DNA from: an uncultured Pelagibacteraceae bacterium
Lineage (GTDB): Bacteria > Pseudomonadota > Alphaproteobacteria > Pelagibacterales > Pelagibacteraceae
Direction of reading: 5' to 3'
Assembly: GCA_902598735.1 (NCBI GenBank)
Contig: CACKCM010000001.1
Coordinates: forward strand, 1 to 64,000
Length of the DNA: 64,000 bases
Shown here: positions 1 through 64,000 of the stretch, piece after piece
Layout of the letters: each line of letters begins with the position of its first letter
Numbering within the stretch: position 1 is the first letter of the stretch
Notes under the pieces: model-generated
What the model saw: the letters and a program-made list of their open reading frames with translations, nothing else
What the model was told of the DNA's origin: nothing
Database searches by the model: none
Made by a program: the position numbers and the translations under genes

Positions 1-1
1 G

Positions 2-2218
2 ATTGCTGTTGCCGATGGAATTAAAAAGAAAATTAAAGAGCTGAGACCTAGTTTGCCTCCGAATACAACTTTAGAAGTTTCATTTGATAGAAGTAATTAT
101 ATTAAAGTTGCAATTAAAGAAGTTTATAAAACTCTTTTTATTGCTTTAATTTTAGTAACTATAATTATTTATCTTTTTTTGGGAAATATAAGAGCCCTTG
201 TGGTTCCTTTGGTAGCTTTACCTGTCTCATTAATTTCAACTTTTTTAGCAATTTATATTTTTGATTTTTCAATCAATCTCTTTACTCTTATGGCTTTAGT
301 ATTAGCTATTGGAATTGTTGTAGATGATGCGATTGTAATGTTAGAAAATATTGTTAGAAGAATAGAGTTAGGAGATACCCCTCTTGTTGCAGCGTTTAAA
401 GGAGCTAAGCAAGTTTCATTCGCAATAATTGCTACAACGGTCGTTTTGGTTGCTGTCTTTGTCCCTTTAATTTTTATTAAAGGAATTACAGGGGTGCTAT
501 TTACACAAACTGCAATCACGCTTGCAGCCGCTGTCATTATATCGAGTTTTGTTGCTTTATCTCTGAGCCCAATGTTGGCCAGTAAGTTCTTAAGGCAAAA
601 TATGAATAAGTCAAAAATAGTTTTAAAGTTTGAGAAATTTTTGAAAAATTTAACTCATTTATATAAAGTTTCTTTACTAGGTTGGATTAAAAAAAAAACA
701 ACGATATCAATCTTTTTATTAGCCACATTAGCTCTAACTTTATTTTTTTTCAATTTTACAAAAAAAGAATTAATTGCTCCTGAAGATAGAGGGGCGTTCT
801 TTGTAATCGTAAAAGCGCCTCAAGGTTCCGGCTTTAATTTTACGAAAGATAGAGCTGAGGAAATTGAAGGTCTTTTATTACCTAATGTAGGTAAAGGTGA
901 ATACAGAAAATTAATTATGAGAGTGCCAGGGTTTGGCAAATCTGCAAAACAAGTAAATAGTGGTTTTATTATTGTGCTACTTGAACCTTGGAAAAAAAGA
1001 GATCGTCACGGTGTTCAAATAATGCGAGAGTCTTTTGGGAAAATTTCAAAAGTACCGGGTGTATTAGCTTTTCCAATTATGCCTCAAGGAATAAGAACAG
1101 GAGGAATTGAGAGCCCTGTGCAATTTGTTATTTTAGGAAATACATATAATCAACTTGTTGAATGGAAAGAAATCATTAAAAAAGAGGCAAGAAAAAATCC
1201 AGGACTCACTTCGATAGAAGATGACTTCGATCTAAACAAACCTCAATTAAATGTTAAAATTGATCAAAAGAAAGCTGCTGACCTTGGAGTTTCAACGGAA
1301 GATATAGGTAAAACCATTGAAACAATTTTTGGATCAAGAAGAGTTACAAATTTTACTAGAGACGGTAAAGAATACTCTATTATTCTCCAAGGAGATATTA
1401 AAGATAGACAGGAGCCTGATAGCATAAGTAAAGTTTTTGTTAGATCAAAGAACAATAATAAACTTGTATCGATCTCTAATCTAGTCGCATATGATGAGGA
1501 AGGTCAATCACCTTTCCTTGCAAGATATAATAGGCAAAAGGCTGTAACTATTTCAGCAAGATTAGTTGGTGACTATTCACTGGATGAAGCACTTAAATTT
1601 TTAGTTGGAGTAGTTGAGCAAAATACTCCTCAAGCCAAAATAGCTTACAAGGGTGAAAGTGAGGAATATAAAAAGACTAACACTGAATTATATGTAATTT
1701 TTGCTCTTGCTTTAATAACTGCTTATCTTGCAATGAGCGCACAGTTTGAAAGTTGGAAACATCCATTTACAATAATGTTAACTGTTCCAATGGCTATACT
1801 TGGTGGTTTATTGGGTTTACTAGTGGTCGGTTCATCTTTAAACGTTTATAGTCAAATAGCTCTTATAATACTCATAGGGCTGTCCGCAAAAAATGGAATT
1901 CTAATTGTTGAATTTGCAAATCAGTTAAGAAAAGAAGGTAAAAATTTAGAAGTTGCAGTATTTGAAGCAGCAGCAATTAGATTAAGACCTATACTTATGA
2001 CAAGTTTATCTACGATCATAGGAGTCTTGCCTTTAATCCTTGGAACAGGCCCGGGTGCAGCAAGTAGACTTACGGTAGGGATAACAATTTTTGGTGGAAT
2101 GCTTTTTTCTACCTTCTTTACACTTTATGTAATTCCCACTATTTATACAATTGTTGGAAAGAATACTAAAAGAATTGATGCTGTTGAGATTGATCTGAAT
2201 AAGCAACTTAAAAAATAA
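2..2218 (+). CDS. RND-family multidrug efflux permease (5' end outside window)
   Basis: Inner-membrane proton-driven exporter of the HAE1/AcrB type, which works with a periplasmic adaptor and an outer-membrane channel. The frame is open from base 2, so the N-terminal part lies upstream; about 738 of the usual 1000-1050 residues are present. Visible are the TM4 proton-relay motif with its paired aspartates (GIVVDDAIVMLENIV), a long periplasmic loop, and the TM10 region with the conserved lysine (LIGLSAKNGILIVEFANQ). The last 11 bases overlap the end of the convergent lipoprotein gene on the other strand. Substrate cannot be told from sequence. The family call is secure. Confidence 0.93.
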   Translation: MAVADGIKKKIKELRPSLPPNTTLEVSFDRSNYIKVAIKEVYKTLFIALILVTIIIYLFLGNIRALVVPLVALPVSLISTFLAIYIFDFSINLFTLMALVLAIGIVVDDAIVMLENIVRRIELGDTPLVAAFKGAKQVSFAIIATTVVLVAVFVPLIFIKGITGVLFTQTAITLAAAVIISSFVALSLSPMLASKFLRQNMNKSKIVLKFEKFLKNLTHLYKVSLLGWIKKKTTISIFLLATLALTLFFFNFTKKELIAPEDRGAFFVIVKAPQGSGFNFTKDRAEEIEGLLLPNVGKGEYRKLIMRVPGFGKSAKQVNSGFIIVLLEPWKKRDRHGVQIMRESFGKISKVPGVLAFPIMPQGIRTGGIESPVQFVILGNTYNQLVEWKEIIKKEARKNPGLTSIEDDFDLNKPQLNVKIDQKKAADLGVSTEDIGKTIETIFGSRRVTNFTRDGKEYSIILQGDIKDRQEPDSISKVFVRSKNNNKLVSISNLVAYDEEGQSPFLARYNRQKAVTISARLVGDYSLDEALKFLVGVVEQNTPQAKIAYKGESEEYKKTNTELYVIFALALITAYLAMSAQFESWKHPFTIMLTVPMAILGGLLGLLVVGSSLNVYSQIALIILIGLSAKNGILIVEFANQLRKEGKNLEVAVFEAAAIRLRPILMTSLSTIIGVLPLILGTGPGAASRLTVGITIFGGMLFSTFFTLYVIPTIYTIVGKNTKRIDAVEIDLNKQLKK

Positions 2219-2801
2219 TATACTTATTTTTATCTAAATTTTTCCTACAAAGTGTTAATTGTTTTCTATATTTATTTGCCATATCCTTAACTGATTTTGC
2301 ATAGATAATAGCTTTCTTGTCTTTTGAATAATTTTTATAATCACCCCAGCCTTTATAATATGCTAAATACTGCTTATATGGATCCTTCTTAGAAATTTTT
2401 AAAATCTTATTAGTTTTATGAATATACCAACCAATAAAATCAACGGAGTCTTTAAATCTTGCTCTTGTTGCTAATGGGCTATTTGTTTCTCGTTTATATT
2501 GTTCCCATGTTCCTTTTACTGCTTGTGAGTAACCAAATGAACTTGAAGGTCTTTTGAAAGGAATAACTTTAAATAATTTTTTTCGGGGTGGCTTAGCCAA
2601 CCAATTGAAATCACTTTCTTTTTTGACAAAGGCTAATTGTAAATGAATAGGTGCTCCCCATCTTTCATACGAGGCTTTTGCATGTTTATACCAAAGATAT
2701 CTTTCCTCAAAAATTGCACAACTATTTTGCGTATTTTTTGGAATCGAGGAGCATGCGCTAAGAATAAATAAAATTAATATAATTTTTTTAAAATGAATCA
2801 C
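2208..2801 (-). CDS. Lytic-transglycosylase-like (SLT domain) lipoprotein
   Basis: A 197-residue predicted lipoprotein: a short hydrophobic signal ends in a lipobox with Cys at about residue 17 (ILSACSS). The core resembles the SLT lysozyme-like fold. A candidate catalytic Glu lies near residue 62 (FVKKESDF), followed by a GYSQAVKGTWEQY segment like the GYAQ motif of soluble lytic transglycosylases. It probably cleaves peptidoglycan glycan strands at the outer membrane. Its 3' end overlaps the end of the convergent RND gene by 11 bp. Assignment rests on motifs only; a structural non-enzymatic role is possible. Confidence 0.72.
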   Translation of the reverse strand: MIHFKKIILILFILSACSSIPKNTQNSCAIFEERYLWYKHAKASYERWGAPIHLQLAFVKKESDFNWLAKPPRKKLFKVIPFKRPSSSFGYSQAVKGTWEQYKRETNSPLATRARFKDSVDFIGWYIHKTNKILKISKKDPYKQYLAYYKGWGDYKNYSKDKKAIIYAKSVKDMANKYRKQLTLCRKNLDKNKYIIF

Positions 2802-2821
2802 TTACTAATTTATACTAGAAA

Positions 2822-3325
2822 TTAATTTAGCTTTCTCCACTTTTCTGGCATCATAAAAGATCCTTCCCATACGCCGAGCTTATTTTCTTTTGCGTAAGCC
2901 TCATCTCTCAAATAATCCTTTGAATATCTTTTATACGCTACTGCATTACCGTTCCTTACCATCCATTTGTTAAGGTTAATTTTATCTTTATAACAAGTGG
3001 CTAAAAATCTTTTGTACCTATCTTTTGATGAAGTTATACATTTTATTTTTGAATAATTAATTTTATCTATTAATTTTTTTTTTGCTATGACGCCACATGA
3101 ATAATTTTTATTAAATTCAAAACCAATTATTGCTGAAATTTTTAAAAATGGTTTTTTACATTGTTGTTTAATTTCTGGGGCATCAATCCCTTCCAGCCTT
3201 ATTTTTTTATTATTTATATGCACAGTGTCGCCATCAATTATTTTTGGTACTCCATAAATTTCTGTACTGTTTAATGTTTGGGCTAAGAAAAACGTTATAA
3301 TTAATATTAAAGATGTTTTTGCCAT
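2822..3325 (-). CDS. Secreted thermonuclease-like (SNase, OB-fold) protein
   Basis: A 167-residue protein with an N-terminal signal peptide and a staphylococcal-nuclease domain. The typical entry motif KIIDGDTVHINNKKIRLEGIDAPE supplies the Asp, Arg and acidic residues of the Ca2+/active site; a second catalytic Arg may be in KDRYKRFLATCY. Four Cys suggest disulfides in the periplasm. It probably degrades DNA or RNA outside the cytoplasm, for phosphate or nucleotide scavenging or cell-envelope hygiene. The start overlaps the end of the upstream VanZ-like gene by 19 bp, so the two are probably co-transcribed. Confidence 0.82.
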   Translation of the reverse strand: MAKTSLILIITFFLAQTLNSTEIYGVPKIIDGDTVHINNKKIRLEGIDAPEIKQQCKKPFLKISAIIGFEFNKNYSCGVIAKKKLIDKINYSKIKCITSSKDRYKRFLATCYKDKINLNKWMVRNGNAVAYKRYSKDYLRDEAYAKENKLGVWEGSFMMPEKWRKLN

Positions 3326-3702
3326 TTTATAAAATAATTAATTAATAAAATTATAACTACTCCAGTAAAATTAGCTATTAAATCATACAATTCAAAAGCC
3401 CTATTAGGAACTATTAAGTGAAAAATTTCTAATATGCAGGAAATAAATAGAATAAATAGATAATTAGTAAAAATATTTTTAATTCTTAATCTGACTATTA
3501 TTACTAATACAGTAATATAAGAAAAAAAAATTAAATGGTTTATAGATGTTCCAATTGGATAGGTTATTAAATTTGGTTGTTGCCCTAAGTCGCCATATAA
3601 AAAATATCCTATTAAACTTCCAGGAAATAAATACAGAATAAGTAAAACTAATAACGAAAAATAGTAAACATATTCTGTTAATTTAAATATAGTATTTTTC
3701 AT
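3307..3702 (-). CDS. VanZ-like small integral membrane protein
   Basis: A 131-residue protein with about four hydrophobic segments and a C-terminal half (EIFHLIVPNRAFELYDLIANFTG) matching the VanZ-like pattern, in which an acidic and an Arg residue precede a D-x-x-x-N motif. VanZ homologues are poorly understood; some alter teicoplanin sensitivity in Gram-positive bacteria. No enzymatic function can be assigned here. It is the first gene of a minus-strand pair with the nuclease, diverging from gpmA over a 40-bp gap that must hold both promoters. Confidence 0.6.
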   Translation of the reverse strand: MKNTIFKLTEYVYYFSLLVLLILYLFPGSLIGYFLYGDLGQQPNLITYPIGTSINHLIFFSYITVLVIIVRLRIKNIFTNYLFILFISCILEIFHLIVPNRAFELYDLIANFTGVVIILLINYFIKWQKHL

Positions 3703-3742
3703 TAATGATTAAATATAGTACATAATAGCTATTTTAACTATT

Positions 3743-4462
3743 ATGACTAAATTAATTCTCACAAGACATGGACAAAGTGTTTGGAATGCAGAAAATAGGT
3801 TTACAGGTTGGGTAGATGTAGATCTTTCAGAAAAAGGGGTCCTGGAAGCAGAAAAATCAGGTCAGATTATAAAAGATTTAAACATTAACATAGATATCTC
3901 TTATACGTCGTGTTTAAAAAGGGCGATTAAAACTCTAACAACTATTCTTAAAAAAAATAACCTAGAACTTAAATTCAATACTGCTTGGCAACTTAATGAA
4001 AGGCACTATGGATCTTTAACGGGTTTAAACAAAGAAGAAACAAAGAATAAAATTGGTGAATTACAATTTAAAAAGTACAGGAGATCCTGGGATGTATCTC
4101 CTCCTCCAATGGAGGAAAAAAGTGAATACCTAAATTTATTTAGTCCACTGAATGCTAGTATACCTGTGGGAATGACCCCATCTACTGAATCCTTAAAAAG
4201 TACATATGACAGGGTTGTACCTTTTTATGAAGATGAAATTAAGAAAAATCTTTTAAAAAATAATAATATTTTAATTTCAGCTCATGGAAACTCTATAAGA
4301 GCTTTATGTAAATATTTATTTAATATTTCGGATACAAAAATAAATGAATTGGAAATACCAACAGGTAATCCACTGTTAATTGAATTTGGTGATAATTTAA
4401 AAATTGAAAAATATTATTATTTAGACAAGTCCAGAGCTAGGGATATAATTTTTAATCAATAA
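3743..4462 (+). CDS. gpmA: 2,3-bisphosphoglycerate-dependent phosphoglycerate mutase
   Basis: Interconverts 3- and 2-phosphoglycerate in glycolysis/gluconeogenesis in the cytoplasm. The histidine-phosphatase signature LTRHGQSVWNAENRFTGW is at residues 6-23 with phospho-acceptor His9. The LNERHYGSLTGLNK segment and the second catalytic His (ISAHGNSIRAL) are present. Length of 239 residues is near the family norm of 230-250. The start is the first ATG after the short divergent intergenic region. The 3' end overlaps the end of murU on the opposite strand by 11 bp. Confidence 0.95.
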   Translation: MTKLILTRHGQSVWNAENRFTGWVDVDLSEKGVLEAEKSGQIIKDLNINIDISYTSCLKRAIKTLTTILKKNNLELKFNTAWQLNERHYGSLTGLNKEETKNKIGELQFKKYRRSWDVSPPPMEEKSEYLNLFSPLNASIPVGMTPSTESLKSTYDRVVPFYEDEIKKNLLKNNNILISAHGNSIRALCKYLFNISDTKINELEIPTGNPLLIEFGDNLKIEKYYYLDKSRARDIIFNQ

Positions 4463-5149
4463 TATTAAGACTTTGAATTTTCTTATACATATCAAAAGTG
4501 TTTAAGTGGTAAAATTTTTGATTACTTTCTAAGCCCAGTAAGTTTTTATCTTTTATTAATTTATTCCATACTTTATTCATTGAAAAAACTTCTGATTTTT
4601 CATTCGTGAAAAGACTTCTGTTAATAATTTGCAATCCAGTAAAAATAAATTGATTTTTACTATCCTTAGAAATTTTTTCATTATTTAAATTAAAATCTCC
4701 TTTAAAGGAAGGATCAATTGATAATTTCTTGTTCACTAAAAGCAATGTCGGTTTATTATTCTTTAAATAAACAGCCTCTAAACTCTTTAATTCTGCTAGA
4801 TAGTGCTTACTCCAAACAGTATCTGGATTAATTACAAAAAAGGATTGTCACCAAAATTTTGTGTACCTTTAAGTACGCCTCCGCCTGTGTCTAATAATAA
4901 ATTTTCTTCATTTGAAATTGTAATCTTAACTTTAAATTTCTCTCTATTAATAAATGATTTAATCTGATCAGGAAGATAATGAACATTAATACTTATTTCT
5001 TGCACACCATGACTGATCAATAAATTTATCGCTCTTTCTAATAATGTATAATTATTTATTTCTAATAGTGGTTTAGGAGTTTTTAGTGTCAAAGGCTGCA
5101 TTCTTTTTCCTAACCCTGCTGCTAAAATCATTCCATATTTAATATTCAT
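4452..5149 (-). pseudogene. murU: N-acetylmuramate-1-phosphate uridylyltransferase, frameshifted
   Basis: MurU makes UDP-MurNAc from MurNAc-1-phosphate in the cell-wall recycling bypass. The first 105 codons carry the nucleotidyltransferase signature (MILAAGLGKRMQPLTLKTPK, then LLLDTGGGVL). They run into a TAA at 4832-4834 just after a run of six T on the coding strand (plus-strand A-run 4836-4841). Adding one T restores an uninterrupted frame reading FVINPDTVWSKHYLAELK and continuing to the stop at 4452, giving about 232 residues, the normal length. So a single-base deletion in a homopolymer splits an otherwise intact gene. It may be a sequencing or assembly error, a recent mutation, or a slippage site. 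It follows amgK with a 4-bp overlap. Confidence 0.85.
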
Positions 5150-6114
5150 ATTTTATTTAATTTTTTAAGTTTTTTAATAGACATGTGTTTATAAAATAAT
5201 AATTTTAAATTTTTGAGTGCTGGGTTTTGTAATCTTTTTTCTATGAGCGTCCATGTGTGAGGTAAAAATTTAAGATAATGATTTTTGTTATCTCTTTTGT
5301 ATAAACGCACGAATATTCCTAATATTTTTAGATTTCTTTGTACTGACAAAATATCAAAGTCATTTTTTAATTTTTGTATATGATCGTTTTTAAGTTTTGA
5401 ATTCTTATGGTAAAAATCTAATAGTTTATTTTGTAATTGACTCGGTAATTTTATTCTTACGTCGTCAATTAAAGATGCAATATCATACAAAGGATTTCCA
5501 ATAATTGCATCCTGGCTATCAATTATTCCTAATTTGTTTTTATTAATCATTACATTTGAAATATGAAAATCTCTATGTACGAATGTATTATTTTTGAAAT
5601 TTAATTTTTTATATATTTTATTTAATTCAGATCTAAGAATTTTTTTAATCTTACTAATTTTTTTGTTTTTGAGAGCATAGTTTAAGTACCAATCAAAAAA
5701 CAAATCAGATTCTTTGTGTAGATTTGATAATGTATAATTTGGTATTTTAATTTTTAGCTTTTCAAATTTATAAAGTTTTTTTACTTTTATTTTTTGCATC
5801 TTAATTAATAATTTTATTAATGATTTATAGCTATTAAGTTTATTTTTTTTTGAAATTAAGTGATCGTAGAAGGATTTTTCGCCTAAATCAGATATTTCGA
5901 TCATATCGTTTTTATAATGATTGCTTATTAATTTTGGAGCATTAATCCTGTTGTGGTTAAGAATATTATTTATCACCACATATACTGCAAGATTTTTAAA
6001 TTTTTCTTTTTTAGCAGAGACAATGATTGAGGTTTTGTTATTTTTTTTTAATCTATAAAATTCTCTAAATGAAGCATCTCCTGAAATTTTTTTCAATTTA
6101 TATTTCATTTCCAA
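5146..6114 (-). CDS. amgK: N-acetylmuramate/N-acetylglucosamine anomeric kinase (aminoglycoside-phosphotransferase fold)
   Basis: Phosphorylates recovered MurNAc at C1, the step before MurU. A 322-residue APH-like kinase: N-terminal GDASFREFYRL glycine-rich nucleotide loop, catalytic loop FVHRDFHISNVMI, and metal-binding GIIDSQDAIIGNPLYDIASL, all as in AmgK. The gene sits in the typical alphaproteobacterial order tsaE-amgK-murU, overlapping tsaE by 17 bp upstream and murU by 4 bp downstream, so it is translationally coupled. The start could also be the ATG two codons later. Context and motifs together make AmgK more likely than a generic phosphotransferase. Confidence 0.85.
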   Translation of the reverse strand: MEMKYKLKKISGDASFREFYRLKKNNKTSIIVSAKKEKFKNLAVYVVINNILNHNRINAPKLISNHYKNDMIEISDLGEKSFYDHLISKKNKLNSYKSLIKLLIKMQKIKVKKLYKFEKLKIKIPNYTLSNLHKESDLFFDWYLNYALKNKKISKIKKILRSELNKIYKKLNFKNNTFVHRDFHISNVMINKNKLGIIDSQDAIIGNPLYDIASLIDDVRIKLPSQLQNKLLDFYHKNSKLKNDHIQKLKNDFDILSVQRNLKILGIFVRLYKRDNKNHYLKFLPHTWTLIEKRLQNPALKNLKLLFYKHMSIKKLKKLNKI

Positions 6115-6550
6115 AATCTTTCCATTTGTTTACCCCGTTTATTTTCATTTTTCTTTCCTTATCATTTTCTCCGTACTCTAAATGAATTTTTAATTTATTG
6201 GTCAATGGTGTTTTAATTAAGTCTGGCCATTCTATAATTTTAATTGTTTTTTCATTCTCTAAAAAAATACCAAGATGATCTAATTCATTAGCTTTTTTAA
6301 TTCGATAAAGATCATAATGCATAATCTTAAGATCTTTAATTTCATATTCATAAAGTAAGTTAAATGTAGGACTCAACACTTCTGTTTCTTTAAGTCCTTT
6401 TTGATTTTGTAAGTTATTAATTATAAATCTTGTGAATGTAGTCTTCCCTACACCGATTTCACCAATTAAGAAAATGCAATCTCCATTTTCTAACTTTTTT
6501 GAAATTGATTTAGATATTAGATTTAAATGTTCTAAAGATTTAACAATCAT
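6098..6550 (-). CDS. tsaE: tRNA threonylcarbamoyladenosine biosynthesis ATPase TsaE
   Basis: ATPase of the TsaB-TsaD-TsaE complex that makes t6A37 in ANN-decoding tRNAs. 150 residues, with the P-loop IGEIGVGKTTFTRFI near residues 29-43, the SPTFNLLYEYE segment and the HYDLYRIKKANELDHLG motif characteristic of TsaE. Its partner TsaB is encoded at about 50.4-50.8 kb in this window. The start is 9 bp from the stop of ahcY on the same strand; upstream gene and downstream amgK are the usual alphaproteobacterial neighbours. Confidence 0.93.
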   Translation of the reverse strand: MIVKSLEHLNLISKSISKKLENGDCIFLIGEIGVGKTTFTRFIINNLQNQKGLKETEVLSPTFNLLYEYEIKDLKIMHYDLYRIKKANELDHLGIFLENEKTIKIIEWPDLIKTPLTNKLKIHLEYGENDKERKMKINGVNKWKDFGNEI

Positions 6551-6559
6551 TGGCTACTG

Positions 6560-7849
6560 TTAGTAGCGATAAGTATCTGGTTTAAATGGTCCTGATGGTT
6601 TAACGCTAATATAATCGGCTTGCTCTTTTGACATTTTTGTTAATTTAGCTCCTACTTTTTCTAAATGAAGCATTGCAACCTTTTCATCAAGATGTTTAGG
6701 AAGTACATAAACTTTTTTCTCATATTTATTTGAATTATTCCATAATTCAATTTGAGCAATAACTTGATTTGTGAATGAAGCACTCATCACAAAACTAGGA
6801 TGCCCTGTAGCACATCCTAAATTTACTAATCTTCCTTCAGCTAAAAGTATAATCCTTTTTTTACTAGGCAATTCAATTTCATGAACTTGTGGTTTTATTT
6901 CGTCCCACTTATAATTTTTTAATGCTTCAACTTGAATTTCGTTGTCAAAATGACCAATGTTACAAAGTATTGCTCTATCTTTCATATTTCTCATGTGATC
7001 TGCTGTGACTATATCTTTATTTCCTGTAGCGGTTACAACTATATCAGCGTCTTTAATAGCTTCATCCATAACAACAACTTCGTAGCCTTCCATAGCAGCT
7101 TGTAAAGCGCATATAGGGTCTGTCTCAGTAACCATAACTCTTGCACCTGCTTGACGTAATGAAGCTGCGCTTCCTTTACCAACATCCCCAAATCCAGCTA
7201 CGATAGCTACTTTACCTGACATCATAATATCAGTAGCTCTTTTTATCCCATCTACTAAACTTTCTCTACAACCATAGAGGTTATCAAATTTAGATTTTGT
7301 AACTGAGTCATTTACATTTATTGCTGGGATTAATAATTCTTTATTAGACTCCATTTTTTTAAGTGCTAAAACTCCAGTTGTAGTTTCTTCTGAAACTCCT
7401 TTTACATCTTTTAATAAATTTTTATATTCTTTGTGCATTAAGGCGGTAAGATCACCACCATCATCTAAAATCATATTTGGTTTCCAATCTTTCTTTCCTT
7501 CAATGGTTTGTTTAACACACCACCAGTACTCTTCTTCAGTCTCACCTTTCCAAGCAAATACAGGGATCCCTGCTTTGGCTATTGCTGCTGCTGCATGATC
7601 TTGCGTAGAGAATATGTTACAAGATGACCATCTCACCTCTGCTCCTAACTCGACTAGAGTTTCAATTAAAACTGCGGTTTGAATTGTCATGTGAAGACAA
7701 CCTAGGATTTTTGCACCCTTTAAAGGTTTTTTACCTTTATATTCTTTTCTTAAAGCCATAAGTCCTGGCATTTCTGTTTCCGCTAAAGAAATTTCTTTTC
7801 TACCAAAATCAGCCTGGCTAATATCTTTTACTTTATAATCCTGAGCCAT
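6560..7849 (-). CDS. ahcY: S-adenosyl-L-homocysteine hydrolase
   Basis: Hydrolyses SAH to adenosine and homocysteine, relieving product inhibition of methyltransferases. I chose the ATG at 7849 because [20 protein letters not shown] is the standard N-terminus; a longer reading with 13 extra residues to 7888 has no family support. The product is 429 residues. The NAD-binding loop [16 protein letters not shown] and the substrate residues in [16 protein letters not shown] and [15 protein letters not shown] are intact; the C-terminal PDTYRY is canonical. It follows chvG by 48 bp on the same strand. metK at 44.5-45.7 kb supplies the same cycle. Confidence 0.97.
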
Positions 7850-7897
7850 ATTGAAAAAGTTATTATCAACATAAATAAACCATAGCAAGAAATAATG

Positions 7898-9418
7898 TTA
7901 GGACAATTTAGGAAGTAAAACCTCAACCTGTGCTCCTTTTGTATTAATCCTATTAGAAGCTGCTATTGTGCCTTTGTGTAATTGAACAATATTTTTTACA
8001 ATATTTAAGCCTAAGCCAGAATGTTTTCCGAAACTCGTGGGCCTATTGCTATAAAAACGCTTAAAAATTTTCTGAGGGGATGTTTCAGCAAAACCAGGTC
8101 CCTCATCTTTTATTGCTAGTAATAGATTGCTTGATGTTTCTTCAAGGCTAATTTCAATTTTTTGATTATTCTCACTAAAGGAAATAGAGTTATCTAATAG
8201 GTTTGCAATAACTTGTTCTAATCTGTTGCTTATACCAAATATAAAATATCCATTTTTATTTTTTATTTTATTTATAACTTTTATCTCAATTTTTTTATTT
8301 TGGTTAATAAGATCTTGATTAAAATCTTCTACTACACCATTTATAATTTCAACCAAATTAATCTTACTCATTTTCTCACGAGACAAAGATGCTTCATCTT
8401 TAAGCATTTGAGTATAATCAGTTATTAATCTCTCTATTCGTTCAACATCATGATTTATTATTTTAAGAAGTTTTTCACCCTCATTTTTTTCAGTAGTTTT
8501 ATCTAAAAGTTCTGAAGCACTTTTTAAAGATGCTAGTGGATTTCTAATTTCATGAGCTAAATCATTTGAAAATGTTTCCGCTCTATTGGTTCGTTGTTGC
8601 AATTCTTTGGTCATTTCATCAATTGATTGAGTTAATTTTCCAATTTCATCGTTTCTCACAAAAACTTTGTTTATATCAATGGTCTGGTTCGATTTTTTTT
8701 TAATTCCATCACTAAATTTAACCAGCAAACCAATCGGTTTTAAAATATATTTATTTAAAAATAGAGAAAAAATTAAAATAACGATCACAACAGCGAGCAT
8801 AGTTCTTATGATAAAAGCTTTTCTCTCTTTAACAGCAGTGGTGATATCATTTGCTAGTTCAGATACAACTATGTATCCAATGTCATTGTTTTGAAATTTT
8901 ATTTTACTAAGTGTGCTTACAAAAAAATTATTTTTTTTATCATTTGTAAGTGTCATTATTTCATCGTTATATTTATTTGTAATTATATCCTTAATTTCAT
9001 CTTTTTGTTCCTCTTCAAGCCTTTCTTCAATCTCTGGCGTAATTGTTTCAGTTCCTAAAGCTTCTTCAAAAATTATGTCTGATCCTGTAAAAACACTTTG
9101 ATCCAAATCTAAAATATTTGTATCACCAATAAGATTTCCAGATAAATCATAAAATTGCACACGATCTAAGCTTTGAAATAAAAATCTAGTGGAGAGTAAG
9201 AAATCTCTAATTCCCTCTTTTGTGTATTTTATATTAAGTCTTTCAAGATTTTCTTTAGTATTATTAATAACAATTTTGTGGTTATCTGATCTTTCTTTAA
9301 CTAACGTTGGCTGGATTGCTTCAAGGTATATAATTGTAAAAAGTCCTAAGACAGAAAAGACTGTAAGATTAATTATTAAAAACTTCTTTAGAATAGAAGC
9401 TGATTTTTTTTGTTTCAT
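7898..9418 (-). CDS. chvG: Sensor histidine kinase, ChvG/ExoS type
   Basis: Membrane sensor kinase of 506 residues. A TM helix near residues 11-33, a periplasmic region of about 170 residues with a Glu-rich loop, and a second TM near 205-227 are followed by HAMP, HisKA (phospho-His in DLAHEIRNPLASL) and an HATPase_c domain with N, G1 and G2 boxes (NLLDNSISFS, DEGPGF, GLGLNIVKNIV). Its partner chvI lies directly upstream with a 1-base TAATG overlap, and ahcY lies downstream. ChvG homologues in other Alphaproteobacteria sense acid or envelope stress and control envelope genes; the signal here is unknown. Confidence 0.9.
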   Translation of the reverse strand: MKQKKSASILKKFLIINLTVFSVLGLFTIIYLEAIQPTLVKERSDNHKIVINNTKENLERLNIKYTKEGIRDFLLSTRFLFQSLDRVQFYDLSGNLIGDTNILDLDQSVFTGSDIIFEEALGTETITPEIEERLEEEQKDEIKDIITNKYNDEIMTLTNDKKNNFFVSTLSKIKFQNNDIGYIVVSELANDITTAVKERKAFIIRTMLAVVIVILIFSLFLNKYILKPIGLLVKFSDGIKKKSNQTIDINKVFVRNDEIGKLTQSIDEMTKELQQRTNRAETFSNDLAHEIRNPLASLKSASELLDKTTEKNEGEKLLKIINHDVERIERLITDYTQMLKDEASLSREKMSKINLVEIINGVVEDFNQDLINQNKKIEIKVINKIKNKNGYFIFGISNRLEQVIANLLDNSISFSENNQKIEISLEETSSNLLLAIKDEGPGFAETSPQKIFKRFYSNRPTSFGKHSGLGLNIVKNIVQLHKGTIAASNRINTKGAQVEVLLPKLS

Positions 9419-10116
9419 TAGTTAACATTCCATCTATACCCACTTCCATATCTAGTTTCAATTGCAGAAAACTTTTCATCTACCTTTTTAAACTTTTTTC
9501 TTATTCTTTTAACGTGACTATCAATAGTTCTATCTTCGATTTCTGTATTTTCCTTGTAGGCAATATCCATTAAATGTGCTCTTTCTTTTATAACTCCTGG
9601 TCTTTTAGCTAATTCTTTAACAATTAAAAATTCAGTAGTTGTCAATTTATCTGGTAAGGCTTTTCCGTTCCACTCGCACTCTAACTGAGCAGGGTCTAAT
9701 TTTAACTTACCATGGCTAATTATATTTTTTGTGTCGTCGACAATGTTAGTTTTTTTTCTTAGTTGAACTCTTATTCTCTCTATTAAAACTTTGGTTGAAA
9801 AACCTCCAGATTTTTTAACAAAATCGTCAGCACCTAACTTTAAACCAAGTAGTTCATCAACCTCATCATCTTTTGATGTTAAAAAGATTATTGGAATTGA
9901 CATTTTTTTTTTTAGTTTTTTTAGCAACTCTTCTCCATCCATTCTTGGCATTTTAATATCTAGAATTGCTAGATCAGGTGGATTTCTAGATAGTCCAATT
10001 AAAGCAGACTCTCCGTCAATATAAGTTTGGACTTTAAATCCTTCTCTTTCTAAGGCCATGCTTATACTTGTTAGTATATTTCTATCATCATCTACTAAAG
10101 CAATTGTTTGAGTCAT
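9418..10116 (-). CDS. chvI: OmpR-family response regulator, ChvI type
   Basis: DNA-binding response regulator of 232 residues. The receiver domain has the acidic pair (IALVDDDRNIL), a phospho-Asp (DLAILDIKMPRMDG) and the conserved Lys (LGADDFVKKSGGFS). The C-terminal winged helix contains ELAKRPGVIKERAHLMD and the ChvI-like RTIDSHVKRIRKKF and RYGSGYRWN. It is co-encoded with the ChvG kinase by a TAATG overlap. A 39-bp gap separates it from polA upstream on the same strand, so expression may depend on the polA promoter or on a site inside polA. Confidence 0.93.
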   Translation of the reverse strand: MTQTIALVDDDRNILTSISMALEREGFKVQTYIDGESALIGLSRNPPDLAILDIKMPRMDGEELLKKLKKKMSIPIIFLTSKDDEVDELLGLKLGADDFVKKSGGFSTKVLIERIRVQLRKKTNIVDDTKNIISHGKLKLDPAQLECEWNGKALPDKLTTTEFLIVKELAKRPGVIKERAHLMDIAYKENTEIEDRTIDSHVKRIRKKFKKVDEKFSAIETRYGSGYRWNVN

Positions 10117-10155
10117 ATTTTTATTCTCTTGATTATGATGTCAAAATTTAGGCGT

Positions 10156-12921
10156 TTAATGGGCTTCTCCCCAATTGTTTCCTGAGTTAATACTAACTTC
10201 TAAGGGTATAGAAAACATATGATGATCCGAACTTGAAACTGAAGTCATTGCTTCTTTTACCATCTTCTTTACTTCATTCTCATCTTTTTTTAAACACTCA
10301 AAAATAAGTTCATCGTGTATTTGTAAAAGCATTTTTGCTTTCTTTTTTTCTTCAAGAACCTTATCGATTTTTATCATTGCCAATCTAATAATATCTGCAG
10401 CCGATCCTTGTATCGGAGCATTAATGGCTGCTCTTTCCTGAAAAGTTCGTACACTAAAATTTTTATCATTAATTCCTCTTAAATGAATTCTTCTTCCAAA
10501 AATATTTGTGACAAAACCCTGCTTCCTGCAAGTTTTAATCGTAGTGTTCATATAATCTTTTATCTCAGGGAATTTTCTAAAATATGAATTAATAAAGCTT
10601 AAAGCTTCTTCGTTTGATACCGATATTTGTTTTGCTAATCCATATTGTGTTATTCCATAAATAATTCCAAAATTAATAGCCTTTGCTTTTCGTCTAAAAT
10701 CATCTGTCACTTTTGCAATTGGAACATCAAAAACTTGGCTTGCTGTTAAAGAATGGATATCTTGATTATTTTCAAAAGCTTTCTTTAGTTCTTTTACATC
10801 AGCCATATCAGCAAGAATTCTCATTTCTATTTGATTATAGTCCGCTGAAATAAGTAAATTATTTTTATCTGCTATGAATGCTTTCCTAATCTCTTTGCCA
10901 TCTAAAGTTTTTATAGGAATATTTTGTAAATTTGGATCACTCGAGGCTAGCCTACCAGTATTAGTTGCTGCTAGTAAGAAAGAAGTGTGAACTCTTTTTG
11001 TTTTTTTACTTATATGATCTTGCAAAGCGTCTGTGTAAGTGCTTTTTAGTTTTGAAACCTGCCGCCATTCTAAAACCAAATTAGGAAATTTATGTCCTGA
11101 GGAAGCTAAATCCTCTAAGATTTTAGCGCTCGTAGCTAAACTGCCTTTTTTTGTTTTTTTTAATTTAGCTATCTTTAGGTCATTATAAATAATTTCTCCT
11201 AATTGTTTTGGTGATCCGATGTTGAATTTTTTACCTGATATTTTGTAAATTTCTTTTTCAATAGTTATTAATCTTTCCTCAAATTTCTTAGAAAGCTTTT
11301 TAAGATAAGCGTCATCAACTTTTATACCGTTCATCTCAAGCCTTGAAAGGATTTTGATCATTGGTTTTTCAAACTCCTCATAAACTCTTTCTAACTTTTC
11401 CTCAGATACTCTTTCAGATAAAACTTCATATAATCTTAGAGTTATGTCTGCATCTTCAGCAGCATATTCAGTGGCAGGTTTAATATCTACATCTGCAAAA
11501 TTTAATTGTTTTTTTCCAGTTCCTACTAAATCTTTATACGAAATAGTTTTATGGCCAAGATGCAATTCAGATAAAGTATCCATGTTATGTCTATTATTTC
11601 CAGCATCTAATGTGTACGAAAGTAACATCGTGTCTTCTATTGAACTTAATTCGATGCCGTTATTTTTAAATATAATAAAATCGTATTTAATATTTTGGCC
11701 GACTTTTTTTATACTTGGATCTTCTAAAATTGGTTTAAGTTTTTTTAAAACTATTTCCTTTTTTAATTCCGTTCTATCTTTATGACCTACTGGAATATAA
11801 AAGGCCTGGCTAGCCTCATAACATACCGATATACCCACTAAATCTGCTTCTTGTGGATTTAGAGAAGAAGTTTCAGTATCAACCGCTATAACTGATTTTT
11901 CATCTAGTTTTTTTATTAATTCGTCAAGTTGTTTTTCTTTTGAAATAGTTTTGTAGATCTTGGTATTTATCTTATTATTTTTTTTTATTAAAGTTTTTTT
12001 GTTAAAATCTTTATTTGTTGGTTCACCATAAAAACTAATTGCTTGGCTTAGCAGTCTATTAAACTCCATTTCTCTTAAAAAATTATACAATTTATCTTTA
12101 TTTATATCTTTAATGATGAAATTAGCAGCATCATTCTTGAGTGGAACATCATTTTTCAAAGTAACTAATTGCTTACTAATCATGGCTTTATCTTTGTTAG
12201 ACAATAATGTTTCTCTTCTTTTATTTTGAGGTATTTCAGATGCCTTTTTTAATAAATTTTCTAAAGTTTTGTATTTATTTATAAGTTCTGATGCTGTTTT
12301 AATACCAATGCCGGGAACTCCTGGAACGTTGTCTGAGCTGTCTCCAGCTAGTGATTGCACGTCTATTACTTGATCTGGTTTAACTCCAAATTTTTCGATT
12401 ACTTCTTTTTCACCTATTACTTTACTTTTCATAGGATCAAATAGTCTGACTTTATTTGATACTAACTGCATCAAATCTTTATCAGATGAAATTACGGTTA
12501 CCTTTGCTCCTGCTTCTGTAATTTTTTTAGCATAAGTTGCTATAAGGTCATCTGCTTCATAATTTGAAAGTTCAATTGATGGTAAGTTAAAAGCTTCAAC
12601 AGATTTTCTTATATATTCAAACTGAGGGGCTAAATCATCAGGTGCTTCTGCCCTGTTTGCTTTATAATCACTGTAAATTTCATTTCTAAAATTTTTTCTA
12701 GCTGAGTCAAATATAACAGCAAAATGAGTAGGTTTGTTTTTAGAATCATCTGATCTAGCATCCTCTAAAAGTTTAAAAAGCATCGAACAAAAACCACTTA
12801 CAGCTCCTGTGGGCAGACCGTCACTTTTTCTAGATAAAGGCGGTAATGCGTAATAAGCTCTGAATATATAGCCTGAACCATCTATTAAATAAAAATGATC
12901 TGTTTTTTTTATTGAACTCAT
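10156..12921 (-). CDS. polA: DNA polymerase I
   Basis: Repair and Okazaki-fragment-processing polymerase, 921 residues. All three domains are present: the 5'-3' exonuclease (LIDGSGYIFRAYYAL, SSDKDLMQLV, GDSSDNVPGVPGIG), a proofreading 3'-5' exonuclease with intact acidic residues (AVDTETSSL, YAAEDADITLRLYE), and the polymerase with motif A (SADYNQIEMRILADM), the O-helix (RRKAKAINFGIIYG) and motif C (LQIHDELIFE). Proofreading therefore looks functional, unlike in some bacteria. It diverges from the ABC ATPase gene over 42 bp. Confidence 0.98.
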   Translation of the reverse strand: MSSIKKTDHFYLIDGSGYIFRAYYALPPLSRKSDGLPTGAVSGFCSMLFKLLEDARSDDSKNKPTHFAVIFDSARKNFRNEIYSDYKANRAEAPDDLAPQFEYIRKSVEAFNLPSIELSNYEADDLIATYAKKITEAGAKVTVISSDKDLMQLVSNKVRLFDPMKSKVIGEKEVIEKFGVKPDQVIDVQSLAGDSSDNVPGVPGIGIKTASELINKYKTLENLLKKASEIPQNKRRETLLSNKDKAMISKQLVTLKNDVPLKNDAANFIIKDINKDKLYNFLREMEFNRLLSQAISFYGEPTNKDFNKKTLIKKNNKINTKIYKTISKEKQLDELIKKLDEKSVIAVDTETSSLNPQEADLVGISVCYEASQAFYIPVGHKDRTELKKEIVLKKLKPILEDPSIKKVGQNIKYDFIIFKNNGIELSSIEDTMLLSYTLDAGNNRHNMDTLSELHLGHKTISYKDLVGTGKKQLNFADVDIKPATEYAAEDADITLRLYEVLSERVSEEKLERVYEEFEKPMIKILSRLEMNGIKVDDAYLKKLSKKFEERLITIEKEIYKISGKKFNIGSPKQLGEIIYNDLKIAKLKKTKKGSLATSAKILEDLASSGHKFPNLVLEWRQVSKLKSTYTDALQDHISKKTKRVHTSFLLAATNTGRLASSDPNLQNIPIKTLDGKEIRKAFIADKNNLLISADYNQIEMRILADMADVKELKKAFENNQDIHSLTASQVFDVPIAKVTDDFRRKAKAINFGIIYGITQYGLAKQISVSNEEALSFINSYFRKFPEIKDYMNTTIKTCRKQGFVTNIFGRRIHLRGINDKNFSVRTFQERAAINAPIQGSAADIIRLAMIKIDKVLEEKKKAKMLLQIHDELIFECLKKDENEVKKMVKEAMTSVSSSDHHMFSIPLEVSINSGNNWGEAH

Positions 12922-12963
12922 ATATACATATTACATTGAATTCTTAATGATTAATAAAAAAGT

Positions 12964-13893
12964 ATGAATAAATTTGCCTTAACTGTTGAAAATCTAACAA
13001 AGATTTACTCAAACTCTAAAAATAAAAAACAAAATAAAGCATTAAATGAAATAAATTTTGAAGTAAATCAAGGAGAGGTATTTGGATTACTTGGTCCTAA
13101 TGGTGCAGGTAAAACTACATTTTTGAGTATTCTTGGCGGTACTGTTGTTAAGACAAGTGGTAGAATTAATGTCTGGGGGTTTGATCTTGACAACAACCCT
13201 CGTCAAGTTAGAGCCTCATTAGGCATAGTGCCTCAAGAGGTAAACCTGGATGCATTTTTTAGTCCAAGGAAACTTCTTGAACTTCAGGCAGGTCTTTATG
13301 GGATAGCAAAAAAAGACAGAATAACAGATTTAATACTTAAAATGGTCTCTTTAGAAGACAAGGCAAACGCTTATTCAAGAAGCTTATCTGGAGGAATGAA
13401 AAGAAGATTACTTATAGCAAAAGCGATGGTTCACCAACCTCCTATTTTGATTTTAGATGAACCTACAGCAGGCGTTGATGTTGAGCTTAGAAATAATCTT
13501 TGGGAAAATGTTAAAAAACTAAATAGAGAAGGTGTTACAATAATTTTAACAACTCACTATTTAATTGAGGCTCAAGAAATGTGTAATAGAATAGCAATTA
13601 TTAATAAAGGAAATTTAGTTGCCTTGGACACCACTGAAAGATTGTTGGAAAGGATAAAAACTAAAAAAATTAATTTTATTGTTGAGAATATAGATTTAAA
13701 TAAAAAACTTTTTATGAAAGACATTAAATTTATAATTAACTCTCAATACTCAATATCAGTGACTTTTGAGAAAAATTCTTTAGATTTTGGAGAGATAGTA
13801 AACTATTTAAATAAAAATGATATAAAAATTAAGGATATTTCAACTGAAGACGGTGATTTAGAAGATGTATTCGTTCAATTAACAAAACACTAG
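12964..13893 (+). CDS. ABC-2-type exporter ATPase, without a neighbouring permease
   Basis: A 309-residue ABC ATPase with Walker A (LLGPNGAGKTTFLSILGG), Q-loop (GIVPQEVNLD), signature (LSGGMKRRLLIAKAM), Walker B (ILILDEPTAGVD) and H-loop (TTHYLIEAQEM). It belongs to the DrrA/CcmA/YadG group, which usually pairs with an ABC-2 permease directly downstream. Here the next gene is bioY. BioY can use an energising module, but ECF ATPases are a different subgroup, so I do not propose a biotin role. The permease is probably encoded elsewhere or has been lost. Substrate unknown. Confidence 0.85.
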   Translation: MNKFALTVENLTKIYSNSKNKKQNKALNEINFEVNQGEVFGLLGPNGAGKTTFLSILGGTVVKTSGRINVWGFDLDNNPRQVRASLGIVPQEVNLDAFFSPRKLLELQAGLYGIAKKDRITDLILKMVSLEDKANAYSRSLSGGMKRRLLIAKAMVHQPPILILDEPTAGVDVELRNNLWENVKKLNREGVTIILTTHYLIEAQEMCNRIAIINKGNLVALDTTERLLERIKTKKINFIVENIDLNKKLFMKDIKFIINSQYSISVTFEKNSLDFGEIVNYLNKNDIKIKDISTEDGDLEDVFVQLTKH

Positions 13894-13930
13894 ATTTTTT
13901 TAAAAAAAAAGTTAAATTAATCATAACTAT

Positions 13931-14482
13931 ATGGAATACGTAAAAAGTTTTAAACAAACAAAAATTCTAAAATATTTTTTTATAGCTTTAATAGGATCTA
14001 TTATTCTAGCAATTTCATCTAAAATAAAAATACCTTTTTACCCAGTTCCAATGACAATGCAAACTTTTGTAATTTTATTCGTTGGAATAGCTTTTGGATG
14101 GAGACTGGGTTTGGCAACAGTTTTTTTATATCTTTTTGAAGGTATTATAGGTTTACCAGTTTTTGCAGGGACGCCTGAAAAAGGATTAGGTTTAGTTTAC
14201 TTTACTGGTCCTACAATGGGATACTTAATTGGTTTTATAATTACTGTATTTTTAAGCGGTAAATTTAATTATGGTAAAAATTTGATAATGAATTTTATAA
14301 AATTAACTTTCGCTGTTAGTTTCATTTATATTTTTGGAATGTTATGGTTGGGTAATATAATTGGCTGGGAAAAACCAATATTTAAGCTAGGAGCTCAGCC
14401 ATTTTTACTAGCTGAACTTTTCAAGGTTATTCTTGCTACCTTGATGATTACTCAAATAAAAAAATTAAGAAAAGTTTTTTAA
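13931..14482 (+). CDS. bioY: Biotin transporter BioY
   Basis: Substrate-binding membrane component for biotin uptake, 183 residues with about six hydrophobic segments. The conserved BioY stretch IPFYPVPMTMQTFVILFVG and the G-L-P-V-F-A-G segment followed by GPTMGYLIGF are present. No bioM/bioN genes are visible here. BioY proteins can act alone or with a shared ECF module. It follows the ABC ATPase by 37 bp and ends 2 bp before the convergent regA stop. Consistent with dependence on exogenous biotin, but the rest of the genome is needed to say. Confidence 0.92.
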   Translation: MEYVKSFKQTKILKYFFIALIGSIILAISSKIKIPFYPVPMTMQTFVILFVGIAFGWRLGLATVFLYLFEGIIGLPVFAGTPEKGLGLVYFTGPTMGYLIGFIITVFLSGKFNYGKNLIMNFIKLTFAVSFIYIFGMLWLGNIIGWEKPIFKLGAQPFLLAELFKVILATLMITQIKKLRKVF

Positions 14483-14484
14483 AA

Positions 14485-15057
14485 CTATTTAGGTGACCGT
14501 TTAGATAAAATTCTTTGTAAAGTTCTTCTATGCATCTTTAGTCTTCTTGCAGTCTCAGATACATTTCTGTTGCATAATTCAAAAACACGATGTATGTGTT
14601 CCCATTTTACCCTGTCTGCTGACATTGGATTTTCAGGTGGTTTTGCTTTTGAATCTGGAGAGGCAAGCAAGGCCGCTTCGACATCATCGGCATCAACTGG
14701 TTTAGCTATATAATCTATAGCTCCAACTTTAACTGCTTCTACAGCTGTAGGTAGATTCCCGTATCCGGTTAACATCACAATTCGACTATCTTTTTTATTC
14801 TTCGCTAGCTCCTTAACAACATCAAGACCGTTCCCATCTTCAAGCCTTAAATCAACTACAGCAAACGATGTAGGGCTTGACTTTGCTATGCTAAGGCCTT
14901 CAGCAACAGATTTTGCCTCTTTTACCTGGAAACCCTTCTTTTCCATAGCTCTAGCTAGTCTTCCTCTTAATGGGTCGTCATCATCAACAATAAGGAGTGA
15001 TTTATCAGCAAAGTCTGCTAATTTTAGCTGCTCTGGGACGTTTTTTTGTGATCTCAT
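14485..15057 (-). CDS. regA: Redox response regulator, RegA/PrrA/ActR type
   Basis: Global redox-responsive transcription factor. I prefer the ATG at 15057 (MRSQKNVPEQ...), giving 190 residues, close to the family length; an in-frame TTG at 15084 would add nine residues. The receiver domain has SLLIVDDDDPLRGRLARAM and phospho-Asp in FAVVDLRLEDGNG. A Fis-type helix-turn-helix ends the protein (NVSETARRLKMHRRTLQRIL), the highly conserved RegA DNA-binding segment. Its sensor regB is not adjacent but lies at 19.4-20.7 kb, beyond the polyamine genes. It diverges from the polyamine decarboxylase. Confidence 0.92.
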   Translation of the reverse strand: MRSQKNVPEQLKLADFADKSLLIVDDDDPLRGRLARAMEKKGFQVKEAKSVAEGLSIAKSSPTSFAVVDLRLEDGNGLDVVKELAKNKKDSRIVMLTGYGNLPTAVEAVKVGAIDYIAKPVDADDVEAALLASPDSKAKPPENPMSADRVKWEHIHRVFELCNRNVSETARRLKMHRRTLQRILSKRSPK

Positions 15058-15218
15058 ATAGTGCCATATGGGTACTGTTGACAAAATTTCAACACGACAA
15101 AAATGTCCTTTTTTTCTTTACATAGAGTTAAAAAAACTTTAAACGCGAAATAAATAAGGTTTTTTTTATTAAATTTTTTAAAAAATCTTTGTGTAAACTA
15201 ACGTGAGGGACACATGAA
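15058..15218. promoter_or_regulatory. Divergent intergenic region regA / polyamine operon
   Basis: 161 bp of AT-rich DNA between the regA start and the decarboxylase start, one of the larger gaps in the window, so it should carry both promoters. I see long T and A tracts (15109-15117, 15161-15183) and a Shine-Dalgarno-like GAGGG at 15205-15209, nine bases before the decarboxylase ATG at 15219. No clear -35/-10 pair or known riboswitch fold could be assigned by eye. A RegA or Fnr-type operator is possible but not demonstrated. Confidence 0.4.
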
Positions 15219-16400
15219 ATGGGAAAATTTAAAACAGTTAACGAATTAGTTAACTCATTACAACCAGATTACCCCGTATATTGTATACGGCTAAACGAGA
15301 TTAAAAAATCCGTAAAATTTTTTAAAGATAACTTTCCTGGAAAAATACTCTACGCTGTTAAAACGAATCCAAACGAAAAAATTATTAAACAGATTATTGC
15401 TAATGGCGTTAATGAATTCGATGTTGCTTCTCTAAATGAAATTAAGCTTTTAAATAAAATTAAGTCGGATGCGAAGCTACATTTTATGCATACTATTAAA
15501 AGTAAAGAGAGTATATCGGCGGCTTACTTCGATTATGGTGTTAAAAGTTTTTCTCTTGATAGTAAAGATGAGTTGAGGAAAATTCTAGAGGCCACTAATC
15601 AAGCAAAAGATTTAGAATTATTTGTAAGAATTGCAATTTCGAATGAACACGCTGAAATAGATTTATCTAGAAAATTTGGTGCGCTTCCCTCTGAAGCTTT
15701 AGGATTAGTAAGATTATGTAAGGAACATTCAAAAAAACTTGGCATAAGTTTTCACGTTGGGTCTCAATGTATGCACAAAATTTCTTACTCAAAAGGAATT
15801 CGTGAAATTGGGAATATCATTAAAAAAACAAAAATAGTACCAAATACAATTAATGTTGGTGGAGGATTTCCGTCTGTATATCCAGATCTTAATCCTGAAC
15901 CATTAATTAATTATATGGAAGAAATTAAAAAAGAGCTTAATAATTTAAAGTTAAGTAAATTGCCAGAAATTATATGTGAACCAGGAAGAGCTCTTGTAGC
16001 AGAAAGTGGATCTACAATTGTGAAAGTTATTTTAAGAAAAAAAAATAATCTTTACATAAATGACGGAACGTATGGATCTTTATTTGATGCTGGAGCACCA
16101 AACTTTGTTTTACCATCAAAAATGATTACAAGCGGAAGAATTCAGTCTAAAAAACTAACTGCTTTTAGTTTTTTTGGACCAACTTGTGATGGATTAGATT
16201 ACATGAAAGGACCTTTTTTGTTACCAAATAATATTAAAGAGGGTGACTATATAGAGTTAGGTCAGTTAGGAGCTTACAGTCTTACTTTCAGAACAAACTT
16301 CAACGGTTTTTATTCAAATGATATTCACGAATTAAGTGACAAACCAATTATATCAATGTACGATAATGCTAATGATAAAGTTGGTTCTTTAGTAGCTTAA
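15219..16400 (+). CDS. PLP-dependent ornithine/arginine-type decarboxylase (fold type III)
   Basis: A 393-residue enzyme of the eukaryotic-like Orn/DAP/Arg decarboxylase 2 family. The PLP lysine is in ILYAVKTNPNEK (Lys48). Further conserved parts are FHVGSQC, NVGGGFPSVY, ICEPGRALVAESG, and the FFGPTCDGLD loop carrying the Cys-Asp that line the substrate site. YINDGTYGSLFDAG places an Asp where ODC binds the distal amino group, which favours ornithine (or lysine). However, the operon also encodes AguA and AguB, which handle agmatine, so arginine decarboxylation is the alternative. First gene of a polyamine cassette; its stop overlaps the next start by one base. Confidence 0.85.
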   Translation: MGKFKTVNELVNSLQPDYPVYCIRLNEIKKSVKFFKDNFPGKILYAVKTNPNEKIIKQIIANGVNEFDVASLNEIKLLNKIKSDAKLHFMHTIKSKESISAAYFDYGVKSFSLDSKDELRKILEATNQAKDLELFVRIAISNEHAEIDLSRKFGALPSEALGLVRLCKEHSKKLGISFHVGSQCMHKISYSKGIREIGNIIKKTKIVPNTINVGGGFPSVYPDLNPEPLINYMEEIKKELNNLKLSKLPEIICEPGRALVAESGSTIVKVILRKKNNLYINDGTYGSLFDAGAPNFVLPSKMITSGRIQSKKLTAFSFFGPTCDGLDYMKGPFLLPNNIKEGDYIELGQLGAYSLTFRTNFNGFYSNDIHELSDKPIISMYDNANDKVGSLVA

Positions 16401-17446
16401 TGAATAAAAAAAATAGTCCAAATATCGGACACAATAAAAAATCTTTACTTAATTCCCCAGTTGAACACATCGATATCAAGTCTTTTGATGCTCGTAAAAT
16501 TATTGATGGTATGAGTAAGATGTCTTTTACTTCTAGAGATACAGCCAGAGCGGCAGCTATTTATAATGAAATGCTTGCAGATAAAGATTGTTCAATTTTT
16601 TTAACTTTAGCAGGCTCAACTTCAGCAGGTGGATGCATGGATTTATACAGTGATTTAGTAAAACATAACATGGTTGATGCTATTGTGGCCACAGGGGCCT
16701 CGATTATAGACATGGATTTTTTTGAAGCTCTAGGTTTCAAGCATTATCAGGGATCCCAGTTTCAAGATGATACTGAACTAAGAAACAACTACATTGATCG
16801 AATTTATGACACTTATATTGATGAAGAGGAACTTCAAGCATGTGATAAAACTATATGTGATATTGCTAATTCTCTAAAACCTAAACCATATACCTCAAGG
16901 GAATTTATTAAAGAACTTGGAAAATATTTAAAAACAAATTCAAAGAAAAAAAACTCATTGATAGAAACTGCTTATGATAATAATGTTCCTATATTTTGTC
17001 CAGCATTCACAGATAGTTCAGCAGGATTTGGACTTGTAATGCATCAGGAGCAAAATCCTAAAAGTCACATTACTATAGACTCTATAAGAGAGTTCAGAGA
17101 AATAACTGAAATTAAGCTCAAATCAATACAATCAGGATTATTAATGGTTGGGGGTGGGGTACCCAAAAATTTTATTCAGGATACAGTGGTTTGCGCAGAA
17201 TTATTAGGAAAAAAGGTAGATATGCATAAATATGCAATTCAAATAACTGTGGCAGATACGAGAGATGGAGCTTGTAGCAGTTCTACTTTAAAGGAGGCAA
17301 GTTCGTGGGGTAAAGTTGATGTTACAAAGGAACAAATGGTATTTGCTGAAGCTACAAGTGTATTACCACTAATAGCGAGTGATGCCTTTCATCGTAAACA
17401 TTGGCAAGCAAGACAAAAAAGAAATTTTCAAGATTTATTCAATTAA
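16400..17446 (+). CDS. Deoxyhypusine-synthase homologue, probable polyamine aminobutyl/aminopropyl transferase
   Basis: A 348-residue bacterial homologue of deoxyhypusine synthase. The NAD-dependent core (LTLAGSTSAGG, DAIVATGASI, LLMVGGGVPKNF) is intact. The lysine that forms the enzyme-imine intermediate is retained at residue 305 (SSWGKVDV). Bacteria lack eIF5A, so the protein cannot make hypusine. Related bacterial enzymes use putrescine or spermidine as donor and acceptor, giving for example homospermidine. Position between the decarboxylase (1-base overlap) and the agmatine-to-putrescine genes (6-bp gap) strongly supports a polyamine role. The exact product is unknown. Confidence 0.82.
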   Translation: MNKKNSPNIGHNKKSLLNSPVEHIDIKSFDARKIIDGMSKMSFTSRDTARAAAIYNEMLADKDCSIFLTLAGSTSAGGCMDLYSDLVKHNMVDAIVATGASIIDMDFFEALGFKHYQGSQFQDDTELRNNYIDRIYDTYIDEEELQACDKTICDIANSLKPKPYTSREFIKELGKYLKTNSKKKNSLIETAYDNNVPIFCPAFTDSSAGFGLVMHQEQNPKSHITIDSIREFREITEIKLKSIQSGLLMVGGGVPKNFIQDTVVCAELLGKKVDMHKYAIQITVADTRDGACSSSTLKEASSWGKVDVTKEQMVFAEATSVLPLIASDAFHRKHWQARQKRNFQDLFN

Positions 17447-17452
17447 AAAATA

Positions 17453-18328
17453 ATGAGTAAAATAAAGATAGCATTATTACAGATGAAAATGTCATCTGAC
17501 CCAAAAAAAAATATTCAAAATGCTGTCGACAAAATTAATGCTGCAGCAAAAAAAGGTGCAAAAGTAATATGCTTACCAGAATTATTCTTAACAAAATATT
17601 TCTGCCAGGTTGAAAGTCATAAAAACTTTAATTTCGCTGAGAAAATACCAGGGCCTAGCAGTAACTTATTTTCTGTACTTGCTAAAGAACTGAAAATTAT
17701 TTTAATAATTTCATTATTTGAGAAGAAAACCTCCGGACTTTATCATAATAGTAGTGTTGTTATTAACGAAAAAGGCAAACTTTTAGGAAAATATAGAAAA
17801 ATGCATATTCCTGATGATCCACAATTTTACGAGAAGTTTTACTTTGCTCCTGGAGATTTGGGTTTCAAATCTTTTAAAACTTCAAAAGGTAATTTAGGAA
17901 CTCTAATTTGCTGGGATCAATGGTTTCCTGAGGCAGCAAGATTAACAGCACTCAAAGGCGCAGAAATTATTTTTTATCCAACTGCTATTGGATGGCATCC
18001 AAAAGAAAAAAGGAAATTTGGTAAGTCACAACTCGAGTCCTGGCTTTCAATTCAAAGGTCTCACGCAATAGCTAATGGTATATATGTTGCTGCAATAAAT
18101 AGGGTTGGAATTGAAAAACAGGGTAATAAAAAGATAGAGTTCTGGGGAAACAGTGTAATATTTGATCCAAGCGGTAACGTTGTTAAAAAGGCAAGTTTAA
18201 AAGAAAACATTTTAATTTGTGAAATTGACTTCAAAAAAGTAGAAACCTCAAGGCAGCATTGGCCTTTTTTCAGAGATAGAAGAATAGACTTTTATAAGGG
18301 ACTACTTAAAAATCCAAGAGATGCCTAG
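17453..18328 (+). CDS. aguB: N-carbamoylputrescine amidase
   Basis: Nitrilase-superfamily enzyme that converts N-carbamoylputrescine to putrescine, CO2 and ammonia. 291 residues. The Glu-Lys-Cys triad is visible: Glu in CLPELFLTKYFC, Lys in LGKYRKMHIPDDP, Cys in GTLICWDQWFPEAARL. The closing segment (RQHWPFFRDRRIDFY) is typical of AguB. The downstream aguA overlaps its end by 8 bp, so the two steps from agmatine are encoded in tandem. Confidence 0.93.
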   Translation: MSKIKIALLQMKMSSDPKKNIQNAVDKINAAAKKGAKVICLPELFLTKYFCQVESHKNFNFAEKIPGPSSNLFSVLAKELKIILIISLFEKKTSGLYHNSSVVINEKGKLLGKYRKMHIPDDPQFYEKFYFAPGDLGFKSFKTSKGNLGTLICWDQWFPEAARLTALKGAEIIFYPTAIGWHPKEKRKFGKSQLESWLSIQRSHAIANGIYVAAINRVGIEKQGNKKIEFWGNSVIFDPSGNVVKKASLKENILICEIDFKKVETSRQHWPFFRDRRIDFYKGLLKNPRDA

Positions 18329-19367
18329 AGTATCAAAATCTCTATTCAGGATGCCAGCTGAATGGGAAAGACAACAATCTACATTAATGGGATGGCCTTA
18401 TAATAAAAATGATTGGCCGGGCAAATTTAGTAATATTCCTAAAATATTCGCTAAAATAATCTCAAAAATTACCATGTCTCAGGAGGTAAATCTTTTAATT
18501 AATAACCACAAATCTAAGAGAATAATTAAAAAATTACTTAGGAAAAATAATGCAAGGATACGAAATGTAAAATTTATAATTTGTGAAACAGATAGAGTGT
18601 GGATGCGAGATACAGGACCGATATTTATTAAAAATAAAAAAAATCAAAATATTTTATTAAATTGGGAATTTAATGGTTGGGCTAAATATAAAAATTATAA
18701 AGCAGATAATAAAGTAAATCTAAAAATAAAACATCATTACAAAGGAAATAGCATCAAGCCTAAATTTAAAAAAAAAACAATAGTTCTTGAAGGTGGAGCA
18801 ATCGATGTTAATGGAAAAGGTTTGCTACTCACAACAAAAGAATGTTTATTAAGTAAAGTTCAACAAAGAAATTCTTTTTTAAAAATGAAAGATTATAATC
18901 TCATCTTCAAAAAATTTTTTGGAGCAAAAAAAGTTATTTGGCTAAATAAAGGAATTGCGGGAGATGATACTCATGGTCACGTTGATGATATTGCTAGGTT
19001 TGTAAAATCTAATAAAGTTTTTCTCGCTTACGAAAATAATAAAAAAGATAAAAATTTTAAAAATCTTGATGAAAACTTTAAAATTTTAAAAAAAGTCAAA
19101 ATTGACTCCTCTCAAATAAAAATCATTAAAATTCCTATGCCCAAACCTATTTATATAGATAAAGTCAGGGTTCCAGCATCATATCTAAACTTTTATATTT
19201 ATAATAAATTTGTTTTATTGCCAACTTTCAATGATCCTAAAGATAAAATAGTAATTAAAATTTTTAAAAAAGAATTTAATAATAGAAAAATTATTCCAAT
19301 AGATTGTTCTGAATTAATTTGGGGTTTTGGAGCAATTCACTGTTTGACACAGCAAGAACCAAAATAA
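18321..19367 (+). CDS. aguA: Agmatine deiminase
   Basis: Converts agmatine to N-carbamoylputrescine and ammonia. 348 residues of the peptidyl-arginine-deiminase fold. Conserved motifs are MPAEWERQQSTLMGWP at the start, DRVWMRDTGPIF, LEGGAIDVNG, GDDTHGHVDDIARFV, and the C-terminal nucleophile Cys in FGAIHCLTQQEP. It completes an agmatine-to-putrescine route with AguB. The gene ends 8 bp from the convergent regB stop. Confidence 0.94.
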   Translation: MPRVSKSLFRMPAEWERQQSTLMGWPYNKNDWPGKFSNIPKIFAKIISKITMSQEVNLLINNHKSKRIIKKLLRKNNARIRNVKFIICETDRVWMRDTGPIFIKNKKNQNILLNWEFNGWAKYKNYKADNKVNLKIKHHYKGNSIKPKFKKKTIVLEGGAIDVNGKGLLLTTKECLLSKVQQRNSFLKMKDYNLIFKKFFGAKKVIWLNKGIAGDDTHGHVDDIARFVKSNKVFLAYENNKKDKNFKNLDENFKILKKVKIDSSQIKIIKIPMPKPIYIDKVRVPASYLNFYIYNKFVLLPTFNDPKDKIVIKIFKKEFNNRKIIPIDCSELIWGFGAIHCLTQQEPK

Positions 19368-19375
19368 TTTTGCCT

Positions 19376-20659
19376 TTATAGTAAAATATTTTTAGGAGAC
19401 CAGCTAATAACTACTGAAGCGCCACCTAAATTTTTATCATCTTTAAATGTTAATTTGGCGTTTTGTCTTTCTAATAAAGTTTTACCTAAGAAAGTTCCAA
19501 GACCTAAGCCTGAATTTGATTTTAATTCTAAAGATCTTGATTTAATATACGGTTCTCCCAATTTAGCAATAATATCTTTAGGAAATCCTGGCCCATCATC
19601 ATTTACAATGATTTTAATTTCTTTTTCATCACTTATCAAAAAAATATTAACTTTACTTTTTGAAAATTTTATTGCATTGCCAATAAAATTTCTCAAACCA
19701 TATATCATTTCTGCTGATCTTTGGATATCAATTTTATTTTTGTCATTGATAGAAACTAGAGCAATTTCTTTAGAAGAAGTTTCTTTGAATGAATTAATAA
19801 TTTCTTCAAGTAAATTTTCTAATTTCGTTGAGCTGAAAAATTTATCTTCCTCTACTTGTTTTTTTGAGATTCTTTTAAGAATTTCACTACATCTTTTAGA
19901 TTGGCTAATTAATAATTCAATATCTTTAGATAGCTCTTTATTATCTCCAATTTCTTTTTTTAATTCTTTAGCAACTACGCTTATTGTTGCCAAAGGCGTT
20001 CCTAGAGAGTGTGCCGCTGCTGCTGCTTGACCTCCTAAAGACTCTAACTCGTATTCTTTATAAATTACCTCTTGAAGTTTTTTAAAGGCTTCTTCTGTTT
20101 TCTTTTTTTCCCCTGCAAATCTAATACCAAAATAACTTAAAAACATTAAACCAATTAATATAGAGATTATTATTCCCATCTTATAAAAATTTGGAAAATG
20201 CAACAAATTCATGTCCTCTCCTGGTAGAGGTAAATAAAAAAATGAGATGATTAATAATAGTAAAGATGTAATTAAACCTAAAATGATTGTGGTTCCCATG
20301 CTTAGAAATGTGGAGGAAACAATAGCTGGAATCACTAATAGGAAGGAGAAAGGATTAAAAATTCCACCTGTCAAATAGAGAAGAATACTTAACTGTATTA
20401 AATCGTACAAAAGAAAAGGAGCTGCATAAAAATCTTTTAGTTGATTGATTTTAATTCCATATTGAAGATATAAATTTGTCAATAAACCGATAGAGATTGT
20501 TATGTAACTTAACATTAATGGAAAAGGTAATTTTAAGTAGAAATAAACTATGTTTATTGCTAAAAGTTGCCCAAAAATGGCTATATACCTCAGTATTGTG
20601 AGAGTTTTTTTGTCGAGGTTTAAATTCTCTTTCGTTCTAAAAAGAGTAGAAAAATTCAT
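19376..20659 (-). CDS. regB: Redox sensor histidine kinase, RegB/PrrB type
   Basis: A 427-residue membrane kinase with about six TM helices in the first 180 residues. It carries the quinone/redox-box motif LTGGIFNPFSFLL near residues 96-108 and an H-box with His217 (GGQAAAAAHSLGTPLATI), all diagnostic of RegB. The cysteine that follows the H-box in RegB and takes part in redox control is present (Cys257, SKRCSEIL). The ATPase domain has DDGPGFP and GLGLGTFLGKTLL. It sits only 5 bp after gyrB on the same strand, hence at the end of the dnaA-dnaN-gyrB group, and about 4.3 kb from regA. Confidence 0.93.
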   Translation of the reverse strand: MNFSTLFRTKENLNLDKKTLTILRYIAIFGQLLAINIVYFYLKLPFPLMLSYITISIGLLTNLYLQYGIKINQLKDFYAAPFLLYDLIQLSILLYLTGGIFNPFSFLLVIPAIVSSTFLSMGTTIILGLITSLLLLIISFFYLPLPGEDMNLLHFPNFYKMGIIISILIGLMFLSYFGIRFAGEKKKTEEAFKKLQEVIYKEYELESLGGQAAAAAHSLGTPLATISVVAKELKKEIGDNKELSKDIELLISQSKRCSEILKRISKKQVEEDKFFSSTKLENLLEEIINSFKETSSKEIALVSINDKNKIDIQRSAEMIYGLRNFIGNAIKFSKSKVNIFLISDEKEIKIIVNDDGPGFPKDIIAKLGEPYIKSRSLELKSNSGLGLGTFLGKTLLERQNAKLTFKDDKNLGGASVVISWSPKNILL

Positions 20660-20664
20660 GAATT

Positions 20665-22734
<2,070 letters not shown>

Positions 22735-22786
22735 TTAGAAACAAAAATATATCATTTTTTAATAGCAATATAAAATGAGAGAACCG

Positions 22787-22809
22787 TTAAATGGTCTAGA
22801 ACCATTTAA
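22787..22809. repeat. Inverted repeat in the dnaN-gyrB gap
   Basis: A perfect 9-bp inverted repeat (TTAAATGGT and ACCATTTAA) with a 5-base spacer (CTAGA) in the 137-bp gap between dnaN and gyrB, where recF stands in many Alphaproteobacteria. There is no T-run directly after it on the minus strand, so it is not a canonical intrinsic terminator. It might be an operator, an RNA processing hairpin or a supercoiling-sensitive element for gyrB. Seen directly; function unknown. The rest of the gap is AT-rich with an 11-base A-run at 22834-22844. Confidence 0.6.
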
Positions 22810-22859
22810 TATCAAGGGTTTTAAACCAGAAATAAAAAAAAAAACTCAATTCAAAGAAA

Positions 22860-23975
22860 TTAGATTTTCATTGGCATTATAACGTAATAACTATTTTTGT
22901 CTGATTTGTCTTGAATTAAAACTGGCGAAACAGAGTCTTTTAAATTCATGATAAGATTTTGATCTTCTATTGCAGATGCAATATCTATCAAATATTTAGA
23001 GTTAAAACTTATGTTAATTTTGTCAGAATTAAATTCAGCTGTAATTTTTTCATTCCCCTCTCCAGAATTTGCACTATTTACAGATAATTGAATGTTATCC
23101 TTTTGAATATTTAATTTTACTCCTTCTTTTCTATCCAAAGAAACACTAGCTACTCTCTCAATAGAATTTATAAATTCTTTTGATCTTATAACTAGTTTTT
23201 TTTCGTTATTAATTGGTACAACTTTTTTATAATCAGGAAATTTTCCATCAATTACTTTTGAAATAAGTTTAATTTTTCCTAGAGAAAACTTAATTTTATT
23301 GTCACTTATCTGCATTTTTAATTCTTCCGAATTTTCTGATAGAAGTAAACATAACTGATATACTGTCTTTTTTGGTAGAATGAATGAGTTAAAATCATTT
23401 GTATTGTTTATTTCAATACTACTTGACGAAAGTCTATGGCTATCTGTAGCAACACCAGTAAGAAAACTTCTTCCTTGCGCTTCTGTTAGATGAAAGAAAA
23501 CTCCATTTAAATAATGCCTTGTATCATCATTTGAAATGGAAATTTTTGTTTTATCTAGAACTTTTAAAAAATTTTTATTACTAATTGAAAATTCATTTCC
23601 AGAAAATTCATCTGTGAATGTTGGAAAATTATCTGTTGGTAAGCATAAAAGATTAAAATCTGAATTTTCACTTTTTAGACTTAATTTATTTTCCGTCTTG
23701 AGATCAAAATTTATTTCAGAATTAGATGAAATTTTTCTTAAGATATCGAATAAAATTGCTGCAGATGTAGTAGTGCTACCCTCATTGAATATTTTAACAT
23801 CTTCAATTTCATCGTAAAAAATTATATCAAGGTCTGTTGCAACAATTGATAACTTATTATCTTTTAATTGTAGTAAGACGTTAGAAAGTATTGGTAAAGT
23901 ATTTTTTTTTTCAACAACACCTTGTACAAAATTTAAAGATTTTAATAAAATATCTCTTTTTACAACAAACTGCAT
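22860..23975 (-). CDS. dnaN: DNA polymerase III beta sliding clamp
   Basis: Ring-shaped processivity clamp of 371 residues with the three-fold repeated domain layout. Recognisable segments are the N-terminal KRDILLKSLNFVQGVVEKKNTLPILSN, the central GVFFHL...FLTGVATDSHRLS motif, DGKFPDYKKVVP and the C-terminal YYVIMPMKI. It lies 4 bp after dnaA on the same strand, the standard dnaA-dnaN pair, and is followed by gyrB. Confidence 0.97.
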   Translation of the reverse strand: MQFVVKRDILLKSLNFVQGVVEKKNTLPILSNVLLQLKDNKLSIVATDLDIIFYDEIEDVKIFNEGSTTTSAAILFDILRKISSNSEINFDLKTENKLSLKSENSDFNLLCLPTDNFPTFTDEFSGNEFSISNKNFLKVLDKTKISISNDDTRHYLNGVFFHLTEAQGRSFLTGVATDSHRLSSSSIEINNTNDFNSFILPKKTVYQLCLLLSENSEELKMQISDNKIKFSLGKIKLISKVIDGKFPDYKKVVPINNEKKLVIRSKEFINSIERVASVSLDRKEGVKLNIQKDNIQLSVNSANSGEGNEKITAEFNSDKINISFNSKYLIDIASAIEDQNLIMNLKDSVSPVLIQDKSDKNSYYVIMPMKI

Positions 23976-23979
23976 TTAC

Positions 23980-25371
23980 CTAATTTTCTAAAAGAAGACT
24001 TCTAATTTGATTTATATTTTTTTTCATTTCGTCATCTTGTTCTGCTAATCGAGTTATTGTTTTTACAGCATGTATTACTGTTGTGTGATCTCTATTAGCG
24101 AATCTTCTTCCAATCTCTGGTAAAGATCTGCTTGTTAATTTCTTAGCAAGATACATTGCAATTTGTCTAGGTCGCGCTAAAGGTCTTGATCTTCTTTGAG
24201 AAAGCATTTCACTTAAAGATATATTATAATAATTTGAAACTATATTCTGTATCTTGTCTACAGTAATTACTTTAATCTGACTGAACACATCCTTCAAAAT
24301 ATTTTTGCAATCATTGATATTTAAAATTTTATTATGAACTCTGCTAAAAGCAATCACTCTATTTAATATGCCAATTAATTCTCTTATGTTCGTTTTACTT
24401 TCCGATGCAATGTAATTGATTACTTCATCATTCAGATTAATATTTTCTTTAAATTGATTTTCAATTTGCTCTATTTTCTTTCTAATAATTTTTGCTTTCA
24501 ACTCTATGTCTGGAATATCTATATCAACTACTAATCCGCCTGCCAATCTGGACTTTATTCTATCTTGAATTCGATCTAGTTTCATGGGAGATCGATCTGC
24601 TGAAATTACTATTTGTGAACCTTTATCAATCAAGCTATTGAAAGTATGAAAAAACTCTTCTTGTAGACTCTCTTTGCCACTTATAAATTGTATATCATCA
24701 ATTATAAAAACTGATGATTTTCTAAAAAAATCTTTAAAATTAACCATATCATTTTTTTTGATAGACTTTATAAAATGATACATAAATCTTTCTGCTGATA
24801 TAAACATTACATTATTGTCATTTTGTAGCTTTAAACCGATAGCATTGAGCAAATGTGTCTTGCCTAGACCTACCCCCCCACAAATATATAATGGATTGTA
24901 TCTTGAAAGGTGATCGCAAACTTTTTTAGAATAAGACGTAGCTATATCATTACTTTTACCTTGTATGAAAGAGTCAAAGCTTAAATTAGGGTTAAGTCTA
25001 TTATAATTTAGTATAGAATCTTTAATTTCTGTAACCTTATTAAGCTCATCGATTTTTATAAAGTCTTGATTTTTTTTACTTTCTTCAATTATCTTAAATT
25101 CAATTCTATTTAGGCTTAATTTAAATTCTTTTACTTGCTCTAATATTTTATCTAAATATCTAGAAACTATCCAATCTCTAAAAAATCTAGTTGGTACACC
25201 GAGTATCAAGTAATCATTATACTCTTTTACTAGAGATATTTTTTGCAACCAGCTACTATAAATTTCATTCCCAAAAGTTTTTTTAAAAGCTGATTGTATT
25301 TCCTCCCAATTTAATGTTTTTTCTTCTTCTGACTGATAAACATTTTTTTGAAATGTAATTTTTTTTTCCAT
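23980..25371 (-). CDS. dnaA: Chromosomal replication initiator DnaA
   Basis: AAA+ initiator of 463 residues. Domain I is at the start (WEEIQSAFKKTFGNEIYSSWL), then Walker A (GGVGLGKTHLLNAIG), Walker B (VFIIDDIQFISGK), the sensor/box VII region (DRIKSRLAGGLVVDI), and the DNA-binding helix-turn-helix signature (RSLPEIGRRFANRDHTTVIHAV) at the C-terminus. It is preceded by rpsT at a 212-bp gap and followed by dnaN at 4 bp. No cluster of good DnaA boxes was seen in the upstream gap, so oriC is not placed here. Confidence 0.98.
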   Translation of the reverse strand: MEKKITFQKNVYQSEEEKTLNWEEIQSAFKKTFGNEIYSSWLQKISLVKEYNDYLILGVPTRFFRDWIVSRYLDKILEQVKEFKLSLNRIEFKIIEESKKNQDFIKIDELNKVTEIKDSILNYNRLNPNLSFDSFIQGKSNDIATSYSKKVCDHLSRYNPLYICGGVGLGKTHLLNAIGLKLQNDNNVMFISAERFMYHFIKSIKKNDMVNFKDFFRKSSVFIIDDIQFISGKESLQEEFFHTFNSLIDKGSQIVISADRSPMKLDRIQDRIKSRLAGGLVVDIDIPDIELKAKIIRKKIEQIENQFKENINLNDEVINYIASESKTNIRELIGILNRVIAFSRVHNKILNINDCKNILKDVFSQIKVITVDKIQNIVSNYYNISLSEMLSQRRSRPLARPRQIAMYLAKKLTSRSLPEIGRRFANRDHTTVIHAVKTITRLAEQDDEMKKNINQIRSLLLEN

Positions 25372-25427
25372 GTTGATTATTATTCAGGATATCTTTTAAA
25401 CTCTCTTTTAAAAATATTTGCAACAAT

Positions 25428-25449
25428 TATTTTTGATATTTCAAAAATA
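25428..25449. repeat. Inverted repeat upstream of dnaA
   Basis: Perfect 9-bp arms (TATTTTTGA and TCAAAAATA) with a 4-base spacer lie about 57 bp before the dnaA start, inside the 212-bp rpsT-dnaA gap (25372-25583). The gap is otherwise AT-rich without an open frame or recognisable RNA. The repeat could be an operator or a weak hairpin in the dnaA leader. I could not match it to a known site; TTATCCAAT at 25569-25577 is the closest thing to a DnaA box and is weak. Confidence 0.5.
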
Positions 25450-25583
25450 AATCGTTTTTGGTTGTAGTGTTATCGTAAAAATAGAAAAGAAAAATTCTAC
25501 AACTTTTGAAAGAAACTATATTTTGTAAAGATGTTTTTTAGAAACTAAATGTTGAATTATTAAATTAAAATTATCCAATCAAC

Positions 25584-25853
25584 TTAAGATTGTTTACTTA
25601 AATTAAATTTTTTTGAAATTCTTGAAATTTTTCTACCAGCTGTTTTTTTATTAATTACTCCAGATTTAGCAACCTGCATTAGAATTGATTGAAACTTAGA
25701 AAAATATTTTTTTGCTTCGTCTTTTTTTTTATCTTTAATTAATAATTCCATCTTTTTCACAGCGTTTTTGTACTTGCTTTTTCTTATTCTATTAACTTGA
25801 GTTTGATTTTTAACTCTTCTTACTCTTCTGACAGCTGATTTTGTATTTGGCAT
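25584..25853 (-). CDS. rpsT: 30S ribosomal protein S20
   Basis: Small, very basic 16S-binding protein of 89 residues. The N-terminal MPNTKSAVRRVRRVKNQTQVNRIRKS-like segment, the coiled-coil middle and the closing AGRKISRISKKFN are typical of S20 (usually 86-90 residues). It lies between mutM and dnaA, as in many Alphaproteobacteria. Expression is probably from a promoter in the 44-bp gap before it or from the mutM transcript. Confidence 0.97.
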   Translation of the reverse strand: MPNTKSAVRRVRRVKNQTQVNRIRKSKYKNAVKKMELLIKDKKKDEAKKYFSKFQSILMQVAKSGVINKKTAGRKISRISKKFNLSKQS

Positions 25854-25897
25854 TTTTTAAAATGGTATATATGTCCATAAAATATCGGTCAACTTTA

Positions 25898-26764
25898 TTA
25901 TTTTTGGCATCTTGGGCAATAAAACGCTGATCGTTGAGATATAATCACCCGATAGATCCTTTGACTACAATCTATATTAGAACATCTTTCCCCTTTTTTT
26001 CCATAAACTTTAAAGCTTTGCTGAAATATCCCTTTTTTACCTGTATCATTCGAAAAATCTTTAATAGTAGAACCTCCCTGTTTAATAGCTTTTCTTAAAA
26101 TAATCTTTGAAAACTTTATTATTTTTTTTATTTCAATGACTGTAAGGCTATTAATTTTTTTCATAGGCTTAATACCACTTAAAAAAAGAATTTCATTTAC
26201 ATAAATATTTCCTAAACCAGAGACAAATTTTTGATTCATCAAAAGACTTTTTATGGAACATTTTTTATTTTTAATCTTTTTTTTGAAATATCGTAAATTA
26301 TATTGCTTGCTTAATGGCTCAGGTCCTAATTTTGCTAAATGAAAATTATCATTATAGTCTTGTTTTAATATCTTAATAAAACCAAATTTTCTTACATCAT
26401 TATAAATTAATTTTTTTTTATTGCTAAGATTAAATATAACTCGATCATAAATATTATCGTTATCTTTACTTAGGTTATAATAAAAACTTGTTTTAAATTT
26501 TTTTTTATTCTCATTTATATAAAATAATTTACCTGTCATTCCTAAATGAACAAGCATTACAAAAGATTTATTAAAAAAAAATAATAAAAATTTTGATCTT
26601 CTCTTAATTCTTTTAAACCTTAAACCAGATAATAAAACTAATTTTTTTTTATCTATTTTGTACCTTAATTTAGAATCATTGATTTTTACTGATTTTATAA
26701 TTAAATTTTTAATTTTATTTTCAAGAGACCTTTTAACAACTTCAACTTCTGGCAATTCTGGCAT
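25898..26764 (-). CDS. mutM: Formamidopyrimidine-DNA glycosylase
   Basis: Base-excision repair enzyme that removes 8-oxoguanine and FapyG. 288 residues. The catalytic N-terminal Pro-Glu is present (MPELPEVEVVKRSL), with the conserved Lys region (LVHLGMTGKLFY), the helix-two-turn-helix (NQKFVSGLGNIYVNEILFLSGI) and the C-terminal zinc finger with four Cys (CSNIDC ... YCPRCQK). It is unusually Lys-rich compared with homologues, matching the base composition. It diverges from ubiE over 11 bp. Confidence 0.97.
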   Translation of the reverse strand: MPELPEVEVVKRSLENKIKNLIIKSVKINDSKLRYKIDKKKLVLLSGLRFKRIKRRSKFLLFFFNKSFVMLVHLGMTGKLFYINENKKKFKTSFYYNLSKDNDNIYDRVIFNLSNKKKLIYNDVRKFGFIKILKQDYNDNFHLAKLGPEPLSKQYNLRYFKKKIKNKKCSIKSLLMNQKFVSGLGNIYVNEILFLSGIKPMKKINSLTVIEIKKIIKFSKIILRKAIKQGGSTIKDFSNDTGKKGIFQQSFKVYGKKGERCSNIDCSQRIYRVIISQRSAFYCPRCQK

Positions 26765-26775
26765 ATAATTAGTAT

Positions 26776-27480
26776 ATGAAAAATATTATTCAAAACAAAT
26801 CAAAATTAGTTAATTCTGTATTTTCCGAAGTACATAAAAAATATGATTTGATGAATGATCTAATGTCTTTCGGCGTTCATCGGATTTGGAAAGAAAAGTT
26901 TATTGAGTGGATTAATCCTCAACCGTATACAAAGTTAATCGATGTAGCCTCCGGGACCGGTGATATTGCAAAACTTTTTTTAAAGAAGTATAAAAATAAG
27001 ATCGAAATTACTTGTGTTGAACCAAACATGAGTATGTTAAAAGAGGGAAAAAATAAGCTAAAAAAATTTGACACCATTGAATGGATTAATGCTAATGCAG
27101 AAAAGATTCCATTAGAAAATGATACTTTTGATTATTACACTATTAGTTATGGAATTAGAAACGTGACAGATATAAATGCAGCTTTGAAAGAAGCTTTTAG
27201 GGTTTTAAAACCAGGTGGTCGTTTTATGTGCCTAGAATTTTCTAAAATTAATAATGAGTTTTTAAATTTTTTTTATAAAGAATATTCAAAAAATATTCCT
27301 AAAATTGGAAAATTTATTGTAGGTTCTGCTGAGCCCTATAAATATTTAGTTGAAAGCATTGAAAAATTTTATAATCAAGATCAATTAGCAAGTCTAATTT
27401 TGAAAAATGGTTTTTCAAAAGTGGAGTATAGGAATATTTCAGGAGGTATTTCAGCTATACACTCTGGTTGGAAAATTTAA
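26776..27480 (+). CDS. ubiE: Ubiquinone/menaquinone C-methyltransferase
   Basis: SAM-dependent C-methylation of the quinone ring, 234 residues. The family N-terminal signature is VHKKYDLMNDLMSFGVHRIWK; the SAM motif is LIDVASGTGDIAKLF; ALKEAFRVLKPGGRFMCLEFS is the post-I/UbiE motif; the C-terminal RNISGGISAIHSGWKI is canonical. First of a plus-strand run ubiE-ubiB-coaBC-dut-thiF-like; the ubiB ATG begins directly after its stop. Confidence 0.97.
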   Translation: MKNIIQNKSKLVNSVFSEVHKKYDLMNDLMSFGVHRIWKEKFIEWINPQPYTKLIDVASGTGDIAKLFLKKYKNKIEITCVEPNMSMLKEGKNKLKKFDTIEWINANAEKIPLENDTFDYYTISYGIRNVTDINAALKEAFRVLKPGGRFMCLEFSKINNEFLNFFYKEYSKNIPKIGKFIVGSAEPYKYLVESIEKFYNQDQLASLILKNGFSKVEYRNISGGISAIHSGWKI

Positions 27481-29046
27481 ATGTTAAAAAGGGTTTTCAA
27501 ATTATTTCAAATAGCAAGAAAATTATCTACTTCGGGCGCTGTAAACACTATAAATGAGGTACATACTCTTCCTCATTCTTTAAATTTATTTTTCAACTGT
27601 ATTTCTTTTGGTTCTAATACAAATATTATTAATAAACGAAGAAAACCTGGTGAAAATCTTTGCGAAGCTCTTCAAGGAATGGGGACAACTTTTATAAAGT
27701 TAGGTCAATTTTTGGCAACACGACCAGATATTATCGGAGAAAAGTTAGCAAAAAGTTTAGAAAAACTTCAAGACAAGGTCCCTGCTTTTGATCTTTATGA
27801 TGCAAAAAAAATTATAAAAAAAGAAATAGGTGAAAATTACTATAAAAACATCATAGACATAAGTGAACCAATTGCTGCCGCTTCGATTGCACAAGTTCAT
27901 TTAGCAAAAATTAAGATAGATAACCTAGATAAACAGGTGGCCATTAAAATTCTGAGGCCAGATATTGAAAAATTATTTAATGAAGAATTAGATGCTTTAA
28001 TGCTATTTGCATACATAGTCGAAAACACTTTTTCAAAAGCAAAAAGATTAAAATTAATTGAGGTAGTTCATCTTTTGAGAGAGATTACTAATATAGAAAT
28101 GGATTTAAGATTTGAAGCAGCTGCAGCAAATGAACTTTACGAAAATACTAAAAATGATTTAGGATTTAATGTTCCAAAAATTTACTGGAATTATACTACA
28201 AAAAAAATTTTAACTTTAGATAAAGTTAAAGGTATTTCAATACGAGAACATCAAAAATTAGAAAATCTAGGAGTAAATTTGCAAAAACTTGCAGAAAATT
28301 TGATCCAACATTTTTTAAAGCAAGCAGTAAGAGACGGTTTCTTTCATGGAGACATGCATCAAGGTAATCTTTTTGTTGATAGTAAAGGCAACATAATACC
28401 TGTAGATTTTGGAATAATGGGTAGGCTAGACAAAAATAATAGAAAATTTTTAGCTGAGATATTGTATGGCTTTATTCAAAGAGACTACGTAAAAGTTGCT
28501 GAAGTTCATTTTCAAGCGGGTTTAGTGCCTCAAAATGCTTCTAAAGAAGAATTTGCTCAAGCTCTAAGATCTGTGGGAGAACCAATTTTTGGTCAGTCAA
28601 TAAAGGATATATCGGGAGGCAATTTACTTGCTCAATTGTTTGAAATTACTGAAAAATTTAATATGGTAACGCAACCTCCATTATTATTATTACAGAAAAC
28701 GATGGTTGTAGTTGAAGGTGTAGCCAGAAAACTTTATCCAGATACAAACATTTGGGAAGTTTCAAAACCAGTTTTAGAAAATTGGTTAAAAAATATTAAA
28801 AGTCCTAAGACAACCCTTGATACGGCTGTTAAAACTTCATCAGAAATAATTAAAAGAATACCGGACTTACCAGATTTTATTGATAGGGCAGATTATGCTT
28901 TAAGGCTAATGGCTGAGGGAAAATTAAGTTTGGCCGTTGGTACAAATAAAAATTTAGAAATGGAGCAAATGAAACTTAAAAACTTTAGAAATAATATAAT
29001 TATAAGTTTTTTTGGTATTGTAATTGTCTTTTTATTAGTATTTTAA
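27481..29046 (+). CDS. ubiB: Atypical kinase UbiB, ubiquinone biosynthesis accessory factor
   Basis: Protein-kinase-like ATPase that supports coenzyme Q synthesis. 521 residues. The KxGQ motif (FIKLGQFLATRPDIIG), the Ala-rich nucleotide loop (AAASIAQVHLA), the catalytic HGDMHQGNLFV and metal-binding IPVDFGIMGRL are intact. A C-terminal hydrophobic anchor is at about residues 503-520. It abuts ubiE with no gap. Its role in SAR11 is inferred from the family. Confidence 0.96.
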   Translation: MLKRVFKLFQIARKLSTSGAVNTINEVHTLPHSLNLFFNCISFGSNTNIINKRRKPGENLCEALQGMGTTFIKLGQFLATRPDIIGEKLAKSLEKLQDKVPAFDLYDAKKIIKKEIGENYYKNIIDISEPIAAASIAQVHLAKIKIDNLDKQVAIKILRPDIEKLFNEELDALMLFAYIVENTFSKAKRLKLIEVVHLLREITNIEMDLRFEAAAANELYENTKNDLGFNVPKIYWNYTTKKILTLDKVKGISIREHQKLENLGVNLQKLAENLIQHFLKQAVRDGFFHGDMHQGNLFVDSKGNIIPVDFGIMGRLDKNNRKFLAEILYGFIQRDYVKVAEVHFQAGLVPQNASKEEFAQALRSVGEPIFGQSIKDISGGNLLAQLFEITEKFNMVTQPPLLLLQKTMVVVEGVARKLYPDTNIWEVSKPVLENWLKNIKSPKTTLDTAVKTSSEIIKRIPDLPDFIDRADYALRLMAEGKLSLAVGTNKNLEMEQMKLKNFRNNIIISFFGIVIVFLLVF

Positions 29047-29052
29047 TTAGCT

Positions 29053-30282
29053 ATGTCCGTAAAAAATAAAAAAGTACTTATAATAATTGGTGGGGGAATA
29101 GCTGCCTACAAATCTCTAGATTTAATCAGATTATTAAAAAAAAGTAATAATGAAATTAAAACGATTTTAACAAAAAGTGGAAAAGAGTTTGTAACTCCCT
29201 TATCCATATCAACTCTTACCAAAAGCAAAACTTTTGAAGATATTTTTGATGTAAATTCTGAAGCTGAAATAGATCATATATCTTTATCTAGATGGGCTGA
29301 CCTAGTCATTGTAATGCCTACAACAGCTAACTTCATGACAAAATTAAGCCATGGCAAAGCTGAAGATTTGGCTACAACGGTGATATTAGCTTCTAATAAA
29401 GATATCTTATTAGTTCCAGCGATGAATGTTAGAATGTGGGTGCATAAAGCCACTCAACAAAATGTTAAAATTTTAAAGGATTATGGATATTTGTTTATAG
29501 GTCCTGAAAAAGGTGAAATGGCTTGTGGTGAATACGGTGAGGGTAAAATGTCAAGCCCAAGACAAATATATAATTATATTGATCATTATTTTAACAAAAG
29601 AAATTTAGTTAAAAGTAAAAATTTCAAAGCTTTAGTAACTGCTGGTCCGACCAGAGAATATATTGACCCTGTAAGATACATTTCTAATGAGTCGAGTGGC
29701 AAACAGGGTTATGAAATAGCTTTAGCTCTGGGCAGATTAGGTATTAAAACCACATTAATAATTGGGCCGTCAAATCTCACAACTCAAAAAAATATTAAAA
29801 CAAAAAAAATAGTAACAGCTAATGAAATGTTTATTGAAACAAAAAAATCTCTACCTGTGGATGTTGCGGTTTGTACTGCTGCTGTATCTGATTTTAAACC
29901 TGTAACTCAAAATAAAAATAAAATAAAAAAAAATCAAAATAATATTAAACCTATTAAAATAGAAAAAAATAAGGATATTCTTGAATATTTAGGCAAAAAT
30001 AATGAACATAGACCAAAATTAGTTGTTGGCTTTTCTGCTGAAACAGAAAATATAAATAAAAATTCAATAATGAAAATGAAGAAAAAGAACTGCGATTTGA
30101 TTATAGCAAATGATATTTCAAAAAAAGGTAGAGGATTTAACTCAGATTATAACGAAGTTTCAATTATCGATAATAATGGAAATATCAAAATAATTAAAAA
30201 AAATAAGAAAAGTTATATAGCAAGTAAAATTGCTGAAGTTATTTTAGATAAACTATTAGTTGATGACAGAAATTTTAATTAA
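29053..30282 (+). CDS. coaBC: Bifunctional phosphopantothenoylcysteine decarboxylase / synthetase
   Basis: Two consecutive steps of coenzyme A synthesis. 409 residues. The N-terminal FMN-binding CoaC half has GGGIAAYKSLDLIRLL, the PAMNVRMW motif and the active Cys in EMACGEYGEGKM; the C-terminal CoaB half opens with TAGPTREYIDPVRYISNESSGKQG and carries the GFSAETEN and CDLIIANDIS segments. The last 20 bases overlap dut. Confidence 0.97.
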   Translation: MSVKNKKVLIIIGGGIAAYKSLDLIRLLKKSNNEIKTILTKSGKEFVTPLSISTLTKSKTFEDIFDVNSEAEIDHISLSRWADLVIVMPTTANFMTKLSHGKAEDLATTVILASNKDILLVPAMNVRMWVHKATQQNVKILKDYGYLFIGPEKGEMACGEYGEGKMSSPRQIYNYIDHYFNKRNLVKSKNFKALVTAGPTREYIDPVRYISNESSGKQGYEIALALGRLGIKTTLIIGPSNLTTQKNIKTKKIVTANEMFIETKKSLPVDVAVCTAAVSDFKPVTQNKNKIKKNQNNIKPIKIEKNKDILEYLGKNNEHRPKLVVGFSAETENINKNSIMKMKKKNCDLIIANDISKKGRGFNSDYNEVSIIDNNGNIKIIKKNKKSYIASKIAEVILDKLLVDDRNFN

Positions 30283-30703
30283 AAGATTATCTAAAAATAT
30301 TAATTTACCAAAATACGAGACTGATGGTTCTTCAGGGATGGATTTATCAGCAAATATAAATTCAAATATTAAAATTGAACCAGGAGAGACTTCAATAATC
30401 CCAACGGGAATTTCTGTATCGATACCTAAAAACTTTGAAATACAAATACGGCCAAGATCAGGGTTAGCAGCAAAAAATCAAATATCAGTTTTAAATACGC
30501 CTGGAACAATCGATGCTGATTATAGAGGTGAAATAAAGGTTATATTAATAAACTTAGGCAAAAAAACATTTTTAATAGAAAAGGGAGCAAGAATAGCTCA
30601 AATGGTACTTAGTCCTATAGAGAAAGCTAAAATTAAGGAGGTTGAAAACCTAGAAAAGACTAAAAGGGGTTCTGGTGGTTTTGGATCTACAGGAACAAGG
30701 TAA
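30263..30703 (+). CDS. dut: dUTP diphosphatase
   Basis: Trimeric dUTPase that keeps uracil out of DNA and makes dUMP for thymidylate. 146 residues from the ATG at 30263; a TTG one codon earlier is less likely. The five motifs are visible: GSSGMDLSAN (1), RPRSGLAAK (2), GTIDADYRGEIKV (3), RIAQMV (4) and the C-terminal GSGGFGSTG lid (5). The start overlaps the coaBC end by 20 bp, the usual alphaproteobacterial arrangement. Confidence 0.97.
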   Translation: MTEILIKRLSKNINLPKYETDGSSGMDLSANINSNIKIEPGETSIIPTGISVSIPKNFEIQIRPRSGLAAKNQISVLNTPGTIDADYRGEIKVILINLGKKTFLIEKGARIAQMVLSPIEKAKIKEVENLEKTKRGSGGFGSTGTR

Positions 30704-30704
30704 A

Positions 30705-31448
30705 ATGAGTTTAGATTTGAAACAATTTAGGAGATTTGAAAAGCAAATTATTTTAAAAAAAATAGGAATTAATGGACAAAAAAAAATATTTAAATCAAAA
30801 GTGTTGATAATTGGCATTGGAGGTTTGGGTTGCCCTCTACTTACATATTTGGCTGCATCTGGGGTTGGAACTATAGGAATTGTAGATCATGATAAGGTAG
30901 AATTAAGTAATTTGAATAGACAAACGCTCTTTGTTACTAAGGACATCGGTAAATTTAAAGTTATTCAAGCAAAAAATTATATTAATAAAATTAATAAAAA
31001 AATTAAAGTTAAAACTTTTAAACTAAAAGTGTCTTTGTCTAACATAAAATCTATTATGAAAGGCTTTGACATTATTTGCGACGGCACAGACAATTATGAA
31101 ACTCGATATATAATTAATGATCAGTGTAAGAAGAGTAAAAAAGTTCTTATATCCGCAGCAATAAGTAAATTCGATGGTCATTTATATAAATTCAATTTTA
31201 AAAAAAATGGATGTTGTTACCGCTGTTTTATGCCTGATAAACCTACTGAGGAAAATAACTGCGATGCTGAAGGAATTTTTTCTCCAGTAGCTGGTATATT
31301 AGGATCTCTTCAAGCAAATGAGGTATTAAAAACAATTTTAAACTTTAAAGATGATTTAAATAATCAAATGATTATCTTCGACTCAATTAAATCGAATTTT
31401 AAAAATATCAAACTGAGTCGTAACCCATATTGCAAAAATAAATGCTAA
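30705..31448 (+). CDS. ThiF/MoeB-family adenylyltransferase
   Basis: E1-like enzyme that adenylates the C-terminus of a ThiS- or MoaD-type sulfur-carrier protein. I start it at the ATG at 30705, one base after the dut stop, giving 247 residues. The nucleotide-binding GIGGLGCPLLTYLAASG, the DHDKVELSNLNRQTLF Arg finger region and DGTDNYETRYIIND are intact. Two Cys pairs (CCYRCF and the C-terminal YCKNKC) form the zinc site. No rhodanese domain is present. ThiF and MoeB cannot be separated from this sequence alone. Confidence 0.88.
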   Translation: MSLDLKQFRRFEKQIILKKIGINGQKKIFKSKVLIIGIGGLGCPLLTYLAASGVGTIGIVDHDKVELSNLNRQTLFVTKDIGKFKVIQAKNYINKINKKIKVKTFKLKVSLSNIKSIMKGFDIICDGTDNYETRYIINDQCKKSKKVLISAAISKFDGHLYKFNFKKNGCCYRCFMPDKPTEENNCDAEGIFSPVAGILGSLQANEVLKTILNFKDDLNNQMIIFDSIKSNFKNIKLSRNPYCKNKC

Positions 31449-31882
31449 GAAAAATCTTGATTTTTTTTATTTTATTTTCTTTTAAGAGTCTACTTGCAGA
31501 GGAATATTTTTTAACTCTTAGAAACGATAAAGTGAATTTAAGACAAGGTCCTTCTTTTGAATATCCTATTAAATTATTTTATAAAAAAAAATTTTTACCT
31601 GTATTAGTTCAAGAAAAATTTGAAAATTTCAGAAAAATCAGAGATCATGAAAATAATACAGGTTGGATACATGTTTCGCAGTTATCAAAAAAAAAAGCTG
31701 CGATAGTCATTGATGGTGAGGCTTATATTTTTTCAAGTAATACAATTTTTTCTAAGCCTTTAGCAATTTCTAAAAACGGAAAACTTCTATTAGTAAAAAA
31801 ATGTAAAAAAGATTGGTGTAAAATTTCAAGTAAAAATATCAAAGGTTGGATTAAAAAGGAAAGTTTGTGGGGTTTATATTAA
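31442..31882 (+). CDS. Secreted bacterial SH3-domain protein
   Basis: 146 residues with a clear signal peptide (MLRKILIFFILFSFKSLLAEE). An SH3_3-type repeat follows (LRNDKVNLRQGPSFEYPI...WIHVSQL), then a second, weaker one (KKCKKDWCKISSKNIKGWIKKESLWG). Such domains bind peptidoglycan or stabilise envelope proteins. It overlaps the upstream gene by 7 bp and ends 2 bp from the convergent DUF2061 gene. Function not known beyond periplasmic, wall-associated. Confidence 0.78.
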   Translation: MLRKILIFFILFSFKSLLAEEYFLTLRNDKVNLRQGPSFEYPIKLFYKKKFLPVLVQEKFENFRKIRDHENNTGWIHVSQLSKKKAAIVIDGEAYIFSSNTIFSKPLAISKNGKLLLVKKCKKDWCKISSKNIKGWIKKESLWGLY

Positions 31883-31884
31883 AT

Positions 31885-32127
31885 CTATTTTTTATATTTA
31901 GCAGTCCAAACTTTATCTAAAATAAAGTACCAAACGGCATTAGCCAATGGTTCTACAATCGCATCGGTTAGAGCTATCATAAAAGAAACGTTAGCGATCA
32001 ACATTAAAACGGTTATAGCAATAGCAAAATGGCCAATTGTATAAATGATTGTCCTTAGAATAGATCCTTTATTATTTTGGTATATACTTTTTGAGGCAGT
32101 TAAAATTCCATGTGTAAATTCAGTCAT
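31885..32127 (-). CDS. DUF2061-type small membrane protein
   Basis: An 80-residue protein with two hydrophobic segments (residues about 24-45 and 48-70), an N-terminal SKSIYQNNKGSILRTIIYTIGHF-like segment and C-terminal NAVWYFILDKVW. This matches the DUF2061 layout, a family of unknown function. It is the last gene of the katG operon, with its start abutting the stop of the oxygenase gene. The tight coupling suggests a shared role under peroxide or iron stress, but this is inference. Confidence 0.7.
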   Translation of the reverse strand: MTEFTHGILTASKSIYQNNKGSILRTIIYTIGHFAIAITVLMLIANVSFMIALTDAIVEPLANAVWYFILDKVWTAKYKK

Positions 32128-32754
32128 TTAGCTAAATGGGTTCTCTAAAACACAAGCAACAAGATGTAGTCTATTTTGCTCGCCGCCATTAAAAAAATTA
32201 TGATATTTAGTATTATTAGTTATAGTAACTGATCCATCAGCTGGCATATGTTTGCAAACATCTTCTATAACCATCCTACAACCTTTATTAGTTATTATTG
32301 GTATATGTAGTCTAGGTTCAGGATCTCTATGCCAACTAAGAGTAGATCTAGGTTCCTTTAACAATATTCTTACTCTTCCGAGCTTAAAATGTTTCTTTAA
32401 AGTATTATAAACTTCCTCAAAATATGTGTTTTTAAACTCAGGAACTATTTCTGTATATTTTGACTCATCAATAGCTTTGTCTCTTATGACTTCTTTGCCT
32501 TTTTCATCAGGTATAGTCCAGTACGTGCCTCTAACATTGTGACCCTGTGTAGAATTTTTATCACCTGGAATTTGATTTATAGAAATGGCTCCAAAATTTT
32601 TAATGCCAAGAGTGTTGAATTTCTTTTTTTTTAATATGATATTTAAATCAGCTCTTAATTTATCAATATCGAATTTTAAATTTGGAACTTTAAAAAAATC
32701 ATCTTTTATATTCCGATTTAGTTTTTCTAAGTTTTGTGTTTTTACAATTTCCAT
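32128..32754 (-). CDS. Aspartyl/asparaginyl beta-hydroxylase-like (2OG-Fe(II)) protein
   Basis: A 208-residue cytoplasmic protein whose C-terminal half looks like the double-stranded beta-helix of aspartyl beta-hydroxylase-like oxygenases. It has an HxD at residues 142-144 in TLSWHRDPEPRLHIPI, and a distal His at 185 followed by an Arg at 195 (NTKYHNFFNGGEQNRLHLV). These are plausible Fe(II) and 2-oxoglutarate ligands. The substrate is unknown. It lies one base after katG and directly before the DUF2061 gene, so it is almost certainly expressed with the catalase-peroxidase. The family call is moderate; the substrate cannot be guessed. Confidence 0.68.
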   Translation of the reverse strand: MEIVKTQNLEKLNRNIKDDFFKVPNLKFDIDKLRADLNIILKKKKFNTLGIKNFGAISINQIPGDKNSTQGHNVRGTYWTIPDEKGKEVIRDKAIDESKYTEIVPEFKNTYFEEVYNTLKKHFKLGRVRILLKEPRSTLSWHRDPEPRLHIPIITNKGCRMVIEDVCKHMPADGSVTITNNTKYHNFFNGGEQNRLHLVACVLENPFS

Positions 32755-32755
32755 A

Positions 32756-34952
<2,197 letters not shown>

Positions 34953-34974
34953 GTGAAAAACAAGCGACAAACTG

Positions 34975-35382
34975 TCAATTTTTCAAATTTATAAATACCT
35001 CAACATTCTTAATTTTTTTACCATTTGGTGCTTTTGGAATTTTTTGAATAATTATATCATTCGCATCGATGTCTATTAATTCTGACGTTTCACTATCATA
35101 AAAATGGTGGTGGTTTGAAACATTAGTATCAAAATAAGTTTTGTTTCCTCTTACTTCAACTTCATTTAAATGTCCGGCTGTTTTAAATGCGTGAACGGTA
35201 TTATAAATTGTAGCTAGCGCAATTTTAGAAGTCGATTTTTTGGTCAAAAGTTTGTTTAAACTTTCAACTGTAAAATGGAAAGTTTTTTCTCTTTCAAACA
35301 AAAATTTAGCGATTTCAACTCTTTGTTTAGTCGGTCTTAACCCAGAAGATCTTAATTTATTTAAAATGTCTATTTTTTTCAC
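34975..35382 (-). CDS. irr: Fur-family regulator, Irr type
   Basis: A 135-residue Fur-family repressor starting with GTG. The winged-helix recognition region (SKIALATIYNTVHAFKTAG) and a His triplet at residues 91-93 (SNHHHFYDSETSELIDI) match Irr, which uses HHH for haem/metal sensing. The C-terminal PKAPNGKKIKNVEVFINL segment also fits. It has no cysteine, so the Bradyrhizobium-type GCPWH haem regulatory motif is absent. Location beside fabA-fabB-fabI is the conserved alphaproteobacterial context of irr. PerR-like peroxide sensing is an alternative suggested by neighbouring katG. Confidence 0.85.
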   Translation of the reverse strand: MKKIDILNKLRSSGLRPTKQRVEIAKFLFEREKTFHFTVESLNKLLTKKSTSKIALATIYNTVHAFKTAGHLNEVEVRGNKTYFDTNVSNHHHFYDSETSELIDIDANDIIIQKIPKAPNGKKIKNVEVFINLKN

Positions 35383-35406
35383 GTTTTAGTTCGCTTTTTG
35401 ATCTAC

Positions 35407-35423
35407 TTTATAATCATTCTAAA
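35407..35423. promoter_or_regulatory. Putative Irr/Fur-family operator in the irr-fabA divergent region
   Basis: TTTATAATCATTCTAAA, identical to the katG-proximal site except for the central base. It lies 25 bp before the irr GTG and 52 bp before the fabA ATG. It contains a perfect TATAAT hexamer on the plus strand at 35409-35414, a possible fabA -10, and TAGAAT on the minus strand at 35416-35421, a possible irr -10. A bound repressor would therefore cover both putative promoters. This suggests autoregulation of irr and possibly control of fatty-acid synthesis. Confidence 0.68.
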
Positions 35424-35474
35424 AACAAAATATATATGAAACTTTTGCTAAATCAAGTAAAACAATTCTGAGTC

Positions 35475-35978
35475 ATGCAAAAAAATAGTTACAATTACGA
35501 TGAGCTAATTTCGTGTGGAGAGGGAAAACTATTTGGTGAAGGAAATGCTAAGCTGCCATTACCTCCAATGTTAATGTTTGATAGAATTACAGAAATAAAA
35601 AAAGATACAGGTGAGTTTAAAAAAGGTTTTATTAAAGCGGAGCTTGATATTAAAGACAACCTATGGTTTTTTGATTGCCATTTTAAGAAGGACCCAGTTA
35701 TGCCTGGTTGTCTTGGCTTAGATGCTATGTGGCAGTTAGTTGGATTTTATTTAGGCTGGATAGGTGAGCCAGGAAAGGGTAGAGCTTTAGGAGTAAATTC
35801 TGTAAAATTCACAGGTGAAGTATTAAAAAATATTAAAATGGCGACTTATGAAATAAATATGAAAAGAATTTTAAAAAAAGAAGGTACAGCTGTTGGATTA
35901 GCTAATGGTATTTTAAGTGCAGATAATAAAATAATTTACACAGCAGAAAATCTTAAAGTAGGACTATTCAAATCATGA
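35475..35978 (+). CDS. fabA: 3-hydroxydecanoyl-ACP dehydratase/isomerase
   Basis: Introduces the double bond in anaerobic-type unsaturated fatty acid synthesis. 167 residues of hot-dog fold. The catalytic His is in [26 protein letters not shown] and the catalytic Asp in GLDAMW; the [14 protein letters not shown] segment is conserved. First gene of fabA-fabB-fabI, with a 4-bp overlap into fabB. Divergent from irr across 92 bp that hold an operator-like palindrome. Confidence 0.97.
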
Positions 35979-37189
35979 AAAGAGTTGTAGTTACTGGAAT
36001 AGGGATAGTTTCTTGTTTAGGGAATAATCAAGATGAAGTTTATAAGTCATTACTAAATGCAAAATCAGGTATTACATTTTCTGAAGAATACAAAGAATAC
36101 AATTTAAAAAGTCACGTTCACGGAAAACCAAATATTAAACTAGAAGATCATGTAGATAGAAAATTTATAAGGTTTATGGGGCCAGGGTCTGCTTATAATT
36201 ATGTTTCAATGAATGAAGCTGTAAAAGACTCTGGGCTTGAAGAAAAAGATGTAAGTAATGTAACAACCGGAATGATTATGGGATCAGGAGGTCCTTCAAT
36301 AGAAAACGTCATATTAGCAGCAGACAAGACGAGAGAAAAAAGCCCAAAAAGAATGGGGCCTTTTGTAGTGCCACGAACAATGTCGAGTACAGCTTCAGCA
36401 ACTCTTGCAGTACCTTTTAAAATTAAAGGAGTTAACTATACTATTAGTTCAGCGTGTGCAACTAGCGGACATTGTATTGGTAACGCTATGGAATTAATTC
36501 AACTAGGAAAACAAAAAATTATTTTTGCAGGTGGTAGTGATGAAGTTCATTTTGCAATGACTGCAATGTTTGATGCGATGACAGCTTTATCTTCAAAATA
36601 TAACGATACTCCTGAAAAAGCGTCAAGGCCTTATGATAAAACTCGAGATGGATTTGTTATCGCTGGTGGTGGTGGTGTTTTAGTTTTAGAGGAATATGAA
36701 CATGCTAAATCAAGAGGTGCAAAAATTTATGCAGAATTAACAGGCTACGGTGCAACGTCAGATGGTTATGATATGGTTGCTCCCTCAGGCGAAGGTGCAA
36801 TTAGATGCATGAAAATGGCATTAAGTACTGCAAAAAATAAAATTGACTATATAAATACTCATGGAACATCTACACCTGTTGGAGATATAACTGAATTAAA
36901 AGCCGTTGGTGAAGTGTTTAGTAATTATAAACCTAAAATTAGCTCCACTAAATCTCTAGCTGGACATTCTTTAGGAGCTACTTCAGTACATGAGGCTGTG
37001 TACAGTTTAATTATGATGAAAAATAATTTTATAGCCGCATCAGCAAATATTAATGATATGGATGATGAAGCAAAAAAATATCCTATTGTCACAAAAGTTG
37101 AAAAAAATATCAATTTAAATTCTGTAATGTCTAATAGTTTTGGTTTTGGGGGAACCAATGCTACTTTAGTTTTTGAAAAGGTAAAATAA
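35975..37189 (+). CDS. fabB: 3-oxoacyl-ACP synthase I
   Basis: Condensing enzyme that elongates unsaturated acyl chains; 404 residues. The Cys-His-His triad is visible: Cys in [13 protein letters not shown], His in [11 protein letters not shown] and His in [14 protein letters not shown]. The C-terminal [15 protein letters not shown] is canonical. The KAS I identity is supported by its partner fabA. The stop overlaps the fabI ATG by one base. Confidence 0.97.
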
Positions 37190-37974
37190 TGAGTTTAATG
37201 AAAGGTAAAAAGGGTCTAATTATGGGTGTTGCAAACGAACGCTCAATTGCTTGGGGTATATCTCAAAAACTAGCAGAAGCAGGTGCTGAGTTAGCTTTTA
37301 CATACTTAGGCGACGCTTTAAAAAAAAGAGTAATACCATTAGCCGAAAAACTGAATTCGAATATTACTTTTAGCTGTGATGTTGAAAAAAAAGAAGAGAT
37401 AGTAAAACTTTTTAACGATGTTAAGTCTAAATGGGGAAAAATTGACTTCGTTGTTCATGCGGTTGCTTTTTCGGATAAATCAGAATTGTCCGGAGAATAT
37501 TTGAATACCACAAGAGAAAATTTTCTAAGAAGTATGCTTATATCATGTTTTTCATTTACAGAGGTTTCAAAGGAGGCCTCAAGAATAATGAATGAGGAAG
37601 GTAGTTTGTTAACTCTTACATATGAGTCTAGTAAAGCAATACCCAACTATAACGTAATGGGAGTTTGTAAATCTGCTTTGGAGGCAAGTGTAAAATATTT
37701 AGCTAGAGATTTAGGGATGAAAAAAATAAGGGTAAATGCTATTAGTGCAGGACCAATAAAAACTCTAGCTGCTTCAGCGATAGGAGATGCAAAATTTTTA
37801 TATAAATGGAATGAAGACCACTCATTTTTAAAAAGGAACGTGGATATTCATGATGTCGGTAACTCTGCCCTATACTTACTCAGTAATTTAGCTGCGGGCG
37901 TGACTGGTGAGATTCATTACGTAGATGCAGGTTATAACAAAGTGGGAATGCCAGATCCTAAAAATATGACTTAA
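37189..37974 (+). CDS. fabI: Enoyl-ACP reductase (NADH)
   Basis: Last reductive step of each fatty-acid elongation cycle. A 261-residue SDR-fold protein with the FabI cofactor start ([16 protein letters not shown]), catalytic Tyr-x6-Lys as [20 protein letters not shown], and [19 protein letters not shown]. The last 4 bases overlap the end of pnp on the other strand. The neighbourhood pnp-fabI-fabB-fabA-irr is a conserved alphaproteobacterial block. Confidence 0.97.
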
Positions 37975-40043
37975 GCCGAAGCTTGTTTCATAGAAAGTTT
38001 TACTTTTCCTCTATCAAAACCAACAACTTTAACTGAAACTTCATCGCCCTCTTTCACAACATCACCTACTTTTGCTACTCGTTTTTCAGCTAGCTCAGAT
38101 ATATGGACGAGACCATCTTGTTTTCCTAAAAAGTTTACGAAAGCTCCAAATTCCATAATTTTAACGACTTTACCTTTATAAATTTTACCCATTTCTGGTT
38201 TAGCAATTAAATTTTTAATAAAATCTATAGCTTTGTTTCTTGAAGCTTCATCTGGGGCTGCAACTGTTACTTCTCCAGTATCTTTAACATCGACTTTAGC
38301 TCCTGATGTCTCAACAATTTCTCTAATTGTTGCTCCACCTTTGCCAATTACTGTAGCTATATCTTTCTTATCGACTTTAATTGTTTCTATTTTTGGTGTG
38401 TGTTTTGAAAACTCTTTTCTTGAGGTTTTTATTGCTTTATTCATTTCTTCTAAAATATGTTCTCTCCCTGCCTTAGCTTGATCTAAAGCCTTTTCCATAA
38501 TTTCAAAAGTAATACCTGTAATTTTAATATCCATTTGAAGTGAAGTTATACCATTTTTTGTTCCAGCAACTTTAAAGTCCATATCTCCTAAATGGTCTTC
38601 ATCTCCTAAGATGTCTGATAACACTGAAAAATCTTCACCTTCTTTAATTAGTCCCATAGCAATTCCAGCTACTGGCTCTTTTATAGGAACTCCTGCATCC
38701 ATTAACGATAGCGAAGTTCCACAAACTGTTGCCATTGATGAAGATCCATTGGACTCTGTTATTTCTGAAACTACTCTTAACGTATATGGAAAATTTTCTT
38801 TTTTAGGTAAAGATGAGTTTATTGCTCTCCAAGCAAGTTTTCCATGTCCTATTTCTCGTCTACCAGTACCTATTCTTCCACATTCTCCAACTGAAAATGG
38901 AGGAAAATTATAATGCAACATAAAATTTGATCTTTGCATTCCTTCAAGGCTTTCTAATCTTTGCTCATCATCTGTCATTCCAAGTGTTGTTACTACAAGA
39001 GCTTGTGTCTCTCCTCTGGTAAAAAGGGCAGAGCCATGCGTTCTTGGTAAAACACCTACTTCACATTTAATCTGTCTTACGTCTGCTAAACCTCTTCCAT
39101 CAATTCTTTTCTTTTCTTTTAAAATTGCAGTTCTCACGATATCTTTTTCTAAAGATTTTAATTGACTCATTACCTGATTTTCTGAAACATTTTCATCTTC
39201 TGCAAAAAGTTCTTTACATTGAGTTTCTATTTCAGAAATAGCTGTCGATCTTTTTTTCTTATCTATTTCTTTAAAAGCACTTCTTAAACTACTTTCAAAT
39301 TTCTCGGTTATCTTCTTCTTAATTTCGGAGTGATCCACTTCTTCAACTTCCCATTTTGGTTTTCCAACTTTTTTAGCTAGTTTTTCGATTGCTTCAATTA
39401 CTGGTACAAAGTTTTCGTGCCCAAATTTAACTGCATTTAACATGACCTTTTCAGATAATCCTGACGTTTCTGATTCTACCATCAAAACCGCATCTTTAGT
39501 TCCAGCAACAACTAGATCTAGCTCGGACTCTTTCATCTCCTCTACTGATGGATTTAATAAATATTTTCCATCTTTATATCCAACTCTACTAGCTGCTATC
39601 GGTCCTAAGAATGGTAATCCTGATATTGCAAGAGCTGCAGAAGATGCAATGATTGATAAAATGTCAGGTTGATTTTCACTATCGTAAGACAAAACTGTGG
39701 GAAGTACTTGAACTTCATTCATAAAACCAGTTGGAAACAATGGTCTTATAGGTCTGTCTATTAATCTAGAAATTAATGTTTCAGCCTCTGTAGGTCTAGC
39801 TTCTCTTTTAAAATATCCACCAGGTATTTTACCCGCTGCATAATATTTTTCTTGGTAATTTACTGATAGCGGGAAATAATCCTGACCTTCAGCAACTTTT
39901 TTTGCACCCACTGCTGTTGCTATTACTACTGTCTCTCCTAATGTGGCTAAGATAGCTCCATCCGCTTGTCTTGCTACTTTGCCTGTTTCTAAAGTTAATT
40001 TTTTACCATTAACTTCTAATTCTTCCTTCTGTATTTTGAACAT
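37971..40043 (-). CDS. pnp: Polyribonucleotide nucleotidyltransferase (PNPase)
   Basis: Phosphorolytic 3'-5' exoribonuclease; 690 residues. Two RNase PH domains with RDG-type segments ([37 protein letters not shown]), the linker alpha domain, KH ([14 protein letters not shown]) and S1 ([22 protein letters not shown]) are in the usual order. Its ATG overlaps the rpsO stop by one base. Cold-shock autoregulation is known in the family, but no leader is visible here because rpsO abuts it. Confidence 0.97.
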
Positions 40044-40303
40044 TATTTCCTTAAATTTAATTGTTTAATAACTTTTAGGTAGGACTCAGAATTTTTCTTT
40101 TTTAAATAAGAAAGAAGTTTTTTTCTCTTATTAACTGATTTTGTTAAACCTAAAGTTGAGTGTTTATCTTTTTTAAATTTCTTAAAATGGTCTGATAATT
40201 TTGTAATCTTATCAGTAAGTAAACCGATTTGTATCTCTGTTGATCCAACGTCTTTAGCGTGAATAGCTAATGATTTAATTGTATCTTTTTTTTTCTTTAT
40301 CAT
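40043..40303 (-). CDS. rpsO: 30S ribosomal protein S15
   Basis: Primary 16S rRNA binding protein, 86 residues. Family motifs are [32 protein letters not shown] and [12 protein letters not shown]...VIKQLNLRK. The start cannot be moved downstream without losing the first helix, so the 29-bp overlap with rbfA appears real. In most Alphaproteobacteria truB lies between rbfA and rpsO; it is missing here. Confidence 0.96.
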
Positions 40304-40670
40304 TAATTTTATTTTCTTTTATAATTTTTTCAATCTTTTCAGCATATTCGAATGAGTTATCTTCAACAAATGTAAGTTTAGGAAGAAACTTAATATCTAG
40401 CCTTTTAGATAGCGCTTTTCTAACAAGATGAGAGTATTCAGTCAAGATTTTTACTGTTTCTGTAATTTCAGAACCACCTAATGGAATGACGTAAATTCTT
40501 GCTGTTTTAAGGTCTGGGGTCATTCTTACCTCCGTTACTGTTATAAATTTAGAGTTCATGTTTGGAATTTTTGCTTCGTTCCTAATAAATAGTTCTCCCA
40601 AGTTTTGTTTTACTAATTCTCCAACTCTAAGTTGTCTTTGACTGAAAGGTTTTTGATTAATTTGTCCCAT
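40275..40670 (-). CDS. rbfA: Ribosome-binding factor A
   Basis: 30S maturation factor of 131 residues with the KH-like fold: RQLRVGELVKQNLGELFIR at the start and ITVTEVRMTPDLKTARIYVIPLGG in the middle, then VRKALSKRLDIKFLPKLTFVEDNSFEYAEKIEKII. It follows infB with a 1-base overlap and runs 29 bases into rpsO. Confidence 0.95.
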   Translation of the reverse strand: MGQINQKPFSQRQLRVGELVKQNLGELFIRNEAKIPNMNSKFITVTEVRMTPDLKTARIYVIPLGGSEITETVKILTEYSHLVRKALSKRLDIKFLPKLTFVEDNSFEYAEKIEKIIKENKINDKEKKRYN

Positions 40671-42853
40671 TAAATTGTTCTTTGTATTTTTTCTGCGTCA
40701 TAACATTCAATAATATCTTTTTCTTTGAAATCAATGAAGTCTTTCACGCTTATACCGCACTCCAAACCAGTGCTTACCTCTTTCACCTGATTCTTCTCTC
40801 TATAAATTGACATGATTTCACCATTGTAAACAACCGCTCCATCCCTAATAATTCTTGCTTTGGACTTATTTTTAATTTCACCACTTAACACTTTTGATCC
40901 TGCAATTTTTCCCGCGTTAGAAACCTTAAAAATTTTTTGAATTTCTGCACTTCCCAAAACAGTTTCTTTTATGTCAGGCTCTAAAAGACCTGATAAAGAA
41001 TTTTCGATATAATCTAATGCCTCATAGATTATATTAAAAAATTTAATATCTTTTTTTTGCTCTTCAGCTAATTTTTTCGCTTCTTTGCTTGGTTTTACAT
41101 TAAATCCTATTAAGATTGCGTTAGAGGCTTGAGCTAAAGAAACGTCCGTTTCGTTAATCATTCCGATGTCAGATAAAATAATTTTTGCTTCTACTTCGTT
41201 ATGTTTTATCTTATTGATAGCTGTTGTTAACGCTTCTTTTGATCCTTGTACGTCTGACTTGATTATAATATTAAGTTCATCTTTATTTTTTTCTTCATCA
41301 AATAAGGTTGTTTTATCTTTAGCAAAAATTTTTGTAGTCAACGATCTATCTTTTTTAAACTCTGACATTTTTTTTGCTTCATTTTCGTTATTTGTAACTA
41401 CAAAATCAGCTCCTGCATAAGCTGAACTGTTCATGCCTAAAACCTCCACTGGCATAGATGGAAAGGCTTCATTTAACATTTTACCTTCATAATTAATCAT
41501 AGCTCTTATTTTACCCCAGGTATCTCCACAAATAAAATAATCGCCTTTACTAAGTTTTCCATTTGTTATTAAAACAGTAGAAACCGGACCTTTGCCTTTA
41601 TCAATTTTAGATTCAATTACTACGCCTCTAGCATTTCCAGAATATGATGCTTTCAAATCTAGAATTTCAGATTGGAGTAATATGCTTTCTTTTAGTTTAT
41701 CTAAATTAGTTTTTTTAAGGGCAGAAACCTCCACGAATAACGTGTCTCCACTTAATTCTTCTGCTATCAATTCATACTGCATCATTTCATTTTTGATTTT
41801 TCCGATGTTTTTGTTTGGTAAATCACATTTATTTATCGCAACAATTATTGGAACTTTTGCAGCTTTTGCGTGTTTTATTGCCTCAACTGTTTGAGGTTTA
41901 ACTCCGTCGTCAGCTGCTACCACTAACACGACAATATCAGTTATCTTAGAACCTCTTGCTCTCATTTCGGTAAAGGCAGCATGGCCAGGTGTATCTATAA
42001 ATGTTATCAATTCTTTGTTAGACGTCTTAATTTGATATGCACCAATATGTTGTGTAATCCCCCCATATTCGCCAGCAACCACATTTGAGTCTCGCAAAGA
42101 GTCTAGCAGTGAAGTTTTTCCGTGATCTACATGCCCCATTATTGTTACCACTGGAGGCCTCACTTGAATTTCACCTTCTACTTTTTGTTTAATTTTTGAA
42201 GTCTCAATCGACGGTTTCTCCTCTAAAATTGGTTTATGTCCAAATTCTTTTACAATGTATTCTGCTGTATCTTTATCAATATTATGATTTATAGTTGCCA
42301 CAACTTTCATATTAAAGAGAAATTTAATTATTTCACTTGATTTCTCTGCCATACGATTTGATAGTTCTTGAATGGTAATTTGCTCTGGAATTTTTACCTC
42401 TCTTATTACTTTTTTAAACTCCTTTTTTTCTTCTCCCTCAGGTTTATTTTTTCTCTCTTTCAGTCTTGCTCGCTTTACAGATGCTAAACTCCTTTGCTTA
42501 ATTTCAATTTCTTCTACGTTTAGTGCTCTAGAAACGGTTAATTTGAAATCTCTTTTATCAACTGAAGTTTTTAATTTAAGTTTACTTTTTCCAGTTGGTT
42601 TATTATCTTTTTTAATAAATTCTTTTGTTGCTTGTTGTTCAATGAACTTTCTAGCAAAATTTTTTCTTTTGATATCTTGATTAAAATTTTGATTAGATAA
42701 AAAGTTTGATTTATTAAGATTTTTATTCGATTTGAAAGGTTTTTTTTTCTCTACAGAAAAAGATTTTTTTCCTGAAGTTGAAATAGAAGAGGTGTCTATT
42801 TTTTTTTTTAAACTAGAGGATATGGTAAGTGTTTTTTTTTTATCTTTTTCCAT
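40670..42853 (-). CDS. infB: Translation initiation factor IF-2
   Basis: GTPase that places initiator tRNA on the 30S subunit. I use the ATG at 42853 ([10 protein letters not shown]), 4 bp after the nusA stop; an in-frame TTG at 42871 would overlap nusA. About 727 residues, shorter than the typical alphaproteobacterial 850-950. The reduction is in the Lys-rich N-terminal region. G-motifs [22 protein letters not shown] and NKCDLPN are present, followed by the C-terminal domains. Confidence 0.97.
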
Positions 42854-42857
42854 ATTA

Positions 42858-44408
42858 TTATTTATAAACAATCTCCCTTGCTGCCATGATTAATTCGTCT
42901 GCTTCTTTCCTAGAAAGTGAAAACTCCTCAAGATATCCCTCGATTCTAATTTTTTTTCCTTTTACCTCATCAAAACCCCCAATTAGTTCATCTGAAGATA
43001 AATCAGCAAAATCAACTAATTTTTTAATATTTTTTTGGCCTAGAATAACAAGCATTCCTTGGGTCATTCCTTTTAAATTAATTAATTTTTCCTCAACTCC
43101 TAATTCTCTTAATTTATTGGATACTGCCTCTTTTTCTTTAACCACTGTTTCCTTAGATCTATTTATTAATTCATTTGCAGTTTCTGCATCGATTGCATCA
43201 ATTTTTGAAATATTTTCAGGGCTCGATTGAGCAATTTCTTCTATGGATGTGAAGCCCTCTGATACAAGTAATTGACCTAGAGTTTCATCTACCTCAAGGT
43301 TTTTTATTAAATTTTCTGTTCTCTCTTTAAATTCTGTCTGACGTCTTTCAGAGTCTTCTTTATCAGTTAAAATATCAATTTCGTAATTTGTAAGTTTTGA
43401 AGCCAGTCTTACATTTTGACCTCTTCTTCCGATTGCTTTACTTAGATTTTCTTCGGTTAAAATTATATCAATCCTTTTGTTATCTTGATCTATCAAAACT
43501 CTTTGTATTTCTGCTGGTGATAAAGACTCAGATATTAAACTCGGAAGATCTTCTGTCCATTTAATTATATCAATTTTTTCTCCATGAAGTTCATTAACTA
43601 TAGTTTGAACCCTACTTCCTCTCATACCCACACATGCGCCAACAGGATCAATGGATGAGTCTTGTGAGTAAACACAAATTTTAGCTCTACTACCAGGATC
43701 TCTTGCTACAGATTTGATTTCAATTGTACCCTCATAAATCTCTGGAACTTCTTGAAAAAATAATTTTGCTAGAAATTGGGGATGAGCTCTCGATAAAAAT
43801 ATTTGATGACCTTTTAATTCTTTTTTTACCTCATAACAGTAAGCTTTGACCCTATCACCTGTTTTAAGTATTTCTCTCGGAATTAGTTCATCTTTTTTTA
43901 TAATTCCTTCAGCTTTACCCAAGTCAATAATTACATTTCCGTATTCTAACCTTTTAATTATACCGCTTAGAATTTGACCTTGCTTGTCAATAAAATCTTC
44001 ATATTGTCTATTTTTTTCAGCTTCTCTTACTCGGGCACTAATTACCTGTTTAGCACTTTGAGCTGCGATACGACCAAAATCAATTTGTGGCAATTCTTCA
44101 AAAATTTTTTCGCCAACTTTTAATTCTGAATTATCTTTATCAACTTTTATTGCATCATCTATAGTGATCTCTCTGGCAGGATCTTCTACCTTTTCGACTA
44201 TTTCTAAAACCTTCTGAATTTTTATTTCTCCGGTATCACGATTTATTATTACTTCAATGTTATTATCATTTCCAAATTTCGTTAAAGCTGCCTTTTGTAT
44301 AGCACTTTCCATTGATCCTATAACTAACTCTTTATCAATTGATTTTTCATTAGCTACAGCTTCAACTATTCTTAACAATTCAAGTTTGTCTAATCCTCTA
44401 TTCAACAT
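42858..44408 (-). CDS. nusA: Transcription termination/antitermination factor NusA
   Basis: RNA polymerase factor for pausing, termination and antitermination; 516 residues. The N-terminal RNAP-binding domain (LLRIVEAVANEKSIDKELVIGSME), S1 (ILSGIIKRLEYGNVIIDLG), and KH1-KH2 (DPVGACVGMRGSRVQTIVNEL; KAIGRRGQNVRLAS) are followed by two helix-hairpin-helix-like repeats. A strong Shine-Dalgarno AGGAGC (44416-44421) sits 7 bp before the ATG, immediately after a terminator hairpin. The usual upstream rimP and downstream ylxR are missing. Confidence 0.97.
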   Translation of the reverse strand: MLNRGLDKLELLRIVEAVANEKSIDKELVIGSMESAIQKAALTKFGNDNNIEVIINRDTGEIKIQKVLEIVEKVEDPAREITIDDAIKVDKDNSELKVGEKIFEELPQIDFGRIAAQSAKQVISARVREAEKNRQYEDFIDKQGQILSGIIKRLEYGNVIIDLGKAEGIIKKDELIPREILKTGDRVKAYCYEVKKELKGHQIFLSRAHPQFLAKLFFQEVPEIYEGTIEIKSVARDPGSRAKICVYSQDSSIDPVGACVGMRGSRVQTIVNELHGEKIDIIKWTEDLPSLISESLSPAEIQRVLIDQDNKRIDIILTEENLSKAIGRRGQNVRLASKLTNYEIDILTDKEDSERRQTEFKERTENLIKNLEVDETLGQLLVSEGFTSIEEIAQSSPENISKIDAIDAETANELINRSKETVVKEKEAVSNKLRELGVEEKLINLKGMTQGMLVILGQKNIKKLVDFADLSSDELIGGFDEVKGKKIRIEGYLEEFSLSRKEADELIMAAREIVYK

Positions 44409-44415
44409 TTATAAT

Positions 44416-44421
44416 GCTCCT
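44416..44421 (-). promoter_or_regulatory. Ribosome binding site of nusA
   Basis: AGGAGC on the minus strand, 7 bases before the nusA ATG at 44408. It is one of the best Shine-Dalgarno sequences in the window and fixes this start. It directly follows the T-tract of the terminator hairpin, so no room for a promoter remains between terminator and start. Confidence 0.75.
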
Positions 44422-44448
44422 AAAAAAAAATGGGCTAATGCCCATTTT
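44422..44448 (-). terminator. Intrinsic terminator between metK and nusA
   Basis: A 9-bp perfect stem (AAAATGGGC / GCCCATTTT, 44427-44435 and 44440-44448) with a TAAT loop. On the minus strand it is followed by a run of T (A-run 44422-44430 on plus). It should end the metK transcript. Because it lies only 13 bases before the nusA ATG, any transcript starting upstream must read through it to express nusA, so it may act as an attenuator. Confidence 0.85.
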
Positions 44449-44469
44449 GAATTTCAATAATATGTTTTA

Positions 44470-44497
44470 AATATAAAGAAAATTATGGTTTTTTCAA
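44470..44497 (-). promoter_or_regulatory. Candidate promoter for nusA in the metK-nusA gap
   Basis: On the minus strand TTGAAA (44492-44497) is followed, after 16 bases, by TATATT (44470-44475), a fair sigma-70 match. It starts just inside the end of the metK region and predicts transcription from about 44463, upstream of the hairpin. By-eye call in AT-rich DNA, where such matches arise by chance, so support is modest. Confidence 0.4.
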
Positions 44498-44499
44498 GA

Positions 44500-45660
44500 T
44501 TACAGCTTAAATAAATTCGCTTTATCTGTTTTTTCCCAGGAAAATTCACCTTTATTTGTTGGTTTTCTTCCAAAGTGTCCATACGCTGAAGTAACTTCGT
44601 AAATCGGATTATTTAATTTTAACATTTCTCTAATTCCTCTGGGAGATAAGTCGAAATTTTGATTTATTATTTTTTTTATTGTGTCAACCTTTCCATCATC
44701 TCCGTCATTCAGTTTAATAAATACTGATAAAGGTTTAGAAACTCCGATAGCATATGCTAGTTGAATTAAACATTTATCAGAAACTCCTGAGGAAACAATA
44801 TTTTTAGCAAGATATCTTGCTACATACGCTGCAGACCGATCCACTTTTGTTGGATCTTTACCAGAAAAGGCTCCTCCTCCATGTGGTGCAGCTCCACCAT
44901 ATGTGTCAACAATAATTTTTCTTCCAGTCAAGCCCGTATCACCATCAGGCCCACCAATTACAAATTTTCCTGTTGGATTTATATAAATTTCTTGTGGATC
45001 CAAATCATTAAGATAATTTTCAGGTATAGATTTTTTTATGTAAGGAATAATTAAATTCCTTACATCTTCTTGGCTTAAGTCATTTGAATGTTGAGAAGAA
45101 ATTACAACTGATGTAACTTTTGTAGGCTTATTTTGCTCATATAACATTGTGACCTGACTCTTAGAGTCAGGTTCAATACCTTTAAGAATTCCATTTTTTC
45201 TATCTTGAGCCATCAACCTTAATATCTTATGGGAGAAATGTATTGGCGCTGGCATTAAATCTTCTGTCTCTTTGCATGCATAACCAAACATAATTCCTTG
45301 ATCGCCTGCTCCTTCATCTTTGTTGTCTCTTGAATCAACGCCTATTGCAATATCTTTCGATTGTTCGTGAAGATGTGTCTCTATATTGGCTGTTTTCCAA
45401 CTAAAACCTTCTTGATCATAACCTATATCTTTAATACAATTTCTTACTTTATTTATTAACTCCTCTTTTTCAATTTTTGGTCCTCTAATTTCTCCAGCTA
45501 AGACAACTTTGTTTGTTGTGGTAAGCGTTTCACATGCTACTCTAGATACTGGATCTTTAGACAAATAAGAGTCTACTACCATATCTGAGACTCTATCACA
45601 CACCTTATCGGGATGACCTTCTGAGACTGACTCGCTAGTGAAGAGATAGTTATTTTTCAT
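44500..45660 (-). CDS. metK: S-adenosylmethionine synthetase
   Basis: Makes SAM from methionine and ATP; 386 residues. Conserved parts: [52 protein letters not shown] and [19 protein letters not shown]. The start overlaps the end of lnt by 11 bp, so there is no leader for a SAM riboswitch. A hairpin terminator follows the gene. Confidence 0.98.
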
Positions 45661-47212
45661 TATTTTTTTTATACAAGTTAAAGATCAAAATATATGTAAA
45701 TAAAACTACAAAAAATATCAAATCATTTTTATTTTTATTTTTATTTTTTATTAAGGGCACTTGATATTCTATATGACCAGTTTCTGTATTATTCAGTTTT
45801 TTTATAATCTCTCCCTTGTTATTAATGATCGCACTGATGCCTTTATTTGTAGATCTAATCAGAAATGAGTTGTGTTCTATAGCTCTAAAAATACCTTTTG
45901 CGAAATGCTGATGAGGACCTATAGAATTTCCGAACCAACCATCCTCGGATATATTAATAATTAAATTTGTTTGTTCATTAGATTTTTGAATAAACTTTGG
46001 AAAAATAACCTCATAACAAATTAATGGTAATATATTTAGTTGACCGATTATTAAGTTATCTTGAATTTTACCTTTTATAAATGAAGTATGACCTTCTGTA
46101 ATTTTTTTTAAACCAAATTTATTTAGCTGTTGCTCAAACGGAAGAAATTCTCCAAAAGGAACTAATTTTTGTTTGTTATAATTTTCTATTATTTCTAGAT
46201 TATGATTAGCAACAATCATACTGTTATAAAATCCTTTTTTTGTGGTGTCAAAAATATTAATCCCAAAAAGAATAATATGATTTTCACTAAAACTAGTTTG
46301 AAAAATTTTCTTAAATTGAATTATTTCTTTAAAACTATATCCACTAAATACACCCTCAGGCCATACAAAAAGTGTTTTTTTATTTTTTTTTGGATCACTA
46401 TATCTAATTAACTTATCTAATCTATTTTTCATTTCTTCAATTGAGATACCATATTCAAGATTAAAATTAGGAGAGACTACCTTGATATTATAATTATCAA
46501 TAGCTGTAGATAAAAATAATTTATTTTTATTAATTGAATAATTACCGTACATGTAAAGAGAGAAGAGAATTAATATTATAGATATAAAAATCAAAAATTT
46601 TTTATGAATTTTATCATTGCAAAATATAAAAGCAGGTAAAGTAAAAATTGTAATAATCAATAGATTAAAAAGAAAAAGTCCTGTCTTTTCTAGGATTTGA
46701 ATTATTTCAGTTGACCAGGAAAAACTATAGGCCCAAAGGTTCCAAGGAAAACCTGATAATAGTTTAGCACGTAAATAGTCAGAAAATGAAAGACTGCCAG
46801 AAAGAAGAAAAATTGATTTTAAATTTAAACTTAAAAAAGGGCCAATTATTAATGTAACAATTGAAAAAAATAAACTCAAAAATAGTGGAACTAAAATTAA
46901 TCCAAAAGGAATTAAAAATTTAAAACTCTCATCAAATGTTAGTGAATTTGTTATCCAATGAATTCCACTTAAATAATAGCCAAAACCGAATGATGTACCA
47001 AATATGAAAAGATGCAGCTTAAACGGTTTCTTTCTATAAATACTTTTTGATTTTTTTTTTATAAAAATAATTAAATAAAAAAATATAGGTAATATAAAAA
47101 AATTTATAAAAGTAAGATTAAATGGTTGAAAAGATAAAACAGTTAAGCAACCAAGTAAAAATGGAGTAAAGTATAAAGTAAAAAATTTATTGTTAAGATA
47201 TTTAACAATCAT
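45650..47212 (-). CDS. lnt: Apolipoprotein N-acyltransferase
   Basis: Adds the third acyl chain to lipoproteins in the inner membrane; 520 residues. About six N-terminal TM helices precede a nitrilase-like domain. The catalytic triad is visible: Glu in [11 protein letters not shown], Lys in [13 protein letters not shown] and Cys in [11 protein letters not shown]. One more TM segment is at the C-terminus. It starts one base before the ybeY stop; the corC/tlyC gene often found between ybeY and lnt is absent. Confidence 0.96.
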
Positions 47213-47680
47213 TTAATTTAAATATGAGAGAAATTTTTTTTCAACTTTCATCATATCATAAAAATCTTTATTTTTTTTATGATCATAACCTAAAAGGTGA
47301 ACTAATCCATGTATCCATAGTTTATTAAACTGGTTATTAAAATTTAGATTTTCATATCTGCCTTTTTTAATTTTGTTTAGATTTATAATAATATCTCCTA
47401 AGTAAATTTCTGTCTCTTTTTTTAATTTAATTTTTAATTCTCTTTTGCTATAGAAGGGAAAAGACAATACATCTGTTGTTTTATTTTTTCCTCTAAATTT
47501 TTTATTCAATTTTTTTATTTCTTGATTGCCAGACAATAAAATAGTTAAAAATATTTTATTATTTTTATATTTCTTAAATTTTTTGTTTAACTTTAAAATT
47601 TTCCTTTCAATAAAATTCTTGGGATTTTTAATATATTTATTCCAATCTTTGTTATTAGAGATAGTATTAATCTTTATCAT
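47213..47680 (-). CDS. ybeY: Endoribonuclease YbeY
   Basis: Metal-dependent RNase for 16S 3'-end maturation and ribosome quality control. I take the ATG at 47680; the preceding TTG is less likely. 155 residues with the H3xH5xH zinc motif HGLVHLLGYDH and the upstream KKLNKKFRGKNKTTDVLSFPF segment typical of the family. It overlaps the phoH-like gene by 14 bp, and lnt follows directly. Confidence 0.95.
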   Translation of the reverse strand: MIKINTISNNKDWNKYIKNPKNFIERKILKLNKKFKKYKNNKIFLTILLSGNQEIKKLNKKFRGKNKTTDVLSFPFYSKRELKIKLKKETEIYLGDIIINLNKIKKGRYENLNFNNQFNKLWIHGLVHLLGYDHKKNKDFYDMMKVEKKFLSYLN

Positions 47681-48671
47681 CAATACTTTTCTTTTGATAA
47701 GCCTTTATTATTTTTGAAACTAATGGATGTCTAACTACATCATTGTGATCAAATTCAATAATTTTTATTTCCTTCAAATGTTTTAATAATTTTGTTGATT
47801 TGATTAATCCAGACTGAGATTTATTTATTAAGTCAATTTGTGAAGGATCGCCATTAACTACTAGTTTTGAGTTTTCACCAATTCTTGTTAAAAACATTTT
47901 AATTTGAGTTTCCGTAGCATTTTGAGCTTCGTCTAATATTGCAAAACAATTTTTTAAAGTTCTCCCTCTCATAAATGCTAAAGGCGCAATCTCGATTTCT
48001 CCGCTCTCTATTTTTTTATCAATTTTATCTGTACCAAATAATTCGTAAAGAGCGTCATATAAAGGTCTTAAATACGGATCTACTTTCTCCTTCATGTCTC
48101 CTGGTAGAAAACCTAATTTTTCACCAGCTTCTACTGCAGGCCTTGATAAAATTACTCTTTCAATTTTTTTCTCTATTAGCATTGTGACTCCAACTGATAC
48201 TGCTAAGAAACTTTTTCCTGTACCAGCTGGGCCTAAAGACATTACAATGTCATTTTCTTTTAAAGCCTTAATATAATCAGATTGCTTTTCGGATCTTGCA
48301 ATTACAGATTTTCTTGGAGTTTTTATCAACTGTTTGAAACTCTTAACGTTTGACTCTTTGAATTCCATATTTTTTTGCACGGACAATGCTATATCCTCTT
48401 TTTCAATCATTTTTGTTAAAGTATACTTATTTATTAAAAATTTAATTGCCTCACAAAATATATCAATATTATCCTTGATGCCTTTGCAAGTAATTGAGTT
48501 TCCTCTAAAAAATATTTCAGTATTTGTAAGTTTAGATAGTTCTTTTAAGTTTTGATCAAATTCGCCTACTACAGACATTAACATTTCATTGTCTATAATT
48601 TGAATGTTAGATGTTTTATCATCTATTTTTTTAATTATTATATTTTGATTTAATTTTGTTATTTCTGACAT
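47667..48671 (-). CDS. PhoH-like ATPase (YbeZ)
   Basis: P-loop ATPase of 334 residues that partners YbeY in RNA metabolism. An N-terminal KH-like region precedes Walker A (SLGPAGTGKSFLAVSVG), the conserved RPAVEAGEKLGFLPGDMKEKVDPYLRPLYDAL segment, and the Walker B region (CFAILDEAQNAT). It sits between miaB (2-bp gap) and ybeY (14-bp overlap), the standard order. Confidence 0.95.
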   Translation of the reverse strand: MSEITKLNQNIIIKKIDDKTSNIQIIDNEMLMSVVGEFDQNLKELSKLTNTEIFFRGNSITCKGIKDNIDIFCEAIKFLINKYTLTKMIEKEDIALSVQKNMEFKESNVKSFKQLIKTPRKSVIARSEKQSDYIKALKENDIVMSLGPAGTGKSFLAVSVGVTMLIEKKIERVILSRPAVEAGEKLGFLPGDMKEKVDPYLRPLYDALYELFGTDKIDKKIESGEIEIAPLAFMRGRTLKNCFAILDEAQNATETQIKMFLTRIGENSKLVVNGDPSQIDLINKSQSGLIKSTKLLKHLKEIKIIEFDHNDVVRHPLVSKIIKAYQKKSIDDKD

Positions 48672-48673
48672 TG

Positions 48674-50008
48674 TTAAGCAGCAAAACCTTTACAAATTTT
48701 ATTTTGTGTAAGTTCTCCAAATAAGGTATTTTGATTTCCATCAATTATTTTAACTTCTTTAGTTTTTCCTATCAAATTTTCATCACTTCTAACAATTACA
48801 GAGTTTAGGTACTCGTCTCTCCCAAAGTAATTCATTTTTTTACCTATTGCGTTTTCAAATAAAACTGATGATTTTTTGTTAAATAAATTTTTTCTATAAT
48901 TCATCTTTATATCCTGGGCTACTGTTTGAAAAGTAATTAATCTTTCTTTAGCAATATCAAGGTCTATTTTTTTCATACTAGCCGCTGGTGTGCCTGGTCT
49001 TGGGCTAAAAATAAAAGAGAAAGTATTTATAAATTCAACTTTTTTTAATAATTCTAACGTTTCTTGAAAATCAATATCATTTTCTCCGGGAAAACCAATT
49101 ATAAAGTCGCTTGAAAATTTGATTGATGGTTTATTTTTTTTTAGTTTATCAATTAGGTCCAAGTAATTTTCTACAGTGTGTTTTCTATTCATGCTTCTTA
49201 AAATTTTATTAGATCCACTCTGAACAGGAAGATGTATCATTGGCATAAGTTTATCAAATTCCAAATGCGCATGTATGAGGTCTTCAGAAAAATCTATAGG
49301 ATGAGAAGTTGTATACCTAATTCTTTCTAATTTATCGATTTTAGAGATCTCATTGATTAGATGTGAAAGTTTTTTACCGCCAAAATTATAAGCATTAACA
49401 TTTTGACCTAATAAAGTAATTTCTTTTGCGCCATTTTCGACAAGATCAATCGACTCTCTTATTAATTCTTTGATTGATCGAGAATACTCAGAACCTCTGG
49501 TGTAAGGAACGACACAAAATTTGCAAAATTTATCGCAACCTTCTTGAATAGTTAAAAAGCTTGAGATTTTATTATTTGAGTTTTTGATTGAATTTAAGTT
49601 GTCAAATTTATCAATCACATCAAAATTAGTAGAATTTACTTTAATAATTCTTTTTTCTAATTTTAGTATTGTTTCATTTAAATTCTGATAAGACTGTGGT
49701 CCTATTACAGCATCAATATATTTTTCTTTTTCCAAAAGAACCTCTCCCTCTGCCTGCGCAACACATCCTGTAATAATAATTATTGGTTTATTTTTATTTT
49801 TAAAGACTTTTTTAACTCTACCGATATCATGATAAACCTTGTCAGTAGCTTTTTCTCTAATGTGGCAGGTATTCAATACATAGCAGTCAGCTTCATGAAT
49901 ATTATTTGTCTTCTTATAATTAATTTTTTTTACAAGGTCATAAATACGATTACTGTCATATTCATTCATCTGACAACCAAATGTTTTTATAAAAATTTTT
50001 TTTTCCAA
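48674..50008 (-). CDS. miaB: tRNA-2-methylthio-N6-dimethylallyladenosine synthase
   Basis: Radical-SAM methylthiotransferase for A37 in tRNAs; 444 residues. The N-terminal UPF0004 domain has its cysteines (TFGCQMNEYDS, LNTCHIREKA, GCVAQAEG); the radical-SAM cluster motif is EGCDKFCKFCVVPYTRG; a C-terminal TRAM-like domain follows. It begins one base after fur on the same strand. Confidence 0.97.
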   Translation of the reverse strand: MEKKIFIKTFGCQMNEYDSNRIYDLVKKINYKKTNNIHEADCYVLNTCHIREKATDKVYHDIGRVKKVFKNKNKPIIIITGCVAQAEGEVLLEKEKYIDAVIGPQSYQNLNETILKLEKRIIKVNSTNFDVIDKFDNLNSIKNSNNKISSFLTIQEGCDKFCKFCVVPYTRGSEYSRSIKELIRESIDLVENGAKEITLLGQNVNAYNFGGKKLSHLINEISKIDKLERIRYTTSHPIDFSEDLIHAHLEFDKLMPMIHLPVQSGSNKILRSMNRKHTVENYLDLIDKLKKNKPSIKFSSDFIIGFPGENDIDFQETLELLKKVEFINTFSFIFSPRPGTPAASMKKIDLDIAKERLITFQTVAQDIKMNYRKNLFNKKSSVLFENAIGKKMNYFGRDEYLNSVIVRSDENLIGKTKEVKIIDGNQNTLFGELTQNKICKGFAA

Positions 50009-50009
50009 T

Positions 50010-50429
50010 TTATTTTTTTATTTTTGATCCGTAGAGTTCAAGTTTGTGATCAACTAAATTGTATCCTAGTTTCTTTGCAATTTTTTTTTGCAGTTCCTCT
50101 ATATCTTTATCTACAAACTCTATGATTTCTCCACTATTAATATCAATTAAATGATTGTGATCATCATTTATTTCATAGCGAGCTTTACCAGCTTTGAAGT
50201 CATGTTTTATTAAAATACCAGCTTCCTCAAAAAGTTTAACAGTTCTGTAAACAGTAGCAATGCTTATTTTATCATCAATTGATGTTACTCTTTTATGGAG
50301 CTCGTCTACATCTGGATGATCTTTTGATCCGTAAACTTCTTTTGACTCTGAGAGAACTCTTGCAATTACTTTTCTCTGATCAGTGAGTCTTACTCCTTTT
50401 TGCTTGCACTTTTCTTCAATAACGCTCAT
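50010..50429 (-). CDS. fur: Fur-family metalloregulator (Fur/Mur)
   Basis: 139-residue Fur-family repressor. The winged helix contains KISIATVYRTVKLFEEAGIL and the dimerisation domain DDHNHLIDINSGEIIEFVD with metal-binding His. It lacks the structural CxxC pairs of many Fur proteins; only one Cys (residue 8) is present. This fits the alphaproteobacterial Mur (manganese) branch as well as Fur. It sits before miaB in the conserved order; the rimI gene usually found between tsaB and fur is missing. Confidence 0.88.
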   Translation of the reverse strand: MSVIEEKCKQKGVRLTDQRKVIARVLSESKEVYGSKDHPDVDELHKRVTSIDDKISIATVYRTVKLFEEAGILIKHDFKAGKARYEINDDHNHLIDINSGEIIEFVDKDIEELQKKIAKKLGYNLVDHKLELYGSKIKK

Positions 50430-50437
50430 ACATTAAT

Positions 50438-50821
50438 TTAACTTAAATAGATGGCCTTAATCAATTTTTTTTCAATTAAATTTTTATTTATGAGTTTTTC
50501 GACATTTTCTTGGTTAAAATCCTTCAAATCAGTGTTCTTATAACCAAATAATTTCACTTTTTTTGAAATTGCCATACCTTTTGCGACGGCTAAAGATATT
50601 CTTACTCCTGAAAAACTGCCAGGCCCTTGGTTAATAATAATACTGAAGTTTTTATCTAATTTGACTTTATGATCATCTAAAAAATTATATATTTCTAATA
50701 CTAGCTGCTCTGCTTTATTTTTTTCATCTTTTAAATTGTGAATAAAAAAATCTTTATTTATTCTAAGAGCTAATTTATCATTACTACCTATGAAATGGAT
50801 AATTAAAAAATTTTTAATCAT
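50438..50821 (-). CDS. tsaB: Minimal TsaB-like protein (t6A synthesis)
   Basis: From the ATG at 50821 it has 127 residues; a typical TsaB has 210-230. The N-terminal ASKHA half is recognisable (NFLIIHFIGSNDKLALRI, then NQGPGSFSGVRISLAVAKGMAI, the TsaB hallmark), but the C-terminal domain is reduced to about 25 residues. The beta-strand that usually reads ILAIDTS is degenerate (LIIHFIGS). The genomic position beside fur is right for tsaB. Its 5' end overlaps head-to-head the 5' end of the deacetylase gene on the other strand by 32 bp. Confidence 0.8.
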   Translation of the reverse strand: MIKNFLIIHFIGSNDKLALRINKDFFIHNLKDEKNKAEQLVLEIYNFLDDHKVKLDKNFSIIINQGPGSFSGVRISLAVAKGMAISKKVKLFGYKNTDLKDFNQENVEKLINKNLIEKKLIKAIYLS

Positions 50822-51845
50822 TTTTTTTATTATAATACCTTTTGATAGCAATCAATCCAAGTTATTGGCTTTAGACAACTATATATTTGATGATTTTGGA
50901 CTGATATCAATTATGTATCACAGATTTAATGAAAATAAATATCCTTCAACAAATATTCAGCTAGATGTTTTTAAAAAACAACTTGAAATAATTAAAAATG
51001 AAAAAATTAAATTTATAAGTCCAAAGGATTTTGAGGCGAGTCTTTCAGAAAAAAAAGGGGAAAGAAAAATTCTGCTTACAATTGATGATGGGTTGTTATC
51101 TTTTTATGAAAATGCTTGGCCTATTTTGAAGGAGAAAAAGATTCCATTTATTTTATTTGTGAATACTCGAGAAGTAGGGTCTTTTAATTACATGGATTGG
51201 GATCAAATCATAGAATTACATAAAGAAGAAAATGTTGAAATAGGAAATCATAGTCATTCTCATGAATATTTAGTTAATGAAAGTCCTAAAATCATCAAAC
51301 AAGATATTAAAAAATCTATAGAAATATTTGAAAAAAAACTTGGAAAGAATTCAGATTTTTTTTCTTATCCTTTTGGAGAGTATAGTCTTGTATTTAAAAA
51401 TATAATTAAAGATTTAGGATTTAAATATGCTTTTGGACAGCATTCTGGAGTAATCGACGAAACAAAAGATCTATGGGAACTGCCCAGATTTCCTATTAAT
51501 GAAAAGTATGGAGAGTTAAATAGGTTTAAAACTTTAATGAAAACCTTGCCTTTTAAGTATAAAAAAATTTCTCCTGAAGAGAAGCACCTACAACAATCAA
51601 ACAACCCCCCATCTATTAATATAAAATTTTTTGAAAACATCAAAAATTTAAACAATATTAATTGTTTTTCGAATGAGGGTAATAAATGGAGAAATTCCGA
51701 AATTAATTTTATAGAAAAAGCAGTTTTAGAAATAAAGATAGTTGAAAAATTTATTGGTGAGAGAGGTAGAATAAATTGTTCACTTAAAGAAAAACATGGT
51801 TTCTGGAGATGGCTAGGTATTCAGTTCGTGATTAGTGAAAAATGA
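50790..51845 (+). CDS. Secreted polysaccharide deacetylase-family protein
   Basis: 351 residues. A hydrophobic N-terminus (KKFLIIFFIIIPF) looks like a signal peptide and supports the ATG at 50790, even though the first 32 bases overlap tsaB on the other strand. The NodB-type domain shows ISIMYHRFNENKYPSTN, catalytic Asp pair TIDDGLLSFYEN, metal-binding H-x-x-x-H as GNHSHSHEYL, and FSYPFGEYS. Substrate may be peptidoglycan GlcNAc or another envelope glycan. It ends one base before the convergent glucosaminidase gene, another wall enzyme. Confidence 0.87.
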   Translation: MKWIIKKFLIIFFIIIPFDSNQSKLLALDNYIFDDFGLISIMYHRFNENKYPSTNIQLDVFKKQLEIIKNEKIKFISPKDFEASLSEKKGERKILLTIDDGLLSFYENAWPILKEKKIPFILFVNTREVGSFNYMDWDQIIELHKEENVEIGNHSHSHEYLVNESPKIIKQDIKKSIEIFEKKLGKNSDFFSYPFGEYSLVFKNIIKDLGFKYAFGQHSGVIDETKDLWELPRFPINEKYGELNRFKTLMKTLPFKYKKISPEEKHLQQSNNPPSINIKFFENIKNLNNINCFSNEGNKWRNSEINFIEKAVLEIKIVEKFIGERGRINCSLKEKHGFWRWLGIQFVISEK

Positions 51846-51846
51846 T

Positions 51847-53376
51847 TCAAGACTTAAGTTCAACCTGTTTTACAGAGTTTACTAATTTTACAGGTTCAAA
51901 ATCAGATAAACCGTTTTGAGTTATTATTTGATTAAGTATTTTTGTATATTCGGATCCAGTTTGAGCATAATTTTTAAGAGTATCTGTTAACGAAAGGCCA
52001 GAAATTTTTTTATTTCTATCTCTTAGTTGTTTTCTTTTTTCTCTAAATTTCTGGTAACTTTTATGTGTGTTTAAGTTATTTTTATAAGCCTTAACTGAAG
52101 CCCTTAAAATTGGAAATTTTAAAATTTTATGGTTTTTATCACCATCCCTTTTAAGCGGGGCAATACCTTGACCATCCCATGTCCATTGACCAAATATAGC
52201 ATTACCCTCTAAAGCAAATCTAGATGTTCCCCAGCCACTTTCCTTAGCTGCTTGTGCTAAAGCGATAGACACCGGAACCATATCCATTTTAATCATTAAC
52301 TCACTAAGATTAGATTTTTTGACTTTATATTCTAAAAGTTTTTGTCTTAACCATTGTTTTTCTAAATCTGAAGTATATTTTTTTTCAACTAAAGTTTTTA
52401 ATTTTTCTCTATCATCTAGAATTTTTTCATTTTCCGCTACTATCAGAGGTAAAACAATTTTAATAAATGTTTCTTTTTTCAGTTGCACACTTTGTAAGTT
52501 GTCAAGATCTCTCGGGAATTGTGTGAAATATATCGGTTTAACTAATTTTTCATTTCTTACTTTCCTTAAATCATAGTCTACATCTTTAAAAAGTTGAATC
52601 ACAGTTTCTGTTTTTAAATTTAGATCAGGCAAAATGACTTCAGCTACGTTGTTTCTTTTCACTTTGAGTTCAGGTTTCTTTTCTTCTTTTTTTGCTTGAA
52701 TTTTTGGTTTTTTTTCATCTTTCTTAACCTTTTTTTCATCTTTTTTAACTTTAATTTCTGGTTTCTTTATTTCTTTCTTTACTTTCTGTTCAGGTTTTTT
52801 TAACTCCACTTCTTTGTCGAAGAAATCAAAATTTTTATAATTACTAATTCCTACAAATATTGCAGTTGTTATTCCTACAACAAGAAAGAAGCCGATAATT
52901 ACATTCCGAGCACTTTTTTGGTCTATTTGTTGATTGTAAATTGAATTAAACACATCAGTGAAAAGATTTCCAAAGAATTTACCAACTGTAAAGCCAAGTG
53001 TAGGTAAAACGTTTAGAAAGTTTATACCAGCATTACCAATACCCTTCCATAAAGTATTTAATCCAAGATTAAATCTTCTAGAGGTGTCATGCTTATAATT
53101 TTCTACTCTTCTTAAAAATCTATTTTTGTCTTTTATAGTTTCTTCTTTTAAATCAATAATATTTGATTTTATTTTAGAAACTGGTTTAACAAAATTTTCC
53201 TTGAAAAAACTAGTTTTGAATTCTTTTGGAATAATTATCTTATTTTTTTTTAAGATTAATTCAATTTGACCAGTTGTAAGATTTTTTCTTCTCTTTGTAT
53301 ATTCTTGTATCTCTTTAACATTATAAATATATGCTAACTCTAGTAACTTATCTCTATAACTTAATTTTTTTTTCAT
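51847..53376 (-). CDS. Membrane-anchored glucosaminidase (Bax-like)
   Basis: 509 residues in three parts: a basic cytoplasmic region of about 158 residues, one TM helix near 159-180, then a periplasmic section. The latter begins with a Lys/Glu/Pro repeat (190-241) and ends with a glucosaminidase/Bax domain (ALAQAAKESGWGTSRFALEGNAIFGQW, candidate catalytic Glu in AKESGWG; LKNYAQTGSEYT). It probably hydrolyses peptidoglycan. The long cytoplasmic part is unusual for Bax proteins and has no family I recognise. It lies between nfuA and the convergent deacetylase gene, inside the conserved nfuA-tsaB synteny. Confidence 0.83.
   Translation of the reverse strand: MKKKLSYRDKLLELAYIYNVKEIQEYTKRRKNLTTGQIELILKKNKIIIPKEFKTSFFKENFVKPVSKIKSNIIDLKEETIKDKNRFLRRVENYKHDTSRRFNLGLNTLWKGIGNAGINFLNVLPTLGFTVGKFFGNLFTDVFNSIYNQQIDQKSARNVIIGFFLVVGITTAIFVGISNYKNFDFFDKEVELKKPEQKVKKEIKKPEIKVKKDEKKVKKDEKKPKIQAKKEEKKPELKVKRNNVAEVILPDLNLKTETVIQLFKDVDYDLRKVRNEKLVKPIYFTQFPRDLDNLQSVQLKKETFIKIVLPLIVAENEKILDDREKLKTLVEKKYTSDLEKQWLRQKLLEYKVKKSNLSELMIKMDMVPVSIALAQAAKESGWGTSRFALEGNAIFGQWTWDGQGIAPLKRDGDKNHKILKFPILRASVKAYKNNLNTHKSYQKFREKRKQLRDRNKKISGLSLTDTLKNYAQTGSEYTKILNQIITQNGLSDFEPVKLVNSVKQVELKS
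52654..52809 (-). repeat. Lys/Glu/Pro-rich degenerate repeat within the glucosaminidase gene
   Basis: Codes residues about 190-241 as imperfect copies of units such as KKPEIKVKKDEKKVKKDEKK and KKEEKKPELKVK, resembling TonB-like spacers that bridge the periplasm. DNA copies are imperfect, so this is likely to vary in length between strains. Confidence 0.7.
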
Positions 53377-53379
53377 ACC

Positions 53380-53925
53380 TTAGTTTGCTTCTACTGAGTT
53401 TACCTCTTTAACATAATGTTTTAAAAGATTTTGAACGCCTTGTTTTAGTGTCATTAATGAACTAGGACAGCCAGAGCAACTGCCTTGTAATTCAACCTTT
53501 ACAACTCCATTTTCAAATGATTTAAATTTAATATCACCACCATCTCTTGCGACTGCTGGTCTTATTTTGGTATCTAAAACTTCTATAATCTTACTTACAG
53601 TTTCATCTTCATTATCTTTATTGATTGGTTCTTTTTTATCATTTAAAATTGGTTCACTATTATTTTCAAAATAGTGATTTAAGTGAGAAATAATCATGGG
53701 TTTAAGCTCATTCCAGGAAACGCTATCTGCTTTCTTTACTGATAAAAAATTTTTAGATAAAAGAACAAGTTCAACACCCTTAAATTCTAAAAGACTTTTG
53801 ATAAAATCGTTAGATAAATTAGTCGATTTGCCTTTTTGAAATTCTTCTGTGCCAATTGCAGAGATTGTTTTCTCTGAGAGAAATTTCAGTGAATTAGGAT
53901 TTGGTGTTGTTTCTGTTTGTATCAT
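53380..53925 (-). CDS. NfuA-type iron-sulfur carrier
   Basis: A 181-residue Fe-S carrier. The N-terminal Nfu_N domain starts with QTETTPNPNSLKFL; the C-terminal NifU domain holds the cluster ligands in LQGSCSGCPSSLMTLKQGVQNLL (CxxC). It delivers 4Fe-4S clusters to apoproteins; MiaB, encoded nearby, is a plausible client. Order trpS-nfuA-(...)-tsaB is common in Alphaproteobacteria. Confidence 0.94.
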   Translation of the reverse strand: MIQTETTPNPNSLKFLSEKTISAIGTEEFQKGKSTNLSNDFIKSLLEFKGVELVLLSKNFLSVKKADSVSWNELKPMIISHLNHYFENNSEPILNDKKEPINKDNEDETVSKIIEVLDTKIRPAVARDGGDIKFKSFENGVVKVELQGSCSGCPSSLMTLKQGVQNLLKHYVKEVNSVEAN

Positions 53926-53937
53926 TAGAAATTTATA

Positions 53938-54942
53938 TTATAACAGTCCAACTTTTTCACGTATATTTTTAAGGTTTTCCTCAGCAATTATATTAGCTTT
54001 TTGCTTACCTTTTTTCAAAATCTGCTCGAGATGAGCCTTATCTCCTAAAAGTTTTGTAATTTCTTTTCCAACAGGTGTTATCTCACTTATTAAAAGATCT
54101 GCTAATCTTTTTTTTAAAAAAGAATATTCTTTTCCGGACATTTCATTCAATACCTTGTCTAAACTTATTTTGGAAACGTCTGAGAAAATATTTATTAAAT
54201 TTAAAGCCTCTGGTTTTTTTTCTAAAGATTTTATATTATCTGGTATTTGTTCTGAATCAGATTTAGCTTTTTTTATTTTTTTGTTAATTTCATCAGCACT
54301 ATCTTTTAAATTAATTCTTGAATAATCGGACTCTTCAGATTTACTCATTTTTTTTGTTCCGTCTCTGAGACTCATCACTCTAGAAATATTTTTTGCAATT
54401 AAAGGTTCGGGTAAAGGAAAAAAACCTTTACAATTAAAATCATTATTAAATTTTTGCGCAATATCTCTGGATAATTCTAAATGTTGTTTTTGATCTGCTC
54501 CAACTGGTACGTGAGTAGCTTTATAAAGTAAAATATCTGCAGCCATTAAATTTGGATAAATATATAAACCAACACTAGCTTTTTCCTTGTCAACGCCAGC
54601 TTTATCTTTGAATTGCGTCATACGATTAAGCCAGCCAATTCTCGAAACACAATTTAAAATCCATGCTAATTCTGTGTGACCAGAAACAGAAGATTGATTG
54701 AATATAATACTTTTATCAGGGTTAAGTCCTGTTGCTAAAAAACTAGCTACAGTTTCCATCACATTTTTTTGAAGCAATTCTGGTTTTTGAAAAACCGTGA
54801 TTGCATGTAAGTCTACAACACAATAAATACAGTTCATTTCTTTTTGAAGAGATACAAAATTTTTTAAAGCACCTAAATAATTACCTAAATGCAAGTTTCC
54901 TGTTGGTTGAACTCCAGAAAATACTAATTTTTTTTCCGCCAT
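53938..54942 (-). CDS. trpS: Tryptophanyl-tRNA synthetase
   Basis: Class I aminoacyl-tRNA synthetase, 334 residues. HIGH-type motif in [18 protein letters not shown] and KMSKS in [11 protein letters not shown]. The substrate region ([22 protein letters not shown]) is canonical. It lies between murJ (abutting upstream) and nfuA (12-bp gap) on the same strand. Confidence 0.98.
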
Positions 54943-56469
54943 TTAATTTGTTTTATAATTTTTAAATTTTAATAAACCAAGTAAGTAACAAGATAACAAA
55001 TAAACACTTACCGCGAAACCTATAATAGTTAACAAATAAATTGATTTATAAGTATATGTATATTCAAGATATCTGGAATATTCTTCTAATGCTAATATTA
55101 GCATAATAGACATAATAAATGTTGAAATAATTATTTTAAAAATATCGAAAAATAATTTTTTTTGTATAACTAGAAAATTATTTTTTTTTAGTAAATATAA
55201 AAAAATTATAACTCCAATCCATGTAGAAATAGATGTAGATATAGGTATTATTAAAAACCCAAAAGTTTTAAAAAAACTTAAACTTATTAAAACATTTAAA
55301 AAAACAATAATCGAAGAAATATAAAATGGTGTTTTTGTATTATCTCTTGCAAAAAAAAAGTTGGATAGTATTTTTACTAGAGCGAAAGCTACAACTCCAT
55401 ATCCAAAAAACATTAGTGCATAAGATGTGATTTTTACATCATTCTTAGTAAATGAACCATAACCAAATAATCCGTTAATTATTTCTTCTGATGCAATTAT
55501 CAAACCAAAACTTGCTGGAATTGATATCAACAAAGATAATAGAATAGACTTATTTTGAATATTCATAATTTTTGCTAAATTCTTTGTTTTAAATGCTTTT
55601 GATAGAACGGGTAATGACACAACACCTACAGCTATACCTGCGATAGCTAAGCTAATTTGATAAACTCTATCTGCATAATATAAATATGAAACAGCTCCAG
55701 ATTGAAAGGAGGCAATAATAGTACCGACTAAAATATTTATTTGCATTACCCCTGATGAAAAAATGCTTGGAAGAAGCTTTTTAAAAAAAAATTTTACTTT
55801 ACCAGATACTTTAAGATTAAAATTTAAACTTGGTTTATAAAATTCAAAAGTAACATAAATTAGAAAAATCAATTGTATTATACCTGCCACAGTGACACCG
55901 TATGAAAGTTGTTTTGCAATATTAATATTCTGATTATATGAAAATAAAATACTAAGAATTAAAATGATGTTTAAAATAATTGGAGCTGCAGCTGCTGCAG
56001 CAAATTTATTATTAGAATTTAAAATACCTGAAAAAAAAGATGAAAGACTCACAAATAATAAAAAGGGGAAAGTTATCCTTGTCAACTCCACTGCTAAATT
56101 AAACTTAATATCGTCAACTAAAAAGCCTGGAGCAATGATATAAACTAAATAAGGTGTAAAAATTTCAGCTAGTGTCACTAAAGAAATAAGAATTAAAGTC
56201 AGTAAACCTAAGACATCGTCTGCAAATTTTTTTCCCTTGTTTTTGTTTTCTATTTTGGCTGAAGTATAGCTTGGTATAAAAGCTGCATTAAATGTGCCCT
56301 CTGCAAAAAGACGCCTAAAAGTATTAGGTAATCTAAAAGCAACAAAAAAAGCGTCAGCAAATATTGATGCTCCTAAAAAAATAGCTATTAAAATATCTCT
56401 TATGTAACCTAAAATTCTGCTTAATAACGTATAAAAACCAAAGATTGATGCTGATGAAAGTAGGTTCAT
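54943..56469 (-). CDS. murJ: Lipid II flippase MurJ
   Basis: MOP-superfamily membrane protein of 508 residues with about 14 hydrophobic helices that moves lipid II across the inner membrane. The MurJ N-terminal pattern is clear (SRILGYIRDILIAIFLGAS, FFVAFRLPNTFRRLFAEGTFNAAFIPSY), including the conserved Arg residues of the central cavity. Diverges from maeB over 70 bp; trpS follows with no gap. Confidence 0.96.
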   Translation of the reverse strand: MNLLSSASIFGFYTLLSRILGYIRDILIAIFLGASIFADAFFVAFRLPNTFRRLFAEGTFNAAFIPSYTSAKIENKNKGKKFADDVLGLLTLILISLVTLAEIFTPYLVYIIAPGFLVDDIKFNLAVELTRITFPFLLFVSLSSFFSGILNSNNKFAAAAAAPIILNIILILSILFSYNQNINIAKQLSYGVTVAGIIQLIFLIYVTFEFYKPSLNFNLKVSGKVKFFFKKLLPSIFSSGVMQINILVGTIIASFQSGAVSYLYYADRVYQISLAIAGIAVGVVSLPVLSKAFKTKNLAKIMNIQNKSILLSLLISIPASFGLIIASEEIINGLFGYGSFTKNDVKITSYALMFFGYGVVAFALVKILSNFFFARDNTKTPFYISSIIVFLNVLISLSFFKTFGFLIIPISTSISTWIGVIIFLYLLKKNNFLVIQKKLFFDIFKIIISTFIMSIMLILALEEYSRYLEYTYTYKSIYLLTIIGFAVSVYLLSCYLLGLLKFKNYKTN

Positions 56470-56539
56470 AAATGATCTAAATTAAGCCATAAATTTATAG
56501 TGAATTAGATTTCTTTATATTACATACTCATATTAATAA

Positions 56540-58822
56540 ATGCCAAAGAAAACAGAAATTGACCATTATACAGATAAAGAAGCACTTGATTTCCATATAA
56601 AAGGGAAGTCAGGCAAAATTGAGATTAATTCAAGCAAGCCTCTGACCACAAAAAGGGATTTGTCTTTGGCTTACTCACCAGGAGTTGCTGCTCCAGTTAA
56701 AGAAATAGCTAAAAATCCAGATTTAGCTTATGACTATACTAGTAAAGGAAATTTAGTAGCTGTAATAAGTAATGGATCTGCAATCCTTGGTTTAGGAAAT
56801 TTAGGCGCCCTAGCCTCTAAGCCTGTTATGGAGGGCAAATCTGTTTTATTCAAAAGATTTGCAGATATAGACTCTATAGATATTGAGATAAATAGTAATG
56901 ACACCAACTCAATAATTGAGACAATTAAAAATATAGGTGGGACTTTTGGTGGAATAAATCTTGAAGATATAGCCGCACCAGGTTGTTTTATAATTGAACA
57001 AAAACTAAAAGAACTTTTAGATATTCCAGTTTTTCATGACGATCAACATGGAACAGCGATTATCACAACTGCAGCATTAATAAATGCTTTAGACATATCA
57101 AAAAAAAAAATTGAAGATGTCAAAGTTGTGGTTAATGGCGCAGGAGCTTCTGCTCAAGCATGTGCAAATTTATTTAAAAGTTCAGGTGTTAAAAATAAGA
57201 ATATTATTATGTGCGACAGCAAAGGAGTGATTTATAAAGGCAGAAAAAATATTGATCAATTTAAATCAGCTTATGCTATTGAAACGAAACTAAGATCATT
57301 AAGTGAAGCAATAAAAGGTGCCGATGTGTTTCTGGGATTATCTGCTAAAGATGTCGTTTCAAAAGAAATGGTAAAATCAATGGCAAAAAATCCTATTATT
57401 TTTGCTTGCGCTAATCCAGACCCAGAAATTAAACCTGAGTTAATCCAAGAAGTAAGAAGTGATGCAATTATTGCAACTGGTAGATCAGATTATCCTAATC
57501 AAGTAAATAATTTGATTGGGTTCCCTTATATATTCAGAGGCGCTCTAGACGTCAGAGCAAAAGAAATCAATGAAGAAATGAAAGTTGCTGCAGCAAAAGC
57601 AATTGCATTACTAGCTAGAGAAAATGTTCCTGATGAAGTCGTTTCAGCATACGGTGGAGATAGACCTAGATATGGAAAAGATTATATTATTCCCTCAACT
57701 TTTGATCCTAGATTAATAAGCGTTATTCCATCTGCTGTTGCAGAGGCTGCAATGAAAAGCGGTGTTGCAAGGAAAAATATAAAAGACCTTGAGGCTTATA
57801 AAGACCAATTGACAAACAGGTTGGATCCAACCATGTCATTAATGCAAGGCATAAACGCTAAAGTAAGAAAAAATCCAAAAAGAGTAATTTTTGCAGAGGG
57901 TGAGGATGAAAATATGCTTAAGGCTGCAATTGAATTTGGTAGAAATAAATTAGGTTCTCCGATTTTGATTGGAAATGAAAAAAGAATAAAAGAACAACTT
58001 AAAAATATAGGTTTAGATGAAAATTATAAAATTAAAATTGTAAATTCCACTGATAAAGAAAAAAGAGAAAAATATGTAAAACATTTATATAAAAAACTTC
58101 AAAGAGAGGGACAATTAGAACGAGATGTTGATAGATTAGTAAGAAATGAAAGAATAGCTTGGGGAGCGTCGATGATAGCATGCAAAGACGCAGATGCTAT
58201 GGTTACGGGTAATATAAGACATTACGCAGCGTCTATTGAAAAATTAAAGAAGGTGACAGATCCAAGACCTGGTGAAGAAATTTTTGGTATGACTATGATT
58301 ACACTTAAAGGGAAAACTATATTAGTTGCTGATACAAACGTTCAAGATTTTCCTACACCTGAAAGATTGGTCAAAGTTTCAAAGTCTTGTGTTCGTGTTG
58401 CAAGATTGTTTGGATTTGATCCAAAAGTAGCTTTTTTATCTCACTCAACTTTTGGAAAACCAATTTCGAAAAATACTAAACATGTAAGAGATGCAATTGA
58501 AATGTTGAAAAAAGAAAATGTAGATTTTGATTTTGATGGTGAAATGCAACCAGACGTGGCCCTAAATCCTACATATCGGGAAATTTATCCATTTTCAAAA
58601 ATTGTTGGTAACGCCAACATTTTAATTATGCCTGCTCTTCACAGTGCTGCTATTTCTACTAAGTTAATGAAAGTTTTTGGTGGAGGAAAATTGATAGGCC
58701 CACTCTTAATTGGTTTGGGTTCTCCAATTGAAGTAGCGCCATTAAGAGCGAGTACCTCTGAAATTTTAAATTTAGCATCTATTGCAGCTTATTCTTCAGA
58801 CGTAATTGATTATTCAAACTAA
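56540..58822 (+). CDS. maeB: NADP-dependent malic enzyme with phosphotransacetylase-like domain
   Basis: 760 residues. The N-terminal malic enzyme half (residues about 1-430) has SLAYSPGVAAPVKEIA, FHDDQHGTAIITTAAL, and VVNGAGASAQACANL; it decarboxylates malate to pyruvate with NADPH. The C-terminal third (from about 445, RVIFAEGEDENML) is a phosphate-acetyltransferase-like domain that in this family is regulatory rather than catalytic. Its 3' end overlaps the BON lipoprotein gene by 4 bp, convergent. Confidence 0.96.
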   Translation: MPKKTEIDHYTDKEALDFHIKGKSGKIEINSSKPLTTKRDLSLAYSPGVAAPVKEIAKNPDLAYDYTSKGNLVAVISNGSAILGLGNLGALASKPVMEGKSVLFKRFADIDSIDIEINSNDTNSIIETIKNIGGTFGGINLEDIAAPGCFIIEQKLKELLDIPVFHDDQHGTAIITTAALINALDISKKKIEDVKVVVNGAGASAQACANLFKSSGVKNKNIIMCDSKGVIYKGRKNIDQFKSAYAIETKLRSLSEAIKGADVFLGLSAKDVVSKEMVKSMAKNPIIFACANPDPEIKPELIQEVRSDAIIATGRSDYPNQVNNLIGFPYIFRGALDVRAKEINEEMKVAAAKAIALLARENVPDEVVSAYGGDRPRYGKDYIIPSTFDPRLISVIPSAVAEAAMKSGVARKNIKDLEAYKDQLTNRLDPTMSLMQGINAKVRKNPKRVIFAEGEDENMLKAAIEFGRNKLGSPILIGNEKRIKEQLKNIGLDENYKIKIVNSTDKEKREKYVKHLYKKLQREGQLERDVDRLVRNERIAWGASMIACKDADAMVTGNIRHYAASIEKLKKVTDPRPGEEIFGMTMITLKGKTILVADTNVQDFPTPERLVKVSKSCVRVARLFGFDPKVAFLSHSTFGKPISKNTKHVRDAIEMLKKENVDFDFDGEMQPDVALNPTYREIYPFSKIVGNANILIMPALHSAAISTKLMKVFGGGKLIGPLLIGLGSPIEVAPLRASTSEILNLASIAAYSSDVIDYSN

Positions 58823-59394
58823 AGTTTACTTCGACTAAGTTCTGTAGCTAAATAAATTGATGGATAAACATTTTGAACATCGTAAATTTTATTTGCTTCA
58901 TTTATTACTTCTTTTTTTTCTAATTGATCCATTGCAATACCAAAAATATAAATATTTTTATTTATAGTCTCAAGTGTATAATTTCTTGCTTTAGTTTTTT
59001 TATTAAAAATTAAAGCTGATCTCAGTTGGGTAGTAATTAAAATATCTTTTGCTGTTGTTTTAAAATTATTTTGACCTTTTATTGTTATTGCATTTTTTAC
59101 TGATCTTACCCCCTTAGTTTCCCAAGCCATTTTAGTAATCTTAATTTTTTCCTCAGGTTCTTCAACTTTACCCGATAAAAAAATTCTCCCATCTAAAACT
59201 TTGGATTGGACTGACAAAAAATATTTTTTATCTAATAATGCTAATCTAGCAGATAAATTTTTTTGCATAATTGTGTCATCTATTTGCATTCCAATAGTTC
59301 TCGGGTCAAAAGTTATGTCCACTCCTGCGCCAAATTTAGTCACTGACGAACAGGCAGTGAATAACAAAAATAAAAGTAAACTAATTTTTTTCAT
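58819..59394 (-). CDS. BON-domain lipoprotein, DolP/YraP-like
   Basis: 191 residues. Signal and lipobox with Cys near residue 15 (LLFTACSS), then two BON domains (residues about 40-105 with GRIFLSGKVEEPEEK and about 110-185 with NKNIYIFGIAMDQLEKKEV). In E. coli DolP helps outer-membrane integrity and its gene lies in the rsmI-lpoA neighbourhood, as here. It overlaps the end of rsmI by 14 bp. Confidence 0.85.
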   Translation of the reverse strand: MKKISLLLFLLFTACSSVTKFGAGVDITFDPRTIGMQIDDTIMQKNLSARLALLDKKYFLSVQSKVLDGRIFLSGKVEEPEEKIKITKMAWETKGVRSVKNAITIKGQNNFKTTAKDILITTQLRSALIFNKKTKARNYTLETINKNIYIFGIAMDQLEKKEVINEANKIYDVQNVYPSIYLATELSRSKL

Positions 59395-60217
59395 TTTTTA
59401 TCCTAAGGCAAATTTTATAAACTTTTTTTCTACTAATTTTTTCTGTCTCTAATATCAAATCTACAGTATCTTTTAAGCTATATCTTTTTAAAAATATCTT
59501 TGCTTTGTTGATAATTTTATTTTCGTTAAATTGTTCTTTTTTTTTAATTTCTTCCGATAAAATAACCGTTAACTCTCCTTTATCAGTAATTTTGAGCTTT
59601 GATAATTTAATAATATCCTCTCTGTAAAAAGCTTCATGGATTTTTGTCATTTCTTTAGCAATTAAAATTTTTCTATTCTTATAATGTCTTTTAAATATTT
59701 CTAAATAAAAATTTAACTTTACAGCAGGAATAAAAAATATTTGTGTAAATTCATATGAAGATAAATTTAATAATATTTTATTTATCTCATTTTCCTTTTT
59801 TGGTAAAAATCCATAGAATAAAAACTGATCATTAAAACCTGAAATACTCATTGCGGTTGTTATTGAGGAAACACCTGGAATCGGAATAAGTTTTATATCT
59901 CTTTTAATGCATTCATTAATTAAAATTTTCCCAGGATCCGATAATAAAGGGGTACCAGCATCTGAAATGAGTGACAAAATTTTGCCCTCATTGATGTGTT
60001 TTAATATTCTTTCAATTTGTTTTTTTTCGTTGAACTTGTGATATGAAATTAATTTTTTTTTAATCTTAAAATGATTAAGCAATTTTAGGGATCGCCTTGT
60101 ATCTTCACATAAAATGATATCTGATTTTTTTAATACATCTATAGCTCTTAATGTTATATCATCAAGATTTCCTATGGGAGTCGAAACAATATATAAAATA
60201 TTTTTAGATATATGCAT
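59381..60217 (-). CDS. rsmI: 16S rRNA (cytidine-2'-O)-methyltransferase
   Basis: Methylates C1402 of 16S rRNA; 278 residues of the tetrapyrrole-methylase fold. The family start LYIVSTPIGNLDDITLRAIDVL, CEDTRRSLKLLNHF, and SDAGTPLLSDPG are present. Diverges from the LpoA-like gene; the two possible starts share the palindrome ATGCAT at 60212-60217. Same divergent pair as yraL/yraM of E. coli. Confidence 0.96.
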   Translation of the reverse strand: MHISKNILYIVSTPIGNLDDITLRAIDVLKKSDIILCEDTRRSLKLLNHFKIKKKLISYHKFNEKKQIERILKHINEGKILSLISDAGTPLLSDPGKILINECIKRDIKLIPIPGVSSITTAMSISGFNDQFLFYGFLPKKENEINKILLNLSSYEFTQIFFIPAVKLNFYLEIFKRHYKNRKILIAKEMTKIHEAFYREDIIKLSKLKITDKGELTVILSEEIKKKEQFNENKIINKAKIFLKRYSLKDTVDLILETEKISRKKVYKICLRIKNEKN

Positions 60218-60220
60218 TTA

Positions 60221-61372
60221 ATGAAAAAAATTATAATCATCATATCTTATTTACTTATTTTTTTTAATTCTAATTTGCTCTCAAATGAGAATGATAAAGA
60301 TCTAAAGATTGGTTTATTGGCGCCTTTAAGTGGAGAATATAAAGAATTAGGTAACTCGCTTATGTACTCATTGCAATTAGCGCTGAGTGAAATAGATGAT
60401 GAAAATGTTTTTATCATTCCTCGAGACACAGGTTATAATGATAAAGAAAAACTTAACACTGCAATCCAAGATTTAAAATCACAAGATGTTAAGATAATTA
60501 TTGGTCCTTTAAACTTTGATGACTTTGAAGAAGCTAAAAAATATAAAGATATTATCTTTATCTCGCCTTCAAATATTACTCCAGAATTTAAAGATAATAT
60601 AATTAGCGTAGGAGTAAGTCTTGAGTCTCAACTAACATCCTTAATTAATTTTATAAAAAAACAAAAAAAAAATAAAACAGTAATTATGTTTCCTAAAAAT
60701 CAGTATGAGGGTTTAATCAATCAGAAGTTAAAAAAGATGAATTTAGAAAATTATAGAACTTTTAACTATAATCCAAATCCTGAAGTATTAACGGGAGAGA
60801 TTGAAATTTTAACTAATTATTCTCAAAGAAAAAAAAATTTAGAGTTAAGAAAAAAATTGTTTGAAGATAAAGAAGACGAGCAGTCAATTAGAGAACTTGG
60901 AAAACTTGATCAATTATATACTTTAGGTGAAGTAAATTTTGACTCAGTTATAATAATTGATTTTGGCAGTAGTCTCAAAAGTGTGTTAACTTCGCTAGTT
61001 TATACGGATGTGAATCAAGATAAAGTATTATTTACGACTGTTAATCAGTGGTTTGATGAAAGTATTTTTTATGAAAATACAATTAGAAATTTATTTTATC
61101 CGTCGATAGATTATAAAGAATTTAAAAAATATAATAAAAATTATTTTCAAAAATTTCAAACATATCCAAATGAAATAACAATATTAACTTACGATGCTTT
61201 AGGTTTAATCTACTATGCTTGGAAAAAAAAAGGAAAAATAGCTTCTATAAATGATTTTTTATTTAAAAATAAGATAAAAGGTAAAATTGGAACTTTTAGC
61301 TTTAAAGATAGGAAAGTAATTCAAGATTTAAAAATATATAAAACTGATAAAAACAAATTTATCAAATTTTGA
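60221..61372 (+). CDS. LpoA-like / periplasmic-binding-fold protein, penicillin-binding-protein activator family
   Basis: 383 residues from the ATG at 60221; an ATG at 60212 would add three residues. An N-terminal signal peptide is followed by a type-1 periplasmic-binding fold (LKIGLLAPLSGEYKELGNS, KIIIGPLNFDDFEEA, FISPSNIT). It lacks a lipobox cysteine and the N-terminal TPR domain of E. coli LpoA. The rsmI neighbourhood supports the LpoA (PBP1a activator) group over amino-acid binding proteins, since no ABC permease is nearby. It overlaps the convergent rdgB end by 11 bp. Confidence 0.78.
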   Translation: MKKIIIIISYLLIFFNSNLLSNENDKDLKIGLLAPLSGEYKELGNSLMYSLQLALSEIDDENVFIIPRDTGYNDKEKLNTAIQDLKSQDVKIIIGPLNFDDFEEAKKYKDIIFISPSNITPEFKDNIISVGVSLESQLTSLINFIKKQKKNKTVIMFPKNQYEGLINQKLKKMNLENYRTFNYNPNPEVLTGEIEILTNYSQRKKNLELRKKLFEDKEDEQSIRELGKLDQLYTLGEVNFDSVIIIDFGSSLKSVLTSLVYTDVNQDKVLFTTVNQWFDESIFYENTIRNLFYPSIDYKEFKKYNKNYFQKFQTYPNEITILTYDALGLIYYAWKKKGKIASINDFLFKNKIKGKIGTFSFKDRKVIQDLKIYKTDKNKFIKF

Positions 61373-61940
61373 CTTTTTTTCTAAGTTTTTTAAAAGCAAT
61401 AAATCTGTGGTCGATACGCATTTTTTTTAACTTTGGCATCTCACCGAATGTAAGCTTATGATTTTTAGGTATGAAAATTGGATCATATCCAAAACCTTTT
61501 TTTCCTAAAATTTTATGTGAAATTTTTCCATTAATTTTACCTTCTACATTAATAATTTTTCTTCTCTTGATTTTAAATGAAAGGCTACAAATAAAAGTAG
61601 CTGATCTGTTTTTTTCAAACTTCATTTTCTTTAAAATAAATTTCATAGCATTCAAAAAACCTCCCTTTTTTTTAGCCAATCTTGCTGAGTAGATTCCTGG
61701 TTGATTTTTTAAATATTTTATACATAAACCTGAGTCATCTGAGATGACTGGATAGTCTACAAATTTTGAAAAAAAATTGGCCTTTAAATTTGAGTTTTCT
61801 TTAAAGGATTTCCCAGTTTCCTTTGGACTAGAAATTTTTAATAAAAAAGGAGAAATTTTTTTATACTTTTTTGGAAGTAAATGCGCGATTTCCTTGAATT
61901 TTCCTTTATTATGGGTTCCGATCAATATTTTTTTTATCAT
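61362..61940 (-). CDS. rdgB: XTP/dITP diphosphatase (non-canonical purine NTPase)
   Basis: House-cleaning enzyme that hydrolyses dITP and XTP; 192 residues. The HAM1 motifs are clear: IGTHNKGKFKEIAHLL, ETGKSFKENSNLKA, VISDDSGLCIKYL, GIYSARLAKKKGG and FGYDPIFIPKNHKLTFGEM. It diverges from grpE over 42 bp. In many Alphaproteobacteria rdgB lies near hrcA and grpE; hrcA is not found between them here. Confidence 0.95.
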   Translation of the reverse strand: MIKKILIGTHNKGKFKEIAHLLPKKYKKISPFLLKISSPKETGKSFKENSNLKANFFSKFVDYPVISDDSGLCIKYLKNQPGIYSARLAKKKGGFLNAMKFILKKMKFEKNRSATFICSLSFKIKRRKIINVEGKINGKISHKILGKKGFGYDPIFIPKNHKLTFGEMPKLKKMRIDHRFIAFKKLRKKVKI

Positions 61941-61982
61941 TTCATCTAGTAATTTTATAAATATTTACTATATAGCATTCAA

Positions 61983-62573
61983 ATGCAAGAAAATGATAAA
62001 AAAAACGATGAATCTGGATCAGCAGAAAATGATAAAGTTCAAAATGAAAATGCTGAAAAAGAAAAAGAAAAAAAAGAACTAACAGTTGATGAAAAGCTTA
62101 AAGAAACTGAGGAAAAATTATTAAGATCTTTAGCAGAAATTGAAAATCAAAGGCGGAGATTTGAAAAAGAAGTAAAAGATGCCTTTGAGTTTGGTTCGTT
62201 TAATTTTGCAAAAGAAAGTTTAGCAATACTAGATAATTTACAAAGAGCTAAAGTTGCAATAAAAAATAATGATGCTTTAAAAAATAATAAAGACCTAGAT
62301 AAATTTTTAGAAAATATAAGTATTATCGAAAAAGATTTAGTATCTATTTTTGAAAAAAATAATATCAAAAAAATTGATGCTCAGGGAAAAAAATTTGACC
62401 CAAATCTCCATCAGGCAATGACTGAAATAGAGGATAATAACTCTGAAGCGGGGACAATTATTCAAGAAATTCAAGCTGGTTACATGTTGGGCGACAGATT
62501 ATTAAGACCGGCTTTAGTGGCTGTAGCGAAGAAAAATAAGCAAAAAGACGAGGAAAAGAGTGAAAAAAAATGA
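61983..62573 (+). CDS. grpE: Nucleotide exchange factor GrpE
   Basis: Co-chaperone that releases ADP from DnaK. 196 residues: an acidic/Lys-rich N-terminus, a long coiled-coil (KLKETEEKLLRSLAEIENQRRRFEKE), and the C-terminal beta domain with FDPNLHQAMTEIED and IQEIQAGYMLGDRLLRPALVAVAKK. It is followed by dnaK after 62 bp that hold a heat-shock-like promoter. Confidence 0.96.
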   Translation: MQENDKKNDESGSAENDKVQNENAEKEKEKKELTVDEKLKETEEKLLRSLAEIENQRRRFEKEVKDAFEFGSFNFAKESLAILDNLQRAKVAIKNNDALKNNKDLDKFLENISIIEKDLVSIFEKNNIKKIDAQGKKFDPNLHQAMTEIEDNNSEAGTIIQEIQAGYMLGDRLLRPALVAVAKKNKQKDEEKSEKK

Positions 62574-62581
62574 AAATTAAC

Positions 62582-62609
62582 CTTGTAGAAGAAGAAAAAA
62601 CACCCATAT
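62582..62609 (+). promoter_or_regulatory. Candidate sigma-32 (RpoH) promoter for dnaK
   Basis: CTTGTAG at 62582-62588, a 14-base spacer, then CCCATAT at 62603-62609. This matches the heat-shock pattern CTTGaaa-N11-16-CCCcATnT well, and it lies in the grpE-dnaK gap about 27 bp before the dnaK ATG. A Shine-Dalgarno AAGGA at 62622-62626 follows. No CIRCE element was seen, in keeping with the absence of hrcA here. Confidence 0.6.
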
Positions 62610-62635
62610 AAAAGTTAACTAAAGGATGCAATGTA

Positions 62636-64000
62636 ATGAGCAAAGTAATTGGAATTGATTTAGGAACCACAAATTCATGTGTAGCTATTATGGATGGCTC
62701 ACAGGCTAAAGTATTAGAAAATACAGAGGGGGCTAGAACTACCCCATCAGTTGTAGCTTTTTTAGAAAATGAGGAAAAATTAGTTGGTCAACCTGCTAAA
62801 AGACAAGCGGTTACTAATGCGGGTGACACTATATTTGCTGTAAAGAGATTAATTGGTAGAAAATTTGATGGACCCTCAGTACAAAAAGATATTTCAAAAG
62901 TTCCCTACAAAATTGTTAAATCAGATAATGGCGATGCCTGGGTTGAAGGTAAAAGTAAAAAGTATTCCCCTGCTCAAATTTCCGCTTTTGTTTTACAAAA
63001 GATGAAAGAAACTGCAGAAAAATATCTTGGCCAAGAAGTTACAAAAGCTGTAATTACTGTACCTGCTTATTTTAATGACTCACAAAGACAAGCAACGAAA
63101 GATGCAGGTAAGATTGCTGGACTTGAAGTTTTAAGAATAATTAATGAACCAACAGCAGCTTCCTTAGCTTATGGTTTGGATAAAAAAGGTGGAAAAAAGA
63201 TTGCTGTATATGATTTAGGTGGTGGAACATTTGATATCTCGATTTTAGAAATTGGTGACGGTGTATTTGAAGTCAAATCAACTAATGGAGATACTTTTTT
63301 AGGTGGCGAGGATTTCGATGATACAATAGTTGAGTATCTTGCATCAGAATTCAAAAAAGACAATGGTATTGATTTAAAAACTGATAAACTTGCTCTTCAA
63401 AGATTAAAAGAGGCAGCAGAAAAAGCAAAAATCGAACTTTCTTCTGCAGCTCAAACTGAGATTAATTTGCCATTTATTACTGCAGATAAATCTGGCCCAA
63501 AACATTTAAATTTAAAATTTACAAGAGCTAAACTAGAAGCTTTAGTTCAAACTTTAGTTGATAGAACTTTGGAGCCTTGTAAAACAGCTTTAAAGGACTC
63601 AGGATTTTCTGCAGCGGAAATAAACGAAGTTGTTCTAGTAGGAGGAATGACCAGAATGCCTAAAATAATTGAAACTGTAAAAACTTTTTTTGGTAAAGAG
63701 CCAAATAAAAGCGTTAATCCAGATGAAGTAGTTGCAATGGGCGCTGCAATTCAAGGTGGTGTCTTGCAAGGGGATGTAAAAGACGTTCTGCTTTTAGATG
63801 TAACTCCTCTTTCTTTAGGAATTGAAACTCTCGGTGGGGTGTCTACAAAATTAATCGAAAAAAATACGACAATACCTACTAAAAAAAGCCAAGTATTTTC
63901 TACAGCTGAGGACAATCAACCAGCAGTTTCTATTAGAGTTCTTCAAGGAGAAAGAGAGATGGCTGCTGATAATAAAATTTTAGGAAACTTTGAATTGGTA
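62636..64000 (+). CDS. dnaK: Molecular chaperone DnaK (3' end outside window)
   Basis: Hsp70 chaperone; the first 455 codons are in the window and the frame is open at the edge. The ATPase domain motifs are visible: [49 protein letters not shown] and [12 protein letters not shown]. The start of the substrate-binding domain ([28 protein letters not shown]) is also present. The ATG follows a good AAGGA ribosome site and the heat-shock-type promoter. Probably followed by dnaJ beyond the window. Confidence 0.98.

Follow-up and report, generated by a model that had tools for sequence, protein, structure and literature searches.

We analysed a 64-kb stretch of DNA, here called the window, in which a run of genes on the minus strand reads lnt, metK, a 91-nt gap, nusA, infB, rbfA, rpsO and pnp. 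The gap between metK and nusA corresponds exactly to positions 44409-44499. Pfam searches supported the identity of the five genes downstream of the gap as well as of metK and lnt upstream of it. The features in and around the gap are the following:

44500..45660, minus strand: metK, S-adenosylmethionine synthetase, the upstream gene in the window's genus (Pfam S-AdoMet_synt N, M and C domains)
44502-44500, minus strand: stop codon of metK (from the sequence)
44492..44497, minus strand: -35-like hexamer TTGAAA, 2 bases past the metK stop (consensus scan; top conservation class in the genus alignment, n=80)
44470..44475, minus strand: -10-like hexamer TATATT, with a 16-nt spacer to TTGAAA (consensus scan; conservation in the sister genus)
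44427..44448, minus strand: candidate attenuator hairpin AAAATGGGC-ATTA-GCCCATTTT with a GGGC/GCCC core (sequence, fold, SAR11 conservation)
44422..44430, minus strand: T-tract of nine T, the first four also paired in the stem (nine T in 117 of 118 regions, ten in 1 of 118)
44416..44421, minus strand: ribosome binding site AGGAGC, immediately 3' of the T-tract (sequence; each letter of AGG kept in at least 80% of the genus alignment)
42858..44408, minus strand: nusA, first gene of nusA-infB-rbfA-rpsO-pnp (Pfam NusA_N, KH_5 and S1 above cut-off)
40670..42871, minus strand: infB (Pfam IF-2, IF2_N and GTP-binding domains)
40275..40670, minus strand: rbfA (Pfam RBFA)
40043..40303, minus strand: rpsO (Pfam Ribosomal_S15)
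37971..40043, minus strand: pnp (Pfam RNase_PH, PNPase, KH_1 and S1)

The hairpin has nine perfect pairs, four of them G-C, around the loop ATTA, and the fold energy of its 22 nt was -11.3 kcal/mol. Its T-tract ends 13 nt before the ATG of nusA, which begins at 44408, and AGGAGC follows directly, so that the coordinates bear out the layout described in an earlier reading of the sequence alone (the sequence-only reading). A promoter would not fit into these 13 nt between hairpin and nusA. The layout therefore suggests, as that reading had proposed, that the nusA operon would be expressed only by read-through.

To compare these elements with chance expectation we scanned natural and shuffled sequence. 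When at least eight perfect Watson-Crick pairs with at least four G-C pairs, followed by at least eight T, were demanded, the nusA-leader hairpin was the single site in the whole window, and none of 100 dinucleotide shuffles yielded one. Looser terminator criteria, applied to positions 40000-54000, gave three sites against 4.1 in shuffles and therefore no excess over chance. The candidate promoter TTGAAA-16-TATATT of the sequence-only reading is present upstream of the hairpin, its -10-like hexamer at a distance of 21 nt from it, and matched the consensus at 10 of 12 positions. Eight sites in the scanned 14 kb reached 10 of 12, and 59 had nine or more matches, compared to 72.4 in shuffles. As shuffled sequence gives as many such sites, the promoter-like pair is uninformative by itself and its support comes from conservation.

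Relatives of nusA were collected from species genomes, the best 80 of at least 562 confirmed, and all of them were Pelagibacteraceae, Pelagibacterales or Pelagibacter by name, which identifies the window as SAR11 (Pelagibacteraceae) DNA. A nusA match was found in 107 genomes, and the upstream regions of 49 of these were examined. Among the 80 related loci the gap was readable in 79 (L080 is cut off at the nusA start), each time between metK and nusA. The hairpin with its T-tract was kept in all 118 SAR11 upstream regions counted, with exactly nine T in 117, so that poor conservation, which the sequence-only reading had named as evidence against itself, is excluded. In the window's genus, the window included, the hairpin was found in 80 of 80 sequences, with 16 versions of the loop, nine T in 79 and ten T in one; the distance from T-tract to start codon, the other feature proposed for comparison, was 11-24 nt in these 80. 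It was likewise present in the sister genus g6 (24/24), in the loci counted from genera g5, g7 and g8 (6/6) and in those counted from family f2 (8/8), in all cases with nine T. Three of the six loci from g5, g7 and g8 carry a T-T mismatch just outside the core, and the stem of family f2 is mostly AAGTGGGT/GCCCACTT, i.e. G-C where the window's genus pairs A-U. Four loci (L117, L120, L121 and L132, the last a 70-nt stub) were left out of the count because tblastn found no nusA start; at the first three the covariance model described below matched at the expected place. A further set, L083-L090, comprising the window genome, six of its genus and one of genus g9, stands outside the 118 regions, and all of its members have the hairpin.

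In the alignments conservation is concentrated in separate blocks with more variable sequence between them: TTGAA or TTGAT, resembling a -35 element, then a -10-like block, and the hairpin with its nine T. TTGA was found upstream of the hairpin in 79/80 sequences of the genus, 24/24 of g6, 4/6 of g5, g7 and g8 and 8/8 of f2. The -10-like block reads TATATT in g6 and TATAAG in f2; TATATT reached the top conservation class in 22 g6 sequences and was weaker in the window's own genus.

In the window's genus the hairpin lies downstream of metK, and other strong terminators occur within SAR11 operons. Both observations would fit a terminator that ends metK transcripts, with nusA close behind and transcribed by leakage. 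We consider this quite unlikely. All 14 readable loci of g5, g7, g8 and f2 have a gene between metK and the leader, and even so the hairpin is found right in front of nusA; in the three loci checked (from g7, g8 and f2) the gene was a trmB-type methyltransferase (Pfam PF02390). A plain metK terminator was thus rejected: because the hairpin is retained at nusA behind the trmB-type gene, it is more than the terminator of metK. The similar hairpin before rimP in other alphaproteobacteria, described below, also speaks against it. The intervening gene is present in L113-L116, L118, L119 and L122-L129 and missing from this place in the window's genus and in g6; the window's own genome, 84% complete, gave only a weak PF02390 match, elsewhere.

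As controls we followed three ordinary terminators of the window's own genome through the 30 best-scoring genus loci each (one locus being cut off). Two were almost invariant in stem and T-run, with nine T in 24/30 and 28/29 readable loci, and the third had seven T in 27/30 and varied in its inner stem pairs; two of the three have G-rich 5' arms. The flanks of the control loci were 88-99% identical, so this set is less diverged than that of nusA. We therefore rejected two arguments, that an invariant stem proves regulation and that exactly nine T are special, and regard stem stability and nine T within the genus as habits of SAR11 terminators, since the controls show both. The nusA leader stands out by its position in front of nusA, shared by different genera and families, and by its likeness to rimP leaders elsewhere.

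Another possible reading is that the hairpin is a constitutive partial terminator that fixes the output of the nusA operon and involves no feedback. Comparable terminators split transporter operons of the same genome (genes named by eye), and no alternative antiterminator fold is visible: in the minimum-energy fold of the one sequence folded the hairpin was kept and its GGGC arm had no competitor. Against such a fixed terminator stand its class-wide retention at the one operon that encodes a termination factor and the feedback that has been reported for this operon's counterpart in B. subtilis (PMC12288461) and proposed for that in E. coli (PMC6511841). We concluded that it is an unlikely explanation.

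To see whether related leaders exist outside SAR11 we used a class sample of 144 alphaproteobacterial genomes, two of them SAR11, in which the RimP_N domain was detected in 126, and compared the 30 best-matching rimP loci of other alphaproteobacteria. The pattern GGGx..yCCC followed by at least four T occurred within 350 nt upstream of the RimP domain in 18 of the 30. On the opposite strand it was found in 4/30, three of which are the same palindromes, and in the downstream 350-nt stretch in 0/30. A covariance model built from the 18 pattern loci matched 11 of the remaining 12, although three of these matches were weak (E 0.08-0.11). This brings the loci with a similar hairpin before rimP to 29 of 30; the model matches lie 42-173 nt before the RimP domain. 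This model, made solely from rimP leaders of other alphaproteobacteria, also matched the expected place in all 19 SAR11 loci from L113 to L131, four of the matches being weak (E 0.15-0.21). In E. coli K-12 it found the hairpin before rimP with 14.9 bits. On 464 kb of the window's own genome the window site came out on top with 23.8 bits, followed closely by an ordinary terminator with 23.6 bits, which means that so short a model is not specific by itself. That part of the genome (464 of 889 kb) contains 42 terminator candidates with at least six T, some sites being counted on both strands. No Rfam family reached its gathering threshold in the window; the gammaproteobacterial rimP leader RF01770 scored 18.1 bits (E 0.94) at the hairpin against a gathering threshold of 47, and a loose threshold gave 15 weak matches around the hairpin, none close to its own threshold.

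A structure alignment of 35 rows was obtained by fitting sequences to the model. It covers 32 of 33 loci (L172 fell below the cut), and in three rows (L145, L140, L134) a palindromic site was matched on the opposite strand. Of the cells of the helix, 99.6% were paired. In 17 cells, all in the outer helix pairs, both partners had changed, a number reached by 0/500 shuffles; the number of pairs with such changes, three, was reached by 79/500. In the core two G-C pairs never varied and the third changed only to G-U, in two rows, a constancy that is partly built in because the 18 sequences of the model (R1) were picked by the GGG..CCC pattern. The letters flanking the core differ between the groups, being mostly AAAT/ATTT in the window's family and GT or GC opposite AC or GC in the 18 other alphaproteobacterial leaders.

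These paired changes are also relevant to the idea that the 22-bp palindrome is a DNA operator bound by a repressor. The site is a perfect inverted repeat whose arms are almost invariant and whose centre is variable in the genus, and a search of the window's own genome for ATGGGCN(3-6)GCCCAT gave a single place. The constant-length T-tract on one side and the base changes that preserve the helix across families fit an RNA hairpin instead, and we regard an operator as highly improbable.

The hairpin precedes nusA itself in SAR11, and we asked whether rimP is found in these genomes. None of 41 genomes from the order gave a match to the N-terminal domain RimP_N, and this includes the 14 that are at least 90% complete; the C-terminal RimP domain was likewise detected in none of 38 SAR11 genomes, 37 of them at least 90% complete. 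The two genome samples overlap. Both searches found their domain in 10 of 14 controls, among them Caulobacter. With no rimP found in SAR11, the leader stands directly on nusA. Another 16 genomes of the class sample gave no RimP_N match, and 12 of these had a usable nusA. Four of the 12 (L163, L167, L172, L174) have a terminator hairpin with G-rich and C-rich arms upstream of nusA, which in two of them lies close to the gene; the model scored L172 and L174 only weakly (E 0.06 and 0.3). No such hairpin was seen before nusA in the remaining eight. Retention of the leader without rimP thus applies to every SAR11 region examined, yet it is no general rule.

In the rimP-leader of Naville and Gautheret (2010, PMC2965389) a terminator whose stem reads GGGc(...)gCCC precedes rimP-nusA-infB, and no antiterminator is visible in their account; NusA was their favoured effector and the choice between RimP and NusA was left undecided. 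The SAR11 leader resembles this description (PMC2965389) in its GGGc(...)gCCC terminator stem, in the U-stretch right after the stem (nine T), in its distance to the first gene of the nusA-infB operon, which is 13 nt in the window and was given there as 4-130 nt, and in having no visible antiterminator in the one sequence folded. It differs from that description (PMC2965389) in that nusA and not rimP comes first. Because rimP is absent as the first gene, we file the SAR11 leader as a variant and not as a standard member of the rimP-leader.

Corresponding operons of other bacteria offer further comparisons. For B. subtilis it was reported that nusA is controlled by termination in its 5' leader, which NusA stimulates (PMC12288461), and an intrinsic leader terminator governs entry into nusA there as it would in SAR11; the B. 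subtilis rimP leader is 180 nt long, as quoted in PMC2965389. The NusA dependence is reported there (PMC12288461), whereas for SAR11 we infer it. In E. coli, operon transcripts were reported to rise in mutants with reduced NusA termination (PMC6511841). The E. coli leader has an arrangement like that in SAR11, in which TGGGCTTTAGGCCC leads into a run of seven T that stops 17 nt short of rimP; the three outermost pairs of the rimP-leader model do not form in this hairpin. The metY-rimP-nusA-infB operon is unlike that of SAR11 in its two terminators upstream of rimP, its tRNA gene and its three promoters (PMC6511841). For the S. agalactiae operon gbs0413-gbs0418 termination 31 nt after the start was described and NusA feedback proposed (PMC4448216). 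It shares the very short leader with SAR11 and differs in that the operon has rimP and that its RNA ends were measured (PMC4448216). Among the matches listed in a literature search by titles and abstract openings there was nothing on a SAR11 nusA leader (the species list in the supplement of PMC2965389 was outside its scope), and the main text of PMC2704228, on structured RNAs of Pelagibacter, mentions neither nusA nor rimP.

Taken together, we propose that the element is a transcription attenuator of the rimP-leader type, placed directly on nusA after loss of rimP in SAR11, by which NusA would exert feedback through premature termination; we put the probability of this reading at roughly 70%. 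In the predicted course of events RNA polymerase would start at the promoter past metK or read through from upstream. A start at the promoter-like site would produce a leader of about 40-42 nt ending at the T-tract. This leader would fold into the GGGC/GCCC hairpin with its U-tract, where part of the polymerases would stop, and the remaining ones would transcribe nusA-infB-rbfA-rpsO-pnp. More NusA would lead to more termination and less NusA to more read-through, so that NusA would keep its own operon at a set level. The start site, actual termination at the T-tract and NusA as the thing sensed are what we infer for this scheme. The sequence-only reading had suggested a simple feedback attenuator in the nusA leader. 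Its first part, a leader attenuator before nusA, is well supported by comparative sequence evidence, namely the position and core letters conserved across SAR11, the linkage to nusA and not to the upstream gene, and the match to rimP leaders; NusA feedback is the favoured idea for the rimP-leader in general. Judged by its parallels in B. subtilis, E. coli and S. agalactiae, the SAR11 leader most likely serves NusA as a feedback brake on its own operon, nusA-infB-rbfA-rpsO-pnp.

The element is thus of a known kind. New is its occurrence in an operon that lacks rimP, and this speaks against RimP as the sensed protein. A more far-reaching version, to which we give an even chance, is that the rimP leader is ancestral and was retained when SAR11 lost rimP and, in the window's genus and a sister genus, again when the trmB-type gene disappeared from this place, so that it persists as a self-contained NusA-sensing leader of about 42 nt. 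RimP would then not be the feedback protein, and NusA would recognise the GGG/CCC letters of the core, since the outer pairs covary and the core does not. If true, SAR11 would represent a natural deletion experiment for the rimP leader. That so large a clade retains the leader on nusA while no rimP is detected in it favours NusA as the sensed protein, as did the 2010 description. The very short leader would also be useful for testing the action of NusA on a terminator. SAR11 bacteria are known to possess few regulators, and a feedback brake on their central transcription and translation operon would be among their few recognisable control elements.

Two further observations were made. When the whole gap was folded (44418-44499, minus strand), the conserved TCTTGAAAAA past the metK stop paired with part of the U-tract and AGGA, a predicted pairing that would mask the ribosome site in read-through transcripts from metK. 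Both partners are almost constant within the genus, which places this fold beyond judgement by covariation. Strong terminators were also found inside apparent transporter operons of the window's own genome, at L182:8560-8596 (minus strand), L179:11530-11559 (plus strand) and L178:2320-2350 (minus strand), for example separating the gene of a sugar or TRAP-type binding protein from a permease gene (names given by eye from the translations). These terminators, which possibly set the ratio of binding protein to permease, were conserved in the genus loci followed.
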